This document shows positions 1 through 64,000 of a stretch of DNA of 64,000 nucleotides, one piece after another (the first letter of the stretch is position 1; every line of letters begins with the position of its first letter). This stretch comes from Leptospiraceae bacterium. Lineage in GTDB: Bacteria; Spirochaetota; Leptospiria; Leptospirales; Leptospiraceae. The position numbers were made by a program, and so were the translations under genes. Below the pieces are notes generated by a model that saw only the letters and a program-made list of their open reading frames with translations, was not told where the DNA came from and did no database searches. The stretch spans positions 1,288,001 to 1,352,000 of the forward strand of contig JABTUZ010000002.1 of the NCBI GenBank assembly GCA_015075105.1, read 5' to 3'.

Positions 1-1122
1 AAGACAGTACATCGTTAAGAATCTGGAAAATATATTGTAAATGAGCCCTCCCTTTGAGTGAAAAAATTCTCTTAGTTTTGTTTTTGAGTATTCCCGATGA
101 ATTGTAATCATAATACCTTGCCACACACCCCATGCAATGTAATGGTAGGCAGCACCGTGCCAAACTCCACCAAACAACCAGGTAATAAATATATTTCTAT
201 AAGTAAAAAGAACAGAGCCTCTTGAGCCTCCGAGAGGTATAAAAATATAGTCTCGAATCCAAGTAGTGAATGATATGTGCCATTTAGTCCAATGCTCTGA
301 AATATTTCTCACAGTCATTGGAAACTGGAAATTTGCATCGAACTTAAAACCAAAAAGTCGAGCTACTCCTATGGCAATATCTGTGTACCCAGCAAAATCA
401 AAATAGATCTGCCAGCCAAATGCAATAGCACCAGTCCAGATTTCAAGAGGATTCATCATAGAATAGTTTCTAAAAGTTTCATCTACCACTTTTCCAAGGT
501 TATCTGCAAAAACAATTTTTCTCGTAAAGCCGATAAGAATTCTGGAAATTGCAATTTGTATATCTTCGTTTAAGATATTGAGCCGGTCATCCAAGTCGCG
601 AAAAAAAGTAGTAGCTCGAACTATCGGACCTGCTACAAGCTGCGGGAAAAATGCCACATACAAAGAAAAATCTATAAAAGATTTTCTGGCTTCGATTTGT
701 TTTCTGTAAACATCAATCGTATAGCTCATAGATTGAAATGTATAAAATGAAATCCCGACAGGCAAAGTGATATTGTATATCGGGAATCTATAAGAGTTTA
801 TAAAATTGAGGTCGCCGACTACACCGAGTAAAAAATTTGTGTATTTAAAATAAGACAATAGACCAAGATTTCCGAATATAGAAAGGCTTAGTAAAAGTTT
901 CCTTTGTTTTTCGCTTGCTCCAACTTTATCAATTCCGAGAGCAACAAGATAGTCTAAAACTGTGGATGAAAGTAGCAGTACGATAAAATTTATATTCCAA
1001 GCCATGTAAAAATAAAAACTTGCGAATAGTAAAAATATTCTTTGGGGTCTTTGTTTTAAGATATTGCCGATTACAATAGTTACTAAAAAAAAACCTAAGA
1101 AGTGGACTGAGTTAAAGAGCAT
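1..1122 (-). CDS. MBOAT-family membrane O-acyltransferase (AlgI/DltB-like), cut by window edge
   Basis: Open from an ATG at 1122 to the first base of the window without a stop, giving 374 residues; full MBOAT proteins are about 470, so the C-terminus lies outside. The protein is strongly hydrophobic with many membrane spans. The family motif WHGA is present with the expected active-site histidine at about residue 322, followed by AYHYIAWG. The reading closely parallels the complete MBOAT protein at 61006-62424, including a similar N-terminus (MLFNS versus MIFNS). Family members transfer acyl groups, often acetyl, to surface polysaccharides. The substrate cannot be read from sequence. Confidence 0.9.
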   Translation of the reverse strand, partial: MLFNSVHFLGFFLVTIVIGNILKQRPQRIFLLFASFYFYMAWNINFIVLLLSSTVLDYLVALGIDKVGASEKQRKLLLSLSIFGNLGLLSYFKYTNFLLGVVGDLNFINSYRFPIYNITLPVGISFYTFQSMSYTIDVYRKQIEARKSFIDFSLYVAFFPQLVAGPIVRATTFFRDLDDRLNILNEDIQIAISRILIGFTRKIVFADNLGKVVDETFRNYSMMNPLEIWTGAIAFGWQIYFDFAGYTDIAIGVARLFGFKFDANFQFPMTVRNISEHWTKWHISFTTWIRDYIFIPLGGSRGSVLFTYRNIFITWLFGGVWHGAAYHYIAWGVWQGIMITIHREYSKTKLREFFHSKGGLIYNIFSRFLTMYCL

Positions 1123-1194
1123 TTTTTATAATTATTATCTTAAGATTCACGATTTATTTTTTTTCGTTTTCTTACAAATAAAATATTTTAAAAA

Positions 1195-1938
1195 TTATTC
1201 TAATAAACTTTTTCTTTTATCGTTTAGGATGATTAGAAAATCTCCGATTTCTACGCCTTCAGCAATATAACTTCCTGAAGAGTCAACTGTTTCTTGAACT
1301 TGCACAGGAATCTTTTTATTAGAATTTCTTTTTTCTATATATTGAGTTGAGCCTTTTCTTGTTTGGTTGAGTCTCAGTCCCCAGCTTGTAAAATTTTTGC
1401 TGTCGGTTAAAATTACAATAGACTGTATATAGTTTGGATTGGTTTGGATTCTCTGAAAATTCTCCGAAGCATGAAAATTCATCGAAGGAGTCAAGGTCAT
1501 TTCTTGGTCGGTTGAAATTTTAGAATAAAAAATCAGATGATCGCAGTCAAACGCACGGATAAGAGCCCATCTTTTGCCAAGCTCTGATGTTGCGTACACA
1601 GAGCAATTTTCGGCTTGCAGTCGAATAGAGTCATTCTTTTCATTCTCATAACTCCATTTGCCGAAATATCTGGTTTCTTCCCATTTTCTGGTTTCGTTGA
1701 AGTTAATTTGGCTGAGTACAAACTTTCTTGAATGAAAAGTTTTGAATACATACAGCTCTCTTACAGAAAAACCTTTTGGTTCGCGGCTCACATTTGAAAA
1801 CCATTCTCCTTCATAGGGAGGTAAGTTTTCTTTGTTTTTTGCAGATAAGAAAGAATTTACAAGTCCAAGAATTAATAGGGAAAAAAGTAAGACTCTTTTT
1901 TTAGAAAGAATTTTCTTTACATGAATATTTGGGATCAA
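1195..1938 (-). CDS. Secreted or membrane-anchored protein of unknown function
   Basis: 247 residues with a basic start and a hydrophobic stretch at about residues 16-32 that looks like a signal peptide or N-terminal anchor. The rest is soluble, rich in aromatic and polar residues, with a pattern compatible with beta structure. I do not recognise the family. The start is a TTG 12 bases after the stop of the small upstream gene; no good Shine-Dalgarno is visible, so translation may depend on the upstream gene. No in-frame ATG precedes the hydrophobic segment. Confidence 0.6.
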   Translation of the reverse strand: MIPNIHVKKILSKKRVLLFSLLILGLVNSFLSAKNKENLPPYEGEWFSNVSREPKGFSVRELYVFKTFHSRKFVLSQINFNETRKWEETRYFGKWSYENEKNDSIRLQAENCSVYATSELGKRWALIRAFDCDHLIFYSKISTDQEMTLTPSMNFHASENFQRIQTNPNYIQSIVILTDSKNFTSWGLRLNQTRKGSTQYIEKRNSNKKIPVQVQETVDSSGSYIAEGVEIGDFLIILNDKRKSLLE

Positions 1939-1949
1939 TACTAAAAAAA

Positions 1950-2186
1950 TTAGTCTCTGTAATTTCTTCCGGTAAACATTCTAAGAATCATGCTGATAAT
2001 CGTCGGAATAAATCCAAGTACCATCATTAACATGCTTTGTTTCATCATATTTCCACCCATTTGATTTTGCATGTTTTGGGGGCTGGACTGGTTTGATTGA
2101 GCACCTTGTAAATAAGTACGTTTTTGTTCGGGTGTAAGCGTATTCCATGTTTCTTTAGTAAAGCCTTGTGGTATTTGTTCTTCCAT
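1950..2186 (-). CDS. Small protein with C-terminal membrane segment, unknown function
   Basis: 78 residues when started at the second Met (MEEQIPQGF), chosen because GAGG sits six bases upstream; the ORF could also begin four codons earlier. The N-terminal part is polar and rich in Gln and Asn (residues about 25-45). The C-terminal third is a single hydrophobic segment rich in Met and Ile, ending in a short charged tail. It is probably co-transcribed with the next gene downstream. No family recognised. Confidence 0.55.
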   Translation of the reverse strand: MEEQIPQGFTKETWNTLTPEQKRTYLQGAQSNQSSPQNMQNQMGGNMMKQSMLMMVLGFIPTIISMILRMFTGRNYRD

Positions 2187-2294
2187 ATTTGACCTCATTG
2201 TATGTAGATGAAGAATATCGTATAAAAATTTTGCTTAATTGTATATACATCATTTGTTTTATTTGTTTTGCAAGCAAAAAAAATTTTGTATTTA

Positions 2295-3266
2295 CTATTT
2301 AATAGATTGAAAATCAAAATCAGCTTTGTATCCGAAGGTGTAAAATTTATCTATCTGTGAGGATACGTTAGGCGAGTATCCAAGTGAACTTGTCCTTGCT
2401 ACAGAATAATCCATAAAAAACCCTCTGTCTCCGGTAAATGTTTTTGTCTCGTGTCTAAAAAATGCGTCTAATAGATTGATAATATAGATTCCGGCGACTA
2501 AGTACCCTAATCTTTTTACCTCACTGTAGTGTTTTTCTACGGCTTGTCTTTGCAATATAGAGCTATTGGTATTGTAGTATAAATACGCTCCAACTGGATC
2601 GTTTAAAGAAGTAGAACTTACAGTTGCAGTGGATGCTCCATAAAAATTAGTGTAGTATTGAGATTCAGAATATGGGTTCCCATAATTTTCATAGTCTCTT
2701 TTTGCGTTTAGATATTCTCTATTTTTATTGTAAAGAAGGAATGCGGAAGAGAAAAACAGTGCACCGTAAATAAGACCTGTAGTCTTTCTGTCATTTTCAT
2801 ATTGCCCCCAACCCGGTAGGATTGCAGACCTTCCGAGAGAGCCAAATCTTGTAACTTGCTTAGATTCCCAAAGAGTTCTCCTTCTTTCTAAATCGGCTTG
2901 TCTCTGCCTTTCTTCTTCTTCGGCTCTTTGTTTAGCTGAAAGATCTTCTTCCTCTTTTTTTTTGCGTTCTTCTTCGTCACTAAGTTTATCTTCTTCTAAT
3001 TTACGGAGTCTTGCTATTTCATCGTTATCAACATCTTTATAAATTACTTTTTGAATATCTGCCTTTGAAACTTCGATTGTTTTTGGCTCTCCTGTTCCAT
3101 CCTTATCTTTAGTTTCTAAAAATATCTTAGAATAATTTTGGTTCAGGATTTTTCCTTTTAGAGTTTCTCCATTTCTAAGTAAAATTGTCTCGGACAATAA
3201 TGGAAATGCGGTTAGAATAGAAAAGAAAGTAAGAATTTGAGATAGAGTATTGATTTTCCCTTTCAT
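2295..3266 (-). CDS. DUF5683-like envelope protein with coiled coil
   Basis: 323 residues. A signal peptide covers about residues 1-25. Residues 27-70 resemble a small beta domain (ILLRNGETLKGKI). A highly charged Glu/Lys/Arg coiled coil runs from about 78 to 135. A conserved LPGWGQ motif at about 150 is followed by hydrophobic segments, typical of DUF5683-type bacterial membrane proteins. AGGA lies eight bases before the ATG. Function unknown; an envelope location is inferred from the signal peptide and membrane segments. Confidence 0.7.
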   Translation of the reverse strand: MKGKINTLSQILTFFSILTAFPLLSETILLRNGETLKGKILNQNYSKIFLETKDKDGTGEPKTIEVSKADIQKVIYKDVDNDEIARLRKLEEDKLSDEEERKKKEEEDLSAKQRAEEEERQRQADLERRRTLWESKQVTRFGSLGRSAILPGWGQYENDRKTTGLIYGALFFSSAFLLYNKNREYLNAKRDYENYGNPYSESQYYTNFYGASTATVSSTSLNDPVGAYLYYNTNSSILQRQAVEKHYSEVKRLGYLVAGIYIINLLDAFFRHETKTFTGDRGFFMDYSVARTSSLGYSPNVSSQIDKFYTFGYKADFDFQSIK

Positions 3267-3525
3267 ACGAATAGTCCTGTATTTGTTTTTTCACAAAGCA
3301 TCGGATCAAAATGAATATAGTGTGATTTTTGAATAGAGTTTATAAAATTGTTCTGATTTTTCATTATGCACCAACTTTGTGACCCAATAGTGTATATAAA
3401 TTGAATCGAAAAAAATGGTCAGTTTTATAATTTTTTTTAGAAAAATTCGTCAAATTATTTTTAAATTGCCTGTCTGCAAAAAGCCTTTCATAGAAATAAA
3501 TATACTTAAAAATTCGGGAAAACCG

Positions 3526-4041
3526 CTATTTGCTAATAGTACAAAAACCTATTTTAGGGTTTTTTTGCAGAAGTGTCATAATTTTTTTCTCGGAGTAGTT
3601 TTTTTTCAGAAAAATTACGGAGAAATATATTTTGATTGAATATTGGAAGTTAAAATTCCGATAAGAAATCCTCATATAGCGTACTCCGGATTCGCGAAGT
3701 TTAACGATGCGAGTATTTTTGTATAAGTAAAAATTGCAACAAGGTCGGATTTCCAGTAGGGGAAGCCCTGTCTTTGTATGCAAAAGCAGGGTGCACAGCG
3801 CAATTGATGCCGCTTTGCTATCAAAAGGAATAATATCCAAATAACTCAAAAACTCATCTAAAATTTTTGAATTGTAGTTATTTTTTGAACTTTTCTGGAC
3901 ACCGTATCTCAATTCAAAATCAGTAACAGAGGATATATGAATATTCTCCAGTTTAACTTTCTTGAATTTTGTGTAGACTTCTTGCGGTCGATTGTTGATC
4001 AAATAAATACAAATATTAGTGTCGAGAAGATAATGATTCAA
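3526..4041 (-). pseudogene. vapC: VapC-type PIN-domain toxin, frame-broken
   Basis: The first 80 residues match a PIN-domain ribonuclease: LLDTN with Asp7, and DFELRYG with Glu43, two of the acidic metal ligands. After FDSKAAS the reading frame no longer fits. The expected G-x-P-x-G-N-x-D segment appears in another frame (PTGNPTLL, with Thr where Asp is usual), and the open frame instead runs on as unrelated sequence through a dispersed repeat. At least one frameshift is needed, so the toxin is probably inactive. It starts at a TTG that overlaps the vapB stop by four bases. A sequencing error is possible but would not explain the changed Asp. Confidence 0.7.
3541..3579. repeat. Dispersed hairpin repeat, copy 1
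   Basis: Arms of AAAAACC and GGGTTTTTTT around a short AT-rich loop, followed by GCAGAAGTGTCAT. Related sequences occur at 50246-50284 and 53288-53324, sharing the flank ATGACRCTWCTGCAAAAA (read on one strand or the other). The copy lies inside the out-of-frame tail of the broken vapC reading frame. Confidence 0.55.
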
Positions 4042-4268
4042 AAAATTTCTCTCTTATCAAAATCTTTCGGCTGACTTCTTTCTACATTCAAATTGTTTGA
4101 GAAATCAAATAGTATCTTCCAAATTCTATCAACTGCATCGTCAATGGGAGATAATACAACATTGTTACCATCTTTTCTAATGTAAACTTCCTTTCCTTTA
4201 AAGCGAAACTGCTTTGGAAGCCTGATAGCTTGACTTTCCCCGTTTTTAAATAATTTTGCTCGATTCAT
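4038..4268 (-). CDS. vapB: VapB-type antitoxin (AbrB/SpoVT fold)
   Basis: 76 residues. The N-terminal half has the VapB pattern AKLFKNGESQAIRLPKQFRF, the swapped-hairpin DNA-binding domain; the C-terminal half is the toxin-binding tail. In intact pairs the antitoxin blocks the PIN ribonuclease and represses its own operon. Here the antitoxin appears intact while its toxin is broken. A perfect palindrome three bases upstream of the ATG is the likely autoregulatory operator. Confidence 0.85.
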   Translation of the reverse strand: MNRAKLFKNGESQAIRLPKQFRFKGKEVYIRKDGNNVVLSPIDDAVDRIWKILFDFSNNLNVERSQPKDFDKREIF

Positions 4269-4270
4269 GT

Positions 4271-4292
4271 GTATATATTACATAATATATAC
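4271..4292. promoter_or_regulatory. Perfect palindrome, probable VapB operator
   Basis: Ten-base arms GTATATATTA and TAATATATAC flank a central CA, just upstream of vapB. Autoregulation by VapB binding to such inverted repeats is established for the family; binding here is inferred from position and symmetry. Confidence 0.65.
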
Positions 4293-4344
4293 TTTTTGTT
4301 AATTTTTTAAAGAAGTTTTTGTTCACAATTTTGGTTATTCGTTG

Positions 4345-4431
4345 CATTCTACTAGCGTTTTTGCCGCTTGGCGCAGTTGTGGAATTCGGAACTTTATCTC
4401 AATACACTAAAAGTTGATGCGTTGTAGAATG
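4345..4431. repeat. 87-base imperfect palindrome between vapB and the rsgA-like gene
   Basis: Ends are CATTCTAC and GTAGAATG, with further partial pairing just inside (TAGCG and GCGTT) and a GC-rich inner stretch. No coding potential is seen. The arrangement recalls an integron attC site, but the strict core GTTRRRY is not met, so this is only a structural resemblance. Confidence 0.35.
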
Positions 4432-4486
4432 TTCAATTAAGCACTGTACTGTAGGCTTGCTGTTCAGTATATTTTGTTTTCCAAAT

Positions 4487-5563
4487 CTATTTTTTATCTT
4501 TATGGTCTTTATAATAATTTTTTATCAATTTACTAATTTTTTTACCGCGTGCTTTTTCAATAGCGCTGGCTTTCATAGTTTGACGATCTGCTAAGTAAGA
4601 AAATTCTTTTTTTAATTTATAAAAACTTTCTAAACGACCGGAATCGAGTGTGCCATTGTTTGTAGCTTCAATGATAGCACACCCGGGTTCGTTTTCATGG
4701 CTACAATTTTTAAAACGACAGTTTGAGGCTAATTCTTCAATATCATCAAATACATGTTTTAATCCCTCTTCATCACCCCAAACCTGCAATTCACGCATTC
4801 CAGGAGTATCTATAACAATACCACCGTTGGGAAGCAATATTAATTCGCGATGAGTTGTTGTATGTCTGCCTCGGCTCCCCAATTCACTCACTTCATTTAC
4901 TTTAAGTTTATTTTTACCAAGAAGCGAATTAATTATTGTGGACTTTCCAACACCGGACGAACCCACGAATGCCACAGTTTCTCCAGGTCGGATATATCTA
5001 TTCAGGATTTCTATACCAATATTTTGAGCAGCACTAATTGTGTGTATATCAACTCCGAATGCAATACTTTCGACTTCACTTTTTCGTATTTCATTTTCTG
5101 GACAAAGATCGGATTTATTTAAAATTATTACAGGTGTAGCTCCGCTATTCCATGCCATAGCTAAATACCTTTCAATGCGTCTTAAATTAAAATTCAAATC
5201 CAACCCGGTAACGATAAAAATTGTGTTAATGTTAGCTGCTACAACTTGTTCATCAGTAATTTGGTCTGCAACCTTACGGCTAAAGACACTTCTTCTGGGT
5301 AAAATAGCATGTATAGTGGCTTTATTTTCATCAAGTCGAATAGTGCTTACGACCCAATCACCTACTGTGGGGAATTCTGCTTTACTGTCTTTGTCAAATC
5401 TATATTTACCTGATATTTCACATAGAAATTCTCCAAATTCACCATAAGCTATATATTTTTCTCGATTTTCTCTGATTATTCTTAAAGGAGAATATTTTTC
5501 ATTTCGATATTGTTCAAAATGATTTTCAAAAAATGAATTCCACCCTAAATCAACCAGTTGCAT
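4487..5563 (-). CDS. rsgA: RsgA/YjeQ-type circularly permuted GTPase (ribosome small subunit biogenesis)
   Basis: 358 residues, usual family length. The order is diagnostic of circular permutation: an N-terminal OB-like domain, then G4 NKSD (149-152), G1 GSSGVGKST (201-209) and G3 DTPGM (about 250), followed by a zinc-binding knuckle of Cys-x4-Cys-x-His type with a later Cys (CRFKNCSHENEPGC). RsgA binds the 30S subunit late in assembly. It lies in an accessory-looking stretch between decayed genes, so it could be a transferred or second copy rather than the housekeeping one. Confidence 0.92.
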   Translation of the reverse strand: MQLVDLGWNSFFENHFEQYRNEKYSPLRIIRENREKYIAYGEFGEFLCEISGKYRFDKDSKAEFPTVGDWVVSTIRLDENKATIHAILPRRSVFSRKVADQITDEQVVAANINTIFIVTGLDLNFNLRRIERYLAMAWNSGATPVIILNKSDLCPENEIRKSEVESIAFGVDIHTISAAQNIGIEILNRYIRPGETVAFVGSSGVGKSTIINSLLGKNKLKVNEVSELGSRGRHTTTHRELILLPNGGIVIDTPGMRELQVWGDEEGLKHVFDDIEELASNCRFKNCSHENEPGCAIIEATNNGTLDSGRLESFYKLKKEFSYLADRQTMKASAIEKARGKKISKLIKNYYKDHKDKK

Positions 5564-5629
5564 TTTTCATCCTTGAAATTTTTTTTTATTGCCGCCACAG
5601 ACAGCTCGGAGGATGGATTCGACAAGTTC

Positions 5630-5677
5630 ACCAACCGAGCCACATCTTCTCGTGTCTTCGCAGTGGCTACTCTTGGT
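5630..5677. repeat. Imperfect inverted repeat in non-coding stretch
   Basis: ACCAACCGAGCCAC (5630-5643) pairs imperfectly with GTGGCTACTCTTGGT (5663-5677) around a 19-base loop, and runs into GTTAGAC (5676-5682), which fits the integron core GTTRRRY. The surrounding 5564-5814 is non-coding and visibly richer in G and C than its neighbours. Confidence 0.35.
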
Positions 5678-5711
5678 TAGACGGTGTTTTCGGTTCGCCT
5701 AATACAGCAAG

Positions 5712-5757
5712 GCCCAACTGACGCTTTATGAGAACCAGTCCCGACACGATGTTGGGT
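5712..5757. repeat. Short attC-like inverted repeat
   Basis: GCCCAAC (5712-5718) and GTTGGGT (5751-5757) match the inverse core RYYYAAC and core GTTRRRY of integron recombination sites and face each other across 32 bases. The total of 46 bases is shorter than typical attC sites and no integrase is seen in the window, so the assignment is tentative. Confidence 0.3.
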
Positions 5758-5814
5758 GTAAAACTTACTCTGCCTGCAATACTAAGAAAGTTTATTTTTA
5801 GAACAAGGTCTTTT

Positions 5815-6672
5815 TTAAACTAAAATTAGTTTTCTTGAAAACAAATCCAATTGCTTCATAGAAGGAAGCTCTTCTAAATAATTAGAGATAAACAACTCTT
5901 TGCCGTTTTGATCTGATGAATCAGTTACATTTCGCATTCCATAAGTTAAATTCCAAGACATGACATTCGCAAATTGAAAAAGTTCTCGTATATGTTCACA
6001 ATCATCATAAGTAATAAGCCATGTATGATTACAATTTCTCATAGTTTCAGCAAATCGCACATGATCAAATTTTTTATGCATATTCCCATTTTTTCCATAC
6101 AATGCTGACTTTGTAGCAGAATAGTAAGGTGGGTCTAAAAAAATAAAAATATTTTTTCCCTTTTCATTGACGACTTCCTCAAAATCTAAATTTGTAATTT
6201 GTAAATTTTCTAGAATACGATTCATATTTTGTAGTCTTACAATACTTGATTCCGTAAATCTTCCACGAAAGGCTTGTTCGGAGTATCCGCCAGATTCGCT
6301 TGTTCCCGAAAAAGTAATTCGGTTATAAATAAAGAAAGCACTTGCAATTTGGACAGAATTAAATTTTGAAATATTTTCGTTTAAGAATTTATGTAAGTCT
6401 TTACCATTTTCAAATTCATTGCGCCAATTCCATATTTGCTTTACCACGGCATTCAAATCTTTCTGGCACATATCCCAAAATGTATAAAGCTGAAAATATA
6501 AATCATTAATTCAAAATTTTTTATTCGGATATTTTTGTTTTAAATAAATAAAAACTGAACCTCCTCCAACAAAAGGCTCTCGGAATTCTTGGAATTCAGG
6601 AACAAGCGTTGAAATAAGTTCAATCGCTCTACTTTTTCCGCCGGGGTATCTTAAAGGACTTTTTATGAACAT
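5815..6672 (-). pseudogene. D12-class N6-adenine DNA methyltransferase interrupted by in-frame TGA
   Basis: Read from ATG 6672, the frame gives LRYPGGKSRAIELI and EPFVGGGSVF, the S-adenosylmethionine-binding start of Dam-like enzymes, then a TGA at 6513-6511 (codon 54), then continues in the same frame with INDLY and the catalytic DPPY motif through to a normal end: 285 residues in all if the TGA is ignored. Family members often have Trp at this position (FWIND), so TGG to TGA is the simplest explanation. The part from 6471 downstream lacks the cofactor-binding motif and would be inactive alone. No restriction partner is seen. A single-base sequencing error is an alternative. Confidence 0.8.
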
Positions 6673-6825
6673 TTACTTAGCCCCCTTTATTCTAACGAGA
6701 AAATTATTTCCATTTCCTTTATGGACTAAAACTCAATTTTAAACCTTTCCGAGACACCACATTGAGGAAACCTACTCCTGAAATATTTCGTAAGTTTCTT
6801 AACTCTATCGAGCCGTGTTTGAAAT

Positions 6826-6850
6826 TTCACCTATCGTTAAGATAGGTGAA
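6826..6850. terminator. Strong hairpin downstream of htpX
   Basis: Perfect ten-base arms TTCACCTATC and GATAGGTGAA with a five-base loop, 12 bases beyond the htpX stop. The T-run is short on either side, so it may be a terminator or an mRNA-stabilising 3' hairpin. Confidence 0.5.
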
Positions 6851-6861
6851 GTATTGAAAAA

Positions 6862-7746
6862 TTACATAATGGTTGCAGATTTTAAAGCCGCAATTCTTAC
6901 TTCAAGGGGAGGGTGAGTAGAAAATAGTGCAAACCATTTTGATCTGCCGGAAATTTTCATAGAAGCAAAAGCATCTCCTTTATTGTCTTCAGGCCCGTCG
7001 ATAGTTCTTTTAAGGCTTTCTAAGGCAGCGATCATATTGCTTCTTCCGGCAAGTTTTGCTCCACCATAGTCTGCTCGAAACTCTCTTTGTCTTGAGAAAT
7101 AAGCAACTACGAGTGAGCCAAGGATACTGAACACTATATCGAGTACGATTGTAGTGACCATTCTTACTACAACTTCGAGGTCTTCTTTTACCATCTGTCC
7201 TACGGCAAAGCTGATGATTCTGGACAAGAACATTGCAAAAGAGTTTACAATTCCTTGGATTAGAGTCATAGTCACCATGTCCCCGTTGGCAACGTGAGAC
7301 AATTCGTGTGCCAATACACCTTCTACTTCAGAAGAGTTCATTCTTTGCAATAGTCCTGTGGAAACCGCTACTAAGGCGCTGGATTTAGAAGGGCCAGTCG
7401 CAAAAGCGTTGATTTCTGGGGATTCATAGACTCCCACTTCGGGCATTGGAAGTTTTGCAGTTTGGCTGAGTCTTTTTACTGTATTTAGGATTTCATTGTA
7501 TTGACCGCCCGTCCTTGGATCAATAATTTTGACTCCCATCATCCATTTTGCCATTTGCTTGGATAAAAGTAGAGAAATAAATGAGCCGGTCATCCCCCAG
7601 ATAAGGCAGAAAGTAATTAAGGCTCCAAAATTGATCCCACTTGCATCGAGATAGTGCCTTACACCAAAAATGCTTGTAATAATCGAAATTGTGGCGACAA
7701 TTAAAATATTTGTCAGCATGAAAAGTCCGATACGCTTAAACCACAT
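6862..7746 (-). CDS. htpX: HtpX membrane zinc metalloprotease
   Basis: 294 residues. Two membrane segments at about 8-30 and 37-62 precede a cytoplasmic M48 protease domain with HELSH at 147-151 (zinc ligands and catalytic Glu), two more hydrophobic segments at about 160-215, and REFRADYGGA carrying the third ligand. HtpX degrades misfolded membrane proteins together with FtsH. GGAG lies about ten bases before the ATG. A strong hairpin follows the gene. Confidence 0.95.
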   Translation of the reverse strand: MWFKRIGLFMLTNILIVATISIITSIFGVRHYLDASGINFGALITFCLIWGMTGSFISLLLSKQMAKWMMGVKIIDPRTGGQYNEILNTVKRLSQTAKLPMPEVGVYESPEINAFATGPSKSSALVAVSTGLLQRMNSSEVEGVLAHELSHVANGDMVTMTLIQGIVNSFAMFLSRIISFAVGQMVKEDLEVVVRMVTTIVLDIVFSILGSLVVAYFSRQREFRADYGGAKLAGRSNMIAALESLKRTIDGPEDNKGDAFASMKISGRSKWFALFSTHPPLEVRIAALKSATIM

Positions 7747-7787
7747 AGAGTGTATTCTCCTTGAAAAATATATTATTATTAGTTAGA

Positions 7788-8633
7788 CTAAGATGATGAA
7801 GATTTTAGGTAGTGTTCGTCAATGCTTTTATTTTCGCTTTCTGTAATCCAGCCCTTATCCTGAAAAATTTGAAGTGCAACTTTTAGAGAATCCGGCGGAA
7901 TATTGGAACAAATTTGGTGGATTTCTGTATATGATAGGTTTCTGCCTTGTTTTTTGACTAAGTTTTCTACGTCTTCCACAAAACTGGATGCAAGTCGTAT
8001 CTGAACAAAAAGTGTGGTGTATTCTTCTAAAAAAGACAAAAATTCTTGATCGGAATTATCCACTGCAAGATCAAAAATAAAGTCATAGATATTCATATCT
8101 TTTGCGATTACTTTTTGAAGTTCGTTTCCTAACTTTTTGAATAGAGATAAAATTTTTTCAGATTTGATCTCTCCATTTGAGGTCATTAGTTTTAAATGTA
8201 CTAAGTCTATTTTTTGTAAGAGAGGTTTTGCGATATCTAAATTTGTAGTTTTGGACAATACGTATTTGAATAGGATGGCGTATTCTGCATTGCTTAAAAT
8301 TTTCCAATAAGAAGAAAATAGCTCCGGTTTTTCTTTTTTATTTAAAACAGATTTATAAATAGATGCAATTTGGCAATAAAAAAGTTCAGCCAATGCTTCC
8401 GGGGTAAACATCGGATTTTGAAGAATCTTTTTTACGATTTTTGAATCAATGTATCTGAAATAATAATCTAATAAAAAAGTAAAAGCTACATCTTCTTGAA
8501 TTTTCATGGAGATTGCAGCAGGTGGAATCTTTTCTATTTCAGATTCAATTTTTTTAAAATTCGGTACCGGACTTGATATAAGTTGTTCAAATCCTTCAAA
8601 AAGATGGTTGTAGTTGTCTTTCATAGTATTCAT
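7788..8633 (-). CDS. Conserved-looking cytoplasmic protein of unknown function
   Basis: 281 residues, no signal peptide or membrane segment, rich in Leu, Ile and Lys and predicted largely helical. I do not recognise a domain. Its ATG overlaps the stop of the permease gene upstream by four bases, so the two are translationally coupled and probably part of one operon with the SspB-like gene. A helical-repeat or adaptor role is possible but not shown by any motif. Confidence 0.65.
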   Translation of the reverse strand: MNTMKDNYNHLFEGFEQLISSPVPNFKKIESEIEKIPPAAISMKIQEDVAFTFLLDYYFRYIDSKIVKKILQNPMFTPEALAELFYCQIASIYKSVLNKKEKPELFSSYWKILSNAEYAILFKYVLSKTTNLDIAKPLLQKIDLVHLKLMTSNGEIKSEKILSLFKKLGNELQKVIAKDMNIYDFIFDLAVDNSDQEFLSFLEEYTTLFVQIRLASSFVEDVENLVKKQGRNLSYTEIHQICSNIPPDSLKVALQIFQDKGWITESENKSIDEHYLKSSSS

Positions 8634-10237
8634 TTTGTATTTCTATTCTCAAAAAAATGGATAAGAAAAAATAATCCGGAAAGTAAAAGATACCCCTGTG
8701 TAAATGTTGTTGACGATAGAAAGGAATAATCGTTTAGGATTGAGTTTCCTTTTAGAATGTATGAGTGTATAATTCCAATCGAAGATAGAATTGCAGCTAT
8801 GACGCACCAATATGCAGATCGAATAAAATCTCTATCAATTATAAATACAATGATAGCCGCCCAGATCATAGAAACAAGTAAAAATCCTTGCGACAAAGAT
8901 AGTAGTCCACCGATTGGGTAGGGGAGAAAAGGCAAGTCGGAAGGAAGTTCAGATAAAGCAATAGAATAAGGCTTAGTGATTTTCTCGGTTGCTAAGATTT
9001 CAGATAATTTTCCGTTTGCGAACAGAAAAGAATTTTGAACGAGTAAAACTGCCCAACCAGCCAAAGCCGGGAAAAGCCCTACAATGATCGCTGGTGCATG
9101 ACGTTTAGGGGAGGATTCAAAAGCCTGTGAGCCGATAATAATACCGATCCAGAGTATTATTGCCATACCGGCTTCTATCGGGACGAGAGCTTTTATTAAC
9201 CCCATAAAACCAAAAATACAAATCAGTGTAATAAATATTCCGTTTAGAATTGAGTATCCGTATCTCGCTCCGATACCCTTCCAGCCGGGGTGACCAATGT
9301 AGATAGTAGTAGGGAATGGAGAGCCGAAAATTGCACCGATTAGAGTGCCTGTACCGTTTATGAGTAAAGAATTTCTGGTGTGAAATTTGTCTCCGGCAGC
9401 TTCGGCGGATTCTATATTTTGAAGAGAGCCTATTACATTGAATATTCCCATAGGGATGATTACGGATAAGTATTCTTTTATATTTACAAGATTGAATACA
9501 GAGTATAGGTCTTGAATAGAAAGTATAGGGAAGTAAAAAGAAATATATTGAACTGAATCGCTTAGCAGAGTCTTATCCATCATCGGTTTTCCCCAGAAAC
9601 CACTCATCCATGCAAGGCTTATTCCAAGAAGAACAGAAATCAGCCCTCCGGGTAAATGGAATGGAAATTTGACTTTACCAAAATATTGAAGTAGTATAAC
9701 ACCAAAAGGAATGAACGCAACCAATGGGTTTTGGTAGGTTCTGATTAGAAAATCCATAGAAATAAAAGTAATTGCAATTCCTGCAAGTGCAGACAGAAGG
9801 GCTGCTCTTGGAGTGATTTTACGGATTTTCTCTGCTACAAAGGATCCAAAGAATTCTATTAACCCGCTTGTGAAACTTGCAAGTAGCCCGATTTTCCATG
9901 CGAGTGTATAGTCCTTGGTAGAGTTGTAAACAGGAGAGATTACAAAAAATATAAATGCAAAAAGAGATACGGTATTGATTCCGTACGGAAGGGCAGTAAC
10001 ATCGTTTCTATTTTCTTTAATTGCTAACTTTCTTGCTTGAATAGAATATAAAATATTTCCTATTACGAGAGAAACTGCGACACCGGGCAATATTACTTTG
10101 TAAATAAATTCAAAAGGGAAACCACACAGACTATGGCAAAGCCCAAGAATTACGAGTAATTGGATTAGGTTATCTACGACTAATCCAAAAAAACCGTCTA
10201 AGTCACCTTTTACAAACCAACGAAATGAATTTTGCAT
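8630..10237 (-). CDS. NCS2-family nucleobase permease (xanthine/uracil/adenine type)
   Basis: About 535 residues from ATG 10237, which follows the preceding stop by one base; an upstream TTG at 10255 is less likely. About 12 or more membrane spans. The segment NDVTALPYGINTVSLFAF and later GSLQNIESAEAAGD with SPFPTTIYIGHPGWKGIGAR match the NCS2 transporters that import purines or related compounds with protons or sodium. The substrate cannot be told from sequence. It is coupled by overlap to the downstream unknown gene. Confidence 0.85.
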   Translation of the reverse strand: MQNSFRWFVKGDLDGFFGLVVDNLIQLLVILGLCHSLCGFPFEFIYKVILPGVAVSLVIGNILYSIQARKLAIKENRNDVTALPYGINTVSLFAFIFFVISPVYNSTKDYTLAWKIGLLASFTSGLIEFFGSFVAEKIRKITPRAALLSALAGIAITFISMDFLIRTYQNPLVAFIPFGVILLQYFGKVKFPFHLPGGLISVLLGISLAWMSGFWGKPMMDKTLLSDSVQYISFYFPILSIQDLYSVFNLVNIKEYLSVIIPMGIFNVIGSLQNIESAEAAGDKFHTRNSLLINGTGTLIGAIFGSPFPTTIYIGHPGWKGIGARYGYSILNGIFITLICIFGFMGLIKALVPIEAGMAIILWIGIIIGSQAFESSPKRHAPAIIVGLFPALAGWAVLLVQNSFLFANGKLSEILATEKITKPYSIALSELPSDLPFLPYPIGGLLSLSQGFLLVSMIWAAIIVFIIDRDFIRSAYWCVIAAILSSIGIIHSYILKGNSILNDYSFLSSTTFTQGYLLLSGLFFLIHFFENRNTK

Positions 10238-10238
10238 T

Positions 10239-10703
10239 TTACTTTTTTGCCCCAAAATCCACCTGAATCACATTTGAGTTAGGGCTTTTCTTTTTTCCTG
10301 TAGGTTTTTTTTCAGCTTTACTTACAGATTCGACAGGCTCTTCATTGCTATAGTCTGTAAATACTTTGGTTTGGAATACAGCGCTTTGGGATTTATCGTA
10401 CATTCTAAAAACTGCATCCCAAGGGATGACCAATTTTTCCCATTTATATCCAAACTGCAATTCCACAAAAAGATGATCGGGTTGAGAGGATATATCTCGA
10501 ATAGCTTTCGGACCAATAACGATAACTATTCCTGATTCTTGCTCTTCTTTTAATAGCCCTCGTTTTCCAATTTCCAAACCGGGATGAGGTAAAATATGCA
10601 AAAAGAAAGTTCCGAATCTTTCCCAAAATGTATCAAAAACCTGAGCCTTGAATCCTCTGAGAACAAGTCTTTCTTCGTATTTTTCATTATCTTTATCTGA
10701 CAT
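10239..10703 (-). CDS. SspB-like ClpXP adaptor protein
   Basis: 154 residues. Residues about 40-120 follow the SspB pattern: a loop with PHPGLEI, a strand GIVIVIGPKAIRDI, and FVELQFGYKWEKLVIPWDAVFRMYD, corresponding to the SspB segment that ends in VPLAAVLAIYA. A Lys/Pro/Ser-rich linker and a short hydrophobic C-terminus (NVIQVDFGAKK) may be the ClpX-binding tail. SspB delivers ssrA-tagged proteins to ClpXP. AGAGGA lies just before the ATG. Assignment rests on pattern, not on a search. Confidence 0.6.
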   Translation of the reverse strand: MSDKDNEKYEERLVLRGFKAQVFDTFWERFGTFFLHILPHPGLEIGKRGLLKEEQESGIVIVIGPKAIRDISSQPDHLFVELQFGYKWEKLVIPWDAVFRMYDKSQSAVFQTKVFTDYSNEEPVESVSKAEKKPTGKKKSPNSNVIQVDFGAKK

Positions 10704-10713
10704 TTTTCCTCTT

Positions 10714-12582
10714 TTACTTGGAAGCTCGGCTTATGGAAATATACTCATCGTGTTTTTTGTATTCTGGAATAATTTCCTTGAATAGATCGTAAATTTCTTT
10801 TTCTTTGTTTGCTTTTGCTGCCCCAAAAAGTTGGTTTAGTTTGTTTTGAAATAATAATTGATTATAATTTTCCATTGGAGAAGCTATCCTGATTTTTGGA
10901 TGGTATGTTTTTTTTAATTCTTCAAAATTCAAAAGCAACTCTTCGTATAGTTTTTCGCCCGGACGAAGACCGGTGAATTGTATGTCTATGTCTTTGTAAG
11001 GAGTAAATCCGGATAGACGAATCATATCTTCCGCCAAATCAAGAATTTTGACCGGCTCACCCATATCGAGTATATAAATTTCTCCACATTCCCCCATGCT
11101 GCCCGCTTGTAGAACCAATTGAGAGGCTTCTGGTATTGTCATAAAAAAGCGAATAATTTCAGGATGAGTAACAGTAACCGGACCTCCGCTTTGAATTTGC
11201 TCTTTGAATCTCGGGATCACACTGCCGTTTGAGCCCAGAACATTTCCAAAACGAACTGTTATAAACTTTGTTCTGGAATTCTGGGCAATGTGTTGAAGAT
11301 ACAGTTCGGCTGCTCTTTTAGAAGCGCCCATGATATTTACAGGGTTGACTGCTTTATCTGTAGAAATTAATACAAATCTATTTACCCCGGAAAGTCTGGA
11401 CACATCTGCGATATTTTTTGTCCCGAGAATATTGTTTAGTACGGCTTCTCCGGGGTTGCACTCCATCATAGGTACGTGTTTATAGGCTGCACAATGGAAC
11501 ACGACTGATGGCGCATAACGTTCAAAAATATGCCCGAGTCTAGAAATATTTTTAACGTCTGCAATTACGGGAAAATATTTTATATCCGGATAGGCTTTGG
11601 AAAGCTCGTATTCGATTTCATACAATGGGGTTTCGGCGGCATCCAATAACACGATAGTAGTTGGTTGAAAATGACTAACCTGTCTTGCGATTTCACTTCC
11701 TATGGAACCACCCGCACCTGAAATCAAAATAGTTTTTTCTTTTAAGTAAGATTCAATAGAGGTAATTTCTAAATCTACTACTTCTCGACCGAGCAGGTCT
11801 TCTACTCGAACTTCTCTCAATTGACTAACTGCTGGATTGCCGGCAAGAAACATCTCATTGATAGAGGGTAGTATCCTGAGAACAATATTGTGCCTCTCAC
11901 AGAGATGCCGGATTTCTGTCAGAATTTCTCTTTTTGGAGAGTTCATTGTGATAATCACTTCTTGGATCAAAAATTTAGAAATGATTTCTTCTGCCTGTGA
12001 AATATTTCCTAAAATCGGAAGACCGTGAATGTGTGCTCCTAATTTTTCTTTGTCGTCATCTAAAAAGCCAATCGGCTTTAGATTGAGAGAAGGTTGTCTC
12101 CTGATTTCGGCTAAAAGTAGAGCGCCTAACTTCCCAGCTCCTAAAAATAGAGTGGGCTTTCCTGATTTGACTTTTTGCCCTAAATACTGGTCTCGAATGA
12201 TCCTCCAGAAAAAACTTCTAAAACATAAAAAACTTAGAAGTATCAATGTATCTAAAACAGGAACCATTCTCGACTGTTGTTCAAACCTATTGTAAAATAC
12301 GATTGCAGTGGTTGAGACTAAGGAGGAGATTAGGGTGGTTTTAATAATTTCGATTAAATCGTGGATAGACGCATGCGCCCATATAGACCTGTATATATTC
12401 GAGAAAATAAAAATAACAGATCTTGTGCTGATTACGATAAGTAAGGACATGTAGAATTCGGTCTCTCTTCCAAGATAGAATTCAAGGCTTTCATAACGGA
12501 TTAGATGAGCTAAACAAAATGATACAACCATAAGGGCGATATCAAAAGGAAAAACTAAGTATCTGCGGTTAATTTTTTTCAT
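10714..12582 (-). CDS. CapD/FlaA1-type polysaccharide biosynthesis NDP-sugar dehydratase/epimerase
   Basis: About 622 residues from ATG 12582; a TTG ten codons upstream is also possible. Four N-terminal membrane spans (to about residue 120) are followed by a CoA-binding-like Rossmann region (FLGAGKLGALLL) and then the catalytic SDR-extended domain with GAGGSIGSEI, an STDKAVNP stretch and NIMGASKRAAE. This is the membrane-anchored WbpM/PglF/CapD architecture, which modifies UDP-GlcNAc or similar for surface polysaccharide or protein glycosylation. The usual YxxxK Tyr is Met here (MGASK), as in the 4,6-dehydratase members of the family. Confidence 0.9.
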   Translation of the reverse strand: MKKINRRYLVFPFDIALMVVSFCLAHLIRYESLEFYLGRETEFYMSLLIVISTRSVIFIFSNIYRSIWAHASIHDLIEIIKTTLISSLVSTTAIVFYNRFEQQSRMVPVLDTLILLSFLCFRSFFWRIIRDQYLGQKVKSGKPTLFLGAGKLGALLLAEIRRQPSLNLKPIGFLDDDKEKLGAHIHGLPILGNISQAEEIISKFLIQEVIITMNSPKREILTEIRHLCERHNIVLRILPSINEMFLAGNPAVSQLREVRVEDLLGREVVDLEITSIESYLKEKTILISGAGGSIGSEIARQVSHFQPTTIVLLDAAETPLYEIEYELSKAYPDIKYFPVIADVKNISRLGHIFERYAPSVVFHCAAYKHVPMMECNPGEAVLNNILGTKNIADVSRLSGVNRFVLISTDKAVNPVNIMGASKRAAELYLQHIAQNSRTKFITVRFGNVLGSNGSVIPRFKEQIQSGGPVTVTHPEIIRFFMTIPEASQLVLQAGSMGECGEIYILDMGEPVKILDLAEDMIRLSGFTPYKDIDIQFTGLRPGEKLYEELLLNFEELKKTYHPKIRIASPMENYNQLLFQNKLNQLFGAAKANKEKEIYDLFKEIIPEYKKHDEYISISRASK

Positions 12583-12679
12583 CTTGATGATTATATTATC
12601 ATAGAAAGTCAAATTGTCTATTCTTTATTCTTGTAAAAAAAATAGGATTTTTGTAATTTACCGATAGGAGAGAATTTCT

Positions 12680-13177
12680 TTGACTAAAAAACAGGATATT
12701 ATTATACACTTTACGGGAACCTTAAATTCTTCGATGGTCGCAGATTTAGACTCACAAATTTTTAAAGAGTTGCTGCCGGACTCTAATATTATATTCCATT
12801 TTTCTAAATTAGAATCTGTAGAATCGGATGGGGCGAGGGATTTGGAAATTTTATGTATGAAAATTGGCAATTCTATGGGGAATGTGGTTTTTTCGGGTCT
12901 AAGACACGACTTCTTTGGCTTTTGCCCGGAGCAGTTGCCCGGCTTTTCAAGCATAGAAGATGCTAAAAAATTTTTTCAAAAAAATATCAGCGAAAAAACC
13001 CAAGGCGATACACCTTCAGAATTAAACTCAAAAAACCAAAATACTTTCGTAACTTGTCCGGCTTGCGGCACTTCTCTAAATACTCGAGGCAAGGGGAATT
13101 ATCGGTGCCCTTTGTGTAGGGTGCATTTTTTTATACATGGAAATGGCAGAATTTCAATTTATGAAAAATTAGTATGA
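12680..13177 (+). CDS. STAS-like domain protein with C-terminal zinc ribbon
   Basis: 165 residues. Residues 1-100 look like an anti-sigma-factor-antagonist/STAS fold (IIIHFTGTLNSSM..., ...FHFSKLESVESDGARDLEIL). A linker leads to a zinc ribbon with two CPxC knuckles (CPAC and CPLC, about residues 129-151). It begins at TTG, supported by AGGAGA eight bases upstream and no in-frame ATG nearby. Its stop overlaps the recC start by four bases, so it is co-expressed with the RecBCD-type enzyme. A regulatory or scaffolding role is inferred only from the domains. Confidence 0.7.
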   Translation: MTKKQDIIIHFTGTLNSSMVADLDSQIFKELLPDSNIIFHFSKLESVESDGARDLEILCMKIGNSMGNVVFSGLRHDFFGFCPEQLPGFSSIEDAKKFFQKNISEKTQGDTPSELNSKNQNTFVTCPACGTSLNTRGKGNYRCPLCRVHFFIHGNGRISIYEKLV

Positions 13178-16100
13178 ACAACTTTTCGGTAAATTTTTTT
13201 AAAGATAATGAAGAACTGTACAATGAGTTTCAAATTGCTCTAAAAAATTTTATTCAAAAAGATTTTAATCTGTTGAATGACGAAGTTTTTATATTTACTC
13301 GTGAAAACCACACTGCCGAATATCTAAACATCAATCTTGTAAAAGAGGGTCTTCCTTCTTTGTCTTTTCAGGCAGTTCCTGTCAGAAACGGAATTTTTCG
13401 TTTTGTATCAGGTGTTTGGAATCCTGAAGTATTATTGAATGACTTAGCCGGTACTCTTTTATTTAAGCAATTGTTAGAAAAAGAAAAAGGAAAACTATCC
13501 GAGAAGGCAATTTGGAAAATTTCAGAAGAGTTATTTTCTCAAAGAGAAAAGTCAATTCAATCCATGAAATCTATTTCTCGTAGCCACCCTTATTTTCACT
13601 TATTTGAAAAATTTGAAACACTAAAAAAAGAAAAGAAGACTCGAAGTGAATATTTACAATCTATTTTTTTTCAAGAAAATTTTTCTATCCCTGAGCCCTT
13701 AGCCCAAAACATTTACAAGAAAACCATTTTTTGCTATGCGTTATTTGAAACCGATATGCTTACAATTCGGATTTTAGAAAAGATTTCCGAATTTGTGAGT
13801 ATCCATTTTTTTATGACAGAGTATCCGATTTTTTCTGATAAGGAAGAAAAAATACACGGTGAGTATTCTTCAACGAGTATTTATAACTATTTATCTAAAC
13901 AAAAAAACTATACAAAAAAAAGCGAGAATACAATTCCTGTAGTTCGGTTTGCAAAATCTATAGAGGTTAGAAGAGAGGTTGAGTTTGTAGGAAGAAATAT
14001 ATTAAGAAAAATTTCTGATAATAAGGATAAGGATTTGAAGTTGTATCACTTTAAATTGATTCTGCCAAAGTTGGATTTGTATATTCAATCAGTGAGGGAA
14101 GTTTTTAGAGAGATGGGGATCTCGGTTTCTTTTACTTTTGACAACTCTTTGAATTTAACACCGTACTATTCTGCTGTATTTTCAATTATCAATTTTTTAA
14201 AAACTGATTTTGAAGCAGAGGCTTTCAGAAATATTTTTTGCAATCCTTGTTTCAATCCCAAGCTATCAGGCAGCTCCGTACAGTTTCAGCCTGATTATTG
14301 GAGTGAGTGTATTTCACTTGCGTCTATTGTGAAATACGCAGATTCTTTTCACAGGGAAACAAGGGGAATTTCTACAGAGGATTTTTACACTTGGGACAGG
14401 GGTTGGAGAATTCTAACTAAAAAAATTATCGGGATCGAAGAAGAAGGATATTCGTTATCTGATGAAAATGAAAAAAAGGAAGCAATGAAATTCATTCAGA
14501 TTTCTTCGTCTTTGATTTACGATCTTTTGTATTTGAGAGAAGGGCTGCATAGCTTAAAGGAGAGAACAGAATTTTTAAGGTCTATTCTATCAGTATATCT
14601 GACCTCTACTATAGCGGGTGAAGATTCAGCCAATAGAAATAACAAGAATGCAGAGAATTCGGTGTTTAGGATATTGGATGAAATTTCAGAGTGTGAAGAA
14701 AAAATCGGGACGTTAGGCGATATAAGTATATCTCTTTTTTTAGAAATTGTGAAAGATCGAATACTTAATTTATCGAGGGGAGAGGCGGGTGTATTAAAAA
14801 AGGGTGTTGTAGCAGGTACAGTTCGAGATACTTCGGACATAGTTTTTCGGTATATTTATGCACTTGGTATGGATGAGTCCAATTTTAACCCGGATACAGG
14901 GAGGTCTTTTGAAGATGAAGTTTCAAGACATGAACTACAAAAAGACAAAGCCATACTCAATAAGATGTATTTTTATAAAATTTTTCAGCATAGTCCAAAA
15001 GAAATACTATTTAGTTATGTTTGTTTGGATACGATTCGAGATAGTCCTACATACCCTTATCTCGAATTGGAAGATTTCAAAAAAAATAATTTTCCAAAAT
15101 CTAATTGGGAAAACATACCGTTGTATGGACATAGTGAGGTTTTACAAAACGAAAGCTTAATTTTGTTAGAGAAAGAGGCTGCGAAATTTACGGAATTGAA
15201 ACAGTCTGAATTAAATTCTAAGTATGTAAAGTTTGCCTCTTTTGGGTTTAAGGGGGAAAATGAAAAAGAAAAATTTCTACAAAATGAAATTCAGTCTTTG
15301 TCTATAAGTAATGATTTAAAGCTAAGTATTGAAAATTATTTTTTAAGAGATAGGTTTTTGGCAATTTCTAATTTTGAATCTAAGAAAATATATTCTCCCT
15401 TAACTGATTTCATAAAATATATAGAATGTCCGCAAAAATATTTTTTTGAAAAAAGTTTAGCCTTAGACGAAGAAACTGAATATACGCAAGAAGGGTATGA
15501 AGTGGGAGGTCTCACTCGAAACATAATTTTAAAAAGATTAATAAAAGAATTTTTGATCAACTCTGACAAGAATTTTGATTCTATTTTTTCAAAATCTTTC
15601 ATTTCTACTTTAATAGAAAAAGGGGAACTATCATCCGGGATTTTTGGAGCAGTTGAGTTAGAAAGATTTAGAAAGTATTTTGATGAGTTTCTTGTATCGG
15701 TTAAAGATTCCATACTCAGTCAATATTCAGTAATAACAGATTTGAAATTTCAGGATAGATTTTTAAAACAAAGTGAATATAGTTATATCATTCGCCCCCC
15801 GGTTTTTTTTGGAGAAAATATTTTTCAAGGACCGGAAATGTTGTTCTATTCAAAAGATCGTACCTTGCTCGTAACTTTAGAGACCTCTCCAAAAAAAAAG
15901 TCAGGCAAGCCATACCTTAAGCAAAAACTAAAATCTATTTTTTATACTCAATCTATTTTAAACTCTCAATATGCGTTAGACGACATCGAATCTATTACAG
16001 GAAATAGGAACACTCTGCCTGCAATTTTGAGAACCCCCTTGGACTCTGTGCCATTTCTACAAATTGGAGAGAGTAGTTACACTAACGATTTTGATAAATA

Positions 16101-16290
16101 TTTTTCTTTGTATAAAGAGAATTTTACAAAGGGGAAATTCCCTGCATCTCCAATCGATAGATCAAGGCTTCCTTGCGAATATTGCAAAGAGAAAGAGGTG
16201 TGCTTAAGTTATAAAACCGAAAATTATGAAAATTTTCTAAATAATGAAAAAGCTGAGATTCTTGAATTTTTAAAAGGGTGCTTTGAGTGA
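13174..16290 (+). CDS. recC: RecC-like exonuclease V subunit with AddB-style iron-sulfur cysteines
   Basis: 1038 residues. The N-terminus resembles RecC (inactive helicase, no Walker A; FTRENHTAEYLNINLVKEG aligns with the RecC start). The C-terminal third keeps a RecB/AddB nuclease-fold outline: ECPQKYFF with Cys752, then Cys1001, Cys1004 and Cys1010 in C-x2-C-x5-C spacing, the iron-sulfur staple known in AddB. The nuclease residues look lost: where D-x-D and D-Y-K are usual the sequence has PEMLFY and LETSPKK. It overlaps the STAS gene and recB by a few bases. With RecB and RecD it would form the double-strand-break resection enzyme. Confidence 0.8.
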   Translation: MNNFSVNFFKDNEELYNEFQIALKNFIQKDFNLLNDEVFIFTRENHTAEYLNINLVKEGLPSLSFQAVPVRNGIFRFVSGVWNPEVLLNDLAGTLLFKQLLEKEKGKLSEKAIWKISEELFSQREKSIQSMKSISRSHPYFHLFEKFETLKKEKKTRSEYLQSIFFQENFSIPEPLAQNIYKKTIFCYALFETDMLTIRILEKISEFVSIHFFMTEYPIFSDKEEKIHGEYSSTSIYNYLSKQKNYTKKSENTIPVVRFAKSIEVRREVEFVGRNILRKISDNKDKDLKLYHFKLILPKLDLYIQSVREVFREMGISVSFTFDNSLNLTPYYSAVFSIINFLKTDFEAEAFRNIFCNPCFNPKLSGSSVQFQPDYWSECISLASIVKYADSFHRETRGISTEDFYTWDRGWRILTKKIIGIEEEGYSLSDENEKKEAMKFIQISSSLIYDLLYLREGLHSLKERTEFLRSILSVYLTSTIAGEDSANRNNKNAENSVFRILDEISECEEKIGTLGDISISLFLEIVKDRILNLSRGEAGVLKKGVVAGTVRDTSDIVFRYIYALGMDESNFNPDTGRSFEDEVSRHELQKDKAILNKMYFYKIFQHSPKEILFSYVCLDTIRDSPTYPYLELEDFKKNNFPKSNWENIPLYGHSEVLQNESLILLEKEAAKFTELKQSELNSKYVKFASFGFKGENEKEKFLQNEIQSLSISNDLKLSIENYFLRDRFLAISNFESKKIYSPLTDFIKYIECPQKYFFEKSLALDEETEYTQEGYEVGGLTRNIILKRLIKEFLINSDKNFDSIFSKSFISTLIEKGELSSGIFGAVELERFRKYFDEFLVSVKDSILSQYSVITDLKFQDRFLKQSEYSYIIRPPVFFGENIFQGPEMLFYSKDRTLLVTLETSPKKKSGKPYLKQKLKSIFYTQSILNSQYALDDIESITGNRNTLPAILRTPLDSVPFLQIGESSYTNDFDKYFSLYKENFTKGKFPASPIDRSRLPCEYCKEKEVCLSYKTENYENFLNNEKAEILEFLKGCFE

Positions 16291-19200
16291 TGGATTTTAA
16301 AAAAGCCCTTGAAACTCATACCGCAATCGAGGCTTCTGCCGGAACGGGAAAAACATACTCTATTGAAAATATAATCATTGCTGCGATTAAAGAAAACATT
16401 CCAATCGAAAAAATAGCGGTAATTACTTTTACAGAAAAAGCTGCAATGGAATTGCAAGAGAGGATTCGTTTAGAAATTACAAAACAGTGCAATTCAAAGA
16501 ATGAGTTTACAGAAATTTTTCAAAAAGCCAAAGAAGACTTTCCTTTTGCTACCATAGGCACAATCCATCAGTTTTGTAGAGTGATACTAAGAGCGAATTC
16601 TTTTGTTTCAGGACTATCTCCAAAATTTGAAGAGACTAAGGAAGAATGGAAAGAGATAGAATCGGTTTTTTCTATTTTTAAAGGAAAATTAGACTTAAAT
16701 AAGAAAGAAGAAGTTATCGAGCTAATCCAATCTATCGGTGTATCCTTATTTCAAAATTTTATAATAGAATCTGCGATTTTGTTTCAGGGGAAATCTTGGT
16801 CTTTACCTGAATTGGACAAAAGAACTCTTCAAGAAGATTTAGAAAAAATTATTGGAATGAAAAGCGCTGTACTTTCAGAGAAAAAGTCGGCTAATTACAT
16901 TCAAGAATTAAAAGAAGTTTTTGAATTGGATTCAATTGAAAAATTAGCAAATAATTTTCAAAAATTTGAAAGTACTTTTTTTACTAAAGAAGGAAAAATA
17001 AAAAAAGTATCAAAAGATTTTTTACTATCTAAACTTTCTATAACCGAAACAGATTATGAAAATTTACTTTTTTCTTTTAAAAGTTCATTAGAATATTTGA
17101 ATTCTTTTCAAAATTTAAGGATTCTTTGTAAACTGTCCAATGAATTTATTTTAGAAGTAAAAAAATACTTTTTAGAAAATGACAAACTTACTACAAGTGA
17201 AATTATTTTACTGACTAGAGATTTAATTCAAAATAATGAAGAAGTTTTAAAAAAAGTGCAAAGTGACTACCAATATATTATAGTAGATGAATTTCAAGAT
17301 ACAAGCCCTATCCAAGCCGATCTATTTACTACGATTCTTGGTGGGAAAGAAAAAGGTTTAATTTTTGTAGGAGACCCAAAGCAGTCAATCTATGGATTTT
17401 TAAATTCTGATATTGAGTCTTATAAAAATACTATAGAAATATTCCAACACAATAAGGAAGTGCTTTCAGAAACAAGAAGAAGTACAACTCAATTGACCGA
17501 AGTTTTTAATCGTATATTTTCATTCTTATTAGAGGGAATGTACTCTAATGTAAAATCTGAAAGAGACGACAGAGATACTTATGAGTATAGTAATAATCTT
17601 ACTCCACTGATTCTACTTGGACTGGATGAGAATAATATCCCAAGGTCTCGAAATGAATCTGGAGAAGATTTAAAAACTGAAGAAATAAGAAAACTAAGCT
17701 CGATAGAAATCTCAAATCTAATTCGTTTTATGATAGACCAAGAAGTTGAAATTTACGATAAAGAATTGAAAAAAACAAGAAAAATTACTTATTCAGACAT
17801 TACGATTCTATCAGAAAAAAGAACAAATTTTTCCTATCTGGAAGAAGAATTTTCTAAATCAGGCATCCCTTCATCTATTTATAAAAACGAAAAATTTTAT
17901 GAAAGTAGTTTAATTCAGTCGATTTCTTATTTACTTCACTCGATAGAAAATCCTAATGATTCTTTGTCTTTGATTAAAGCACTAAAATCAGAGTTATTTT
18001 TGGTTTCGGATGAGAGTTTGTTTCATCTTTCTGAAAATGAAGAAGTATCTTACTTATCCAAAGCAACCGATAAATCTATTCAAGAAATTTTTCTTATACT
18101 AAGTAAATTGCACTATAAGAAAAATATTCAGTCGGCTTCTTTGACCTTGGCAGACGCTTTAAATGAATTTAAAATTTTAGAAAAAGTATCGCTTGGTTTT
18201 TATGGGAATAGAAATATAACTGACATTAATCATTTGCACGAAATTTTAGATTCTTACCAAACAGAAGAGAATTTGAGTTATGGAGAGGTGGTAAGAAGGT
18301 TAAAGAAAAATATTTCAGAAAGCACGAAACAAAACGTGAAAATCAGCTCCGATAAAAATTCGGGTGAATCTTCCGTATCTGTGATGACAATACACGCATC
18401 TAAGGGCTTGGAGTTTCCTGTAGTAATTCTTTTTGATTTAACTGCAAAGCCAAAACCGGAAATAAAAAATTCTTTTCTAATTCCAAACGATAAATTGTAT
18501 CTAAAAGAGCCTATTGTAACTGAAGTAAAAATCAAATCTGAAATAAGTTTAAGCACTCCTTCAATTGAAGAGAAACTTAAAATCAAGAGAGAAAAAGAAA
18601 AAGATGAGAAGAAAAGATTGCTCTATGTAGCATTTACAAGAGCGAGAGATTATCTTGTTTTACCTTTGTATCATGTTTCCAAAGGGTCGAGTGGGTCACT
18701 ACGAGAAGTATTAAATATAGACAACCAAATACAAAGCTTTATCCAAGACAGTCTTGGTCATAATTTTCAGTCTTCTCAATTTGCAATTTCAAAGAGTTCA
18801 GTAAAAAAAGAAAACCCGAAAGTCAAATCTTCTAATTTGGACAAAATTCCATTTTTTGATTCAGAAAAATTATTGAAGGAAATGGAAAAACTTGAAATAG
18901 AGTCTTATTCTTCTTTACACAGAAAAGACTCTCGAACTATCGAAAAGAAAATTGAAGAAGAAACAGAAGAGGAAATTCTAACAAAATCAGAAGAGGAAAA
19001 TAGAAGTAAGTCGAGGCATTTATTATACGGAACAAAAGATATTGGAAAAAAATTCGGCTCTCTTTCTCATTTGATTTTAGAAGAATATTCTTTAGATAAA
19101 TTTCAGTCTGAAAAAATAATAGAAAATGAGCTTACAAGTTTAATAGACTACCATTATCCGAGAAGTGGAATTATAGAAGAAGTGAATTATAGTAAATCTG

Positions 19201-19691
19201 ACTTATTTGAAATTTGCTTTTCAGCACTCACTAAACTCCATTTAATAAATCCTAATCCCGAAACTTATGCTAAATTTTCCGAGTGGAAAAACTTGTGGAG
19301 AGAAAGGGAGTTTTTTCATTATATAGGAAAGAAAAACAAAACAGAAGATAGTTTTTTTTATGGTATAGGGGATGGGATTTTTACTTACAATTCAAAATAT
19401 TATATTTTAGATTGGAAGTCCAATTTACTAAAAGACTACTCAGAGCCTACACTTTTTAAAGTTGTCAATGAGTCGTATTTTTACCAGTATCATATTTATT
19501 CTTTGAATTTACTAAAAAACTTAGAGTATTTTTATAAAGAGAGTATAGAAAAATTTTGGGACGAGAATTTTGGCGGAATGGTATTTATATTTATCAGAGA
19601 GACTGAAAATAAAAAAGGAAATTTTTCTGTAAAGCCGAGTTATAAAGAATTGATGGACTTTCAAGATAAAATTTTAAGTAACGAGTTATGA
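16290..19691 (+). CDS. recB: RecB helicase-nuclease, exodeoxyribonuclease V beta subunit
   Basis: 1133 residues from ATG 16290 (a GTG one codon earlier would overlap recC by four). SF1 helicase motifs are all visible: ASAGTGKT (15-22), TIHQFC, VDEFQDTSPIQ, GDPKQSIYGF, TIHASKGLEFP and LLYVAFTRARDYLVL. The C-terminal nuclease domain is intact: SHLILEE, GDGIFTYNSKYYILDWKSN with the two Asp and Lys of the active site, and YQYHIYSLNL. This subunit therefore carries the 3'-5' helicase and the only apparently active nuclease of the complex. Confidence 0.95.
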   Translation: MDFKKALETHTAIEASAGTGKTYSIENIIIAAIKENIPIEKIAVITFTEKAAMELQERIRLEITKQCNSKNEFTEIFQKAKEDFPFATIGTIHQFCRVILRANSFVSGLSPKFEETKEEWKEIESVFSIFKGKLDLNKKEEVIELIQSIGVSLFQNFIIESAILFQGKSWSLPELDKRTLQEDLEKIIGMKSAVLSEKKSANYIQELKEVFELDSIEKLANNFQKFESTFFTKEGKIKKVSKDFLLSKLSITETDYENLLFSFKSSLEYLNSFQNLRILCKLSNEFILEVKKYFLENDKLTTSEIILLTRDLIQNNEEVLKKVQSDYQYIIVDEFQDTSPIQADLFTTILGGKEKGLIFVGDPKQSIYGFLNSDIESYKNTIEIFQHNKEVLSETRRSTTQLTEVFNRIFSFLLEGMYSNVKSERDDRDTYEYSNNLTPLILLGLDENNIPRSRNESGEDLKTEEIRKLSSIEISNLIRFMIDQEVEIYDKELKKTRKITYSDITILSEKRTNFSYLEEEFSKSGIPSSIYKNEKFYESSLIQSISYLLHSIENPNDSLSLIKALKSELFLVSDESLFHLSENEEVSYLSKATDKSIQEIFLILSKLHYKKNIQSASLTLADALNEFKILEKVSLGFYGNRNITDINHLHEILDSYQTEENLSYGEVVRRLKKNISESTKQNVKISSDKNSGESSVSVMTIHASKGLEFPVVILFDLTAKPKPEIKNSFLIPNDKLYLKEPIVTEVKIKSEISLSTPSIEEKLKIKREKEKDEKKRLLYVAFTRARDYLVLPLYHVSKGSSGSLREVLNIDNQIQSFIQDSLGHNFQSSQFAISKSSVKKENPKVKSSNLDKIPFFDSEKLLKEMEKLEIESYSSLHRKDSRTIEKKIEEETEEEILTKSEEENRSKSRHLLYGTKDIGKKFGSLSHLILEEYSLDKFQSEKIIENELTSLIDYHYPRSGIIEEVNYSKSDLFEICFSALTKLHLINPNPETYAKFSEWKNLWREREFFHYIGKKNKTEDSFFYGIGDGIFTYNSKYYILDWKSNLLKDYSEPTLFKVVNESYFYQYHIYSLNLLKNLEYFYKESIEKFWDENFGGMVFIFIRETENKKGNFSVKPSYKELMDFQDKILSNEL

Positions 19692-21442
19692 CAAAAATTG
19701 AAAAGCAAAATATTTTTGAATGGAATGGCTCCGGGCTTATTCGGAACTTAGGTAGTGCAAGAATTTATTATGAACAAGTAAGTAAGAAAAAAAAATCTAT
19801 AGAATCCGATATATACAACTGGTTTCAAAAGATTGACCCGAATGTATTTTCCAAAGATATTTTACACAAATCTATTAGGCTAATTCCGAAAAGTGAAAAA
19901 ATAGACGAGCCTGTGCTTTGGTTGGTGTTATTTTTGGTGAGGTCTTACGAGGAAGGTGAGATTTGCATTCCAAAAGAAACTATGTATCGTTGGATTGCGG
20001 AAAAAGCTCCACTTTCTGAGCCTGCTAAATCTATAGAAGAATTTTTGAAAAATAATAAAGTCGGGTTTTTGACGGACGAAGTTCCTTTTTTAGAAGACAT
20101 GGATTCTTTTTATTTAGTGCATTTGCAAAAGGCCGAAAAAGAGTTATCAGAAAATATGTTTTCTTTGTTACATTCTTTTCAAATTTCTCAATCAAAAGAA
20201 TTAGAAAATTCTTCTTTAAGTGAAGAACAAAAAAGTGTAATAGGAAACTCCCTAAAAAATACAATCAGCTTTATCAGTGGAGGTCCCGGGACTGGAAAAA
20301 CTACTATCATCATATCTATCGTTAGAGAGTCGATTCTAAGAGGAATAGATATTTCTAAAATTGCACTTACCGCTCCAACAGGAAAGGCAACAAAGCGTTT
20401 AAGAGAAAGTGCAAATAAATTGTATAAAGACTACCCAAGTTTACAATCTCCTATTACGATCCATAAACTACTTAGTTATAGCAATTCAAGAAAAACCTTT
20501 TTAAAAAACGAATCGAACCCCTTGAATTTGGAGTTATTAATCGTAGATGAGTCTTCCATGATAGATATTTTTATAAGTAACGCTTTATTAAAGGCTCTAC
20601 CAAAATCGGAAGATTTAAGAGTTGTATTTCTTGGAGACCCCGATCAATTGATGAGCGTTGGTGCAGGAAATATCTTTTCTGAGCTTGTTCAAATAAAAGA
20701 TTTTTCTTTTAAGCTAACTAAATCATTCCGTATAACGTCCCAAAAAGAAGATATTACAAAGCTAAAAGAAGCTATCAAAGAAAACAAAGATTTTGATTTA
20801 AACCCGTATCTAGTTCAAACTGTAGAGAAAAGTTTAAGAGAGTTTTCTTTTGTCGAAGTTTTAGAACCAAAAGAAAATTTATACATAGAGTTATCTCTTT
20901 GGAGAGAGCTTGCAAAAAATATGAAAGAGACCTATCAAATTCTTACCCCGTTCAACGAGGGAAAGGGTGGCGTAAGTGAAATAAACGAATACTTACACAA
21001 AAAATACACAGAAAATATAGATAGTATTGATTCTAGTACACCTGTAATAGTAAAAAGAAATCTTTACGATTACGATTTATTTAATGGCGAGACAGGGTAT
21101 TTGAAAAATGTAAATGGAAAAAATATTTTCTTAAACAGCGATTCTAAAGTTGAAATAGAAATTTCTCATGGGTTGTTGAGCTATTTAGAAAAGGCGTATT
21201 CAATTACGGTACACAAAAGCCAAGGTTCTGAATACGACCATGTATGCTTAGTCCTTCCAAATAGAGAAGACTTTAAGAATTCTATTTTGACTAAAAGAAT
21301 TCTTTATACAGCGATTACAAGGTGTAAAAAAACTTTAACAATTATAGGCTCTGTTTCCACTTTTGATTCTGCAATAAAAAACCCCGGGAATAGGGGTAGC
21401 TCCAATTTTCTAAAAAGAATAGAAAACTTGAAGATTCCTTAA
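19688..21442 (+). CDS. recD: RecD helicase, exodeoxyribonuclease V alpha subunit
   Basis: 584 residues, normal RecD length. Walker A GGPGTGKTT at about residue 200, APTGKATKRL, VDESSMID (Walker B), LGDPDQLMSVGAG, ITVHKSQGSEYDHV and LYTAITRCKK are in the expected order for a 5'-3' SF1B helicase. The ATG overlaps the recB stop by four bases, completing a recC-recB-recD translational chain. The 3' end overlaps the convergent lpxC gene by four bases, leaving no room for a conventional terminator. Confidence 0.95.
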   Translation: MTKIEKQNIFEWNGSGLIRNLGSARIYYEQVSKKKKSIESDIYNWFQKIDPNVFSKDILHKSIRLIPKSEKIDEPVLWLVLFLVRSYEEGEICIPKETMYRWIAEKAPLSEPAKSIEEFLKNNKVGFLTDEVPFLEDMDSFYLVHLQKAEKELSENMFSLLHSFQISQSKELENSSLSEEQKSVIGNSLKNTISFISGGPGTGKTTIIISIVRESILRGIDISKIALTAPTGKATKRLRESANKLYKDYPSLQSPITIHKLLSYSNSRKTFLKNESNPLNLELLIVDESSMIDIFISNALLKALPKSEDLRVVFLGDPDQLMSVGAGNIFSELVQIKDFSFKLTKSFRITSQKEDITKLKEAIKENKDFDLNPYLVQTVEKSLREFSFVEVLEPKENLYIELSLWRELAKNMKETYQILTPFNEGKGGVSEINEYLHKKYTENIDSIDSSTPVIVKRNLYDYDLFNGETGYLKNVNGKNIFLNSDSKVEIEISHGLLSYLEKAYSITVHKSQGSEYDHVCLVLPNREDFKNSILTKRILYTAITRCKKTLTIIGSVSTFDSAIKNPGNRGSSNFLKRIENLKIP

Positions 21443-22347
21443 GCTTCTTTTGAGATAGATTTTCTTTTTTGGAATAGTGGTACTCTTCTACTTTTGAATT
21501 TGCTGATTTCGTCTCCACTGATCTTACTCAAGATATATTTTCCGAGTGACACATCCAATGCGTGACCTGCCTTAGATGCAAGGAAGTGTCCTATAATCGG
21601 TCTTCCTACGATGGATAAGTCACCAATCAAGTCTAAAATTTTATGACGAACACATTCGTTTTCAAATCGTAAGTTATCGTTTAGAAATCCTGTGTCTGTT
21701 AAAACAACTGCGTTTTCAATCGAACCGCCTAAGGCAAGTCCGCGAGCTTGAAGTGCTTCCACATCTCTTAAAAATCCAAAAGTTCTTGCCGGGAGGATTT
21801 CATTTTTTAGGATTTCTCTGTTTAATTTGGTAGTGTAGCTTTGACCTCTTAGTAGAGGGTGCTTGAAGTCAATATTGTAGCTAACTTTTAATTCATCGCT
21901 TGGGAGTACTACAAGGTATTTATCTCCGTCCACTACCCAGAGTGGATTTTGGATTTTGATTGGCTGTATTTCTGTTTGAAATTCAATAAATCCAAGGTCT
22001 TCTATAGCCTGAACAAAAGGAAGAGAAGAGCCGTCTAAAATCGGAATTTCTATAGCGTCTATTTCCATGATTAGGTCTGTAATTCCAAGCGTATAGAGTG
22101 CTGCGAGTAAGTGCTCTATGGTTTGGATTACATTGTGCCCGTCTCCAAGAGTAACTGCATTGCTTGTATCTACTACATTTTCTAAAGCTACCTTGATTTC
22201 AGAAACTTTTTTGGATGAATTGGTTCTAAATATAAGTCCGGTGTTTTCTTCTGCCGGGAATAGCCTTAAATTCACATTCTTGCCGGAATGCAGTCCTATC
22301 CCTGTAATGGTACCTGAATTTTTAATGGTTTTTCTATACTCTTTCAT
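21439..22347 (-). CDS. lpxC: UDP-3-O-acyl-N-acetylglucosamine deacetylase, lipid A synthesis
   Basis: 302 residues from ATG 22347 (MKEYRKTIKNSGTITG), the usual LpxC start; an in-frame extension upstream to 22449 has no family similarity. Motifs: GIGLHSGK, TIEHLLAALY with the first zinc His, PARTFGFL, HKILDLIGD with His and Asp ligands, and GHALD with the catalytic His. LpxC performs the committed step of lipid A assembly, so the organism makes lipopolysaccharide. A long palindrome lies about 90 bases upstream. Confidence 0.95.
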   Translation of the reverse strand: MKEYRKTIKNSGTITGIGLHSGKNVNLRLFPAEENTGLIFRTNSSKKVSEIKVALENVVDTSNAVTLGDGHNVIQTIEHLLAALYTLGITDLIMEIDAIEIPILDGSSLPFVQAIEDLGFIEFQTEIQPIKIQNPLWVVDGDKYLVVLPSDELKVSYNIDFKHPLLRGQSYTTKLNREILKNEILPARTFGFLRDVEALQARGLALGGSIENAVVLTDTGFLNDNLRFENECVRHKILDLIGDLSIVGRPIIGHFLASKAGHALDVSLGKYILSKISGDEISKFKSRRVPLFQKRKSISKEA

Positions 22348-22435
22348 AACTATTGGTTTTTTTTCTCTTTCCTCAATATATCTTATGCAAGCATTGTACC
22401 TAAATTTTAAAAATTTAAAATAAAAAGTAAATCTG

Positions 22436-22460
22436 TAACTTGCATACATTATGCAAGTTA
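22436..22460. promoter_or_regulatory. 25-base perfect palindrome upstream of lpxC, candidate operator
   Basis: Arms TAACTTGCATA and TATGCAAGTTA flank CAT. A related half-site TATGCAAG recurs at 22384-22391, between the palindrome and the lpxC start. The size and symmetry fit a dimeric regulator site; the regulator is unknown. Confidence 0.5.
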
Positions 22461-22827
22461 TCCTATATCATAGAGAAACATTTTTTTTTAATAGGACTTA
22501 TCCTGTTGTATTTTTGCAACATTGTCTCAAAACTACAACAAACTAGTTTTCCTGCTTCAAAAACTGCGTAAACAGGTTTTGCTTAAAAACCGTTACTGCC
22601 TTCACCCTTCCGACAAGCTCAGGGTTCGGAAGAATTTTTCTTTTAAAGTGGTTCTTTGAGCAACAACCCAATAAGTTCTTTGTCAAAATTCTAGGCTTTG
22701 TTCAGCGCCACCCATTTTTTCAGTTTTCCATTGCCAGTCACAATGTTAGGCTCTTCATATACTAAAACTGAGTGTGAATAAAAAAATAGAGAGTCATGCA
22801 AAAGGAACTATCGAAAAAAAAGGAATC
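22461..22827. other. Non-coding stretch between lpxC and htpG
   Basis: No convincing reading frame. It holds a hairpin at 22607-22632 (CTTCCGA and TCGGAAG arms, 12-base loop) and a GTTAGGC at 22745-22751 preceded by CAAT, resembling an integron core site but without a matching inverse core upstream. Composition is slightly richer in C than flanking genes. Possibly a remnant of an inserted element downstream of htpG. Confidence 0.4.
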
Positions 22828-24645
22828 TCAATTACTCATTTCTTCAAGAAGCTGATTAGATCTTTTTATAAATAGACCAATCTCTGACTCGTCCATTGCC
22901 TTAGAAGAAAGTAGAGCCAAGTCGTAAATATGGCGAGCTAATAATTTCCCTTTTTCTGTGTTTGGACCTTCTCCGATTTTTAGTGCATTTTTTACTAATT
23001 TAGAATTGGAGTTTAGTACCAAAGAATGGTTTTTTAAAATAGATAGACTGTCTTGACCAAGACCCGCATTCATTTCAGTCATTCTGCGTAAAAATTCTGG
23101 TAGTAAAATCACTGCGGGAACCTCAGATGATTTCAACGCTTCTACTTTTATTTCCATTCCTTCTTTTCCGATTGCCGAAGTAAAAAATTCTTTGATCCGA
23201 TCTTTTTCGGTTTTGTTGTTTGAGTCTAAGATTTCTTGCTTTTGGTCTGTACTTACTACTTGCTCTGCGATATCCGAATCCACTCTTTTGAACTTCATAT
23301 CAGGGTTTTTTGTTTCTAAAAACTGTACTAGGTGTGAGTCTATCCTTGAGTCAACGAGTATTGCCTCAAGTCCTTGGGATTTAAAAAGATCCATAAATAC
23401 AGATGTGCCTTCTGTTTCTGTAGCGTAATAGACTGTATTTTTATTGTTCTCTTTGTTTTTATCCCAATATTCATTTAGGGTAGTGTAGTTTCCATTTGTA
23501 GATTTGAAAATCAGTACGTCTTTTGCTCCTTCGTAAAATTTTTCTTCGCTTATCATTCCAAATTTGACGAATAGAGACATCTCTTCCCAATTTTTTTCAA
23601 ACTCGGCACGGTCTTTTTTAAAGTCTTCGCTTAGGCGATCTGTTATTTTTTTCATTATGTGACTGGAGATTTTTTTTACTAAAGGATCGTTTTGTAAGTA
23701 CGATCTGGAAACGTTTAAAGGCAGGTCAGGAATATCAATAGTTCCTTTTAATACTGTTAAAAATTGTGGGATTAACTCACTCGACTCGTCACTTACAAAT
23801 ACGTGATTACAGTACAGTTTTACCCCATTTTTACTTGCGTCGAGTTCGTGCTTTAGTTTTGGAAAATACAAAATCCCTTGCAGTTTAAAAGGGTAGTCCA
23901 CATTTAAATGAACCCAAAAATGAGGCTCTCCCGAAAAAGGAAATAGGTAATTGTAAAACTCTGTATAGTCTTCTTTCTTTAAAGAAGAAGGCTGCTCTGA
24001 CCAGAGCGGGCGCTTTTTATTTGCTTCTTCTCCTTCTACTGTAATTGGGATAGGTAGGAAATCACAATATTTTTTTACTAATTCTTTTAACTTCCACTTG
24101 TCTAAGTATTCTCCTGAGTCAGAATCTAGGATAAGTGTAATTTTTGTACCTCGATCTTTTTTGTCTATTTCGGTTATTTTAAATTCTGTTCCAGATTCAC
24201 TCTCCCATTTTACTCCTTTAGAGTCTTTTTTGTAGGACTTGGTTTCGATTTCTACTTTTGTAGAAACCATAAAAGAAGAATAAAACCCTAACCCAAAATG
24301 ACCTATGATCCCGGCTTTAGAGTCTTTTTCATATTTTTTAATAAAGTCCTCAGCTCCACTAAATGCAATTTGGTTGATGTATTTTTTTATTTCCTCACCG
24401 GTCATCCCGATTCCGTTGTCTTCAATGGAAAGAGTTCTTTTTTCTTTGTCAAAGCTAAGTTTTATTTGGTAGTCTGTCCCACCTTCAAACTCTTCGGATA
24501 GTGCAATTTTTTTAAGTTTCGTTATAGCGTCTGTAGAATTAGAAATCAACTCTCTTAAAAAAATATCTTTTTCTGAATACAGCCATTTTTTGATAATAGG
24601 AAAAATGTTTTCTGTTTCTACGGATATTTTACCTTGTTCATTCAT
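22828..24645 (-). CDS. htpG: HtpG, Hsp90-family chaperone
   Basis: 605 residues. The N-terminal GHKL ATPase has [19 protein letters not shown] and [13 protein letters not shown]; the middle domain has [10 protein letters not shown]; the C-terminal dimerisation domain ends in [11 protein letters not shown]. Usual bacterial length and no eukaryotic MEEVD tail. An ATP-driven cytosolic chaperone of stress response. GTAGAGGAAAACT precedes the ATG with good spacing. Confidence 0.97.
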
Positions 24646-24707
24646 AGTTTTCCTCTACTGATTTTTTTTGAATTGGGTTGTTTTGAATTAATAAAAATTG
24701 CTTGAAA

Positions 24708-24729
24708 TTTCATTTTTCGTCAAATGAAA
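24708..24729. terminator. Weak hairpin between dksA-like gene and htpG
   Basis: Arms TTTCATTT and AAATGAAA around TTCGTC, about ten bases past the dksA-like stop. AT-rich and short, so at best a weak terminator. Confidence 0.3.
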
Positions 24730-24739
24730 AAAAGAGAGT

Positions 24740-25183
24740 TTAATCTAAATTTTCTGAATCACTGCCACTACCTGAGGAGGCCGAAAATGCAGAGTAGTCT
24801 GGGCGAGCAGATTTTTTATTCTTCGCTGCAATTTCTGCGTATTCAATAGTATATAAAGTCCAAGGGATTGCTTTTAATCTTGCGATAGGAATTTTCTTCC
24901 CTGTTCCTTCGCATATACCGTAGGTACCTTTTTCGATTTTATTTAAAGCGCCTTCGATTTGATTGAGTAAGTCTATTTCATTCTCCGTTAATACCGAGCT
25001 TAAAGTTTCTTCGTTGATATTCGAAGCCATATCTGCGAAGTCTCCCATTTCTTTTAGACCTGAAGGAGAGCTTTTGTCTTCCCAAGTATTTAATTTCTGA
25101 AGAAGAGAGCTCTTTTTTTCTAAAAGAGATGATTTTAACTCAGATACTAACTTTTTATCGTATTTTGGTGTTGCTTTTGCCAT
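24740..25183 (-). CDS. DksA/TraR-family RNA polymerase-binding protein with degenerate zinc site
   Basis: 147 residues. A long N-terminal coiled coil (about 10-85) leads to the family motif GTYGICEGTGKKIP...RLKAIPW. Only Cys91 of the four zinc cysteines is kept; the others are Thr94, Thr112 and Tyr115. The coiled-coil tip contains MGDFADMAS, close to the DxxDxA motif by which DksA acts in the RNA polymerase secondary channel. A Ser-rich tail ends the protein. The start follows the rpmG stop directly. Zinc-free DksA variants are known elsewhere, so activity is plausible. Confidence 0.85.
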   Translation of the reverse strand: MAKATPKYDKKLVSELKSSLLEKKSSLLQKLNTWEDKSSPSGLKEMGDFADMASNINEETLSSVLTENEIDLLNQIEGALNKIEKGTYGICEGTGKKIPIARLKAIPWTLYTIEYAEIAAKNKKSARPDYSAFSASSGSGSDSENLD

Positions 25184-25339
25184 CTATGCTTTCGTTTCTT
25201 TGTGATCTACGTGTTTTCTGCAAAATTTACAGTATTTTTTAGTAATAAGTTTTTCAGACTTAGTTTTTTTATTTTTAGTCTGGTAATATGCGGATTTACC
25301 GGAGCATCCGGTACAAGCCAATTTAATAATTTCTCTCAT
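25184..25339 (-). CDS. rpmG: 50S ribosomal protein L33
   Basis: 51 residues starting MREIIKLACTGCSG. Two CxxC pairs, CTGC near the start and CKFC near residue 40, form the zinc ribbon of the C+ form of L33, with the typical YYQTKNKK stretch between them. The stop is followed at once by the ATG of the dksA-like gene, so the two are co-transcribed. It is shorter than the usual gene-calling cutoff. Confidence 0.93.
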   Translation of the reverse strand: MREIIKLACTGCSGKSAYYQTKNKKTKSEKLITKKYCKFCRKHVDHKETKA

Positions 25340-25424
25340 AATTTAGCCATGAATTTCTATTCTTTCTATAAGTCAAGGTACTCTATAATTCTTTTTCAAC
25401 TTTTCTATATACTTTGAATTCTTT

Positions 25425-26378
25425 TTATTTGACGAAAATCTTCTTGAAAAATGGAAATTTTTCTCTATTTTTTTCCTTTTTTTGCCAATAGGAGGCTAAA
25501 ACGCTTGCAATTAATGAGTGAAAAAGGCTGGAAATTGCGCTTGGGACAGCTACAAGTGGGTCAGAGAAGTTATTTTTTGCTAAAACTACTCCAAGTCCTG
25601 AATTTTGCATTCCAACTTCAATGGAGACGGTTCTGGATACGATTTCGTTTTTTGTAAAAATTTTGGAAAAAATATAGCCTAATAAAAAACCTAAAAAGTG
25701 TAGTAAAAATACAGATACGACTAACTTCCACCCGGAAGATAAAATAGCTTTTCTTGAAGAACCGATTACTGAAGCTACAATTAAGACGATACATGCCACT
25801 GCGAGCACTACAAAAATAGAACGAATTTTTTTAGTGAAAAAGGGTAGAATTTTATTGAGTAGAACTCCGAGAAACACTGGAAAAACAACTACTTGTATTG
25901 TGCTTATGAATAGTCCTAATGCGTTTACATTGATCTTGTTTCCTGCAAGAATCCAAGTTAGTATTGGAGTTGCAATTACAGAAAATAGTGTAGATACGGA
26001 GGTCATGGTAACAGATAGAGCTAAATCTCCTCTCGCAATATACGTGATTACGTTAGACGCTGTTCCTCCCGGGCAAGAGGCTACTAAGATTAATCCTACT
26101 GCAAAAAATGTCGGTAGGTTTAAGATTAGCCCTATACTCCATCCAAGTAGGGGCATAATAGTAAATTGTAAGAGAACTCCTATAAACACATAGAATGGGG
26201 ATTTGAGTATATTCGTAAAATCTTTTGCTTCTAAGGTAACTCCCATACCAAGCATAATAAGCCCAAGTCCAAAAGTGATCCAGTTTCCTGAAAACCAAAC
26301 AAATAGCTCGGGTTTCAATAGAGTGAATACACTTGCAATCAGTACAAAAATTGGAAAGTATTTCGTAGCTATATTCAT
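25425..26378 (-). CDS. Bile acid:sodium symporter-family transporter
   Basis: 317 residues with about nine to ten membrane spans. SCPGGTASNVITYIARGDLALSV is the conserved crossover region of the BASS/SBF family, followed by EVGMQNSGLGVVLA. Members move organic anions with sodium; bacterial substrates vary (keto acids, pantoate, bile-acid-like compounds). The gene follows the aminotransferase at 26396 with a 17-base gap, suggesting one transcript. Confidence 0.88.
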   Translation of the reverse strand: MNIATKYFPIFVLIASVFTLLKPELFVWFSGNWITFGLGLIMLGMGVTLEAKDFTNILKSPFYVFIGVLLQFTIMPLLGWSIGLILNLPTFFAVGLILVASCPGGTASNVITYIARGDLALSVTMTSVSTLFSVIATPILTWILAGNKINVNALGLFISTIQVVVFPVFLGVLLNKILPFFTKKIRSIFVVLAVACIVLIVASVIGSSRKAILSSGWKLVVSVFLLHFLGFLLGYIFSKIFTKNEIVSRTVSIEVGMQNSGLGVVLAKNNFSDPLVAVPSAISSLFHSLIASVLASYWQKKEKNREKFPFFKKIFVK

Positions 26379-26395
26379 GACGCGATTGGAAAACT

Positions 26396-27556
26396 TTAAG
26401 GAAGATTTTTTAGGAGATCAACTACTTTTTGTAATTGCTCTATAGAATTGTAAACATGGGGAGCGAGGCGAATTCTGTTTAGTCTCACTGCGCATACTAT
26501 ATTATTTTTTTGTAATATCTTAGCGACCTCTGTACTATCTTTGCCGGGTGCTTCAAACACAATAATTGCAGTCGGGTTTTGAAAATTATCCGAATACACT
26601 GTCATACCAATTTCTGTGAGTTTTTTAGAAAGAAATCCACTAAGGGCTAAGAGTCTTTCTTGGATATTTTGAAAACCTGCCTCGTCTAAAATTTCCAAGG
26701 AAGAGAGAAAATACACCCAGTCTGTAAAATTGGAAGTAGATATTTCAAATCTATCAGCACTATTTCTAAAATTATTTTTATAAGGGAGATATTCCTCACC
26801 ATTATCAACAGAGTTTTGTCCTTTGAAAATTGGTTTTAACTTTTTCAGTTTATCTCTTCGGATATACAGCACTCCCATTCCAAGTGGTCCAAGAAGCCAT
26901 TTCCAAGTAGGGAAGGCCATGTAAGAAATATTAGAAGATTGCAAATTTATCGGAATATGACCGACCCCTTGCGCACCGTCTAAAATAAAGTCTATATTAT
27001 TTTCGTGGCATAGCTCACCGATCTTTTGTAAAGGAAACACCATCCCTGTACACCAGTGAACCGTAGATATTGAAATTACTTTTACGTTTTTAGAAATCTT
27101 TTTTTTGAGATTTTGAAAAAACTCTTCTTCACTGGGTGCAAGCGAAATAAATTCTAACTCTACTCCTTTTTCTTTCCAGTGTTCAAAAGGATATACATTA
27201 CTCGGATACTCGTCTTGAAGAAGTAAAATTTTATCTCCTTTTTGTAAATTCAATCCATAAGAAATAAAATTCATTCCTTCTGAAGTGTTGTGAATGAGTG
27301 CAAGCTCAATTGGGTCACAGTTTAGCAGTTTTGAAAGTATAGATTTTATTTTATTTTTTACTTCGATATATTTAAAAGAATCGTTGAGTATCCCTTTTTG
27401 TGAATATTCTTTTAAATAAGAAGTTACCTTTCCTATAATTCGATTGCTTACAGGAGTTGTGCCGCAATTATTCAGCCAAATAAATTCATTATTTACCGGA
27501 TAGTCTTCATAGAAACTTTTCCATAAAGACTCTTCTTTTGGATTGAAAGATTCTAT
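26396..27556 (-). CDS. Class V aminotransferase (PLP), apparent AUA start
   Basis: 386 residues. The N-terminal family signature FIWLNNCGTTPVSN lies well upstream of the first in-frame ATG (27274), so the true start must be near 27556. There a perfect GGAGGT (27563-27568) sits six bases before ATA, and the ATA overlaps the stop of the upstream gene as ATAG. No ATG, GTG or TTG occurs in frame between the preceding stop codon and 27274. The PLP site is visible as DGAQGVGH and TWKWLLGP (Schiff-base Lys). Members act as cysteine desulfurases or isopenicillin-epimerase-like enzymes; the substrate is unknown. Confidence 0.8.
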   Translation of the reverse strand: MESFNPKEESLWKSFYEDYPVNNEFIWLNNCGTTPVSNRIIGKVTSYLKEYSQKGILNDSFKYIEVKNKIKSILSKLLNCDPIELALIHNTSEGMNFISYGLNLQKGDKILLLQDEYPSNVYPFEHWKEKGVELEFISLAPSEEEFFQNLKKKISKNVKVISISTVHWCTGMVFPLQKIGELCHENNIDFILDGAQGVGHIPINLQSSNISYMAFPTWKWLLGPLGMGVLYIRRDKLKKLKPIFKGQNSVDNGEEYLPYKNNFRNSADRFEISTSNFTDWVYFLSSLEILDEAGFQNIQERLLALSGFLSKKLTEIGMTVYSDNFQNPTAIIVFEAPGKDSTEVAKILQKNNIVCAVRLNRIRLAPHVYNSIEQLQKVVDLLKNLP

Positions 27557-30135
27557 TCTATTACCTCCGGTGAAGGAACAAAATCTTTCAGCATCTTATC
27601 CAATTTCAAGGCGTTCGGATTTTCCGGATCTAAAAATATAGCCTTGGCTAAAATTTTCCGTGCCCTCTCTATGTTTCCGAGCAATCTATAAGTATCTGAT
27701 AGATTGATTAGATTTTTTGTATTTTTCGGGTCTCTCAATTTCAATCTTTCGCCATAGTCTGCAGAGAGTACGTAGTCTTTATTCATTTTATTTGCGAATG
27801 AAGCGAGGTAGATAAATTCATTGTCTGAAGGATTCAGAAATGTATAAATATCGCAAAGAGAGCTTGCTCTTGCGTAGTCTTTTTGTTTTAGAGATAATTT
27901 TCCCATTTCTTTGATCAGGTCTAAATTTTTTGAATGAATCGAATATGCTTTTTCAAAGAATTCCATTGCAATCGGTAGATTCCCTGATCTTAGTTCTTTT
28001 TTTCCGTTTTCAAATTCTTCCCAAAATTTTTCAGGCAAAGAACTTTCGTCTGCATACTCTTCGTTTTCTTTGTAGCCAATTCTAAGCATGGTAAAGTCAT
28101 CTGATAATTCTCCTGCATTTTGAACCGAGAGAGCAATTTTTTCCAGTGTGCCTTCTCCATTTTCTACGTGGTGCAAGAATTGATTTTCGTCTTCGTTAAT
28201 AATCCTATTTCCGTCTTCATCTATCCCAAGAATAATATCGTCTCTACCGTCAGATCCGATAATCACTACATCTTGAGGCAAGAGTTGAACTGTTTTAATC
28301 GACAAGTCTCCGTCTAACCCCATGACCCCGATTTTATGAAGAGAGAGGTCATTGTCTATAAAACTTGCCTTTCCATCTCTATATAGTACACTCCAAGGAT
28401 GCTCTGCATTTATGTAGTACATAAATCCGGTGAAGTCTTCTACCATACCTATAACCATGGACACAAGCATGGAGCCGTCGAACGAGACAAACACGTCTTG
28501 TAATTCTATAAATGCATGTTTTAACCATTGCTCTGGAAATTTGTCCTGACTGATTGGATCCATCTGAGTTCGTACGATTATAGATTTTAGTACTACCCCA
28601 AGAACTAAGGCTCCTCCTGCTCCTTGGATCGATTTTCCCATTGCGTCCCCATTTAAAAATACCGTATAATCCTTACCTTTTAGTTGGATGCTGTGTGCAA
28701 TACAGAGGTCTCCACCGATTTCGGTGTCTTTATTTTTGAATTCAAAATGCTTTTTCTGTCTTACAAAAAAATCTATATGTACAAAATCTCCTTTGGAACG
28801 ATTGACTCCAAGCGGTTTGATGAGTAGAGAAGTAAGAAAGTAGTCACCGTCTTGCTGCACTTTCAATTCTTTTACTTCGGTTAGAGTTTTTTGTAATTCT
28901 GCAGTTCTTTCTTCAACTTTTCTCTCAAGGTGTGCATTCAATTCTTCTACCTGATTGTGAACTCTCAAGAATTTATTTGCGAGAACTACTGCAATTCCCA
29001 TGATGAATGTAAAAAATCCATACCTCATCAGTCCGAGATTTCTAAGTCCTCCCACAGGGATTGCTCCAAGCAAATCCCAAAGAGCTGTAATAACGAGAAT
29101 AGAGAATCCGATCAATAAACGAAAAGCGTCTTTATTTTTTAATTTCACTGCTTTGGTCATAACGTATCCGAGATAACCAAGGACAGAAAGTGCAGACAAT
29201 TGCCAGATAAGTAAAATCTGAGTAGTCACCCATCTTGGAACAAAGAGCATCAATAGACCAAGAATCGAAACGAATCCAAGATATATTCTTGAATACAGAG
29301 AGGCTTTTTTTTCAAAGAAGAAATTTTCAAAAAATAGAATTGCGAGTGCCGGGATAAAAAAGAGAAAAATGTATTCTACTCTTACAATTACTTTAAAAGG
29401 GTCCAACCCCCATTCAAAAACTGCGTTGGAGCGAGTGTAATTGTACACTGATATTAAAACAGAAAACAATCCAAAGTATAAATTGTATTTTTCTTTTGGT
29501 CGCTTTGCATACAATAGAAGGTGATAAAGCCCTACAAACATATACATAAACAAAAGCATCAGAGTCACCCTGTCGGATGCTTTTTGAATATTATTTTTGT
29601 AATAATCTAACTCAAAAGTATTGTCTCCTTCCTTCCCCCATAAACCTACTTCTTCTTTGTATCCCCCCTGAACAACAAATCTAAGTGTGTTTTCTTCCTT
29701 GATAGTGTTCTGTGGTAGGATCACGACAAGTCCTCTCACCATACCGTATTTCAGAACCTTTGTTCCGTCTAACTTCCCACCTGAGGCAATCTTTTGCCCG
29801 TTGAAATAAACATCATAAATATTTGTGATAAATGGAATAAGGATAGAAATATCTTCGTTTAGGTTTTTCAAGAAAGACTTTTCAAATTGGAATTTTTTTA
29901 AGAGTGTGATTCTTCTAAAAGTTTCATTTGGGTCGTTTGGCTCTATGTCTTTTATGGTAATTCTTAACTTTTCAAATTTTTTCCATGAAGGGTCGGTTTC
30001 ATTTGTAGTTAAATCAATTCCATCTTTTGCATACCAGTCTTCGATCAAAGAAGACGGAAGAGGAGAGGCTTCTAAGGATAGGGCAACGGAAATATTTAAT
30101 AAAAGCGCAATTGTTATTTGTAATTTTTTTTTCAT
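27553..30135 (-). CDS. 7TM receptor with SpoIIE-type PP2C phosphatase and TPR repeats
   Basis: 860 residues. Signal peptide at 1-23; an extracytoplasmic 7TMR-DISM-like beta domain to about 190; seven membrane spans at about 195-395; a coiled coil at about 397-430; a SpoIIE/RsbU-type serine phosphatase (GGDLCIAH, NGDAMGKSIQGAGGA, IGSDGRDD, DDFTMLRI) at about 440-675; then tetratricopeptide-like repeats from about 695 to the end. Such proteins dephosphorylate anti-sigma antagonists in partner-switching systems in response to an outside signal. The stop overlaps the presumed ATA start of the aminotransferase. Confidence 0.9.
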   Translation of the reverse strand: MKKKLQITIALLLNISVALSLEASPLPSSLIEDWYAKDGIDLTTNETDPSWKKFEKLRITIKDIEPNDPNETFRRITLLKKFQFEKSFLKNLNEDISILIPFITNIYDVYFNGQKIASGGKLDGTKVLKYGMVRGLVVILPQNTIKEENTLRFVVQGGYKEEVGLWGKEGDNTFELDYYKNNIQKASDRVTLMLLFMYMFVGLYHLLLYAKRPKEKYNLYFGLFSVLISVYNYTRSNAVFEWGLDPFKVIVRVEYIFLFFIPALAILFFENFFFEKKASLYSRIYLGFVSILGLLMLFVPRWVTTQILLIWQLSALSVLGYLGYVMTKAVKLKNKDAFRLLIGFSILVITALWDLLGAIPVGGLRNLGLMRYGFFTFIMGIAVVLANKFLRVHNQVEELNAHLERKVEERTAELQKTLTEVKELKVQQDGDYFLTSLLIKPLGVNRSKGDFVHIDFFVRQKKHFEFKNKDTEIGGDLCIAHSIQLKGKDYTVFLNGDAMGKSIQGAGGALVLGVVLKSIIVRTQMDPISQDKFPEQWLKHAFIELQDVFVSFDGSMLVSMVIGMVEDFTGFMYYINAEHPWSVLYRDGKASFIDNDLSLHKIGVMGLDGDLSIKTVQLLPQDVVIIGSDGRDDIILGIDEDGNRIINEDENQFLHHVENGEGTLEKIALSVQNAGELSDDFTMLRIGYKENEEYADESSLPEKFWEEFENGKKELRSGNLPIAMEFFEKAYSIHSKNLDLIKEMGKLSLKQKDYARASSLCDIYTFLNPSDNEFIYLASFANKMNKDYVLSADYGERLKLRDPKNTKNLINLSDTYRLLGNIERARKILAKAIFLDPENPNALKLDKMLKDFVPSPEVIE

Positions 30136-30140
30136 TCGAT

Positions 30141-31004
30141 TTACTTTTTCTTCCTTTTTATCGGTTTGCCAAATTTTTTCTTTACGAAAGGTTTCTTTAT
30201 TGTTTTTTTTGAGGTCGGGTGAATTTTCTTTTGAGGTTTCTTTTTGGCATGTTTTGGTCTGGGTAAAATTTTTTCTGGATGAGAGATTTCTGCTTCTTTG
30301 CGAATTTCTTTTTCAAAAATATTTTTAAAAGCAGGGATCGACTTCAAAAATTCCATAAGAGTTCGTAAATTTTCACTTCTGGTTACTAAGTTGTAATTTC
30401 CGGGAATATCAAACCACCAATCTCTTCCTTGTCCAAATTCAGCACTTTTTTTTGGAGGAAAGCTAATATCAGAGATAGGAGAAAATGGGTAGAAGTAATT
30501 GAACAAAAGAGAGTTGTTGAGAATATTTTGCAAATATTCCGACTTATATTTCCATTTTTTGAAAAAGCCGAAAATTGAAGTAAAATTAAAAATATACGAG
30601 CCATAAAATGGAGTTCCGAGCGTTAGGAATGTTTCAATTTTTTGTCTGCTTTCATCGGGGAGCACCATCGTTTTTAATCCACCGGTGTTGTGAGCAATCA
30701 CTGTAAGATTTTTTGGAGATTGCTTTAGAATTTCTGAAAGCTCATGAACTTGATTTTGAATTCCGAACTTACTGAACTCGGCAATCTCTGTGGACAGACC
30801 TTCGTTTTCTAAATAGTTTTGCAATTTCCTATAAAAAAATCTATTTCCAAAAAGTCCAGGAACGATAAGTATCTGAAAGTTCTTCTTCAAGTCTTTTTTG
30901 GGAAGAACAAGCGTAGAGATATTGAAAATTATACAGATGAAGATTTCGATAAGTTCAAGGGTAGAATAATACACCGTCCTAATTTTCAAAAGAGCTTTTT
31001 TCAT
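30141..31004 (-). CDS. Alpha/beta-hydrolase (lipase-like) protein lacking the nucleophile serine
   Basis: 287 residues. A hydrophobic segment at about 18-35 precedes a lipase-like domain: LIVPGLFGNRFFYRKL (oxyanion region) and VIAHNTGGLK at about 103-111, where GHSxGG would be expected. Asn106 replaces Ser, so classical hydrolase activity is doubtful. TLGTPFYGS follows, as in triacylglycerol lipases. The last 40 residues are an extremely basic Lys/Pro/Arg tail. Likely envelope-associated. It sits six bases upstream of the receptor phosphatase gene. Confidence 0.65.
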   Translation of the reverse strand: MKKALLKIRTVYYSTLELIEIFICIIFNISTLVLPKKDLKKNFQILIVPGLFGNRFFYRKLQNYLENEGLSTEIAEFSKFGIQNQVHELSEILKQSPKNLTVIAHNTGGLKTMVLPDESRQKIETFLTLGTPFYGSYIFNFTSIFGFFKKWKYKSEYLQNILNNSLLFNYFYPFSPISDISFPPKKSAEFGQGRDWWFDIPGNYNLVTRSENLRTLMEFLKSIPAFKNIFEKEIRKEAEISHPEKILPRPKHAKKKPQKKIHPTSKKTIKKPFVKKKFGKPIKRKKK

Positions 31005-31126
31005 AAGATAAACTATGGCAATAGATTTAAGAAAACATTGTAATTGTATAGGTCAAGTAGTTTATGCTCTTTTTAGATTCTGCTTGCTATATTTAGAATT
31101 CTAAGTAGTATGACCATTTATATTGA

Positions 31127-31522
31127 ATGAAACGGGAATTCCTTATTACTTTTATTTTTCTAATTTTGCCGGGTATTGTGTCGGCTTATCCGAATTACAA
31201 AACTGCCGAAAAACATCTGCAAGAAACTTGGGAAAATTCTTTTCCTATCAGTTACTCTAAAATTGTAAAGGTAAATCCTACAAGCAAAGGGATATTGGAA
31301 ATTCGTGATAAAAAAAAACGACTCTATCTTTATACTTTTATAGTATTTGTTCCGCGATATACATTGGAGGATAAATCTTTGATAGCATTAGAAGAAGGAA
31401 AAGAGGTTTTTGTGAAATTGTATTTTGATCCTAATAATTCAGAAATTCCCTATAGTATAAAACTCGGAGAGTTTGAGGAAAAATATTTTTCAAAATCAAG
31501 AATTCGTTGGATTGGAAAGTGA
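31127..31522 (+). CDS. Small secreted protein of unknown function
   Basis: 131 residues with a clear signal peptide (MKREFLITFIFLILPGIVSA) and a likely cleavage after Ala20. The mature part is basic with alternating hydrophobic residues, suggesting a small beta fold. No family recognised. Its TGA overlaps the GTG start of the UDP-glucose pyrophosphorylase by four bases, so the two are coupled even though the products act in different compartments. Confidence 0.65.
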   Translation: MKREFLITFIFLILPGIVSAYPNYKTAEKHLQETWENSFPISYSKIVKVNPTSKGILEIRDKKKRLYLYTFIVFVPRYTLEDKSLIALEEGKEVFVKLYFDPNNSEIPYSIKLGEFEEKYFSKSRIRWIGK

Positions 31523-32934
31523 AAGATATTCAAGAACAAATCATAGCAAAAATGAAAAAAGAAAATTTAAGTGATGCTTTAATTTTCGATTTTCTTCAAA
31601 AAGTAACCCAAGTGCAAAATGGAGAAACCGGCAAAGTCAATTGGTCGGAGGTAGGAGATTTAATTCCTGATACAGACGAAAAAGAGTTATCAAAAATTCA
31701 TTCTGAATATTCTGGCTCTCTAAATAATTTAAAAAAATTGGTTGTGATCAAGTTAAACGGCGGACTTGGTACTTCGATGGGGCTTTCTTATGCTAAGTCT
31801 TTAATAGAAGTCAAAGAAGGATTTTCTTTTTTAAGTATTATCGCAAAACAGATTAAGTACATTAGAGAAAAATTCGGAGTAGAAGTCCCTTTAATTCTCA
31901 TGGATAGTTACAATACACAAAAAGATTCTTCAATCGAGCTTAAAAAAATTGGATTCACGCAAAATTTTCCAATAAGTTTTTTACAAAATAAAGTGCCTCG
32001 TATTTTAAAAGATAGCTTACTCCCTGTTTCATTGCAAAATTCAAAAGAAGAATGGTGTCCTCCCGGCCACGGGGATATTTATTTATCCTTAAAAGAAACA
32101 GGCTTATTAAAAAAATTATTGGAGAGTGGGTACGAATATGCATTTATTTCTAATGGAGATAATCTTGGAGCAACTGTAGATCCATATATTTTAGAATATT
32201 TTATAGATCAAAATTTAGATTTTGCAATGGAGATGACCCCTAAGACTTTAGCCGATACGAAGGGAGGAGCAATTTACCGAAAATTGAAAGATGGAAAATT
32301 TCTTCACTTAGAGTTATTGGAAACAGCTCAAGTACCAGAGGAGAATGAAGACGAATTTTCAGGACTTGGGAAATTTAGAACTTTTTCAACTAATAATTTA
32401 TGGATTAATCTAAGGTCGTTAGATGTATTATTGCAAGAAAAATCTATTTCTTTGTCGTTAATCGTAAATCCGAAAGTTATAGAAGGACAAGAAGTTTTGC
32501 AATTAGAATCTGCTATGGGGTCTGCAATAGGAAATTTTTCAAATACTAAAGGAATTGTCATACCCCGAGATCGATTTGCACCTGTGAAAAAATGCGAAGA
32601 CTATCTTATTAGAAGGAGTGATGCGTATATCTTGAATGAAGACTATTCGCTTGCCATGAGTCCTGTTCGTAAAGAATTAGGTTTGAGTGAAAATATTGTT
32701 ATCTTGGACGATACATATTATAAAAAAATGAAGGACTTTGAAAAATTGTTTCGAGTTTATCCTTCACTGATTTTTAGCAAGAGTTTGAAAGTAGAAGGGG
32801 AAGTAGAATTTGATACATTTGTTGTTTTAAAAGGCGACGTTAAGATTATCAATAAGACAAATAGAAAAAGGAAAATCTCAGAGTTTCAGTCGGATGAATT
32901 TTCAGATGAATCAATTACTTTTTCGTCGGTTTAA
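31519..32934 (+). CDS. UTP--glucose-1-phosphate uridylyltransferase (eukaryote-like UDPGP family)
   Basis: 471 residues from GTG 31519, which overlaps the preceding stop as GTGA; a TTG at 31507 is less likely. The nucleotide-binding loop LNGGLGTSMG, then FLQNKVPRI, WCPPGHGDIY and FISNGDNLGATVDP are hallmarks of the UDPGP family rather than the bacterial GalU type. A C-terminal beta-helix-like end is present. It makes UDP-glucose for polysaccharides and glycolipids, consistent with the envelope genes around it. Confidence 0.92.
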   Translation: MKDIQEQIIAKMKKENLSDALIFDFLQKVTQVQNGETGKVNWSEVGDLIPDTDEKELSKIHSEYSGSLNNLKKLVVIKLNGGLGTSMGLSYAKSLIEVKEGFSFLSIIAKQIKYIREKFGVEVPLILMDSYNTQKDSSIELKKIGFTQNFPISFLQNKVPRILKDSLLPVSLQNSKEEWCPPGHGDIYLSLKETGLLKKLLESGYEYAFISNGDNLGATVDPYILEYFIDQNLDFAMEMTPKTLADTKGGAIYRKLKDGKFLHLELLETAQVPEENEDEFSGLGKFRTFSTNNLWINLRSLDVLLQEKSISLSLIVNPKVIEGQEVLQLESAMGSAIGNFSNTKGIVIPRDRFAPVKKCEDYLIRRSDAYILNEDYSLAMSPVRKELGLSENIVILDDTYYKKMKDFEKLFRVYPSLIFSKSLKVEGEVEFDTFVVLKGDVKIINKTNRKRKISEFQSDEFSDESITFSSV

Positions 32935-32953
32935 CACAAAGGAATAAATACCA

Positions 32954-33679
32954 ATGAGTAAATTCACAATGCCCGTATCCGAGAAAAAAGCCGATTTTGT
33001 ACGGGAGAATTTTAACACGATTGCAAAAAAATACGATCTCTTCAACGACCTGAATAGTTTTGGGCTTCATAGAGTTTGGAAAAATACGATTTGCAATATT
33101 GTAGATTCTGTTCCTGCAAAAAATCTTACCTGTCTCGATTTGTGCTCCGGTACAGGGGATATCACTTTGCGTCTTTCTAAATTAGAAAAAGTATCTGAAA
33201 TCTATTCTGTGGATTTTTCTGAATCTATGTTAGACATTGCAAAAAGAAAAGTAACGGAAAAGTCCAAAGTCCATTTTCAAGTAGGAGATGCTACGAATCT
33301 CAAAAATTTCAAAAAAAATGGTTTTGATATAGTAACAATCGGGTTTGGGCTTAGGAATGTGAATGATTTGAAAAAAGCCTTACGAGAAATTTACAGAGTA
33401 TTGAAGATGGGTGGAACTTTTATAAATTTAGATGTAGGGAAGGTAAGAAATCCATTTATTCGATTTTTTGCAGACTTTTACTTTTTTAAGATTGTGCCTA
33501 TTTTTGGTTATATTATCTGGGGAGGGAAGAATGATATGTTTGATTATTTACCTGTTTCTTCTATAAGTTATCCGGATCAAAAAAATTTAAAGCTGATTAT
33601 GGAAGAGATAGGGTTTAAAGAGATTCAGGTTCAGGAGTTTGTTTTCGGAAATGCAGTCCTTCATGTTTGCAAAAAATAG
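32954..33679 (+). CDS. ubiE: Demethylmenaquinone/ubiquinone C-methyltransferase
   Basis: 241 residues, usual length. SAM-binding motif LDLCSGTGDITLRL, acidic VDFSESMLDIAK, and the UbiE signatures YDLFNDLNSFGLHRVWK and IGFGLRNVNDLKKAL are all present. Methylates the quinone ring in the last step of menaquinone (or ubiquinone) synthesis; spirochetes of this group mainly would use menaquinone, by inference (menG role). The stop directly abuts the end of the convergent gene. Confidence 0.95.
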   Translation: MSKFTMPVSEKKADFVRENFNTIAKKYDLFNDLNSFGLHRVWKNTICNIVDSVPAKNLTCLDLCSGTGDITLRLSKLEKVSEIYSVDFSESMLDIAKRKVTEKSKVHFQVGDATNLKNFKKNGFDIVTIGFGLRNVNDLKKALREIYRVLKMGGTFINLDVGKVRNPFIRFFADFYFFKIVPIFGYIIWGGKNDMFDYLPVSSISYPDQKNLKLIMEEIGFKEIQVQEFVFGNAVLHVCKK

Positions 33680-35755
33680 TTATTGGATTTGATTTATTGT
33701 ATTGAATTGAGTTGTTGGAATACAAAATGGAGTATCTCCGTATCTTCTTGTTTCGTTCTTAGAGTTTAATTCTTCTACTTGAATGTATTTTGCGATTTTG
33801 TTGGAAAACCAAATACTGAGATGAGAATTTTTTTGAACAAGAATATTTTTTGACTCTAAAATATTTCCGCCTTGGTCTAATAAGCTCCATTTTTGGTTTA
33901 GAGAAGTTTTTGAAGTAGAATTATCTAAAAACACAGTAACCTTCGTTTGAGAAGGATTTATCAGAGTCCAAATAGTTTTTCCTTTGAATATATGATAAGT
34001 GAGGTTGAATCCTTTTTTATTTTTTTCATAAGCGAGTAGTTGATGAGAATGCAGTTCCTTATACCTGAAATCTGTTATCTGACCTTCTTTGTTGATCTTG
34101 AATAGAGAATGTAAAATAAAAAGTACTGAAAATCCATAGATTAGGATTACAGAAATAATTTCAGTTTTTTTATAAAGTTTTACGTTAGGCGAAATAGCTA
34201 AAATTAGAAATATTGATACAAAGGCTCCATCCGGGTGAACTACTTGGTAACCGATGAAAAAGGGCAAGATAAGGAATAGAGGCAAGTATTTTAATTTCCT
34301 GCCTATTGTAGATGTGATAAGCCAAAGCAAGATAACGACTACACCAATAAGTCCAACTTCAGATAGAAGACCAAGATACAAAGAAGGTGCGCTATCCATT
34401 ATAGTAAATTTTTTATTTTCTGTGTAAGACTTGTCGTGTAGCACAGGGATAAAACTGCCAACCCCATTTCCAAAAAGAATATTTTTAGAAAATACTTTTA
34501 TGGCGATTTCACTGAATGTGATTCTATTTTGATCGATTTTTTCTATTGTTGACTTTAGGTTTGTTTCTTTATTGAAGAACATTTTAATATAGGTAGAGGT
34601 TTTATGGATCGGATTTTCAGTAGAGGTTTTTCCACCTGCATAAATCAGTAACAATACATACAGCCCTAAAACAATAAACACTATAGGGAAAAAAGAAATT
34701 TTTAAATAGGTGTTTTTTATTTTTTGAAAAATCAAAATAACAACAATTACAAAAAAATTAATAGAAAAAATTAACCAATAAGCTCTGCCTTGTTTTATTC
34801 CTACAAGTATTGCAATTAGAGTTAAAATAATTAGGATGAATGATTTTGTAACAGTTCTCCATTCTCCTTTTTTATTTAGGATCTTCCAAACAAAAACAGA
34901 CAACAAGGTTGAGAGAATCCAAGAGGAACTTCCAGAATCTCTAAGAAGTCCCATTGTACGATTTGCTTCCATTGAAAGATTTGTATGCCCTGAAAAAATA
35001 TTTAAAGAATAAAATGTTTGTGAGAAAATTACGACAATGTTTGCAACTAAGCCAATAGAAATTCCTGTCAGCCAATGGGTTTGAGGAGGATTCAATTGGG
35101 GCGAAGTTCTTTCTTCGTAAAAAAAATACAGCAAGGGAAAAATGAGAGAATCTATAGTTTTCATGCTAAGACCAAAAGCAGTCTTGGAAGAAATTTCGGG
35201 TAAGTACATAGTTTCTAAAATTCCGAAACCTTTTAAATAAGGAGCATTAAAATAAGTGATAAACCTATCTAATGTGAGAACTACAAGAAAAATAATTATA
35301 GAAAATTGTACGTCCAAGTACACTTTTTTGTTTTCTTTCGGTGGAGGGTTTAAAACAAATAGTCTCCGAAAAAAATCAGATTCTTTTGAAGAAATACTTG
35401 GATCGTTTCTTCCTAAAAATTCTAAAAATATTTCTCTAAGACAAATCCCACTAATCGCTCCAAAAAAAAGTCCATTCAATACAGGAATATCAAATTCAGA
35501 ATTCGTGTGGGCAGATAGCCTAACTAAAATCATAGCCCCCGTAGCTACAAATATTCGACCCAATCTTCTTGAATATAAATTGGGCAAAAAACCAAAAGAG
35601 AATTGTAAAAATAAATTACCGTAAAATTCTTTTTTTGGAAAAGGATTTGCAAAATGATAGATTTCAATCCAATAGTAAGATACCAAAAATACAAAAGCCA
35701 TTGTAAAAATCGGAAGATTTTTGAGATTTTTGAATTTTTGTAGCATATCTTTCAT
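33680..35755 (-). CDS. O-antigen ligase/polymerase-like membrane protein
   Basis: 691 residues. About 12 membrane spans occupy residues 15-535, with a large periplasmic loop containing NILFGNGVGSF and SAPSLYLGLLSEVGLIG, matching the Wzy_C/WaaL family pattern for polysaccharide ligation or polymerisation. A C-terminal soluble domain of about 130 residues follows. It probably handles lipopolysaccharide or another surface glycan; donor and acceptor are unknown. It starts one base after the stop of the APC permease gene, so both are co-transcribed. Confidence 0.75.
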   Translation of the reverse strand: MKDMLQKFKNLKNLPIFTMAFVFLVSYYWIEIYHFANPFPKKEFYGNLFLQFSFGFLPNLYSRRLGRIFVATGAMILVRLSAHTNSEFDIPVLNGLFFGAISGICLREIFLEFLGRNDPSISSKESDFFRRLFVLNPPPKENKKVYLDVQFSIIIFLVVLTLDRFITYFNAPYLKGFGILETMYLPEISSKTAFGLSMKTIDSLIFPLLYFFYEERTSPQLNPPQTHWLTGISIGLVANIVVIFSQTFYSLNIFSGHTNLSMEANRTMGLLRDSGSSSWILSTLLSVFVWKILNKKGEWRTVTKSFILIILTLIAILVGIKQGRAYWLIFSINFFVIVVILIFQKIKNTYLKISFFPIVFIVLGLYVLLLIYAGGKTSTENPIHKTSTYIKMFFNKETNLKSTIEKIDQNRITFSEIAIKVFSKNILFGNGVGSFIPVLHDKSYTENKKFTIMDSAPSLYLGLLSEVGLIGVVVILLWLITSTIGRKLKYLPLFLILPFFIGYQVVHPDGAFVSIFLILAISPNVKLYKKTEIISVILIYGFSVLFILHSLFKINKEGQITDFRYKELHSHQLLAYEKNKKGFNLTYHIFKGKTIWTLINPSQTKVTVFLDNSTSKTSLNQKWSLLDQGGNILESKNILVQKNSHLSIWFSNKIAKYIQVEELNSKNETRRYGDTPFCIPTTQFNTINQIQ

Positions 35756-37210
35756 TTAAAGATTCATTTTTTTAAATTTTTTCCAAATGTCAAAAACAAT
35801 AATTCCAATAAAAGTACAAATAATACTCCCAAAAATAACAGAATAATTGCTTTGATGAATATATTGTATCACCACCAATGCAATGATTCCCAATGAAAAA
35901 AAGGCATATACGATTGGAGTTATTGGGTAACCAAATGCTTTGTACAAAGATTGCTTTTCTTTTCCTTTTAATCGGAAAATAAAAATTGAAAGCACTGTAA
36001 GCACAGACAAAAAAGTTATAGATAAAAATGAAAAATTCAGTAAATCAGAATCTTTTGGAATAAACAGTATCATAATGGAAGCAAAAAAGCTCTGTAAGAT
36101 GAAACTATACACAGGAGTGTTTCGTTTAGGGTGAATGATTCCGATTTTTTCCCAAAATAGACCGTCTCTCGACATTGCTACAGCTATCCTTGTTCCTGTA
36201 ATCATACTTGAGTTTACATTTCCAATTACCAAAAGTAAGATGATAATAGACAGTATTTCCGGAATGATTTCTAAAGAATGAGATATGTCTGTTACGAGGG
36301 ATAAAAAATATTTTCCGATCAAAAAATAGGGATCGTTATTCCCGTCTTGAATAGTAGAAAATGGAAGTACTGAAATAAATACAAACGCAAATAATAAATA
36401 AATAATTGTTACTATGAAAACTCCACTAATCATAATCTTTGGGATTACTTTTTCAGGGTCACGAATTTCACTTCCAAGTGTTAGTGGAGAATTCCAACCA
36501 GTGAAAGTCCAATATACAGGAACAAGCGCTGAGCCAAGTTTTAGAATATCAGGAGTTCGTAGAGGAGCATTTAGATTTTTTTGAAGCATAGATACATTGG
36601 AAGAGCCAACTGTTAGAGCTTTGAATATCAAGAAAAGAATAAACGATGAGATTGCAATCAGTGTAAATAGTGGAGTTAGCGTAGTCACTTTTTGCAAAAA
36701 AATAGAAACACTTAAACCAAATTGATTTAGATATGTTAATACGATTAGAATTCCAAGAGCTATTAATTGAAAGTAGGATATATTGAATTGAACTCCAGGA
36801 ATAGTGAATGCCGTATTTCTTACCCAATCTCCAAAAATTGTAAGTCCTTGATAATACACAGTGAGGCTTAGACCAATCGCAATAGAGCTTGGAAACGTAA
36901 TGAATTGAGTCAAAAATCCGAAAAGAAAAGACCATCTTTGCCCGTAAGCATTTTTTAAGAATACATAGTCCCCGCCAACTTCTGGAAAAAGAACTGCAAG
37001 CTCTGCTGAACTTAAAGCACCTGTGATCGCAATAAACCCTCCAAGAATCCATACAGTCAAAAACCAAATTGGATGAGTAAGCGAAGAAGCAATAAGCGAT
37101 GGATAAATAAATATTCCTACACCTATCATATTTCCAATCATAATTAGAATTGCACGATTTCTTCCGAGGTTGCGAGTAAATGGAGTAGGTGAGTTTTGTT
37201 GGATTTGCAA
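35756..37210 (-). CDS. APC-superfamily amino acid permease
   Basis: 484 residues and about 12 membrane spans. GNMIGVGIFIYPS at the start is the glycine-rich APC helix-1 motif, with SSAELAVLFPEVGGDY in helix 2 and a later GWNSPLTLGSEIRDPEKVIP. Likely imports an amino acid or polyamine with protons. It begins at TTG 37210, supported by GGAT seven bases upstream; no ATG lies close enough to preserve helix 1. Confidence 0.88.
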   Translation of the reverse strand: MQIQQNSPTPFTRNLGRNRAILIMIGNMIGVGIFIYPSLIASSLTHPIWFLTVWILGGFIAITGALSSAELAVLFPEVGGDYVFLKNAYGQRWSFLFGFLTQFITFPSSIAIGLSLTVYYQGLTIFGDWVRNTAFTIPGVQFNISYFQLIALGILIVLTYLNQFGLSVSIFLQKVTTLTPLFTLIAISSFILFLIFKALTVGSSNVSMLQKNLNAPLRTPDILKLGSALVPVYWTFTGWNSPLTLGSEIRDPEKVIPKIMISGVFIVTIIYLLFAFVFISVLPFSTIQDGNNDPYFLIGKYFLSLVTDISHSLEIIPEILSIIILLLVIGNVNSSMITGTRIAVAMSRDGLFWEKIGIIHPKRNTPVYSFILQSFFASIMILFIPKDSDLLNFSFLSITFLSVLTVLSIFIFRLKGKEKQSLYKAFGYPITPIVYAFFSLGIIALVVIQYIHQSNYSVIFGSIICTFIGIIVFDIWKKFKKMNL

Positions 37211-37286
37211 AGATTTATCCGAATTGTGGTCAAGCTAAAATTTTTCTTTTCCTTGTCAATGAATAGGACACTTAGTTATACCGTAG

Positions 37287-37487
37287 AAAATGTGGGATCT
37301 CCACTCTTTGCTGTAAAGTGCATGTTTTATACCAATTGTGAACCTTTTCTGCAAAAATGTGGGATCTCCACTTTTTTCAGTAAAGTGTATGCTTTATACC
37401 AATTGTTCACCTTTCACGCAAAAATGTGGGAACTCTATCGTTTTCGGTGGATTACGCATTTAGTGCAGATTTGGGACTTTTTCTGTA
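37287..37487. repeat. Three tandem copies of a 67-base repeat
   Basis: Units start at 37287, 37354 and 37421, each with AAAATGTGGGA. Copies 1 and 2 share most positions (GATCTCCACT, GTAAAGTG, TTTATACCAATTGT); copy 3 diverges after its first 15 bases. No spacers separate the units. They fill the gap between the TTG of the permease and the DUF1564 gene. No gene is assigned to 37211-37589; the open frame across the repeats just translates the repeat. Confidence 0.85.
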
Positions 37488-37589
37488 AAAGCTAAAAAAA
37501 TTTTCCAAAAATTGCAAAATTTTTTTTCTAAATCAAACTTTTTTTACCTTATAAAGAAGAGCAGAAAATTTTACTTTAAGGAGAAATTT

Positions 37590-38069
37590 ATGAACCCACA
37601 AAAATTTACAGAAACCCAATCGAGTTTGCTTATTCCGGCAAAATACATGGACGAGTTCAATAGAAGAACGACGGGTTTTTCGAGACGAAAATATTTGCAC
37701 GCATTGCTGAACAGATACAGAAATGTGATTCTTTGGGGGACTTTTGAGAAAATGGATAGAGTAAAGAAAGCGTATCAAGAAGTCGGGCAAAATTTGCAGA
37801 AGAAGAATTTTACCCCGAATAACGATGACTGGATTGAATTGGGGATTCTTGCAGATTGGCTTGGCACCACGAAGACCGCTCTTTTTACTCTTCTGTTAGT
37901 GCTTGACCTTGCCGAATGGGACATAATTCTTCCAAGCCGATTCTTCGAGAATGGAGTTCCCTCCCCGGTAACCACGATTGCGGGTGGAGCTTACCTTTCC
38001 AAGAGAAAAACAACCCGCTACAACAGACTAAAACGACACAAACCCGACGAAAAGAAAAGAACACCCTAA
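37590..38069 (+). CDS. DUF1564-family protein (Leptospira-type)
   Basis: 159 residues from ATG 37590, supported by AAGGAGA eight bases upstream. The sequence LLIPAKYMDEFNRRT, RKYLHALLNRYRN, YQEVGQNLQKKNF and DDWIELGILADWLG matches what I recall of DUF1564, a multi-copy family characteristic of Leptospira. The C-terminal 30 residues are very basic. The function is unknown; the basic character and a short helical middle could fit nucleic-acid binding. Confidence 0.75.
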   Translation: MNPQKFTETQSSLLIPAKYMDEFNRRTTGFSRRKYLHALLNRYRNVILWGTFEKMDRVKKAYQEVGQNLQKKNFTPNNDDWIELGILADWLGTTKTALFTLLLVLDLAEWDIILPSRFFENGVPSPVTTIAGGAYLSKRKTTRYNRLKRHKPDEKKRTP

Positions 38070-38150
38070 AAACAAATCGAAAGAAAATAGTAGGATAATT
38101 TATCTTTTACAAAAGATTGAAATAAAATAGTTTCGATTTCGGGACTATAC

Positions 38151-39128
38151 GTGAAAGAAAAAATAGTATCAGACTTGCTTAAAGGAATTTTAGAAAAAAA
38201 CAGAAGAGTTTTATCTAAGTCCATTACATTAGTAGAAAGCACATCTGAAAAAGACAAAAATATATCTGAGCTTTTACTATCCAATTTACCACTTATTTCA
38301 AGGGCAACATTTAGAATAGGGATTAGCGGTACGCCTGGAGTAGGAAAGTCCACTTTTATCGAAAGTTTTGGTTTGTATTTAATTTCGCAAGGTTTGCAAG
38401 TCGCAGTGCTCGCAGTAGATCCCAGTTCTCCAATTACGGGGGGGAGTATTTTGGGAGATAAAACAAGAATGGTAAATTTGTCGAATCACCCGAATTCTTT
38501 TATTCGACCTTCGCCTTCTGGGGGGAGTCTTGGGGGAGTTGCTCGAAAAACAAAGGACGTGATTTCTCTTTGTGAAGCTTTTGGTTTTGATGTAGTGCTT
38601 GTTGAGACTGTAGGCGTTGGCCAATCAGAGGTTGCTGTTTGTGATATTACGGATATATTTATACTTTTATTGCAACCGGGAGCAGGGGATGAATTGCAGG
38701 GGATCAAGAAAGGTATAATGGAAATTGCCGATATCATAGCAATAAATAAAAGCGATGGCAAAAATAAAATCTCGGCAGAAATTACAAAGTCTGAAATTCA
38801 ATCTGCATTATCCTTTACTCATCCAAAGAATTCATTTTGGAAGACCCCCGTTCATTTAATTAGTTCTATTGAAAATACCGGATTAGAAGAAGTTTGGACT
38901 GATATAAAAGATTTTTTTGAAAAATCGAAAGATTTGATTTTTATAAAAAGAAAAGAGCAAACAGAAAAATGGTTTTGGGCATCGATAGAGGAATTAATAT
39001 TTTCAAAACTTACAGAAATCAAAACAAAACAAGAATCAATAGAAATTCTCAATCTGTACAAAGCAAATGTAATTTCTCATCAAAAAGCAATAGAGAATAT
39101 CCTGTCTTTTCTTAAGTCTGAAATTTAG
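38151..39128 (+). CDS. meaB: MeaB/ArgK-family GTPase, methylmalonyl-CoA mutase chaperone
   Basis: 325 residues. GISGTPGVGKSTFIES (P-loop) at about 64-79, VLAVDPSSPITGGSILGDKTRM, ETVGVGQSE, LLLQPGAGDELQGIKKGIMEIAD and INKSDG are all signature segments. MeaB loads and protects the B12 cofactor of acyl-CoA mutases. Starts at GTG with GGGA six bases upstream. No mutase gene is next to it in this window. The last codons and stop lie inside a 28-base direct repeat. Confidence 0.92.
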   Translation: MKEKIVSDLLKGILEKNRRVLSKSITLVESTSEKDKNISELLLSNLPLISRATFRIGISGTPGVGKSTFIESFGLYLISQGLQVAVLAVDPSSPITGGSILGDKTRMVNLSNHPNSFIRPSPSGGSLGGVARKTKDVISLCEAFGFDVVLVETVGVGQSEVAVCDITDIFILLLQPGAGDELQGIKKGIMEIADIIAINKSDGKNKISAEITKSEIQSALSFTHPKNSFWKTPVHLISSIENTGLEEVWTDIKDFFEKSKDLIFIKRKEQTEKWFWASIEELIFSKLTEIKTKQESIEILNLYKANVISHQKAIENILSFLKSEI

Positions 39129-39157
39129 AAAGTTTAGTCTTGACTGAACTGACTAAA
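39123..39157 (+). promoter_or_regulatory. Promoter/operator before gbsR-like gene, direct-repeat copy 1
   Basis: Holds the first copy of a 28-base direct repeat (39123-39150), an inverted repeat TTTAGTC (39133-39139) / GACTAAA (39151-39157), and TTGACT (39140-39145), which could serve as a -35 box. Position and symmetry suggest autoregulation by the adjacent MarR-like protein. Confidence 0.55.
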
Positions 39158-39188
39158 TAAAAAGAATTGGAAAAAAGTTAAATTTAGC

Positions 39189-39698
39189 ATGAACAAGAAA
39201 CACAGTATTCAATCGTCATCGAAGTTGATTTCTATAGAAGAAGTTGAGTTTATCGAAAAGTGCGGGGTAATTTATGAAAAAAAAATCGGCCTGCCCCGAA
39301 TTGCAGGGAAAATTATTGGGTTTCTGTTAATTTCAGACCCTTTGGAGCAGAATTTAAGCGAAATACAAAAAACTTTGAAAGTAAGCAAGGCGTCTGTTAG
39401 TAACATGATGCGGATTATAGAAAAGGTCGGGTTTATCGAGAAGATAACACTACCCGGAGAGCGAACAGCTTTCTATAGAATGGCTTCTCTGAATGAAGAA
39501 TTCTTACGCAGTTCAGTTGACGATAACAGAGAATTCAGGAAATTGATGGAGGTTGGTTTAAAAGTTGTCAAAAAAAAACAATCCCATCTACAGCTAAGAA
39601 TAAAAGAGTGGCATAGTTTTTATAAGTTTGCAGAAGAAAAGTTTCCAAGCCTTTTTCGGCAATGGTTAAAAAAAAGAAAAGCAAGTTTAAAGATTTAG
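39189..39698 (+). CDS. GbsR/MarR-type transcriptional regulator
   Basis: 169 residues. A winged-helix domain follows the GbsR layout: ECGVIYEKK-like start, GLPRIAGKIIGFLLI, LSEIQKTLKVSKASVSNMMRIIEKVGFIEKI (helix-turn-helix) and a wing with PGERTAFYRM. The C-terminal half is helical and basic, for dimerisation. It is flanked by two copies of the same promoter/operator-like sequence, so it probably represses itself and the following TonB-receptor locus. The effector is unknown. Confidence 0.82.
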   Translation: MNKKHSIQSSSKLISIEEVEFIEKCGVIYEKKIGLPRIAGKIIGFLLISDPLEQNLSEIQKTLKVSKASVSNMMRIIEKVGFIEKITLPGERTAFYRMASLNEEFLRSSVDDNREFRKLMEVGLKVVKKKQSHLQLRIKEWHSFYKFAEEKFPSLFRQWLKKRKASLKI

Positions 39699-39727
39699 AA
39701 AGTTTAGTCTTGACTGAACTAATTAAA
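39693..39727 (+). promoter_or_regulatory. Promoter/operator before lipoprotein-receptor run, direct-repeat copy 2
   Basis: Bases 39693-39720 are identical to 39123-39150, including TTTAGTC and TTGACT. The distal half-site is AATTAAA instead of GACTAAA, so the palindrome is weaker. It precedes the lipoprotein gene at 39761. Confidence 0.55.
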
Positions 39728-39760
39728 TAAAAAATATGTAATGAAAGTAGGAAATAGATT

Positions 39761-40135
39761 ATGAAAAAAATAGTTTTTCTATACTTGTCAATTTTTATAC
39801 TATGGAATTGTGCAAGCTCAACTGCGGGGATTGCTACCAGCAATATTCCTATCTCAAACAAAAGATACAAAGTAATTTCTCCTATTGAGGAGCAGTTGTC
39901 ATGGTATAGTTTTGATATTGGAATTCTTGGCATTCCTTTTAAAAAGCCTCCTATAGATGAAATGATTTCTAAAATATTGAAAGATAAAAATGCGGATGCT
40001 TTGGTAAATATTAGATATTGGACTGATAAAACTATTATTTTATTTCTCACCAGAAGCCGTTTTGGGTTAAATGCAGAAGCAATTAAATTTGAAGAAGAAG
40101 TATTGCCACCAGTCAATGAAAAAAAGAAGCGTTAG
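39761..40135 (+). CDS. Lipoprotein of TonB-receptor locus, unknown function
   Basis: 124 residues. Signal peptide with lipobox LWNC (Cys at about 17). The mature part has no recognised domain, but the segment DKNADALVNIRYWTD resembles GGQSMVNIKIWHE in the next protein, so the two are probably paralogues. AGGAAATAG lies ahead of the ATG. First structural gene after the second operator copy; its 3' end overlaps the next gene. Confidence 0.7.
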   Translation: MKKIVFLYLSIFILWNCASSTAGIATSNIPISNKRYKVISPIEEQLSWYSFDIGILGIPFKKPPIDEMISKILKDKNADALVNIRYWTDKTIILFLTRSRFGLNAEAIKFEEEVLPPVNEKKKR

Positions 40136-40595
40136 TTTCCTTCTAATAGCACAGCTATTTTTTGCAAGTTGCATGGGAGGAGGATATTCTCGCGATATTT
40201 CTATAACTCCTTCTGCAACTGTAATACGTACTGATAATTATAAAATTCTCGGAAAATCAGAAGGTCGTTCTTCTGTATTTTTTCTTTTCAATCTTTTCCC
40301 TGTGACGAACCCTTTGAATATAGAATACGCTTTAAGTCAAGCCGTGCAAAAAATCCCGGGTGGTCAATCAATGGTGAATATTAAAATATGGCACGAGACC
40401 CAATATTATTTCCCACTTGGCAGAGTTCATATTGTGAATGTAGAGGGAGATGTTGTGAGTTTTGAAACGTCCCCCATTCAGGAAATACTCCCTGATAAAA
40501 AAGACCCAACGAAAAAACAAAAACTTCCTGATGGCGGGATAAAGGTAGGGAATGAAAAACCTCCGGCAGGTGGAATTACGGTAGGGGGAAAGTAA
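40119..40595 (+). CDS. Lipoprotein of TonB-receptor locus, paralogue of the preceding one
   Basis: 158 residues from ATG 40119 (MKKRSVSFLLIAQLFFASC), chosen because the signal peptide and lipobox FASC begin there; an upstream ATG at 40071 adds non-signal residues. SVFFLFNLFPVTNPLNIEYAL and SMVNIKIWHE mirror the preceding gene. The C-terminus is Pro/Gly/Lys-rich. Overlaps the preceding gene by 17 bases. Confidence 0.7.
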   Translation, partial: KKRSVSFLLIAQLFFASCMGGGYSRDISITPSATVIRTDNYKILGKSEGRSSVFFLFNLFPVTNPLNIEYALSQAVQKIPGGQSMVNIKIWHETQYYFPLGRVHIVNVEGDVVSFETSPIQEILPDKKDPTKKQKLPDGGIKVGNEKPPAGGITVGGK

Positions 40596-40602
40596 TTTGG
40601 CC

Positions 40603-40971
40603 ATGAAGTTTTTTATAGCAATTTTTTTGACTCTATTCGCATGGAATTGTGCAATTGACAATACTGTAGATTCTTTTGATGCACAAAGTCAAGTAAATGC
40701 AGCCGTGCAGTTTAAAGTAGATAAATGCAATGAAGAAGAAAAAAAGAATCACCCAAGCTCCAATATAACTTACTTTCCTCCACAACCTTGGTTGTATATA
40801 GTCAACAATCCGATAAGAAGAAATTTGGATTTATGTACGATAGCAATTACAAAATCAGAATGCCCATTTTTAAACTATCCATTAATTTGTATGTATATTT
40901 ATCAAAAGAAAGAGGTTGGGAAATTCCCGAATATTATATTCAATGAATTTATTAAATTTAAGATTAAATAG
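40603..40971 (+). CDS. Small lipoprotein of TonB-receptor locus
   Basis: 122 residues from ATG 40603; a TTG two codons earlier has better spacing to GGGGGA and cannot be excluded. Signal peptide with lipobox AWNC. The mature part contains several Cys (NKCNEEEKK, LDLC, SECPF, LICMY) that may form disulfides. No family recognised. Ends one base before the chosen start of the receptor gene. Confidence 0.62.
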   Translation: MKFFIAIFLTLFAWNCAIDNTVDSFDAQSQVNAAVQFKVDKCNEEEKKNHPSSNITYFPPQPWLYIVNNPIRRNLDLCTIAITKSECPFLNYPLICMYIYQKKEVGKFPNIIFNEFIKFKIK

Positions 40972-40972
40972 A

Positions 40973-43483
40973 ATGTTGTCAGGTACGATCCTTCTTCGGC
41001 CTGTATTATTTTTCATTGGATTACTCTTTTTTATATCTTCAGATATTTTTGCAGTTTCTTTTCGAGCAAGACTTTACAGTCAAGTGAATAGCAAAGGCGA
41101 TGGGCCTTTCTCTGTAATGATTTTTGAGACCAAGAAATTTTATCAAGCCAATGCGGATGGTTATTTTGAGGCAGAGGTGCCTTCTTTCGGCACTTATACT
41201 TTTAGAATTTTACGCCCTACAGGAATGCAAGAAATCAAAAAATCTATTACCTTGGAAGATGAGCTTGTTACTATTTATACGGATAAAAAAGAAATTCCAA
41301 AAGGTGCAATCCAAGTTCAAGGAGATAAAGAAAAAACCGTAGTCTCTCGTTACAAAGTGCGTTATGACGAAATCCAAAGGATGCCCGGTACTTTTGGTGA
41401 GCCTTTAAAAGGCTTAGAAACTTTACCTGGTATCACTCCAAACCCGGGTGTCGGTCCCGGTGCAAATTCTTTAATTGTTCGTGGAGCAGATCCGGATTGG
41501 AATACATATTTATACGATGACCTTCCTATACTCTATCCTTTTCATTGGGATGGTTTGACTTCGGTGATTCACGGAAATCTAATCAAGTCTATAGATCTTT
41601 ACACAGGTGCGTTTCCAGCAAATTACAATAACGCTCTGGGTGGTGTGATTGAAATTGAAACTGTAGACAAGGTAGAAAAGAAAACCGGTTCAGCGAAAAT
41701 GTCTCTTTGGAATGCAAATGCAATGTACCAAACTCCAATTTTTGATGGGAAGGGGTACTTGGCAGTGGCTACACAGGTTGGGTATTTAGACAAGACTATC
41801 GGTGCATCGGGACTTGTTCCTGAAGGAATCCGACTTCCGAGATTTACAGACTCACAAGTAAAGTTTGTGTACAATATCAATCCAGAAAACCAACTTTCGT
41901 TTACCTTCCTTCACGCGAAAGACGATTTTGCTGCAAGTATAGAAGCAAAATCATCCGATGACCCTACAAGCTCCATGCAAGCTCTATCTGGTGCCAAGAT
42001 TTCGGCAGGACAGGGTTTTAGAACCATGGGGCTAAGACATATATGGACACCGGGAACTAAGTTTACAAACAGATTTACTCTTATTAATTTTGAGCCTTTT
42101 ATTGATACTAATTTTTCTTTCGGTCAATACAAAAGCCTCCTTACAGCAAAAGTCCCGTACACAGGTGTGAGGCAGGATGCGACTTGGGATGCAATGAAAA
42201 TTCTAAAAGTAGAATTTGGCACTGAAGCCCGGGTTGTTTCTGCCAATGCGGGGGGTGAGGGTTTAAGAGTAAAGGATCCTACAAATCCTTCGCCCAATCC
42301 CTACGATACTACAAACCCGGCTTTTGAAAAAATGCCTTTGAATGTTAGAAGACACACACAATACTATAATTCTTATCTTACATTTAAGTTTAAATTGGGA
42401 AATTTTGAATTTACGCCCGGTGCAAGATACGACTACATTTATGCAGTAAAACAAGGTGCACTCGGTCCAAGAGCTACAATTTCTTATAAATTTGACAATA
42501 TCGGAAAAGGTTTGACTCTTTTTGGTGGAAGCGGGGAATACGCCAGATTCAGTTATTTCTCTCCTGCCTACAATAAAGACTCGGGGAATTTAGATATAGG
42601 ATTTGAGAAAGCCAGAAAATCCAGTGTGGGAGCTGAACAGCAGCTAACTTCCGAGTGGTTAGTAAAAGCAGAAGTGTTCAAGAATGAATTTTATAATATT
42701 ATAATCGACGACCCTTATATTTCAGATCCTATAGGTATGAATCCTGATAAGGGGCAGTGGTTGACAAAACCGGTAGTTAGAAACAGACCCAGAAATTATT
42801 CCAATAGCGGGGATGGTTGGTCACATGGGTATGAGTTATTAATCAAGAAAACAAATAAGCAAGGAAGTAGAGATTGGTTTGGCTGGATTTCTTATACATG
42901 GACTCAATCTTTTCGTAACAACAATCTGTATCAACAGTACGAGGGAGAAAATACTGTGTATACTGCCGACGAAAAAAGACTATTGGCTTCTGTTTATAAA
43001 AATTCAAAAGAAACTATTGCGAGTTTTGACAGAACCCATGTTATCAATATAATTTATGGTTGGAGAGTTTCTGAAGATTGGCAAGTAGGGGGACGCTGGA
43101 CATACCTCACTCAACGTCCGATTGATCCGGTGGTAGGAGATGATGGAGGACAGTTTGCAAACCCAGCTAACAATCAAATTTTTTGGAATCCAAAATTTTC
43201 CAATAATCCTTACTCGGCAGAGTATAAAAATTCCAGAAGATTAAAACCTTATCATAGATTAGATATTCGGATAGATAAATTTTATAATTACGAGTGGGGG
43301 TATTTGAGTATTTATTTTGAAATCATAAATTTGTATATAAGAAAGAATGTGGATGGAGAGAACTTCGATCCTACAAGACCGTATTCCAGAACCAATCCAA
43401 GTCCTTCTCCTACCTTTGGAACTTTAGAAGTCGGCAAGACTGTGATTCCATTTTTTAATATTGGAATGGAGGCGAGGTTTTGA
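40973..43483 (+). CDS. TonB-dependent outer-membrane receptor
   Basis: About 836 residues from ATG 40973 (signal peptide MLSGTILLRPVLFFIGLLFF), with alternative starts at 40943 and 40916. A carboxypeptidase-regulatory-like beta domain (about 30-110) precedes the plug (ETLPGITPNPGVGPGANSLIVRG, YLYDDLPILYPFHWDGL, GGVIEIET) and a long aromatic-rich beta barrel ending in GMEARF with terminal Phe. The substrate is not evident. Followed in the same transcript by a lipoprotein and exbB-exbD-tonB, so receptor and energiser are co-expressed. Confidence 0.92.
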   Translation: MLSGTILLRPVLFFIGLLFFISSDIFAVSFRARLYSQVNSKGDGPFSVMIFETKKFYQANADGYFEAEVPSFGTYTFRILRPTGMQEIKKSITLEDELVTIYTDKKEIPKGAIQVQGDKEKTVVSRYKVRYDEIQRMPGTFGEPLKGLETLPGITPNPGVGPGANSLIVRGADPDWNTYLYDDLPILYPFHWDGLTSVIHGNLIKSIDLYTGAFPANYNNALGGVIEIETVDKVEKKTGSAKMSLWNANAMYQTPIFDGKGYLAVATQVGYLDKTIGASGLVPEGIRLPRFTDSQVKFVYNINPENQLSFTFLHAKDDFAASIEAKSSDDPTSSMQALSGAKISAGQGFRTMGLRHIWTPGTKFTNRFTLINFEPFIDTNFSFGQYKSLLTAKVPYTGVRQDATWDAMKILKVEFGTEARVVSANAGGEGLRVKDPTNPSPNPYDTTNPAFEKMPLNVRRHTQYYNSYLTFKFKLGNFEFTPGARYDYIYAVKQGALGPRATISYKFDNIGKGLTLFGGSGEYARFSYFSPAYNKDSGNLDIGFEKARKSSVGAEQQLTSEWLVKAEVFKNEFYNIIIDDPYISDPIGMNPDKGQWLTKPVVRNRPRNYSNSGDGWSHGYELLIKKTNKQGSRDWFGWISYTWTQSFRNNNLYQQYEGENTVYTADEKRLLASVYKNSKETIASFDRTHVINIIYGWRVSEDWQVGGRWTYLTQRPIDPVVGDDGGQFANPANNQIFWNPKFSNNPYSAEYKNSRRLKPYHRLDIRIDKFYNYEWGYLSIYFEIINLYIRKNVDGENFDPTRPYSRTNPSPSPTFGTLEVGKTVIPFFNIGMEARF

Positions 43484-43986
43484 AAAAAATCATTCTGTTA
43501 CTTTTCATATTTATAATTTTCCAATTTCAGTGCAAAACGAAAGAGTCTGATTATGAAAAAAAATACAATACTCGTGTACTGTTAAGCTATCTTATTCTTC
43601 CACCTCCTCTTCCTCTGGACGCTTGTATTCATTCTTACCAGACAGCAGAAAATTGCTTAAAAAATTCTACAGAATTTCCTCTATCTCCATATCCGGTAAA
43701 TGAAACTACGCTTGTAACAATACTAAATCAATCGTCTGTGAATCCAACGTATTCTTCACTTTGTACAAAAATACTTTCTTCTGCAAATTTTAAAAATTAC
43801 ACAGAAAGAGGAAAAGAATGTATAATGAATTGCAATCAGTCGTATTGGCAATTAAGAATTGATACCAACTTGTGTACAGAAAAATTTACAGTCCAAATTA
43901 ATTCTTCTTTAACGGGACCTAACTCTTGCTATGCCAATTGTTTTAAAACTTCAAATAACGACAGGAGTATAAAACAATTGGAATGA
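43480..43986 (+). CDS. Cysteine-rich lipoprotein of TonB-receptor locus
   Basis: 168 residues. Signal peptide with lipobox QFQC. The mature protein has about nine Cys residues (ACIHS, ENCLK, SLCTK, ECIMNCN, NLCTE, NSCYANC), suggesting disulfides in the periplasm or at the surface. Its TTG/ATG-region start overlaps the receptor stop by four bases, so translation is coupled. Function unknown; a surface partner of the receptor is a reasonable guess. Confidence 0.68.
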   Translation: MKKIILLLFIFIIFQFQCKTKESDYEKKYNTRVLLSYLILPPPLPLDACIHSYQTAENCLKNSTEFPLSPYPVNETTLVTILNQSSVNPTYSSLCTKILSSANFKNYTERGKECIMNCNQSYWQLRIDTNLCTEKFTVQINSSLTGPNSCYANCFKTSNNDRSIKQLE

Positions 43987-44069
43987 ATTTTACGATTTAC
44001 AAAAAAGAGATAGAAACCTGTACAAATAATATTAGGTCATATTTTTAAATTTTATGGTAAGGATAGAAA

Positions 44070-44690
44070 ATGGAAACTTTAGTTGATTTAGGGGAGATAA
44101 CGGTATTTATAGTGATGCTTATTGCAAGTATTGTTGCAGTTGCGGTAGGTATAGAAAGAACTATTGTATTTAAAAGAAATACTAAGGGAAGCGACTCTAT
44201 CTTAAAAGATGTAATCCCGAAAATCAGGAGTAAGGATATACAAGGTGCAGAAGAAATTGTGAAGGCATCGTCGCATAACGTCTATTCCAGATTTACAGAA
44301 TTCTCTTTAGAGCATTACAAAACTGGGCACGATGGATTATCCGAGCTAATGACCGGTAAGATGATCGAGGAAAAAATCAGCTTAGAAAAAAGACTGCCTA
44401 TTCTAAACACTCTTGGAAATAACGCTCCCTTTATTGGGCTGTTAGGAACAGTGTTTGGAGTAATTAAAGCATTTCACGGACTCGGCACAATGGGAAATGC
44501 TGGGTCAGAGGTAGTGATGAGAAGTATTTCTACGGCTTTACTTGCGACTGCAGCAGGTCTATTCGTTGCTATACCTGTAGTGATGGTGAATAATTATTTT
44601 TCCAGAAAAGTGAAAGTGATTTTACAAACCTTAGAAATTCTCTCTAACGAATTTTTAGCAAGTCATTCCAATTCAAAAAAAAGAGGGTAG
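44070..44690 (+). CDS. exbB: ExbB/TolQ-type proton channel subunit
   Basis: 206 residues with three membrane spans (about 10-28, 110-135, 150-175). LPILNTLGNNAPFIGLLGTVFGVIKAF and STALLATAAGLFVAIPVVM are the conserved MotA/TolQ/ExbB segments. AAGGATAG precedes the ATG. Works with ExbD in the inner membrane to energise TonB. Confidence 0.93.
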   Translation: METLVDLGEITVFIVMLIASIVAVAVGIERTIVFKRNTKGSDSILKDVIPKIRSKDIQGAEEIVKASSHNVYSRFTEFSLEHYKTGHDGLSELMTGKMIEEKISLEKRLPILNTLGNNAPFIGLLGTVFGVIKAFHGLGTMGNAGSEVVMRSISTALLATAAGLFVAIPVVMVNNYFSRKVKVILQTLEILSNEFLASHSNSKKRG

Positions 44691-44694
44691 TGCA

Positions 44695-45096
44695 ATGGCA
44701 ATGCAATCAGGTTCAGACGAAGAAGAAATCGGCAATATCAATATCACCCCGATGGTGGACATCATCTTGGTGTTACTCGTAATCTTTATGGTGACAGCCA
44801 ATTTTCTGAAAAAGGAATCTATCAACATCAATCTTCCCAAAGTAGGTGCATCCGATCCTAATGTGGCACAATCCGTACAAGTGGCACTAACCAAAGACGG
44901 AAAGATTCTTCTTGAAGGACAAGAGGTAAACGAACAAAAACTTATGTCCACTCTAACCAGAGACTCAAAGTACAGACCCAATATGAGGGTAACTCTTTCG
45001 GCAGACGAAAGACTTAGCTATGGCACAATTGCAAAGCTAATGGGAGTAATCAGAAAATCAGGAGTTAATAGAATCGCTCTATCAGTAAAAAAATGA
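44695..45096 (+). CDS. exbD: ExbD/TolR-type protein
   Basis: 133 residues. One N-terminal membrane span with INITPMVDIILVLLVIFMV, including the conserved Asp that carries protons, then a periplasmic domain. AGGG lies seven bases before the ATG. Separated from exbB by four bases and overlapping tonB by four, a textbook exbB-exbD-tonB order. Confidence 0.95.
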   Translation: MAMQSGSDEEEIGNINITPMVDIILVLLVIFMVTANFLKKESININLPKVGASDPNVAQSVQVALTKDGKILLEGQEVNEQKLMSTLTRDSKYRPNMRVTLSADERLSYGTIAKLMGVIRKSGVNRIALSVKK

Positions 45097-45746
45097 GAAC
45101 GATGCATATAGCAAACGATAAAATTCATCTTATATTGCAGTTAATAAAAAAAACAGATCTATTTAAGTTATGTATTTTTCTTTCCCTGTTTTTACACCTA
45201 TCTGGATTTTTGGCGTATTATATTGCTACCTTGCCTGTAGATATAAGCTCTGACGATTTAAAAATCGAAAACATAGAGGTTGATTTTAATGAGATCCCTC
45301 CTGAATTGATTGGAGGCAAGTCCAGTCCGGCACCTGTAGAAAAACAAGAGTGGGTAGAAGGAAAAAATAAAAACGCAGACGACCCAAGCGACGAAGATAT
45401 AAATCCAAACGCAGTTTCAGGAAATGGTACGGATAAAGACGGGTATTTATTTTCTTATAATGGAGACAAACAACCGACCCCGATAATAGATTTTGATTTG
45501 AAACAATTTTTTCCGGCACAAGCCAAGGCAGCCAACATTACAAGTAAGACTGTAGTCGTTCTGATCCAAGTAGAAGAAGATGGAAAGTTAACTAGTGCTA
45601 AAATTGTATCTGGAAAAGCAGGTTACGGATTTGACGAGGCTGCAATAAAAATTGTAAACATGGCGAGATTTTCACCCGGATACTTGGGAGGAAAGCCCGT
45701 CAAGATGAGTCACAGACTCCCGATTAGTTTTGTATTGGATGATTGA
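45093..45746 (+). CDS. tonB: TonB energy-transducing protein
   Basis: 217 residues. An N-terminal membrane anchor at about 23-46, an acidic and polar periplasmic linker (about 55-135) rather than the classic Pro-Lys stretch, and a C-terminal TonB domain (TSKTVVVLIQVEEDGKLTSAKIVSGKAGYGFDEAAIKIV..ARFSPG). Dedicated to the receptor encoded upstream, by position. Ends ten bases from the convergent GGDEF gene. Confidence 0.92.
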   Translation: MRTMHIANDKIHLILQLIKKTDLFKLCIFLSLFLHLSGFLAYYIATLPVDISSDDLKIENIEVDFNEIPPELIGGKSSPAPVEKQEWVEGKNKNADDPSDEDINPNAVSGNGTDKDGYLFSYNGDKQPTPIIDFDLKQFFPAQAKAANITSKTVVVLIQVEEDGKLTSAKIVSGKAGYGFDEAAIKIVNMARFSPGYLGGKPVKMSHRLPISFVLDD

Positions 45747-45755
45747 GGGAGAATT

Positions 45756-46994
45756 TTAAGTAAACTTCAATCCAATTTTATTTTTTCCGTCTTCAGTTGG
45801 CTTAACCCAAACAACTCTGGCTGTTTTGTTTTGAAAATTCAAACTATTTCTATCATGAAAAACAATATTCAAAACATCGTCCACCTTATGTTGTGAGTTT
45901 GTAACAAAACAAAGCCCGTCTAAACTAACGTCAAATGTCTGGCATAGATGGAATTCTTCTTCTGGCAAGGCAGGGCTTTCAGTGCTACCTAAAACAGAAT
46001 AGGAAATATTCCAATTCACTTCGATCCGAATTTTATTTCTTCTGTCATTTCCGTAAATACAAATCTGATCTTTCCCATTGGCTTTGGAGAGATACATTGC
46101 TTTATCAGCTTTTATAAAAAGCTCATCTTTGCTTTCTGTGTCCTTTGGGTATTCTGAAATTCCGCAACTAAATGAAACAGACTCTCCGTGGAAGTTTTCT
46201 TTTTTTAATTCTTCTTTAATTCTGTGCATTACTATATAAGAATTTTCAGAATTGGAATCAGGCATGATGACTACAAACTCTTCTCCACCATATCTGCAAA
46301 CAATATCTTCTCTACGAAGATTTTTTTTAACGATAGAAGCTGCAGATTTTAAAACATTGTCACCTTCTACATGTCCATAAGTATCATTAAAATATTTAAA
46401 ATTGTCTATGTCGAGCACGCAAAGTGAAATCACTCCTTTTCTTCTTCTGGCACGATTGATTTCATTTTGAATTATTTCTTCGTAGTATCTTCTGTTGTAA
46501 ACTCCGGTCAGTGCATCTATCAGAGCACTTTTTAGAGTTTTTTCGTAAATTTTTATTTCAATAATTTTTGGATTTGCTAACTTTTTATTTTCAGTAATAA
46601 AATAATTCAACATAGCTGCCCGAAAACTGAAAGGAGTACCGAGTAGTTTAGAACAAGAGTTTTTGTATTCTATGATTTGATTCCAGAGATTTTTTGCGAT
46701 TTCTTCCGAATCCATTTCAATGCTTACTAGTACTTTAAATAGTTCTGTATAGATTTTCCTTTCTGAGTTTTCCTCACTCAGTGTTTGCAATTTTTGGATA
46801 ATAAAATCTTCGTTATTTGCGTCTTCGTCTAATATATTTATGATTTCTTTTTCCATAGTACCCGAAGTTAAGTTTGTATCAGAGTCCGACTGCCTTTTTA
46901 ATTGAATTTGAGGATTTTTTTCATCTTTGAAATATGAGATATTCAAGGTAACATTTCCGAAATCTCTTTTTTCTATAATTGTACCCGAACGCAC
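45756..46994 (-). CDS. Diguanylate cyclase (GGDEF) with C-terminal PilZ-like domain
   Basis: 412 residues beginning at GTG 46994. An unassigned helical N-terminal region (about 1-150) leads to a GGDEF domain (LIDALTGVYNRRYY, LDIDNFKYFND) with an intact active site GGEEF at 236-240 and an RxxD inhibitory site RRED at 227-230. Residues about 310-412 (RRNKIRIEV, DVSLDGLCF) look like a PilZ c-di-GMP-binding domain. The protein may both make and sense c-di-GMP. Confidence 0.9.
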   Translation of the reverse strand: MRSGTIIEKRDFGNVTLNISYFKDEKNPQIQLKRQSDSDTNLTSGTMEKEIINILDEDANNEDFIIQKLQTLSEENSERKIYTELFKVLVSIEMDSEEIAKNLWNQIIEYKNSCSKLLGTPFSFRAAMLNYFITENKKLANPKIIEIKIYEKTLKSALIDALTGVYNRRYYEEIIQNEINRARRRKGVISLCVLDIDNFKYFNDTYGHVEGDNVLKSAASIVKKNLRREDIVCRYGGEEFVVIMPDSNSENSYIVMHRIKEELKKENFHGESVSFSCGISEYPKDTESKDELFIKADKAMYLSKANGKDQICIYGNDRRNKIRIEVNWNISYSVLGSTESPALPEEEFHLCQTFDVSLDGLCFVTNSQHKVDDVLNIVFHDRNSLNFQNKTARVVWVKPTEDGKNKIGLKFT

Positions 46995-47090
46995 AAATCT
47001 TACTCGCCAATATCTTGAATTCTATTTACCAAAATCCTATGAAACTAAATTTTATGTCAACTGAAATTGAAATTTTTTATAAATCTTTTC

Positions 47091-47119
47091 TTGCCAATTC
47101 AGGTATTTTGTTTTATCAT
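47091..47119 (+). promoter_or_regulatory. Sigma70-like promoter for the secreted-protein operon
   Basis: TTGCCA and TATCAT with a 17-base spacer, about 30 bases ahead of the ATG at 47149, in a divergent intergenic region. Good match to the housekeeping consensus; not tested. Confidence 0.5.
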
Positions 47120-47148
47120 ATCACAAAATAGTCTAAAACAGGTATTTT

Positions 47149-47592
47149 ATGAAAAAATTTCTATTTGGAATTACTCTCTTTCTAATTTTAGCTGCACCGG
47201 GGTTTTCTATTCCTACTCCACCCGAATTTGAAGAATTAGTAAAGAACTCCGATTTTATTGCAAAGTCAAAACTGACGAATGTAAGACAAAATAAACTTGG
47301 GAAAAACACTATTTCAGTCGGTGCTGAAGTGGAAATCCTTAAATTGTATAAATCTAAAGGAAGTATTCCAAACAAACTGAACATTGCCTTTATTATTTTT
47401 CCAGAGTATTTTGGAAAATGGCTAAGAGAAGCTCCTCCAGAAGGAGAATATATTATTTTTTATATTAAAAAAAAGGTGAAAGACAGTTCAGGAAAAGAAG
47501 GAGAGATAATCACTCTTTTTGAGCCTCACCCTTTTGCTTTTAAAGAATATTCTGAAGAAACTGAAAAAAGAATACTAAACTTATCAAAATAA
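47149..47592 (+). CDS. Small secreted protein, possible partner of the downstream protease
   Basis: 147 residues with a signal peptide (about 1-20, ...APGFS). The mature part (PPEFEELVKNSDFIAKSKLTN, GEYIIFYIKKK) looks like a small beta-rich domain. Only 19 bases separate it from the papain-like protease gene, so the two are co-transcribed. An inhibitor or chaperone role would fit the pairing but no motif shows it. Confidence 0.65.
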   Translation: MKKFLFGITLFLILAAPGFSIPTPPEFEELVKNSDFIAKSKLTNVRQNKLGKNTISVGAEVEILKLYKSKGSIPNKLNIAFIIFPEYFGKWLREAPPEGEYIIFYIKKKVKDSSGKEGEIITLFEPHPFAFKEYSEETEKRILNLSK

Positions 47593-47611
47593 TTTATAAG
47601 GAGAATACAAT

Positions 47612-50020
47612 ATGAAGCATATACTATTAGTCGTAATTTTTCTTACTGGCTCAATCCAAGCACAAGGATTTGATCCAAGGTCTGTAAAAGTTAGGTTGAA
47701 ACCAGATTCCCCGGAGCTTGTAGCCTCATTAAAAGAAGCCAATCCAAATAGGGCAAGGCATAGAAATCTTTCTTCAAAATTAGATTTAACCGAGTTAATG
47801 CCCCCAGTAGGGAATCAAGGCTCTCAAGGAAGTTGTGTTGCTTGGTCAACTGCCTATGCAGCTAAATCTTATCAAGAGTACCTTGAAAGAAAAGATAAAG
47901 TTTCTTCGTGGAAACTTATTACTGACAAGCAAACTCCAAACTACAATGCAATTTTTTCACCTGCATTTATCTACAACCAAATCAATGGTGGGAAAGACGA
48001 TGGCTCTGCTATTTCTGATGCAATGAGTTTAATAGTTGATAAAGGTGCCGCCACTTGGGATAAAATGCCCTACAATGAAAAAGATTTCAAAACTCAACCA
48101 ACTATTGAGATTCTAAAAAGTGCAAGTCAATACAAAGCCAAAGAATTTATGAAGGTAAGATACAACGAACCGGATGAGATCAAAGCTCAACTTGCAAAAG
48201 GAAGGCCAGTTGTAGTTGGAGTAATAATTTATGAAAATTTTTACAACTTAAAAGGAAAGGACGTTTACAACAAATCAGGCGGGGCTGCACTTGGAGGTCA
48301 TGCAATCACTATAGTCGGTTATGACGACTCCAACCAAACTTTTAAATTTATCAATTCTTGGTCACAGTATTGGGGAGACAAAGGATATGGTTATATAGAC
48401 TATAAGTGGCTTGCCAGAGTTTGTCAGGCGGCTTATGTGATGGTAGATGAAATTGATCCGAACATCGCCTCTGATTCTTCATCTGAAAAAACTCCAGATT
48501 CTACTTCACAAAACGAAAAACCTGGTCAAGAAGATGAACCCCAAGAATTATCGGCTCCGGAGGAAATTCAAGCTACAAATGGTATATATTCTCAAAAAAT
48601 TGTACTAACTTGGAGTGGGGTAAAAGGTGCAGTAGGGTATGAAATCCACAGACAAGGTGCTGGAGATTCCAAATACACAAAAATAGGGCTATCTCATACT
48701 ACCAATTTTGAAGATACAGGAGTGAATAATGATATTTCTTATAATTACAAAATTGCCTCTATTGGAGAATATAAGATTTCAGAGCCAAGCGAAGGATACG
48801 CGGTAGGGTATGCGAAAGAAACAAAATCCGACATTCCTCCAAAAATTGTTGGACTTTTTGCAACTGACGCAAAATTCCACGATAGGATTGTTTTAGAATG
48901 GGAGCCATTAGAAAATGTGACAGGATATCAAATATTCAAATGGAACTCCTCTTCAAAATCGTATAAGTCAATAGGTAAGACAAATAAAACGTATTTTGAA
49001 GATACCTCTGCTAAAAAAAATGGGGGGAGCGAAACTTATACAGTTGCCGGGTTAAACAATAATAAAACTGGAATTCTATCCGATGCAGCCGTAGGAAAAA
49101 CTTCTATTGCAAGAAAACCAGCACCACCTGAAAAATTGCAAGCCTCAAGAGGAATCTATAAAGACAAAGTGGTTTTACAGTGGCAAAAGGTAAATAGCGC
49201 ATCTCAGTATATTGTGTATCGCTATATATACGGAAAAAACAAATGGGAAAGATTGAATAGCGTAACCAATGAAATGTTTGAAGATACAAAGGCATCTAAC
49301 AAAAAAACGTACTACTCTGTTGCCGCTATCAGCAAGGAGGGTTTGTGGAGTAATTTTTCCAGGTATGCCCTTGGTTTCACGGATCCAAAATCAAAACGAG
49401 CCGGGTTGAAACTTGAGCCTCCAAAAGATCTGCAAGCAAACTTGGATAAAAAAACAAAAACAGTGAAACTAACATGGAAAGGTGTAGATAAATCTAATGA
49501 GTACAGTGTTTGGCAGAAAAAACAAGGTGAGTCTGGTTGGTCCCCGTTTAAAACACTAACCAACAAAGAAACGAGTGTTAGTTTTTCTCTCCCTGAGGAA
49601 AATACTCTATTTTTATATACAGTTACATCAAAACCTGAATTGGGTGAAGAAAGCGAAAAATCCAATTTGGTTAGTGCAGTGTATTCTACTCCTAAGCAAC
49701 ACGCAAGAAAAAGGGCATTTGGCGGGGATTCTAAACTTGAAAAATTTAAAGGTACTTGGACTGCAATGCAATGGGATGGAAAATCTCAAGTGAAGAACGT
49801 AATCATTGAAATAGAGCCTATTGACGATAACACTGCTTACAATATCAAAGTTGATAAGAAAAAGGTCTTTTCAGGAAAATATATTCAGGACTCTCCTGTT
49901 TTAGATATTAATGGAAAATTAAAAGTTACACTTTCTTCAAATGAGGATTCACTAACTGTAGATATGCAGGATAAGTCTATTGTAAACGGGAAAGGGGAGT
50001 TGTCTTTTCTAAAAGAATAA
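47612..50020 (+). CDS. Secreted papain-like (C1) cysteine protease with fibronectin III repeats
   Basis: 802 residues. Signal peptide at 1-18; a C1 peptidase domain at about 55-275 with NQGSQGSCVAWS (Cys75), GGHAITIVGYD (His230) and INSWSQYWG (Asn248); an acidic Ser/Glu linker; then four fibronectin type III-like repeats (about 305-400, 405-495, 497-590, 600-690), each with the pattern VxLxWxxVxxxxxYxV; and a C-terminal beta domain of about 110 residues. AAGGAG precedes the ATG and a clear terminator follows. Likely exported to the cell surface or medium, where the repeats could bind matrix or envelope components. Confidence 0.9.
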   Translation: MKHILLVVIFLTGSIQAQGFDPRSVKVRLKPDSPELVASLKEANPNRARHRNLSSKLDLTELMPPVGNQGSQGSCVAWSTAYAAKSYQEYLERKDKVSSWKLITDKQTPNYNAIFSPAFIYNQINGGKDDGSAISDAMSLIVDKGAATWDKMPYNEKDFKTQPTIEILKSASQYKAKEFMKVRYNEPDEIKAQLAKGRPVVVGVIIYENFYNLKGKDVYNKSGGAALGGHAITIVGYDDSNQTFKFINSWSQYWGDKGYGYIDYKWLARVCQAAYVMVDEIDPNIASDSSSEKTPDSTSQNEKPGQEDEPQELSAPEEIQATNGIYSQKIVLTWSGVKGAVGYEIHRQGAGDSKYTKIGLSHTTNFEDTGVNNDISYNYKIASIGEYKISEPSEGYAVGYAKETKSDIPPKIVGLFATDAKFHDRIVLEWEPLENVTGYQIFKWNSSSKSYKSIGKTNKTYFEDTSAKKNGGSETYTVAGLNNNKTGILSDAAVGKTSIARKPAPPEKLQASRGIYKDKVVLQWQKVNSASQYIVYRYIYGKNKWERLNSVTNEMFEDTKASNKKTYYSVAAISKEGLWSNFSRYALGFTDPKSKRAGLKLEPPKDLQANLDKKTKTVKLTWKGVDKSNEYSVWQKKQGESGWSPFKTLTNKETSVSFSLPEENTLFLYTVTSKPELGEESEKSNLVSAVYSTPKQHARKRAFGGDSKLEKFKGTWTAMQWDGKSQVKNVIIEIEPIDDNTAYNIKVDKKKVFSGKYIQDSPVLDINGKLKVTLSSNEDSLTVDMQDKSIVNGKGELSFLKE

Positions 50021-50048
50021 TCATTTCTTTAAAAAATAATATTTAAAA

Positions 50049-50080
50049 AGCGGTTCTGTTTTCAGAATCGCTGTTTTTTT
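50049..50080 (+). terminator. Rho-independent terminator after the protease gene
   Basis: Stem AGCGGTTCTG / CAGAATCGCT with a four-base loop and a G-U pair, followed by a T run, about 30 bases past the stop. Confidence 0.85.
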
Positions 50081-50166
50081 ATAGCAATGTTTTAAATATT
50101 TATTCAAATAAAATATATGGAAAATAATTTAGGTAGATTTTTAATCGCCCAGAAAAATGATTTTAA

Positions 50167-50195
50167 ATGGCGTACCTGCAAAAAGTCGTTTTTTG
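50167..50195. repeat. Dispersed hairpin repeat, degenerate copy
   Basis: ATGGCGTACCTGCAAAAA followed by GTCGTTTTTTG resembles the ATGACGCTACTGCAAAAACC-N-GGTTTTT pattern of the other copies, in the same non-coding gap as copy 2 (50081-50325, no gene seen). Confidence 0.35.
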
Positions 50196-50245
50196 AAAAA
50201 GCAATTGTTCAAAAAGCCAATAAAAGCTCCATTTTCTAGCGTTGT

Positions 50246-50284
50246 AAAAAGCCCTGAAAGGGGTTTTTGCAGTAGCGTCATAAA
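50246..50284. repeat. Dispersed hairpin repeat, copy 2
   Basis: AAAAAGCCC and GGGGTTTTT form a hairpin, followed by GCAGTAGCGTCAT. Opposite orientation to copy 3 at 53288. It lies just beyond the 3' end of the phosphofructokinase gene. Confidence 0.6.
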
Positions 50285-50325
50285 ACTATTAACTGAGTTC
50301 AACTGAATGATTCTTTTTTAAAAAA

Positions 50326-51621
50326 CTATCTTGCCTTCATGGAATCGGGTTGACCTGTATTTGCAAGTGTAGCCCTCCATAGAGTACTTCTTTCAGGATA
50401 GAGTACTTTTCTTTCACTCGTGGCAACATGAATCGGTAGATTTGTAAATACGTTATTCCATATTCCTACTACCATTCCTGTTTTTCCTGCCATTCCTGCG
50501 TGAACTGCATTTTGTGCTAAAAATCCACAGAAAACGGAGTCTTCTGAATTGGCAGGAATGCTTCTTATGATATAACTTGGATCGATATATTTTAAATTGA
50601 TTGGGATATTTTCTTTTTTAAAATATTTAGATATTTCTTCTTTTAGAAAAATTCCGATGTCGTTTAATTTTTTATTTCCTGAAGCGTCTGTTCCTGTAGA
50701 GCCTTCAAAAAACTTCTGCCCTGCGCCCTCTGCGGTTACAATTACTGCATGACCTCTTTTTAAAATTCGGTCTTTGAGTACAGAAAAAAATGCACCTTCT
50801 CCTTCCAAGTCAAAATCTTTTTCAGGAATTAAAACAAAATTCACATCTCTGGAAGCGAGTGCCGCATTGACTGCGATAAAGCCCGAATGTCGTCCCATGA
50901 GTTTGACAAGACCGATTCCATTGGGTGCACCTTTGGCTTCCACGTGTGCAGAGTCGATTGCATCAATTGCTTTAGAAAATGCAGTAGAAAAACCAAAAGT
51001 TTTCTGAATCATGTTTATGTCGTTGTCGATTGTTTTTGGAATTCCGATTACTGAGATTGCTTCATTTCTTTTTTTAATTTCTTCGTGGATTGCCTGTGCT
51101 CCTCTGAGAGTACCATCTCCACCGATACAAAATAAAATTTTCACACCGTAAAGAGAAAGAAAATCAACCATATCTTCTACATTTTGATTTCCCCTCGAGG
51201 AAGACAGAAAAGAACCTCCTTCTTTATTTACGCGAGCCACTAATTCAGGAGTTAGCTCTATGGGTTTGTGCCCGTATTTTTTCACTAAACCTTCATACCC
51301 GTATTGAAATCCAAGAATTCTTTGCACTCCGTATCTATAGTGCAGTTCCATGACTAAACCTTGGATTACGTTATTGATACCCGGACAAAGCCCGCCACAG
51401 GTAACAACCCCTGCCGTTACCATTTTTGGGTCAAAAAAAATTTTTTCGTAAGGGCCGGATTGTTCAAAAAAAACAGGATCTTTTGCAAACTGAGCTTCTT
51501 CATCAGGAGATTCATAAACTGCTCGAAAAATTACAGACGCATTTTCTTTTGTGTAAAACTCATACCCTGCCGGGTTAGGAATCTTACATTCGCCCAGGTT
51601 CTCAATAGTATATTTCATCAA
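50326..51621 (-). CDS. pfkA: 6-phosphofructokinase, long trypanosome-like (group X) type
   Basis: 431 residues, about 110 longer than E. coli Pfk[31 protein letters not shown] (167-171) and [10 protein letters not shown] (195-201) match the long group that includes trypanosome PFK. Gly after GGD indicates ATP rather than pyrophosphate use, although the Lys in PKTIDND is shared with the PPi enzymes; the donor is therefore inferred. Catalyses the committed glycolytic phosphorylation. Confidence 0.9.
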
Positions 51622-51748
51622 ATCCCCTTCTTTTCAGTCTCAAACTCACAAAGATAACTATAAATGTAAACTGATTTTTTAGTAGATTTTTTTTTGTGAA
51701 TATAATAATAATGTCTTTTTGGAGCAGAAATCTTTAGGATAATGGAAA

Positions 51749-52657
51749 TTGAAAACATCTATTTTTAAAAAAGTCATACTTTGTGTAGGTTTTCTGACAG
51801 CTTGGTCTGTGACGAATTCCCAAGACATAGCATTCCATGATGTTGGATTTTTTAAAGATCCGTATTTTAATTTTTCGTTATTAGCTCCATCGTATAGGAT
51901 TGAGGAAAAGGATCCAAATTTTTACGCAATCTCTATCCCTTTCAAATTTCCTGCTGAGGCAGCTTTAGTTCCAGAGTTAAATAGGCTCAACTACCAACAA
52001 ATGCCTCCTTTAAGTGCATCGTCTGATTTTCCTTTCTTAGGGCTTTCACAAAATGTATTTACTATTTCTGATTATGTGTCCGGCTCTACAAGCTGGAAGA
52101 TTGCAAGTTATGAAAACAATCAAATGAATTCAGGCGATTTAATGAAGAAAGACCTTTATTCTAGAATGCCGGCACTTTGGCAAAACAACTCATCTCCTCT
52201 CGTGAATACGAGACCGGGTGCAGTGTTTATGGTACTAAAGAAAAACATGGGATTGAATTTTGATCTTTCTATTCGACTTATGGGAAGAGAGTCCGGTCAC
52301 GTCGCAGCAGAGTCTCTTGGTACAGGACTAACATTTTCTTATAGGTTAGCCAACAATCTATTCAAGCATTTTGAGAACTCCAGTTTTAATTTCTTCTTAG
52401 GATTGTCCGGTTTACAAAAATTAGATGATAGGACATTAGCTTTTTTAAAGCAGGAATTAACCGTAAATGGTAAGGCAAAGTCTATGTATGTTAATCCGGG
52501 TTTTTCCTTAGCTACAAGAAATATGATTCTTGAAGGTACTTTTCAACTTCCGGTGTATCAAAATACAAACATAGGTGATGTTGATACTCTCTGGAAGTAT
52601 GAGTATCAGGGAAGGCTTGGGATGAAGTGGTATTTACCTGAATTTATCAAGCCGTAA
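51749..52657 (+). CDS. Outer-membrane beta-barrel-like protein of unknown function
   Basis: 302 residues with a signal peptide (about 1-24). The mature part has many alternating aromatic and polar residues (FFLGLSGLQKL, MILEGTFQLPVY, YEYQGRLGMKWY) typical of beta strands. No family recognised. It begins at TTG with AGGA nine bases upstream. Ends five bases from a convergent lipoprotein gene. Confidence 0.62.
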   Translation: MKTSIFKKVILCVGFLTAWSVTNSQDIAFHDVGFFKDPYFNFSLLAPSYRIEEKDPNFYAISIPFKFPAEAALVPELNRLNYQQMPPLSASSDFPFLGLSQNVFTISDYVSGSTSWKIASYENNQMNSGDLMKKDLYSRMPALWQNNSSPLVNTRPGAVFMVLKKNMGLNFDLSIRLMGRESGHVAAESLGTGLTFSYRLANNLFKHFENSSFNFFLGLSGLQKLDDRTLAFLKQELTVNGKAKSMYVNPGFSLATRNMILEGTFQLPVYQNTNIGDVDTLWKYEYQGRLGMKWYLPEFIKP

Positions 52658-52661
52658 CTTT

Positions 52662-53216
52662 CTAAATTCCTTCATCTGGACCCGGCACGTAAAAAGTTTC
52701 TTCTGCACTCAAAATAATTCCTGTTTTTGCATCAATCATTCTGCAATTGATATCAATTCCTTGACCGCTGTAGCTAATCATCCCTGTTACGATAGCGTCT
52801 AACTTCAATATTTCACCGATTTTTTTTACAACAGAAATATCCATAGCTCCATTTATGGAAACTTTATTATCTTGGAGTATTTTTTCATACATTAGTCTGT
52901 CTAAAATTTTCATACTCCCTTTTTTGACTAATTCGGTCGTCACCTTTTCGGCGATAATTTTCCCTAATTTGTGTGGTTGGCCGTTTGTGAAAGTAAAAGA
53001 GACTACAATTAGTTTCAAAGGAGGATTTTGGTTGTAATTTTTAGAAAGAGTCTCTGCAATTTTTTCCATCGGAGAAGGAGGGTTTGGGTCTATATAGGCA
53101 AGAGAAGTCTTTTTTTTATCTCCAAGACAATAACTAAAAAAAATAAGACACAGGGTAGTGTAAGATATTTGCTGCATATACTTTGAGATGTTTATATTAA
53201 AAATATTTTTATTCAT
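52662..53216 (-). CDS. FlgO/CsgG-like outer-membrane lipoprotein
   Basis: 184 residues. Signal peptide with lipobox FSYC (Cys at about 30; a second possible start is Met14). The mature domain KLIVVSFTFTNGQPHKLGKIIAEKVTTEL, ILDRLMYEKILQD, IGEILKLDAIVTG and IDINCRMIDAKTGIILSAEE matches the FlgO/CsgG-type fold. Such proteins assemble in or under the outer membrane, some with flagellar or secretion roles; here no partner is adjacent. Confidence 0.75.
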   Translation of the reverse strand: MNKNIFNINISKYMQQISYTTLCLIFFSYCLGDKKKTSLAYIDPNPPSPMEKIAETLSKNYNQNPPLKLIVVSFTFTNGQPHKLGKIIAEKVTTELVKKGSMKILDRLMYEKILQDNKVSINGAMDISVVKKIGEILKLDAIVTGMISYSGQGIDINCRMIDAKTGIILSAEETFYVPGPDEGI

Positions 53217-53287
53217 TTTTTAAAGTTAAAAAATAATTATTAGTTTATCTTTTCAGGTCAAGATAAATTTGTATTTTGAAAATGGAT

Positions 53288-53324
53288 TTATGACGCTACT
53301 GCAAAAACCTTAAAACGGGGTTTT
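53288..53324. repeat. Dispersed hairpin repeat, copy 3
   Basis: TTATGACGCTACTGC followed by AAAAACC, a short spacer and GGGGTTTTTT. It lies directly before the SDR start codon, so its hairpin would be in the 5' leader and may influence translation. Confidence 0.6.
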
Positions 53325-53331
53325 TTATAAA

Positions 53332-54105
53332 ATGAATACAGGGATAATGAAAAATATCGATACAAAATCCGTAATTATTACCGGAGCGAGCAGTGGGATC
53401 GGCGAAGGTCTTGCGTGGGAATTTGCCAAGCTCGGATACAACTTGGGACTGGCCGCAAGAAATATTGATAAATTAGACAAAATAAAATCAAAGATTCATA
53501 CACAATTCCCTGAAATTTTAGTCGAAACTGCCAAATTAGACGTTATGCAATATGATAGTGTAGAAAAAGTGATCACTTCTTTAGACAGAAGGCTTTCTAA
53601 TTCTACTGAGATTCTCATTGCAAATTCAGGGATCGCCGGCTCTAAAGAATCAGGAATCGGCAAGTTCGAAGACAATAGAAAAGTAATAGAAACAAATTTA
53701 TTGGGGGCAATTGCCACTATTGATGCGGGTTTAAGTTTTTTTAAACCACGAAAAAAAGGGACGATAGTCGGAATTTCATCTGTTGCCGGTTTTAGAGGGT
53801 TGCCGGGGAGTGCTGCTTACTCTTCTTCAAAAGCTGGGCTTTCTACATATCTTGAATCACTTAGAGGGGAAGTTAGGCGCTATGGGATCCATGTGTGCTG
53901 TATTCATCCGGGATTTATAGACACTCCGATTAAAAACAAAAAACGAGCCTTCGAGATTTCGGTAGAAAAAGGCTCTTCACTGATTGCGAGTGCGATTTTA
54001 AAGAAAAAGAAATCGTCAACTATTCCTTGGTTTCCTTGGGCTATGGTAGGATTTGCAATGAGAAATATTCCTGAATGGATTTGGTCGAGGGTCTCAACAA
54101 AATGA
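53332..54105 (+). CDS. Short-chain dehydrogenase/reductase
   Basis: 257 residues from ATG 53332; Met6 at 53347, preceded by AGGG, is an alternative. TGASSGIGEGLA (NAD(P) binding), ANSGIAG in place of the usual NNAG, an SSVAGFRG Ser, and YSSSKAG with catalytic Tyr and Lys are present. Substrate unknown. First gene of a tight five-gene run; its stop overlaps the phosphatase start by four bases. Confidence 0.88.
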   Translation: MNTGIMKNIDTKSVIITGASSGIGEGLAWEFAKLGYNLGLAARNIDKLDKIKSKIHTQFPEILVETAKLDVMQYDSVEKVITSLDRRLSNSTEILIANSGIAGSKESGIGKFEDNRKVIETNLLGAIATIDAGLSFFKPRKKGTIVGISSVAGFRGLPGSAAYSSSKAGLSTYLESLRGEVRRYGIHVCCIHPGFIDTPIKNKKRAFEISVEKGSSLIASAILKKKKSSTIPWFPWAMVGFAMRNIPEWIWSRVSTK

Positions 54106-54596
54106 AGAAAAAAATTTTATTTGTATGTCTTGGAAATATTTGTCGGTCTCCCGCAGCAGAAGGGGCGTTTAAGCATTTGATTAAATCGAAAAATTTAGAG
54201 CACATGTTTGAAATCGACTCTTGCGGGACAGCCGGTTATCATATTGGAGAACTCCCTCACTCGACTACGAGGGAAGTTTCAAGAAAAAGAGGGATACAAT
54301 TAGACCACAGGTGTAGGAAATTTGATTTAAAAGATTTTGACTATTTTGATTTTATTCTTGTGATGGACGATTCAAATTACAATGATGTAATCGCTAAAAC
54401 AAAAAATACTCTCCACCAAAAAAAAGTAATAAAATTCAGAAAGTTTGATGAAGGAGTGAGTGGCTCGCCTGACGTACCAGACCCGTATTACGGAGGAATA
54501 GACGGATTTGAAGAAGTTCAAGATATTGTGAGCAGGTCATCTGAAGGATTTTTAAATTGGATACTGAAAGAGTTCAAAGAATTATCAAATAGGTAA
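54102..54596 (+). CDS. Low-molecular-weight protein tyrosine phosphatase
   Basis: 164 residues from ATG 54102, where MKKKILFVCLGNICRS begins. The P-loop CLGNICRS spans residues 9-16 with nucleophile Cys9, and the general-acid Asp lies in PDVPDPYYGG. The overlap ATGA with the SDR stop supports this start. Dephosphorylates phosphotyrosine proteins, often in polysaccharide control, or small phosphoesters. Confidence 0.93.
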   Translation: MKKKILFVCLGNICRSPAAEGAFKHLIKSKNLEHMFEIDSCGTAGYHIGELPHSTTREVSRKRGIQLDHRCRKFDLKDFDYFDFILVMDDSNYNDVIAKTKNTLHQKKVIKFRKFDEGVSGSPDVPDPYYGGIDGFEEVQDIVSRSSEGFLNWILKEFKELSNR

Positions 54597-55411
54597 AAGA
54601 TTTTTCAAATATCCCAAAAGAAGAAATCCAAGTATTCGATAAATTTTCTATACTGCAAAAAGTAAAAATAAAGAATAAAGAATATAGTATAAAAAAAGTT
54701 ATTTCCCAAGACATGGGAGAATCGGAGTTAGACGGGCTGAACGTCTTACGAAGCAAAACGCCTAACGTCCCAAAAGCCTTTGGAACTATTTCGGATAGAG
54801 GAGAATACTTTATTGTATTGGAATACATAGAAAATATTCCATTACAAGATTCAGACTCAATATACGAGACTCTACTTCCAGTGTATTCCTGCCAAGGAGA
54901 ATACTGGGGCTGGAAGATGAATAATTATGTAGGTAATCTCTTACAAAAAAATTCTATTCACAGGGATTTTACTTCTTATTTTTTGCAAGATAGAATAGAA
55001 CCTCTTCTCTTTATGGGCTCAGAAAAAGATTGGATAGACTTTGCTTTTAAAAAGAGCATTCTTTCTTTAATAGAAAAAAAATCTATTGAGTGGGGGCTTG
55101 GGGAAACTACTCCACGGCTCATCCAAGGTGATTTATGGTCAGGAAATTTTTTACAAAACAAAAACAATAAAGTATTCCTGATCGATCCTTCGGTTTCCTA
55201 CGGTCACCCGGAACAAGATTTTGCTATGGCGCATTTATTTGGTGGAGTTCCCACAAACTGGATTCATCCTATTTCAAAAAAATTAGGAATAGAAGAAGGA
55301 TTTTCAGAGAGACTTCTTTTTTGGCAGATATATCCACTACTTGTTCATTTACGATTGTTCGGAGGGAGTTATTTGGAATCACTAAAACATGCGGTTAGGC
55401 GCTATTTGTAA
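54593..55411 (+). CDS. Fructosamine kinase-family protein without a canonical start codon
   Basis: The frame is open from 54593 (272 codons, normal for the family) and the kinase features begin before the first ATG at 54713: KEYSIKKVISQ resembles the ATP-binding Lys strand and SELDGLNVLR the conserved Glu helix. Downstream, LIQGDLWSGNFL, LIDPSVSYGHPEQDFAMAHLFGG are clear fructosamine-3-kinase signatures. Between the upstream in-frame TAG and 54713 there is no ATG, GTG or TTG. Either initiation is at a rare codon, or the N-lobe is lost. Family members repair glycated amines by phosphorylation. Confidence 0.75.
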   Translation, partial: VKDFSNIPKEEIQVFDKFSILQKVKIKNKEYSIKKVISQDMGESELDGLNVLRSKTPNVPKAFGTISDRGEYFIVLEYIENIPLQDSDSIYETLLPVYSCQGEYWGWKMNNYVGNLLQKNSIHRDFTSYFLQDRIEPLLFMGSEKDWIDFAFKKSILSLIEKKSIEWGLGETTPRLIQGDLWSGNFLQNKNNKVFLIDPSVSYGHPEQDFAMAHLFGGVPTNWIHPISKKLGIEEGFSERLLFWQIYPLLVHLRLFGGSYLESLKHAVRRYL

Positions 55412-55463
55412 CCAAAATAGTATTGTAAGAAAACTTCATTGAAAGAAATTAGAAATTAAAAAT

Positions 55464-56339
55464 ATGAAAAAAGCATTAATATTGTCGGGTGGGGGAGCAA
55501 GAGGCGCATACCAAGCCGGAGTTTATAAATATTTAGAAGAGAATAATTTTATACCGGATGTTATTTGTGGAACTTCTGTAGGAGCGATCAATGCAACTGC
55601 AATTGGTTGCGGTATGGACTATAAAAAATTAATTGAACTGTGGAAGTCTATTGAAGTCGGAAAAGTTTTACAGTATTCGATATGGCACAACATATTGGAT
55701 ATATTTTTTCGCAGATTTTCTCCACTGGCAGATACTACACCACTGAAAAATCTAATGTATCAAGAATTGGATTTTAGAAATCTAAGAAAAAATAAACAAG
55801 AAATTATCATTACAGCAGTAAATATTTTAACTTCCGAGCTTGTTTTTTTTGGGAACAAAGACATAGACATAGAGCACGTAATGGCTTCTTCTGCGATCCC
55901 ATTATTCTTTCCTTGGCAATATGTAGATGGAAGACCTCACTGGGACGGGGGTCTTATGGCAAACACTCCATTGCTTCCCGCAATCGAAAGAGAAGCAAAA
56001 GATATAATTGTAGTACTTCTATCTCCTGTAGGTGGTGTTCAGATGAATATTCCTAAATCAAGGGTCGAAGCATTGGAGAGAGTTTTTGAATTATCTTTGA
56101 TTGGCTCTTATCAAACTATTCGTTCCGACTTAAGTTATGATAAAAGCTCTATCAAAAAAAATGGAGCCTTTAGCAATATGTTAGATTTTTTTAAATCAAG
56201 ACCTGATATTAGAATTCGTTCTGTAGGACCAAAAAATTCATTGGGGATGAAAAGTATCTTAAACTTTAGTCTTGTTCAAGCAGATTATTTGATTCAAAGA
56301 GGATACGAAGACGCAAAAGAACAACTCGGAAAATTATAA
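55464..56339 (+). CDS. Patatin-like phospholipase
   Basis: 291 residues. Oxyanion motif SGGGARGAYQAG, nucleophile GTSVG (GxSxG) at about residues 38-42, and the dyad Asp in HWDGGLMANTPL. No signal peptide, so the N-terminus appears cytoplasmic. Hydrolyses acyl esters of lipids. The TAA overlaps the ATG of the glycosidase by one base (TAATG), so lipase and glycosidase are coupled. Confidence 0.93.
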   Translation: MKKALILSGGGARGAYQAGVYKYLEENNFIPDVICGTSVGAINATAIGCGMDYKKLIELWKSIEVGKVLQYSIWHNILDIFFRRFSPLADTTPLKNLMYQELDFRNLRKNKQEIIITAVNILTSELVFFGNKDIDIEHVMASSAIPLFFPWQYVDGRPHWDGGLMANTPLLPAIEREAKDIIVVLLSPVGGVQMNIPKSRVEALERVFELSLIGSYQTIRSDLSYDKSSIKKNGAFSNMLDFFKSRPDIRIRSVGPKNSLGMKSILNFSLVQADYLIQRGYEDAKEQLGKL

Positions 56340-58237
56340 TGGATAGGCTAACTTCAAAAAATGGTTTTTTTACCGACCCAAAAGGAAATATCATATTTTT
56401 AAGAGGAGTAAATTTTTCAGGCAGTGCCAAAGTTCCCACTACACCTGATGGAACAACTCATTACGATCAAAGCCAAAGTTTTGATAACCATAGAGACGTT
56501 TCTTTCATAGGAAGACCGGTTTTAGAAGAAGAAGCCGATGAGCACTTTAGAAGACTAAAGAAATGGGGTTTTAATTTTTTACGATTTCTTGTGACTTGGG
56601 AAGCAATCGAGCACAAAGCACCAGGAAAATACGACGAAGCCTATTTAAACTATATTGTAAGAATGGTAGAGCTTGCAGGGAAGTATGGATTTTATTTATT
56701 TATAGACCCGCATCAAGACGTTTGGTCCAGATTTACCGGTGGAGATGGCGCACCCGGTTGGACATTGGAATCTGTCGGAATGGATATTTCTAAATTTAGA
56801 AATTCTGATACTACTATTGTTCACCACGAAATGGGTAGTAAATACAAAAAGATGGTATGGCCTCTCAACTACCAGAAGTATCCAACCGCTACAATGTTTT
56901 CTCTCTTTTTTGGTGGCAAAGTGTTTGCACCAAATTGTAAAATCGAAGGAAAAAATATTCAAGACTATCTCCAAGACCACTTCATCGCAGCTATATCCCG
57001 ACTTGCAAAAAAATTGTCTCGATTTAAACATGTTGTTGGGTTTGACTCTTTGAACGAGCCTCATCCGGGTTTTATTGCAAGAAAAAATTTGGGAGAGTTT
57101 GAAGGAATCGGTTTTGGAAGTCTAATCGGCTCAACCCCATTTCAGGAAATGTATATGTCTGAAGGAATATCGTCTAACGTACACAATCGACTTTTCTTCG
57201 GAAATCTAAGTATTCCGTTTAAAAAAGTTGTCTTAAACCCTAAGAAAATTTCTATATGGAAAGAAAAATTTGGCTGTGTTTGGAAAAAACACGGAGTTTG
57301 GGAGTTAGATCCGAATGGAGCCCCCATGCTTTTGAAACCAGATTACTTTTACAAAGTTCGAGGAAAAAAACTTGAGTTCTTTAATGACTTTATGAAACCT
57401 TTTATTCAAAAGTATAAAACTTCTATTCAGAAATCTCAAAAAGGATTTTTTATTTTTATAGAGAGCGATCCGAGTAAATTAGAATTAAATTGGTCGGAAA
57501 GTTACAAACCGAGCCATGCTTCTGTTGTGAATGCAACCCATTGGTACAATGTTGTACTTCTTTTTACAAAAAAATATTTTGATTGGTTCGGAATCCATAA
57601 TTTTAAAGAGAAAATTGTTTTTGGAAAAAATAAAACGAAAGAAATCTATGCCGATACAATCAAGATGATAAAAGATATGTCGAAAAATTCGATGATGAAT
57701 TGTCCAACCGTAATCGGAGAAACAGGAATTCCCATGGATCTGAACAATCGAATCGGATATACGAATAAAGACTATTCTATGCACGAAAAGGCGTTAGACG
57801 AAATCCTATACGCTGTCGAAAAAAATCTTGTCAATGTCACTCTTTGGAATTATACCCCTGATAATACCCACAGTCTTGGGGATAGGTGGAACGAAGAGGA
57901 CTTATCCATCTACTCGATGGATACTCCTGTGCATGTTGACCCGGATGGAGGAAGAGGGGTAAGAGCTTTTTCAAGGCCGTACCCGATAAAAACAAACGGT
58001 GAGCCTTTGTCGATTTTGTTTGAAATAGAGAAAAGCCTTTTTAAATATTCATTCAAGGTGAATCCAAAAGAAGAAGGGCAGTGTACTATTTACCTGCCTC
58101 CAATCCACTATAAAAATGGTTTTAAAGTTCTCGTAAATTCCGGCAGTTTTTCCTATTCAAAAACCGACAATTTGCTCTACTTCAAAGGAACAAAAGGAAT
58201 TGAGCTATATGGAATCACAATTCTTCCAGAAAAATGA
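56339..58237 (+). CDS. Glycoside hydrolase family 5, endoglycoceramidase-like
   Basis: 632 residues. The TIM-barrel features are GNIIFLRGVNFSGSAK near the start, FLRFLVTWEAIE, FIDPHQDVWSRFTGGDGAPGW, acid/base Glu240 in DSLNEPHPG and nucleophile Glu461 in GETGIPMD. The C-terminal 110 residues form a beta domain. The long insertions and GDGAPGW segment point to the endoglycoceramidase/sterylglucosidase branch, which cleaves sugars from glycolipids. No signal peptide is visible, so the substrate may be intracellular or internalised. Confidence 0.85.
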   Translation: MDRLTSKNGFFTDPKGNIIFLRGVNFSGSAKVPTTPDGTTHYDQSQSFDNHRDVSFIGRPVLEEEADEHFRRLKKWGFNFLRFLVTWEAIEHKAPGKYDEAYLNYIVRMVELAGKYGFYLFIDPHQDVWSRFTGGDGAPGWTLESVGMDISKFRNSDTTIVHHEMGSKYKKMVWPLNYQKYPTATMFSLFFGGKVFAPNCKIEGKNIQDYLQDHFIAAISRLAKKLSRFKHVVGFDSLNEPHPGFIARKNLGEFEGIGFGSLIGSTPFQEMYMSEGISSNVHNRLFFGNLSIPFKKVVLNPKKISIWKEKFGCVWKKHGVWELDPNGAPMLLKPDYFYKVRGKKLEFFNDFMKPFIQKYKTSIQKSQKGFFIFIESDPSKLELNWSESYKPSHASVVNATHWYNVVLLFTKKYFDWFGIHNFKEKIVFGKNKTKEIYADTIKMIKDMSKNSMMNCPTVIGETGIPMDLNNRIGYTNKDYSMHEKALDEILYAVEKNLVNVTLWNYTPDNTHSLGDRWNEEDLSIYSMDTPVHVDPDGGRGVRAFSRPYPIKTNGEPLSILFEIEKSLFKYSFKVNPKEEGQCTIYLPPIHYKNGFKVLVNSGSFSYSKTDNLLYFKGTKGIELYGITILPEK

Positions 58238-58300
58238 CTTTTCAATCATAAGGCTGAATAAAAATTAGTATTCAAAAACTATTTAGAGGATAAATCACTT

Positions 58301-58576
58301 ATGAAAAAAATTTTATTTTTAATCGTAGTAGTTGGCTTTGTTTTGACAATGAATTGCAAAGGTAGTTCTGTAAGCTCTGCAGAATGCGAGCCTATCGTAA
58401 ATAAACTATTCGAAAATCTATCTAAGGAATTGAAACCTGAAGAAGCTGAAAAAGTGTCTATGATGAAAGCTACACTTCTTCCTACAATTCAAAAAGAATG
58501 TATGTCCGGCAAATACGACTTAGATTGCTTATCAAAAGCTACAAATATTGCTGCATTGCAAGCGTGTAAAAAATAA
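58301..58576 (+). CDS. Small lipoprotein of Leptospira type
   Basis: 91 residues. Signal peptide with lipobox TMNC (Cys at about 19). The mature part contains four Cys (AECEP, KECMS, LDCLS, QACKK) and looks helical; the pattern resembles a short lipoprotein family known in Leptospira (TIGR04454-like, from memory). GAGGA lies ten bases before the ATG. A terminator follows, so it is a single-gene unit. Confidence 0.75.
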   Translation: MKKILFLIVVVGFVLTMNCKGSSVSSAECEPIVNKLFENLSKELKPEEAEKVSMMKATLLPTIQKECMSGKYDLDCLSKATNIAALQACKK

Positions 58577-58603
58577 TTTCTATTTAGAGATTAATTTAAA
58601 GAG

Positions 58604-58636
58604 CCTGAAGCTGTCAAAAGCAGTTTCAGGTTTTTT
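58604..58636 (+). terminator. Rho-independent terminator after the small lipoprotein
   Basis: Stem CCTGAAGCTG / CAGTTTCAGG with a seven-base loop and a G-T mismatch, followed by six Ts. Confidence 0.88.
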
Positions 58637-58654
58637 AATTTTTTTCAAATAGAA

Positions 58655-58927
58655 TTACTCTAATACATAAAAACCTTTTGAGTCAGTATAACAGCCGTGC
58701 ACCCTATAAATTTTTTCTTTTAAGAAGTATATTTTTTGAGCGTATCTTTCCTTTTTACGGATACACTTTAAACAAATATCAAACCGAATTGCCCACTCAC
58801 ATTCTTCAATACGATAAATCGGAAATATTCTCAAAAGTGGCTTTGACTCTTCTTCAGCAAATAGACTAATAGAACAAAAAGCAATTGAGACTATTGAGTT
58901 TACGATAAATAATTGGCGTACCCGCAA
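58655..58927 (-). CDS. Small secreted protein of unknown function
   Basis: 90 residues with a hydrophobic signal-like segment (about 7-24) ending in FAEEE. The mature part is basic with several Cys (EECEW, ICLKCIRK, HGCYT). It begins at TTG seven bases after the stop of the DUF1574 gene, without a clear ribosome site, so coupling is likely if it is real. No family recognised. Confidence 0.5.
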   Translation of the reverse strand: MRVRQLFIVNSIVSIAFCSISLFAEEESKPLLRIFPIYRIEECEWAIRFDICLKCIRKKERYAQKIYFLKEKIYRVHGCYTDSKGFYVLE

Positions 58928-58933
58928 GATAGA

Positions 58934-59974
58934 TCAATTGTACTTTTTGAAATAGTTGTACATCACGAATCTCATAAACGGGTGGTAGCAATCTTTTGAT
59001 ATATGCCCGCCATCTGCAAAGCTATTGCAATAGTATTCCTTGGTGTTGTCCATATCTAAAATTTCAAAATTGTATGTAGAAGTTAGTTTCTTTGTTTTCT
59101 CTTCCCAATTAGTAACAAATTTTGAGCTTTTCAATTTTTGTTGCATCGGAATCGAACTTTGAGGCCATACGATTAGCAATGGAATTTTCTCGCTTGCAAT
59201 CTTTCTTAGGATTTCTTCAAAAAAGTAGTATTGCATTTTAGAATCTCGATAATTTGAAAAAAGCCAATCAATAGTCCTTTGGCTTGTAGCTTCCAAAATT
59301 CCAAAATCTTTTTCGACATAGTTTTCGATTGGAGAAAGTGCATTTCCTTTGTTGTCCAATAAAAATTTCTTGGTAGTTTTACCCATCTCTGCTACTGCAA
59401 TAAACCTCGGATCACTTAATCTTTTTAATGCAACATTCAAATAGGGTTTATTTTTACTAACTCCAAAAAAAGTCTTTCCAAGATAAAAACTCAAATTATC
59501 TTTACCGAAAGCGGTTGCGTATTTGAATACAAAGGGAAGATCAAAACTATAGGTAAGATTGGAACCACGAAAAACTTTTGAGTTTTCGTTAAATTGGTTT
59601 GGGTCTGTTTCGAGCAAGATCAGATCTGGCCGGATTCCGTTTTCTAAAATTTTTTCTAAATAGAATAAGTAGTAAGCAGGTGTAGTCACCGCAGAAGAAA
59701 AATTATAAATATCCCAATCAGGATAAAAGTCAGAAAGGTCTTTCGCATCAAAGTACAAAAGCCTTGACGATCCAAGTACAATCATGAGTTTTTTCTTTCT
59801 ACTTGAATTTTCCTTAACAAGGTTTTGTAGTAATGTCTTTTTTGTTTCGTAATAGATATAGGTAAAATCTGTCTTTAAATAAGACTTCACTTCTTCTAAA
59901 AAAAATATTTTATCAAATAAAAAAATTATCGTGAATAAAAAAATCGGATACAGTAAAAATTTATTTTTTCTCAT
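58934..59974 (-). CDS. DUF1574-type SGNH-like protein of O-acylation cassette, first copy
   Basis: 346 residues. One N-terminal membrane segment (about 7-25), then a periplasmic domain with VLGSSRLLYFD near residues 66-75 (Ser of an SGNH-like GDSx block) and ADGGHISKDCYHPF near the end (Asp-x-x-His). This matches the DUF1574 family as I recall it, which partners MBOAT acyltransferases much as DltD or AlgJ/AlgX do. Overlaps the second copy by 14 bases. Confidence 0.75.
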   Translation of the reverse strand: MRKNKFLLYPIFLFTIIFLFDKIFFLEEVKSYLKTDFTYIYYETKKTLLQNLVKENSSRKKKLMIVLGSSRLLYFDAKDLSDFYPDWDIYNFSSAVTTPAYYLFYLEKILENGIRPDLILLETDPNQFNENSKVFRGSNLTYSFDLPFVFKYATAFGKDNLSFYLGKTFFGVSKNKPYLNVALKRLSDPRFIAVAEMGKTTKKFLLDNKGNALSPIENYVEKDFGILEATSQRTIDWLFSNYRDSKMQYYFFEEILRKIASEKIPLLIVWPQSSIPMQQKLKSSKFVTNWEEKTKKLTSTYNFEILDMDNTKEYYCNSFADGGHISKDCYHPFMRFVMYNYFKKYN

Positions 59975-61031
59975 GCTTTTTCACAAACTCTAAAATTTTT
60001 GGATATACATACAAGTCAAATTCCTCGTTTACTTTCTTTTCCCCTTTAGTATTGTAATGAATAGACTCAGAAAATAAATTGTATGGATAGTCATTTTCAG
60101 GAAATCGCAAATAGATTGCTTTTGGAGTTTTTGCAACTTCCTCATGAATAGCGTTATACACTGACTTATAAAATGGGGTTGAGTTTAGCCCTATTGCATG
60201 AGGAATTTCAAGAACTACAACAGGAAGTTCTTCCTTATTGCAATACTCTAAAAATTCCTTGAGTGGGTCTATATTGAATTCTGTTTTCTGCATCGCTGCA
60301 ATATATGGCTTCATATTTTCAAGAGAAGAGGCATCTTCCGGTGCAAGAAAAAATGTCCCGAGGTTGATTTGTCCGTTTGTCTTACTCACCATTGTTTCAA
60401 TAATTTTATTTCTCTCCACATTCGGAGGTTGAATATTGTTGAACTTATGTAGCTTCAATCCGGAAAAAAACTTTTCTATTCCTTCTCTATATTTTACGGA
60501 TAATAACAGCTCAGGAATAGATTCCTTCATAATAAAAAAAAGCTCTTCACCTTTGTATTGCTCAAAATTTTCTTTCATAGAAAATAAATTCAATAGTCTG
60601 TGCTTGTATTGACTCCAGAGTGCCTTGTCTGTGTGAAATGACAATCCCTTAGACAACTGAAACTGTTCTGGATCGGCAGCCCATATTACCATCTTTGGCT
60701 TTGGATGGTTGTCTAAATATTTTTTCAAATAGAATTTAAAATACCTCGGACCTGCTGCGGGAAGGCTAAAATTGTACATGGAATATAAAGTTTTCTCGCT
60801 TTTTTTCTTACCAAAAATAGAAAGAGATCGACTGTCTCCATACATTACAAAATCAAAACTTTCATTTTTATTTTCAGCGATCTTTCTTTTGTATGTAGTA
60901 AAAAATGCTCCACCACTATCGATATAGTAAAGGTTGGGGATAAAGTGAAGGCTAACTTCCAATGCGATTACAACAAGTATCACAAGATACAGTGCAGGAG
61001 TTTTTTTAAAATACGAAATAAATAAATTCAT
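59961..61031 (-). CDS. DUF1574-type SGNH-like protein of O-acylation cassette, second copy
   Basis: 356 residues. Membrane anchor at about 12-32, then FVMYGDSRSLSIFG with the GDSR block at 65-68, and SESIHYNTKG near the C-terminus with the His. Similar overall layout to the adjacent protein (YFKFYLKKYL versus YYLFYLEKIL), so a tandem duplication with divergence. Its start overlaps the MBOAT stop by 26 bases. Proposed to act on the acyl group that the MBOAT protein moves across the membrane. Confidence 0.75.
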   Translation of the reverse strand: MNLFISYFKKTPALYLVILVVIALEVSLHFIPNLYYIDSGGAFFTTYKRKIAENKNESFDFVMYGDSRSLSIFGKKKSEKTLYSMYNFSLPAAGPRYFKFYLKKYLDNHPKPKMVIWAADPEQFQLSKGLSFHTDKALWSQYKHRLLNLFSMKENFEQYKGEELFFIMKESIPELLLSVKYREGIEKFFSGLKLHKFNNIQPPNVERNKIIETMVSKTNGQINLGTFFLAPEDASSLENMKPYIAAMQKTEFNIDPLKEFLEYCNKEELPVVVLEIPHAIGLNSTPFYKSVYNAIHEEVAKTPKAIYLRFPENDYPYNLFSESIHYNTKGEKKVNEEFDLYVYPKILEFVKKHEKK

Positions 61032-62424
61032 TTTTATTAAAATTCCCCAAAATCAAAATAGAATAAAACATCGCAAGATACGCTATAGTTCTTACACCTG
61101 TACTTAGCTTAAAAATAGAAAATTCGTCATTTGTCCTGTATTGGTGAATCTCTATTAACACGAGTAAGAAAATTATTTTTAATACTTTCTCAAACAATAT
61201 AGGGTCTATTAACCCAAACTCAAAGAATAATTTTTTTAACAATAGAAATGAAACCGAAACCTCTGACGCTCTAAAAAATACCGCAGATATTGCAAAGAGA
61301 CCAACCGTAAAAAATATTTTTATGATGAGCTTACCATTTTTTATGAATCGAATATTGTCTCCCCCAAGTTTGGGGATATAGGGTTGCATGATTCTGTACA
61401 GACTCGTAAGAATACCACCATAAAGCCCCCAAAGTACAAAGTGCCAACTCGCACCATGCCAAAGCCCCGAAACAAAAAAAGTAATGATATTGTTTGCATG
61501 TTGCCGAAATACGCTGACCTTACTTCCACCGAGAGAGTAATACAAGTAATCTCTAAGCCAAGTCATAAAAGAAATATGCCATCTCTTCCATAGGTCAACA
61601 ATGTTTGAAGAAAACATCGGTAGATTAAAATTTCTCATAAGCTCAAACCCCATGAATTTAGAAAGCCCTCTGGCAATGTCTGAGTATCCTGAAAAATCTC
61701 CGTAAATCTGAAAAAAGAAAGCCCAACAAGCAATAAACACTTCAAAGCCAGTGGCGCTTTTATTTGAAAAAATCGGATCTACAATAAACGAAAGATTGTC
61801 TGCCACAAATACTTTTTTAAAAAAACCGAGTAAGCAAAGAAAAGCACCTTTTTGTAATTCGTCATAACTAATTTTTCTTTCGCTTAACACTTGCGGAAGT
61901 AGTCTTGTCGCTCTTTCAATAGGTCCTGCTACAAGCTGAGGAAAAAATGAAACGAACAGAGCGAAGTCAAAAAAATTTCTGACAGGCTTCAACTCTCCTC
62001 TGTAAACATCAATAGTGTAGGACATTGTTTGAAAAGTATAAAATGAAATTCCAAGCGGCAAAGCGTAATTCAACAAAACAGGGTTTACACTAAACCCAAG
62101 ACCGCCTAACGCATCTTTTGCGCTAACCACAAAAAAATTGTAGTATTTGAAAAATCCTAAAATACCAAGATTAGAACAAACGCTTAGGGTAAGATAAAGT
62201 TTTTTTCTCTTTAAATTATCACTTGAATTTTCAATTCCAATAGAAGCAATATAATCAATTACACTCGATACAAAAAGTAGCACTAAATAACGCACATCCC
62301 AATAGCCATAGAAAAAATAACTGGCTACAAGGAGCATGCGATTTTGAACTTTATGGGTTGTTTTTAGATATAAAAAATATACGATTGGGAAAAATAACAG
62401 AAAATCTAATGAATTAAATATCAT
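61006..62424 (-). CDS. MBOAT-family membrane O-acyltransferase (AlgI/DltB-like)
   Basis: 472 residues, full length. About 11 membrane spans. VAGPIERATRLLPQ, QIYGDFSGYSDIARGLSKFMGF, WKRWHISFMTWLRDYLYYSLGG and LWHGASWHFVLWG (active-site His323) are the diagnostic segments. First gene of a three-gene cassette with two DUF1574 proteins. By analogy with alginate and teichoic acid systems it would transfer acyl groups to a surface polysaccharide; the glycan is unknown. Confidence 0.95.
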   Translation of the reverse strand: MIFNSLDFLLFFPIVYFLYLKTTHKVQNRMLLVASYFFYGYWDVRYLVLLFVSSVIDYIASIGIENSSDNLKRKKLYLTLSVCSNLGILGFFKYYNFFVVSAKDALGGLGFSVNPVLLNYALPLGISFYTFQTMSYTIDVYRGELKPVRNFFDFALFVSFFPQLVAGPIERATRLLPQVLSERKISYDELQKGAFLCLLGFFKKVFVADNLSFIVDPIFSNKSATGFEVFIACWAFFFQIYGDFSGYSDIARGLSKFMGFELMRNFNLPMFSSNIVDLWKRWHISFMTWLRDYLYYSLGGSKVSVFRQHANNIITFFVSGLWHGASWHFVLWGLYGGILTSLYRIMQPYIPKLGGDNIRFIKNGKLIIKIFFTVGLFAISAVFFRASEVSVSFLLLKKLFFEFGLIDPILFEKVLKIIFLLVLIEIHQYRTNDEFSIFKLSTGVRTIAYLAMFYSILILGNFNKNEFIYFVF

Positions 62425-62543
62425 TGCTTAAAAATTATGCCCGTATAGCAAAGAAAAACCCGGCTATACGAGATTACAAGAGATATATGTCAAACGATTA
62501 GAAATTTTTCACCAAGATAAAACTTCATGCACTACAGTGGACA

Positions 62544-62903
62544 TCAAACTGCAATCATCGAAGATTTTCTTTTTTTCTTTAACGCACTAAACCAATCATC
62601 TGCTTCTTTTTTATAGGAAACTAATTTCTTCAAATAGTCTCTCTTTTCAGGATTTAAGATTTCTCTTGCTTCCTTTATAATCTCTTCAATTATTTTTATA
62701 TGAAACGTAAAATAACTCGTGAATAAATTATAAAATTTATCATCAGACATTTCCCACGGTCTTGAAAAAATATCTTGAGAGAAATTCTCCAAGTCCTTGA
62801 AATCTGTATCATGGTCTCTTTCGTAGTGAGTATTAATAATCGCTACATTATCTGTTATGTCAGTCAATTGCTGAAAATATGGTTCTAATTCCGGGAAGTC
62901 CAA
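62544..62903 (-). CDS. Small acidic-to-basic helical protein, unknown function
   Basis: 119 residues, no signal peptide or membrane span. The N-terminal half is acidic and aromatic, the C-terminal half basic (KKKRKSS). Predicted all-helical. No family recognised. It lies between the MBOAT cassette and an AHSA1-like gene on the same strand with gaps of about 120 and 50 bases. Confidence 0.55.
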   Translation of the reverse strand: MDFPELEPYFQQLTDITDNVAIINTHYERDHDTDFKDLENFSQDIFSRPWEMSDDKFYNLFTSYFTFHIKIIEEIIKEAREILNPEKRDYLKKLVSYKKEADDWFSALKKKRKSSMIAV

Positions 62904-62955
62904 AGCTCATACCTTCCTAAAAAAAATTACTACAATGTCATGTTTTTAAAATGGC

Positions 62956-63411
62956 TTAAACTTTCAACTTATTTTTAGGAGGAACAACTCCATTCCATTT
63001 CCCAAGAAATTCTTTTAGTTTTTCTACCTGATCGTCCCAGCCGGCTTTTGCGCCCAAAACCCAGTTGTCAAATTTTTCTAAAATGGGGTAGCCGGAATTG
63101 ATTAACTCCAACTTAGAGTTTTCACCATCTTGGATAAAGTTTAGCTTCAATTCTATATCTCCCGCAGGGTGATCCAACCACTTCAATTCAATACTTTTTC
63201 CGGGCTCAATTGATTTGTATATACCATTTGTTGTATATTCTCCTTCATTTCCGAATTTCCAGCTCCATGAAAATTTTTCACCGAGTATCGGACGACCGGT
63301 TACTTTATCTGCAAGCCATTGAACCAAAACTTCGTTTACTGTCACGGCATTCCAAACCCTGTCAATTGGATAGGGGATAGAGTAGGTCAATTTTAAATCT
63401 CTCGTATTCAT
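62956..63411 (-). CDS. AHSA1/SRPBCC-domain protein
   Basis: 151 residues. The pattern LTYSIPYPIDRVWNAVTVNEVLVQWLADKV, FSWSWKFG, IELKWLDHP and GWDDQVEKLKEFL matches the activator-of-Hsp90-ATPase-like START-superfamily fold, a ligand-binding barrel. Function in bacteria is generally unknown. It follows the SDR gene by four bases. Confidence 0.85.
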   Translation of the reverse strand: MNTRDLKLTYSIPYPIDRVWNAVTVNEVLVQWLADKVTGRPILGEKFSWSWKFGNEGEYTTNGIYKSIEPGKSIELKWLDHPAGDIELKLNFIQDGENSKLELINSGYPILEKFDNWVLGAKAGWDDQVEKLKEFLGKWNGVVPPKNKLKV

Positions 63412-63415
63412 AGAA

Positions 63416-64000
63416 TCAATGGAAATCTTTATACAATTTCTTGAAAAGAATTTTCTCTAATTTCGCAGGAGCAAAAAGCCTCATCCATTTTACAAAATTA
63501 CCAGACTTATCCATAGTTACAAGCCTAGATCTTGGATTTTCTACTGCTTGCAACATAGCCTGTGCGACCTCTTCTGGAGTTTTAATCTTTCCGTGGTGTT
63601 GGCTTTCGTCTAACGTATTGCCTTTTGCGTCTAACCCGGAAGTTCTTAAATTTGTTTTTGTGTAAGGTGGACAGAATAAAATCGACCGCACTTTTTCTTC
63701 CATAAGCTCAATTCTAAGAGATTCAAAAACTGCATGCAAAGCTGATTTAGAAGAAGAGTACGCCGATCTACCCGGGATCCCATACAATCCGGATACAGTT
63801 GAGGTAGTAATAATCACCCCTTTTGCGGCTTTAATCAAAGGAAGTAAAAGCATAGTCAAGTGAACTGTGCCAAAAAAATTAATATCGAAAGTTTTTCTAA
63901 ACACTTCTATTTTCGTTTCATCAAACCTGCCGTGAGTCGTGATCCCTGCATTATTGAAAAGTACATCTAAATTTTCGGTATTGGAAAATACTTTCTTTTG
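63416..64000 (-). CDS. Short-chain dehydrogenase, cut by window edge
   Basis: Open to the last base of the window, giving 194 residues of the C-terminal part. It starts within [18 protein letters not shown] (NNAG motif) and includes [10 protein letters not shown] (catalytic Ser), [11 protein letters not shown] (Tyr and Lys) and a C-terminal extension with a basic end. The nucleotide-binding N-terminus lies outside. Substrate unknown. Confidence 0.9.

Follow-up and report, generated by a model that had tools for sequence, protein, structure and literature searches.

The locus considered here lies on the minus strand of a window of 64,000 nucleotides (C2:1288001-1352000 of the 3.42-Mb genome) and comprises three successive genes (Table 1), i.e. 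a long SpoIIE-TPR gene, a gene for a class-V aminotransferase and, in a presumed operon with it, a transporter gene, the ATG of which is 17 nt past the aminotransferase stop codon. The 3' end of the SpoIIE-TPR gene reads ...CCG GAG GTA ATA GAA TAG, with the TAG at 27555-27553, and it is within these few codons that the signals for starting the aminotransferase are apparently embedded.

Table 1. Features at the SpoIIE-TPR/aminotransferase junction and its surroundings (window positions).
Feature	Position	Strand	Basis or remark
7TMR-DISM + SpoIIE phosphatase + TPR protein (upstream gene), 860 aa	27553..30135	minus	domain search
Hairpin 5' arm, UGAAAGAUUUUGUUC	27576..27590	minus	folding prediction
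Shine-Dalgarno (SD) sequence GGAGGT	27563..27568	minus	within 3' end of SpoIIE-TPR gene
Hairpin 3' arm, GAAUAGAAUCUUUCA	27544..27558	minus	folding prediction; includes AUA and UAG
Proposed AUA start codon of aminotransferase	27554..27556	minus	
Class-V aminotransferase (SufS/cysteine-desulfurase-like), 386 aa from AUA	26396..27556	minus	PF00266, E 3.5e-50
First canonical in-frame start, ATG (residue 95)	27272..27274	minus	too internal for true start
SBF/PanS-like transporter (downstream gene), ATG start	25425..26378	minus	domain search

An in-frame TAA at 27598-27596 precedes the aminotransferase frame, which is then open from 27595 as far as the stop at 26396. The preliminary description had found no ATG, GTG or TTG back to a TAA near 27600, and indeed there is none in this frame between the TAA and ATG 27274. 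From the TAA to the conserved Trp12 (27523-27521), no in-frame codon except ATA is a single base away from ATG, the next near-cognate codons (ATT 27481 and CTG 27475) both being within a conserved motif. A 6-nt spacer, AATAGA, separates the SD sequence (27568-27563) from the ATA (27556-27554), and, given AUA as the start, this codon shares bases with the SpoIIE-TPR UAG in a 4-nt stop/start overlap, AUAG (27556-27553). Both the perfect GGAGGT placed six bases ahead of ATA and the merging of start and stop in ATAG, as reported earlier, agree base for base.

The segment encoded before ATG 27274 is, as judged from sequence conservation and coding signal, genuine protein, as had been proposed for its N-terminal motif. 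In nine homologues (43-57% identical, with the alignment beginning at about residue 11) P20-V21-N22, I26-W27-L28-N29-N30-C31-G32-T33, Y51, G55, H89, T91, E93 and G94, all before residue 95, are invariant, as are the PLP residues D193 (Asp) and K219 (Lys). A dicodon coding scan that covered 1.2 Mb, about a third of the genome, and gave 709 coding ORFs assigns the aminotransferase 31 bits of coding signal over the 90 codons before its first canonical start, the largest value among the 709, with coding predicted to begin at contig position 1315544, four codons past the ATA. Relatives in the PDB are cysteine desulfurases and C-DES; the protein is labelled SufS-like only, since with NCBIfam TIGR01979 (SufS cysteine desulfurase) it scores 164.8 bits, below the cut-off of 475 bits.

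The homologues start at ATG, or at TTG in one genome of the same family (G003), 1-5 codons ahead of Trp12, whereas the 11 residues preceding Trp12 in the present protein have no homology to its relatives. The SpoIIE-TPR/aminotransferase pair, sought in relatives, was absent from them, the homologues occupying other junctions, and so their ATG/TTG starts neither confirm nor refute AUA; a contig search with the aminotransferase protein returned three loci only. Homologues of the SpoIIE-TPR protein have their C-termini at most a few residues from the TAG position, so the TAG looks natural, with no sign of an obvious miscall. Since the aminotransferase homologues use ATG or TTG at other junctions and the TAG looks natural, the AUA start probably arose when the aminotransferase came to sit behind the SpoIIE gene.

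The strength of the SD sequence is itself uncommon, in that of 3,545 random in-gene positions 23 (0.65%) have an anti-SD match of at least 6 nt at a usable spacing, compared with 60 of 709 chosen starts. Of the ATA, ATT, ATC and CTG codons that lie near coding onsets and follow an SD of 5 nt or more, only the aminotransferase ATA has both a 6-nt SD and a stretch of 94 codons free of canonical starts; the others mostly have ATG, GTG or TTG shortly after. Across the genome the pattern GGAGG-N4-9-ATAG shows no enrichment (72 matches, 87 in a reversed control) and so is no proof by itself; the case rests on the aminotransferase gene and not on a habit of the genome. SD enrichment before ATA, ATT, ATC and CTG was likewise absent (0-5%, similar to other codons), as was an excess of ATA at 4-nt overlaps (ATA 12, TTA 11, GTA 9), and dicodon scans of two further genomes (G005 and G018, 400 kb each) gave frameshift-like cases only. 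ATG is the start codon of infC both in this genome and in those relatives that could be read, so globally relaxed initiation has left no sign here. The infC start reads GGAGAATGAATGCTTAA, and in its leader an out-of-frame mini-ORF, ATG AAT GCT TAA, overlaps the infC ATG, an arrangement that is similar in G004, G006 and G007.

Folding of the junction predicts a 15-bp stem (27590-27576 with 27558-27544), with the SD in the loop region and both AUA and UAG in the 3' arm; relative to shuffled sequences z is -2.8, with 1 of 200 equally stable. In its 101-nt context the predicted minimum free energy is -25.9 kcal/mol, lower than at 704 of 709 gene starts and lower than at all 56 canonical 4-nt overlaps (the best of which gives -22.5). 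The unpaired probability predicted for the AUA is 0.004, compared with a mean of 0.44. Such burial of the AUA suggests, on the folding model, that the aminotransferase start depends on upstream translation, and the hairpin may be read as a gate opened by ribosomes on the SpoIIE-TPR gene; when the 5' arm was recoded synonymously 2,000 times, 58 of the variants (2.9%) folded as stably, so that the hairpin could also be a product of chance.

The best explanation, to which we give a probability of about two in three, is termination-reinitiation, with translation of the aminotransferase beginning at AUA 27556-27554 and with a low output tied to the upstream gene. Ribosomes completing the SpoIIE-TPR gene would open the hairpin that otherwise buries the AUA and would terminate at the UAG, where pairing of GGAGGU with 16S rRNA would keep them beside the overlapping AUA, so enabling them to restart there with fMet-tRNA. 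The weak codon, together with the hairpin, would keep aminotransferase output low and coupled to that of the SpoIIE-TPR gene. The DNA itself shows that the conserved N-terminus is encoded before the first canonical start and that only one near-cognate codon is in range, and it shows the SD sequence and the overlap; the hairpin is predicted from it. The AUA start, put forward in the preliminary description, is thus the best-supported choice, given the conserved upstream residues, the single candidate codon, the strong and well-spaced SD and the natural-looking TAG, while initiation at that codon, like the coupling and the low output, is something that we infer.

An error in the assembled bases near 27521-27598, whether a miscall or an indel, could mask a canonical start or a continuous frame joining both genes. 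If the base at 27554 were a G miscalled as A, the true codon would be ATG and the TAG would not exist; a single indel would join both frames at ATG 27594, and the sample does hold a few probable frameshifts, e.g. in an M61 peptidase gene with an A6 run. However, the SpoIIE-TPR homologues end at about the TAG, which therefore looks right, and just 12 of the 709 ORFs have coding sequence well ahead of their first canonical start, several of these being prophage genes or remnants, so that the density of errors is far too low to expect one in a given start region; we regard an error as unlikely. It is similarly doubtful that the true start was recently lost, leaving a young pseudogene that is scarcely translated or not at all. 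The homologues' ATG/TTG near Trp12 and the non-homologous 11 residues before it are as such a loss would predict, but all 386 codons are intact, every invariant residue is present and a strong SD remains at good spacing.

Initiation further inside the gene, at ATT 27481, CTG 27475 or ATG 27274, is very unlikely. ATG 27274 is where a gene finder would call the start, but the invariant P20-V21-N22 would be lost from each of these codons, and I26-T33 and H89-G94 also from the ATG, and on inspection there is no SD at the ATT or the CTG. Hairpin-stimulated -1 frameshifting from the SpoIIE-TPR gene, yielding a fused protein, seems still more improbable, even though both frames are open over the stretch 27595-27553 and the predicted hairpin is stable. 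The 5' arm begins at 27590 and the TAA is at 27598-27596, so close together that a slip site would apparently not fit between them, and programmed frameshifting was rejected because the shared open stretch has no slippery heptamer.

In Escherichia coli, infC has an AUU start, which limits its expression. Reinitiation at the AUA of the aminotransferase would resemble this case and that of E. coli pcnB, likewise with an AUU start (pcnB reference in PMC13009471), in that a near-cognate start limits expression, but the codon differs, and autoregulation by IF3 is not at issue here because infC has an ATG start in this genome. Other parallels are the AUA starts with extended SD sequences established for infC, ccpN and citZ of Staphylococcus aureus, which give about 10-30% of AUG output (PMC13009471); there, as proposed here, a strong and close SD aids an AUA start of reduced output. 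Those starts were mapped by ribosome profiling and the available part of the report does not describe them as stop/start overlaps, whereas the present one is a prediction for a metabolic gene at AUAG. Four-nucleotide overlaps reinitiate in E. coli and Haloferax volcanii, and the NTGA pairs studied there likewise have a start and stop that share bases and an intragenic SD (PMC6728339). They differ in that the stop here is UAG, which forces the overlapping start to be AUA instead of NUG, and in that the start is within a predicted hairpin. Unfolding and reinitiation models of coupling are both current (PMC12548453). Thus starts at AUA, though rare, and overlaps of 4 nt are both already known; the predicted hairpin over the AUA and the recurrence of miaA genes lacking a canonical start (see below) are new, as is the combination of the known components.

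The same dicodon scan revealed a second case in this genome, the miaA gene (C1:362019), which has no canonical start before the P-loop and in which a CTG shares bases with the upstream TGA (CTGA). Within the family the miaA junction is CTGA in G003, with a GTG two codons further in; ATAG in G005 and TAATC in G006, both with no canonical start; TTG or ATC in G004 and G007; GTGA in G001; and ATG in G002. In a sister family it is CTGA in G024, G025, G026 and G029, the last with no canonical start at all (the upstream stops are based on eight loci). The gene upstream of miaA in the sister family is, from its C-terminus, what we take to be guanylate kinase-like (gmk), and the CTGA is thus common to two families with different upstream genes. 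The junctions CUGA, AUAG and UAAUC in several genomes imply that putative non-canonical starts at stop/start overlaps recur, with AUAG found also in an unrelated gene (miaA) of another genome (G005), and this speaks for the AUA reading of the aminotransferase.

Some other genes have unusual start regions. A SpoU-type RNA methyltransferase gene (G000:C1:25183) has a TAG at the place of its homologues' start region (ATG GAG AAA TAG AAA TCT), possibly reflecting a non-canonical start, an in-frame amber codon or a base error. A gene for a LolD-like ABC ATPase (G000:C2:864085-864760) has no canonical start before its conserved N-terminus and has CTG, ATT or ATC right behind the TAA stop of an upstream LolC-like gene. 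In two conserved ORFs (G000:C1:82780-81019 and G005:C51:115451) an ATG is one base out of frame near an A6 or A8 run, for which slippage, mutation or assembly error are the alternatives, and in a prophage head-morphogenesis-like gene (G000:C2:1116354-1114962) coding signal extends about 98 codons ahead of the first canonical start.

Gene finders allow only ATG, GTG and TTG, so genes of this type are shortened or missed; the aminotransferase would lose 94 residues, conserved motifs included. We tentatively suggest, as a possibility less likely than the reading of the aminotransferase gene, that reinitiation makes the choice of start codon less strict at stop/start overlaps in this order of spirochaetes, with AUA, CUG and AUC in stable use there, and miaA provides a recurrent, testable example of a putative non-canonical overlap start. 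Should ribosomes that have just terminated accept AUA or CUG codons which free 30S subunits refuse, stop/start overlaps would be where hidden starts should be sought.
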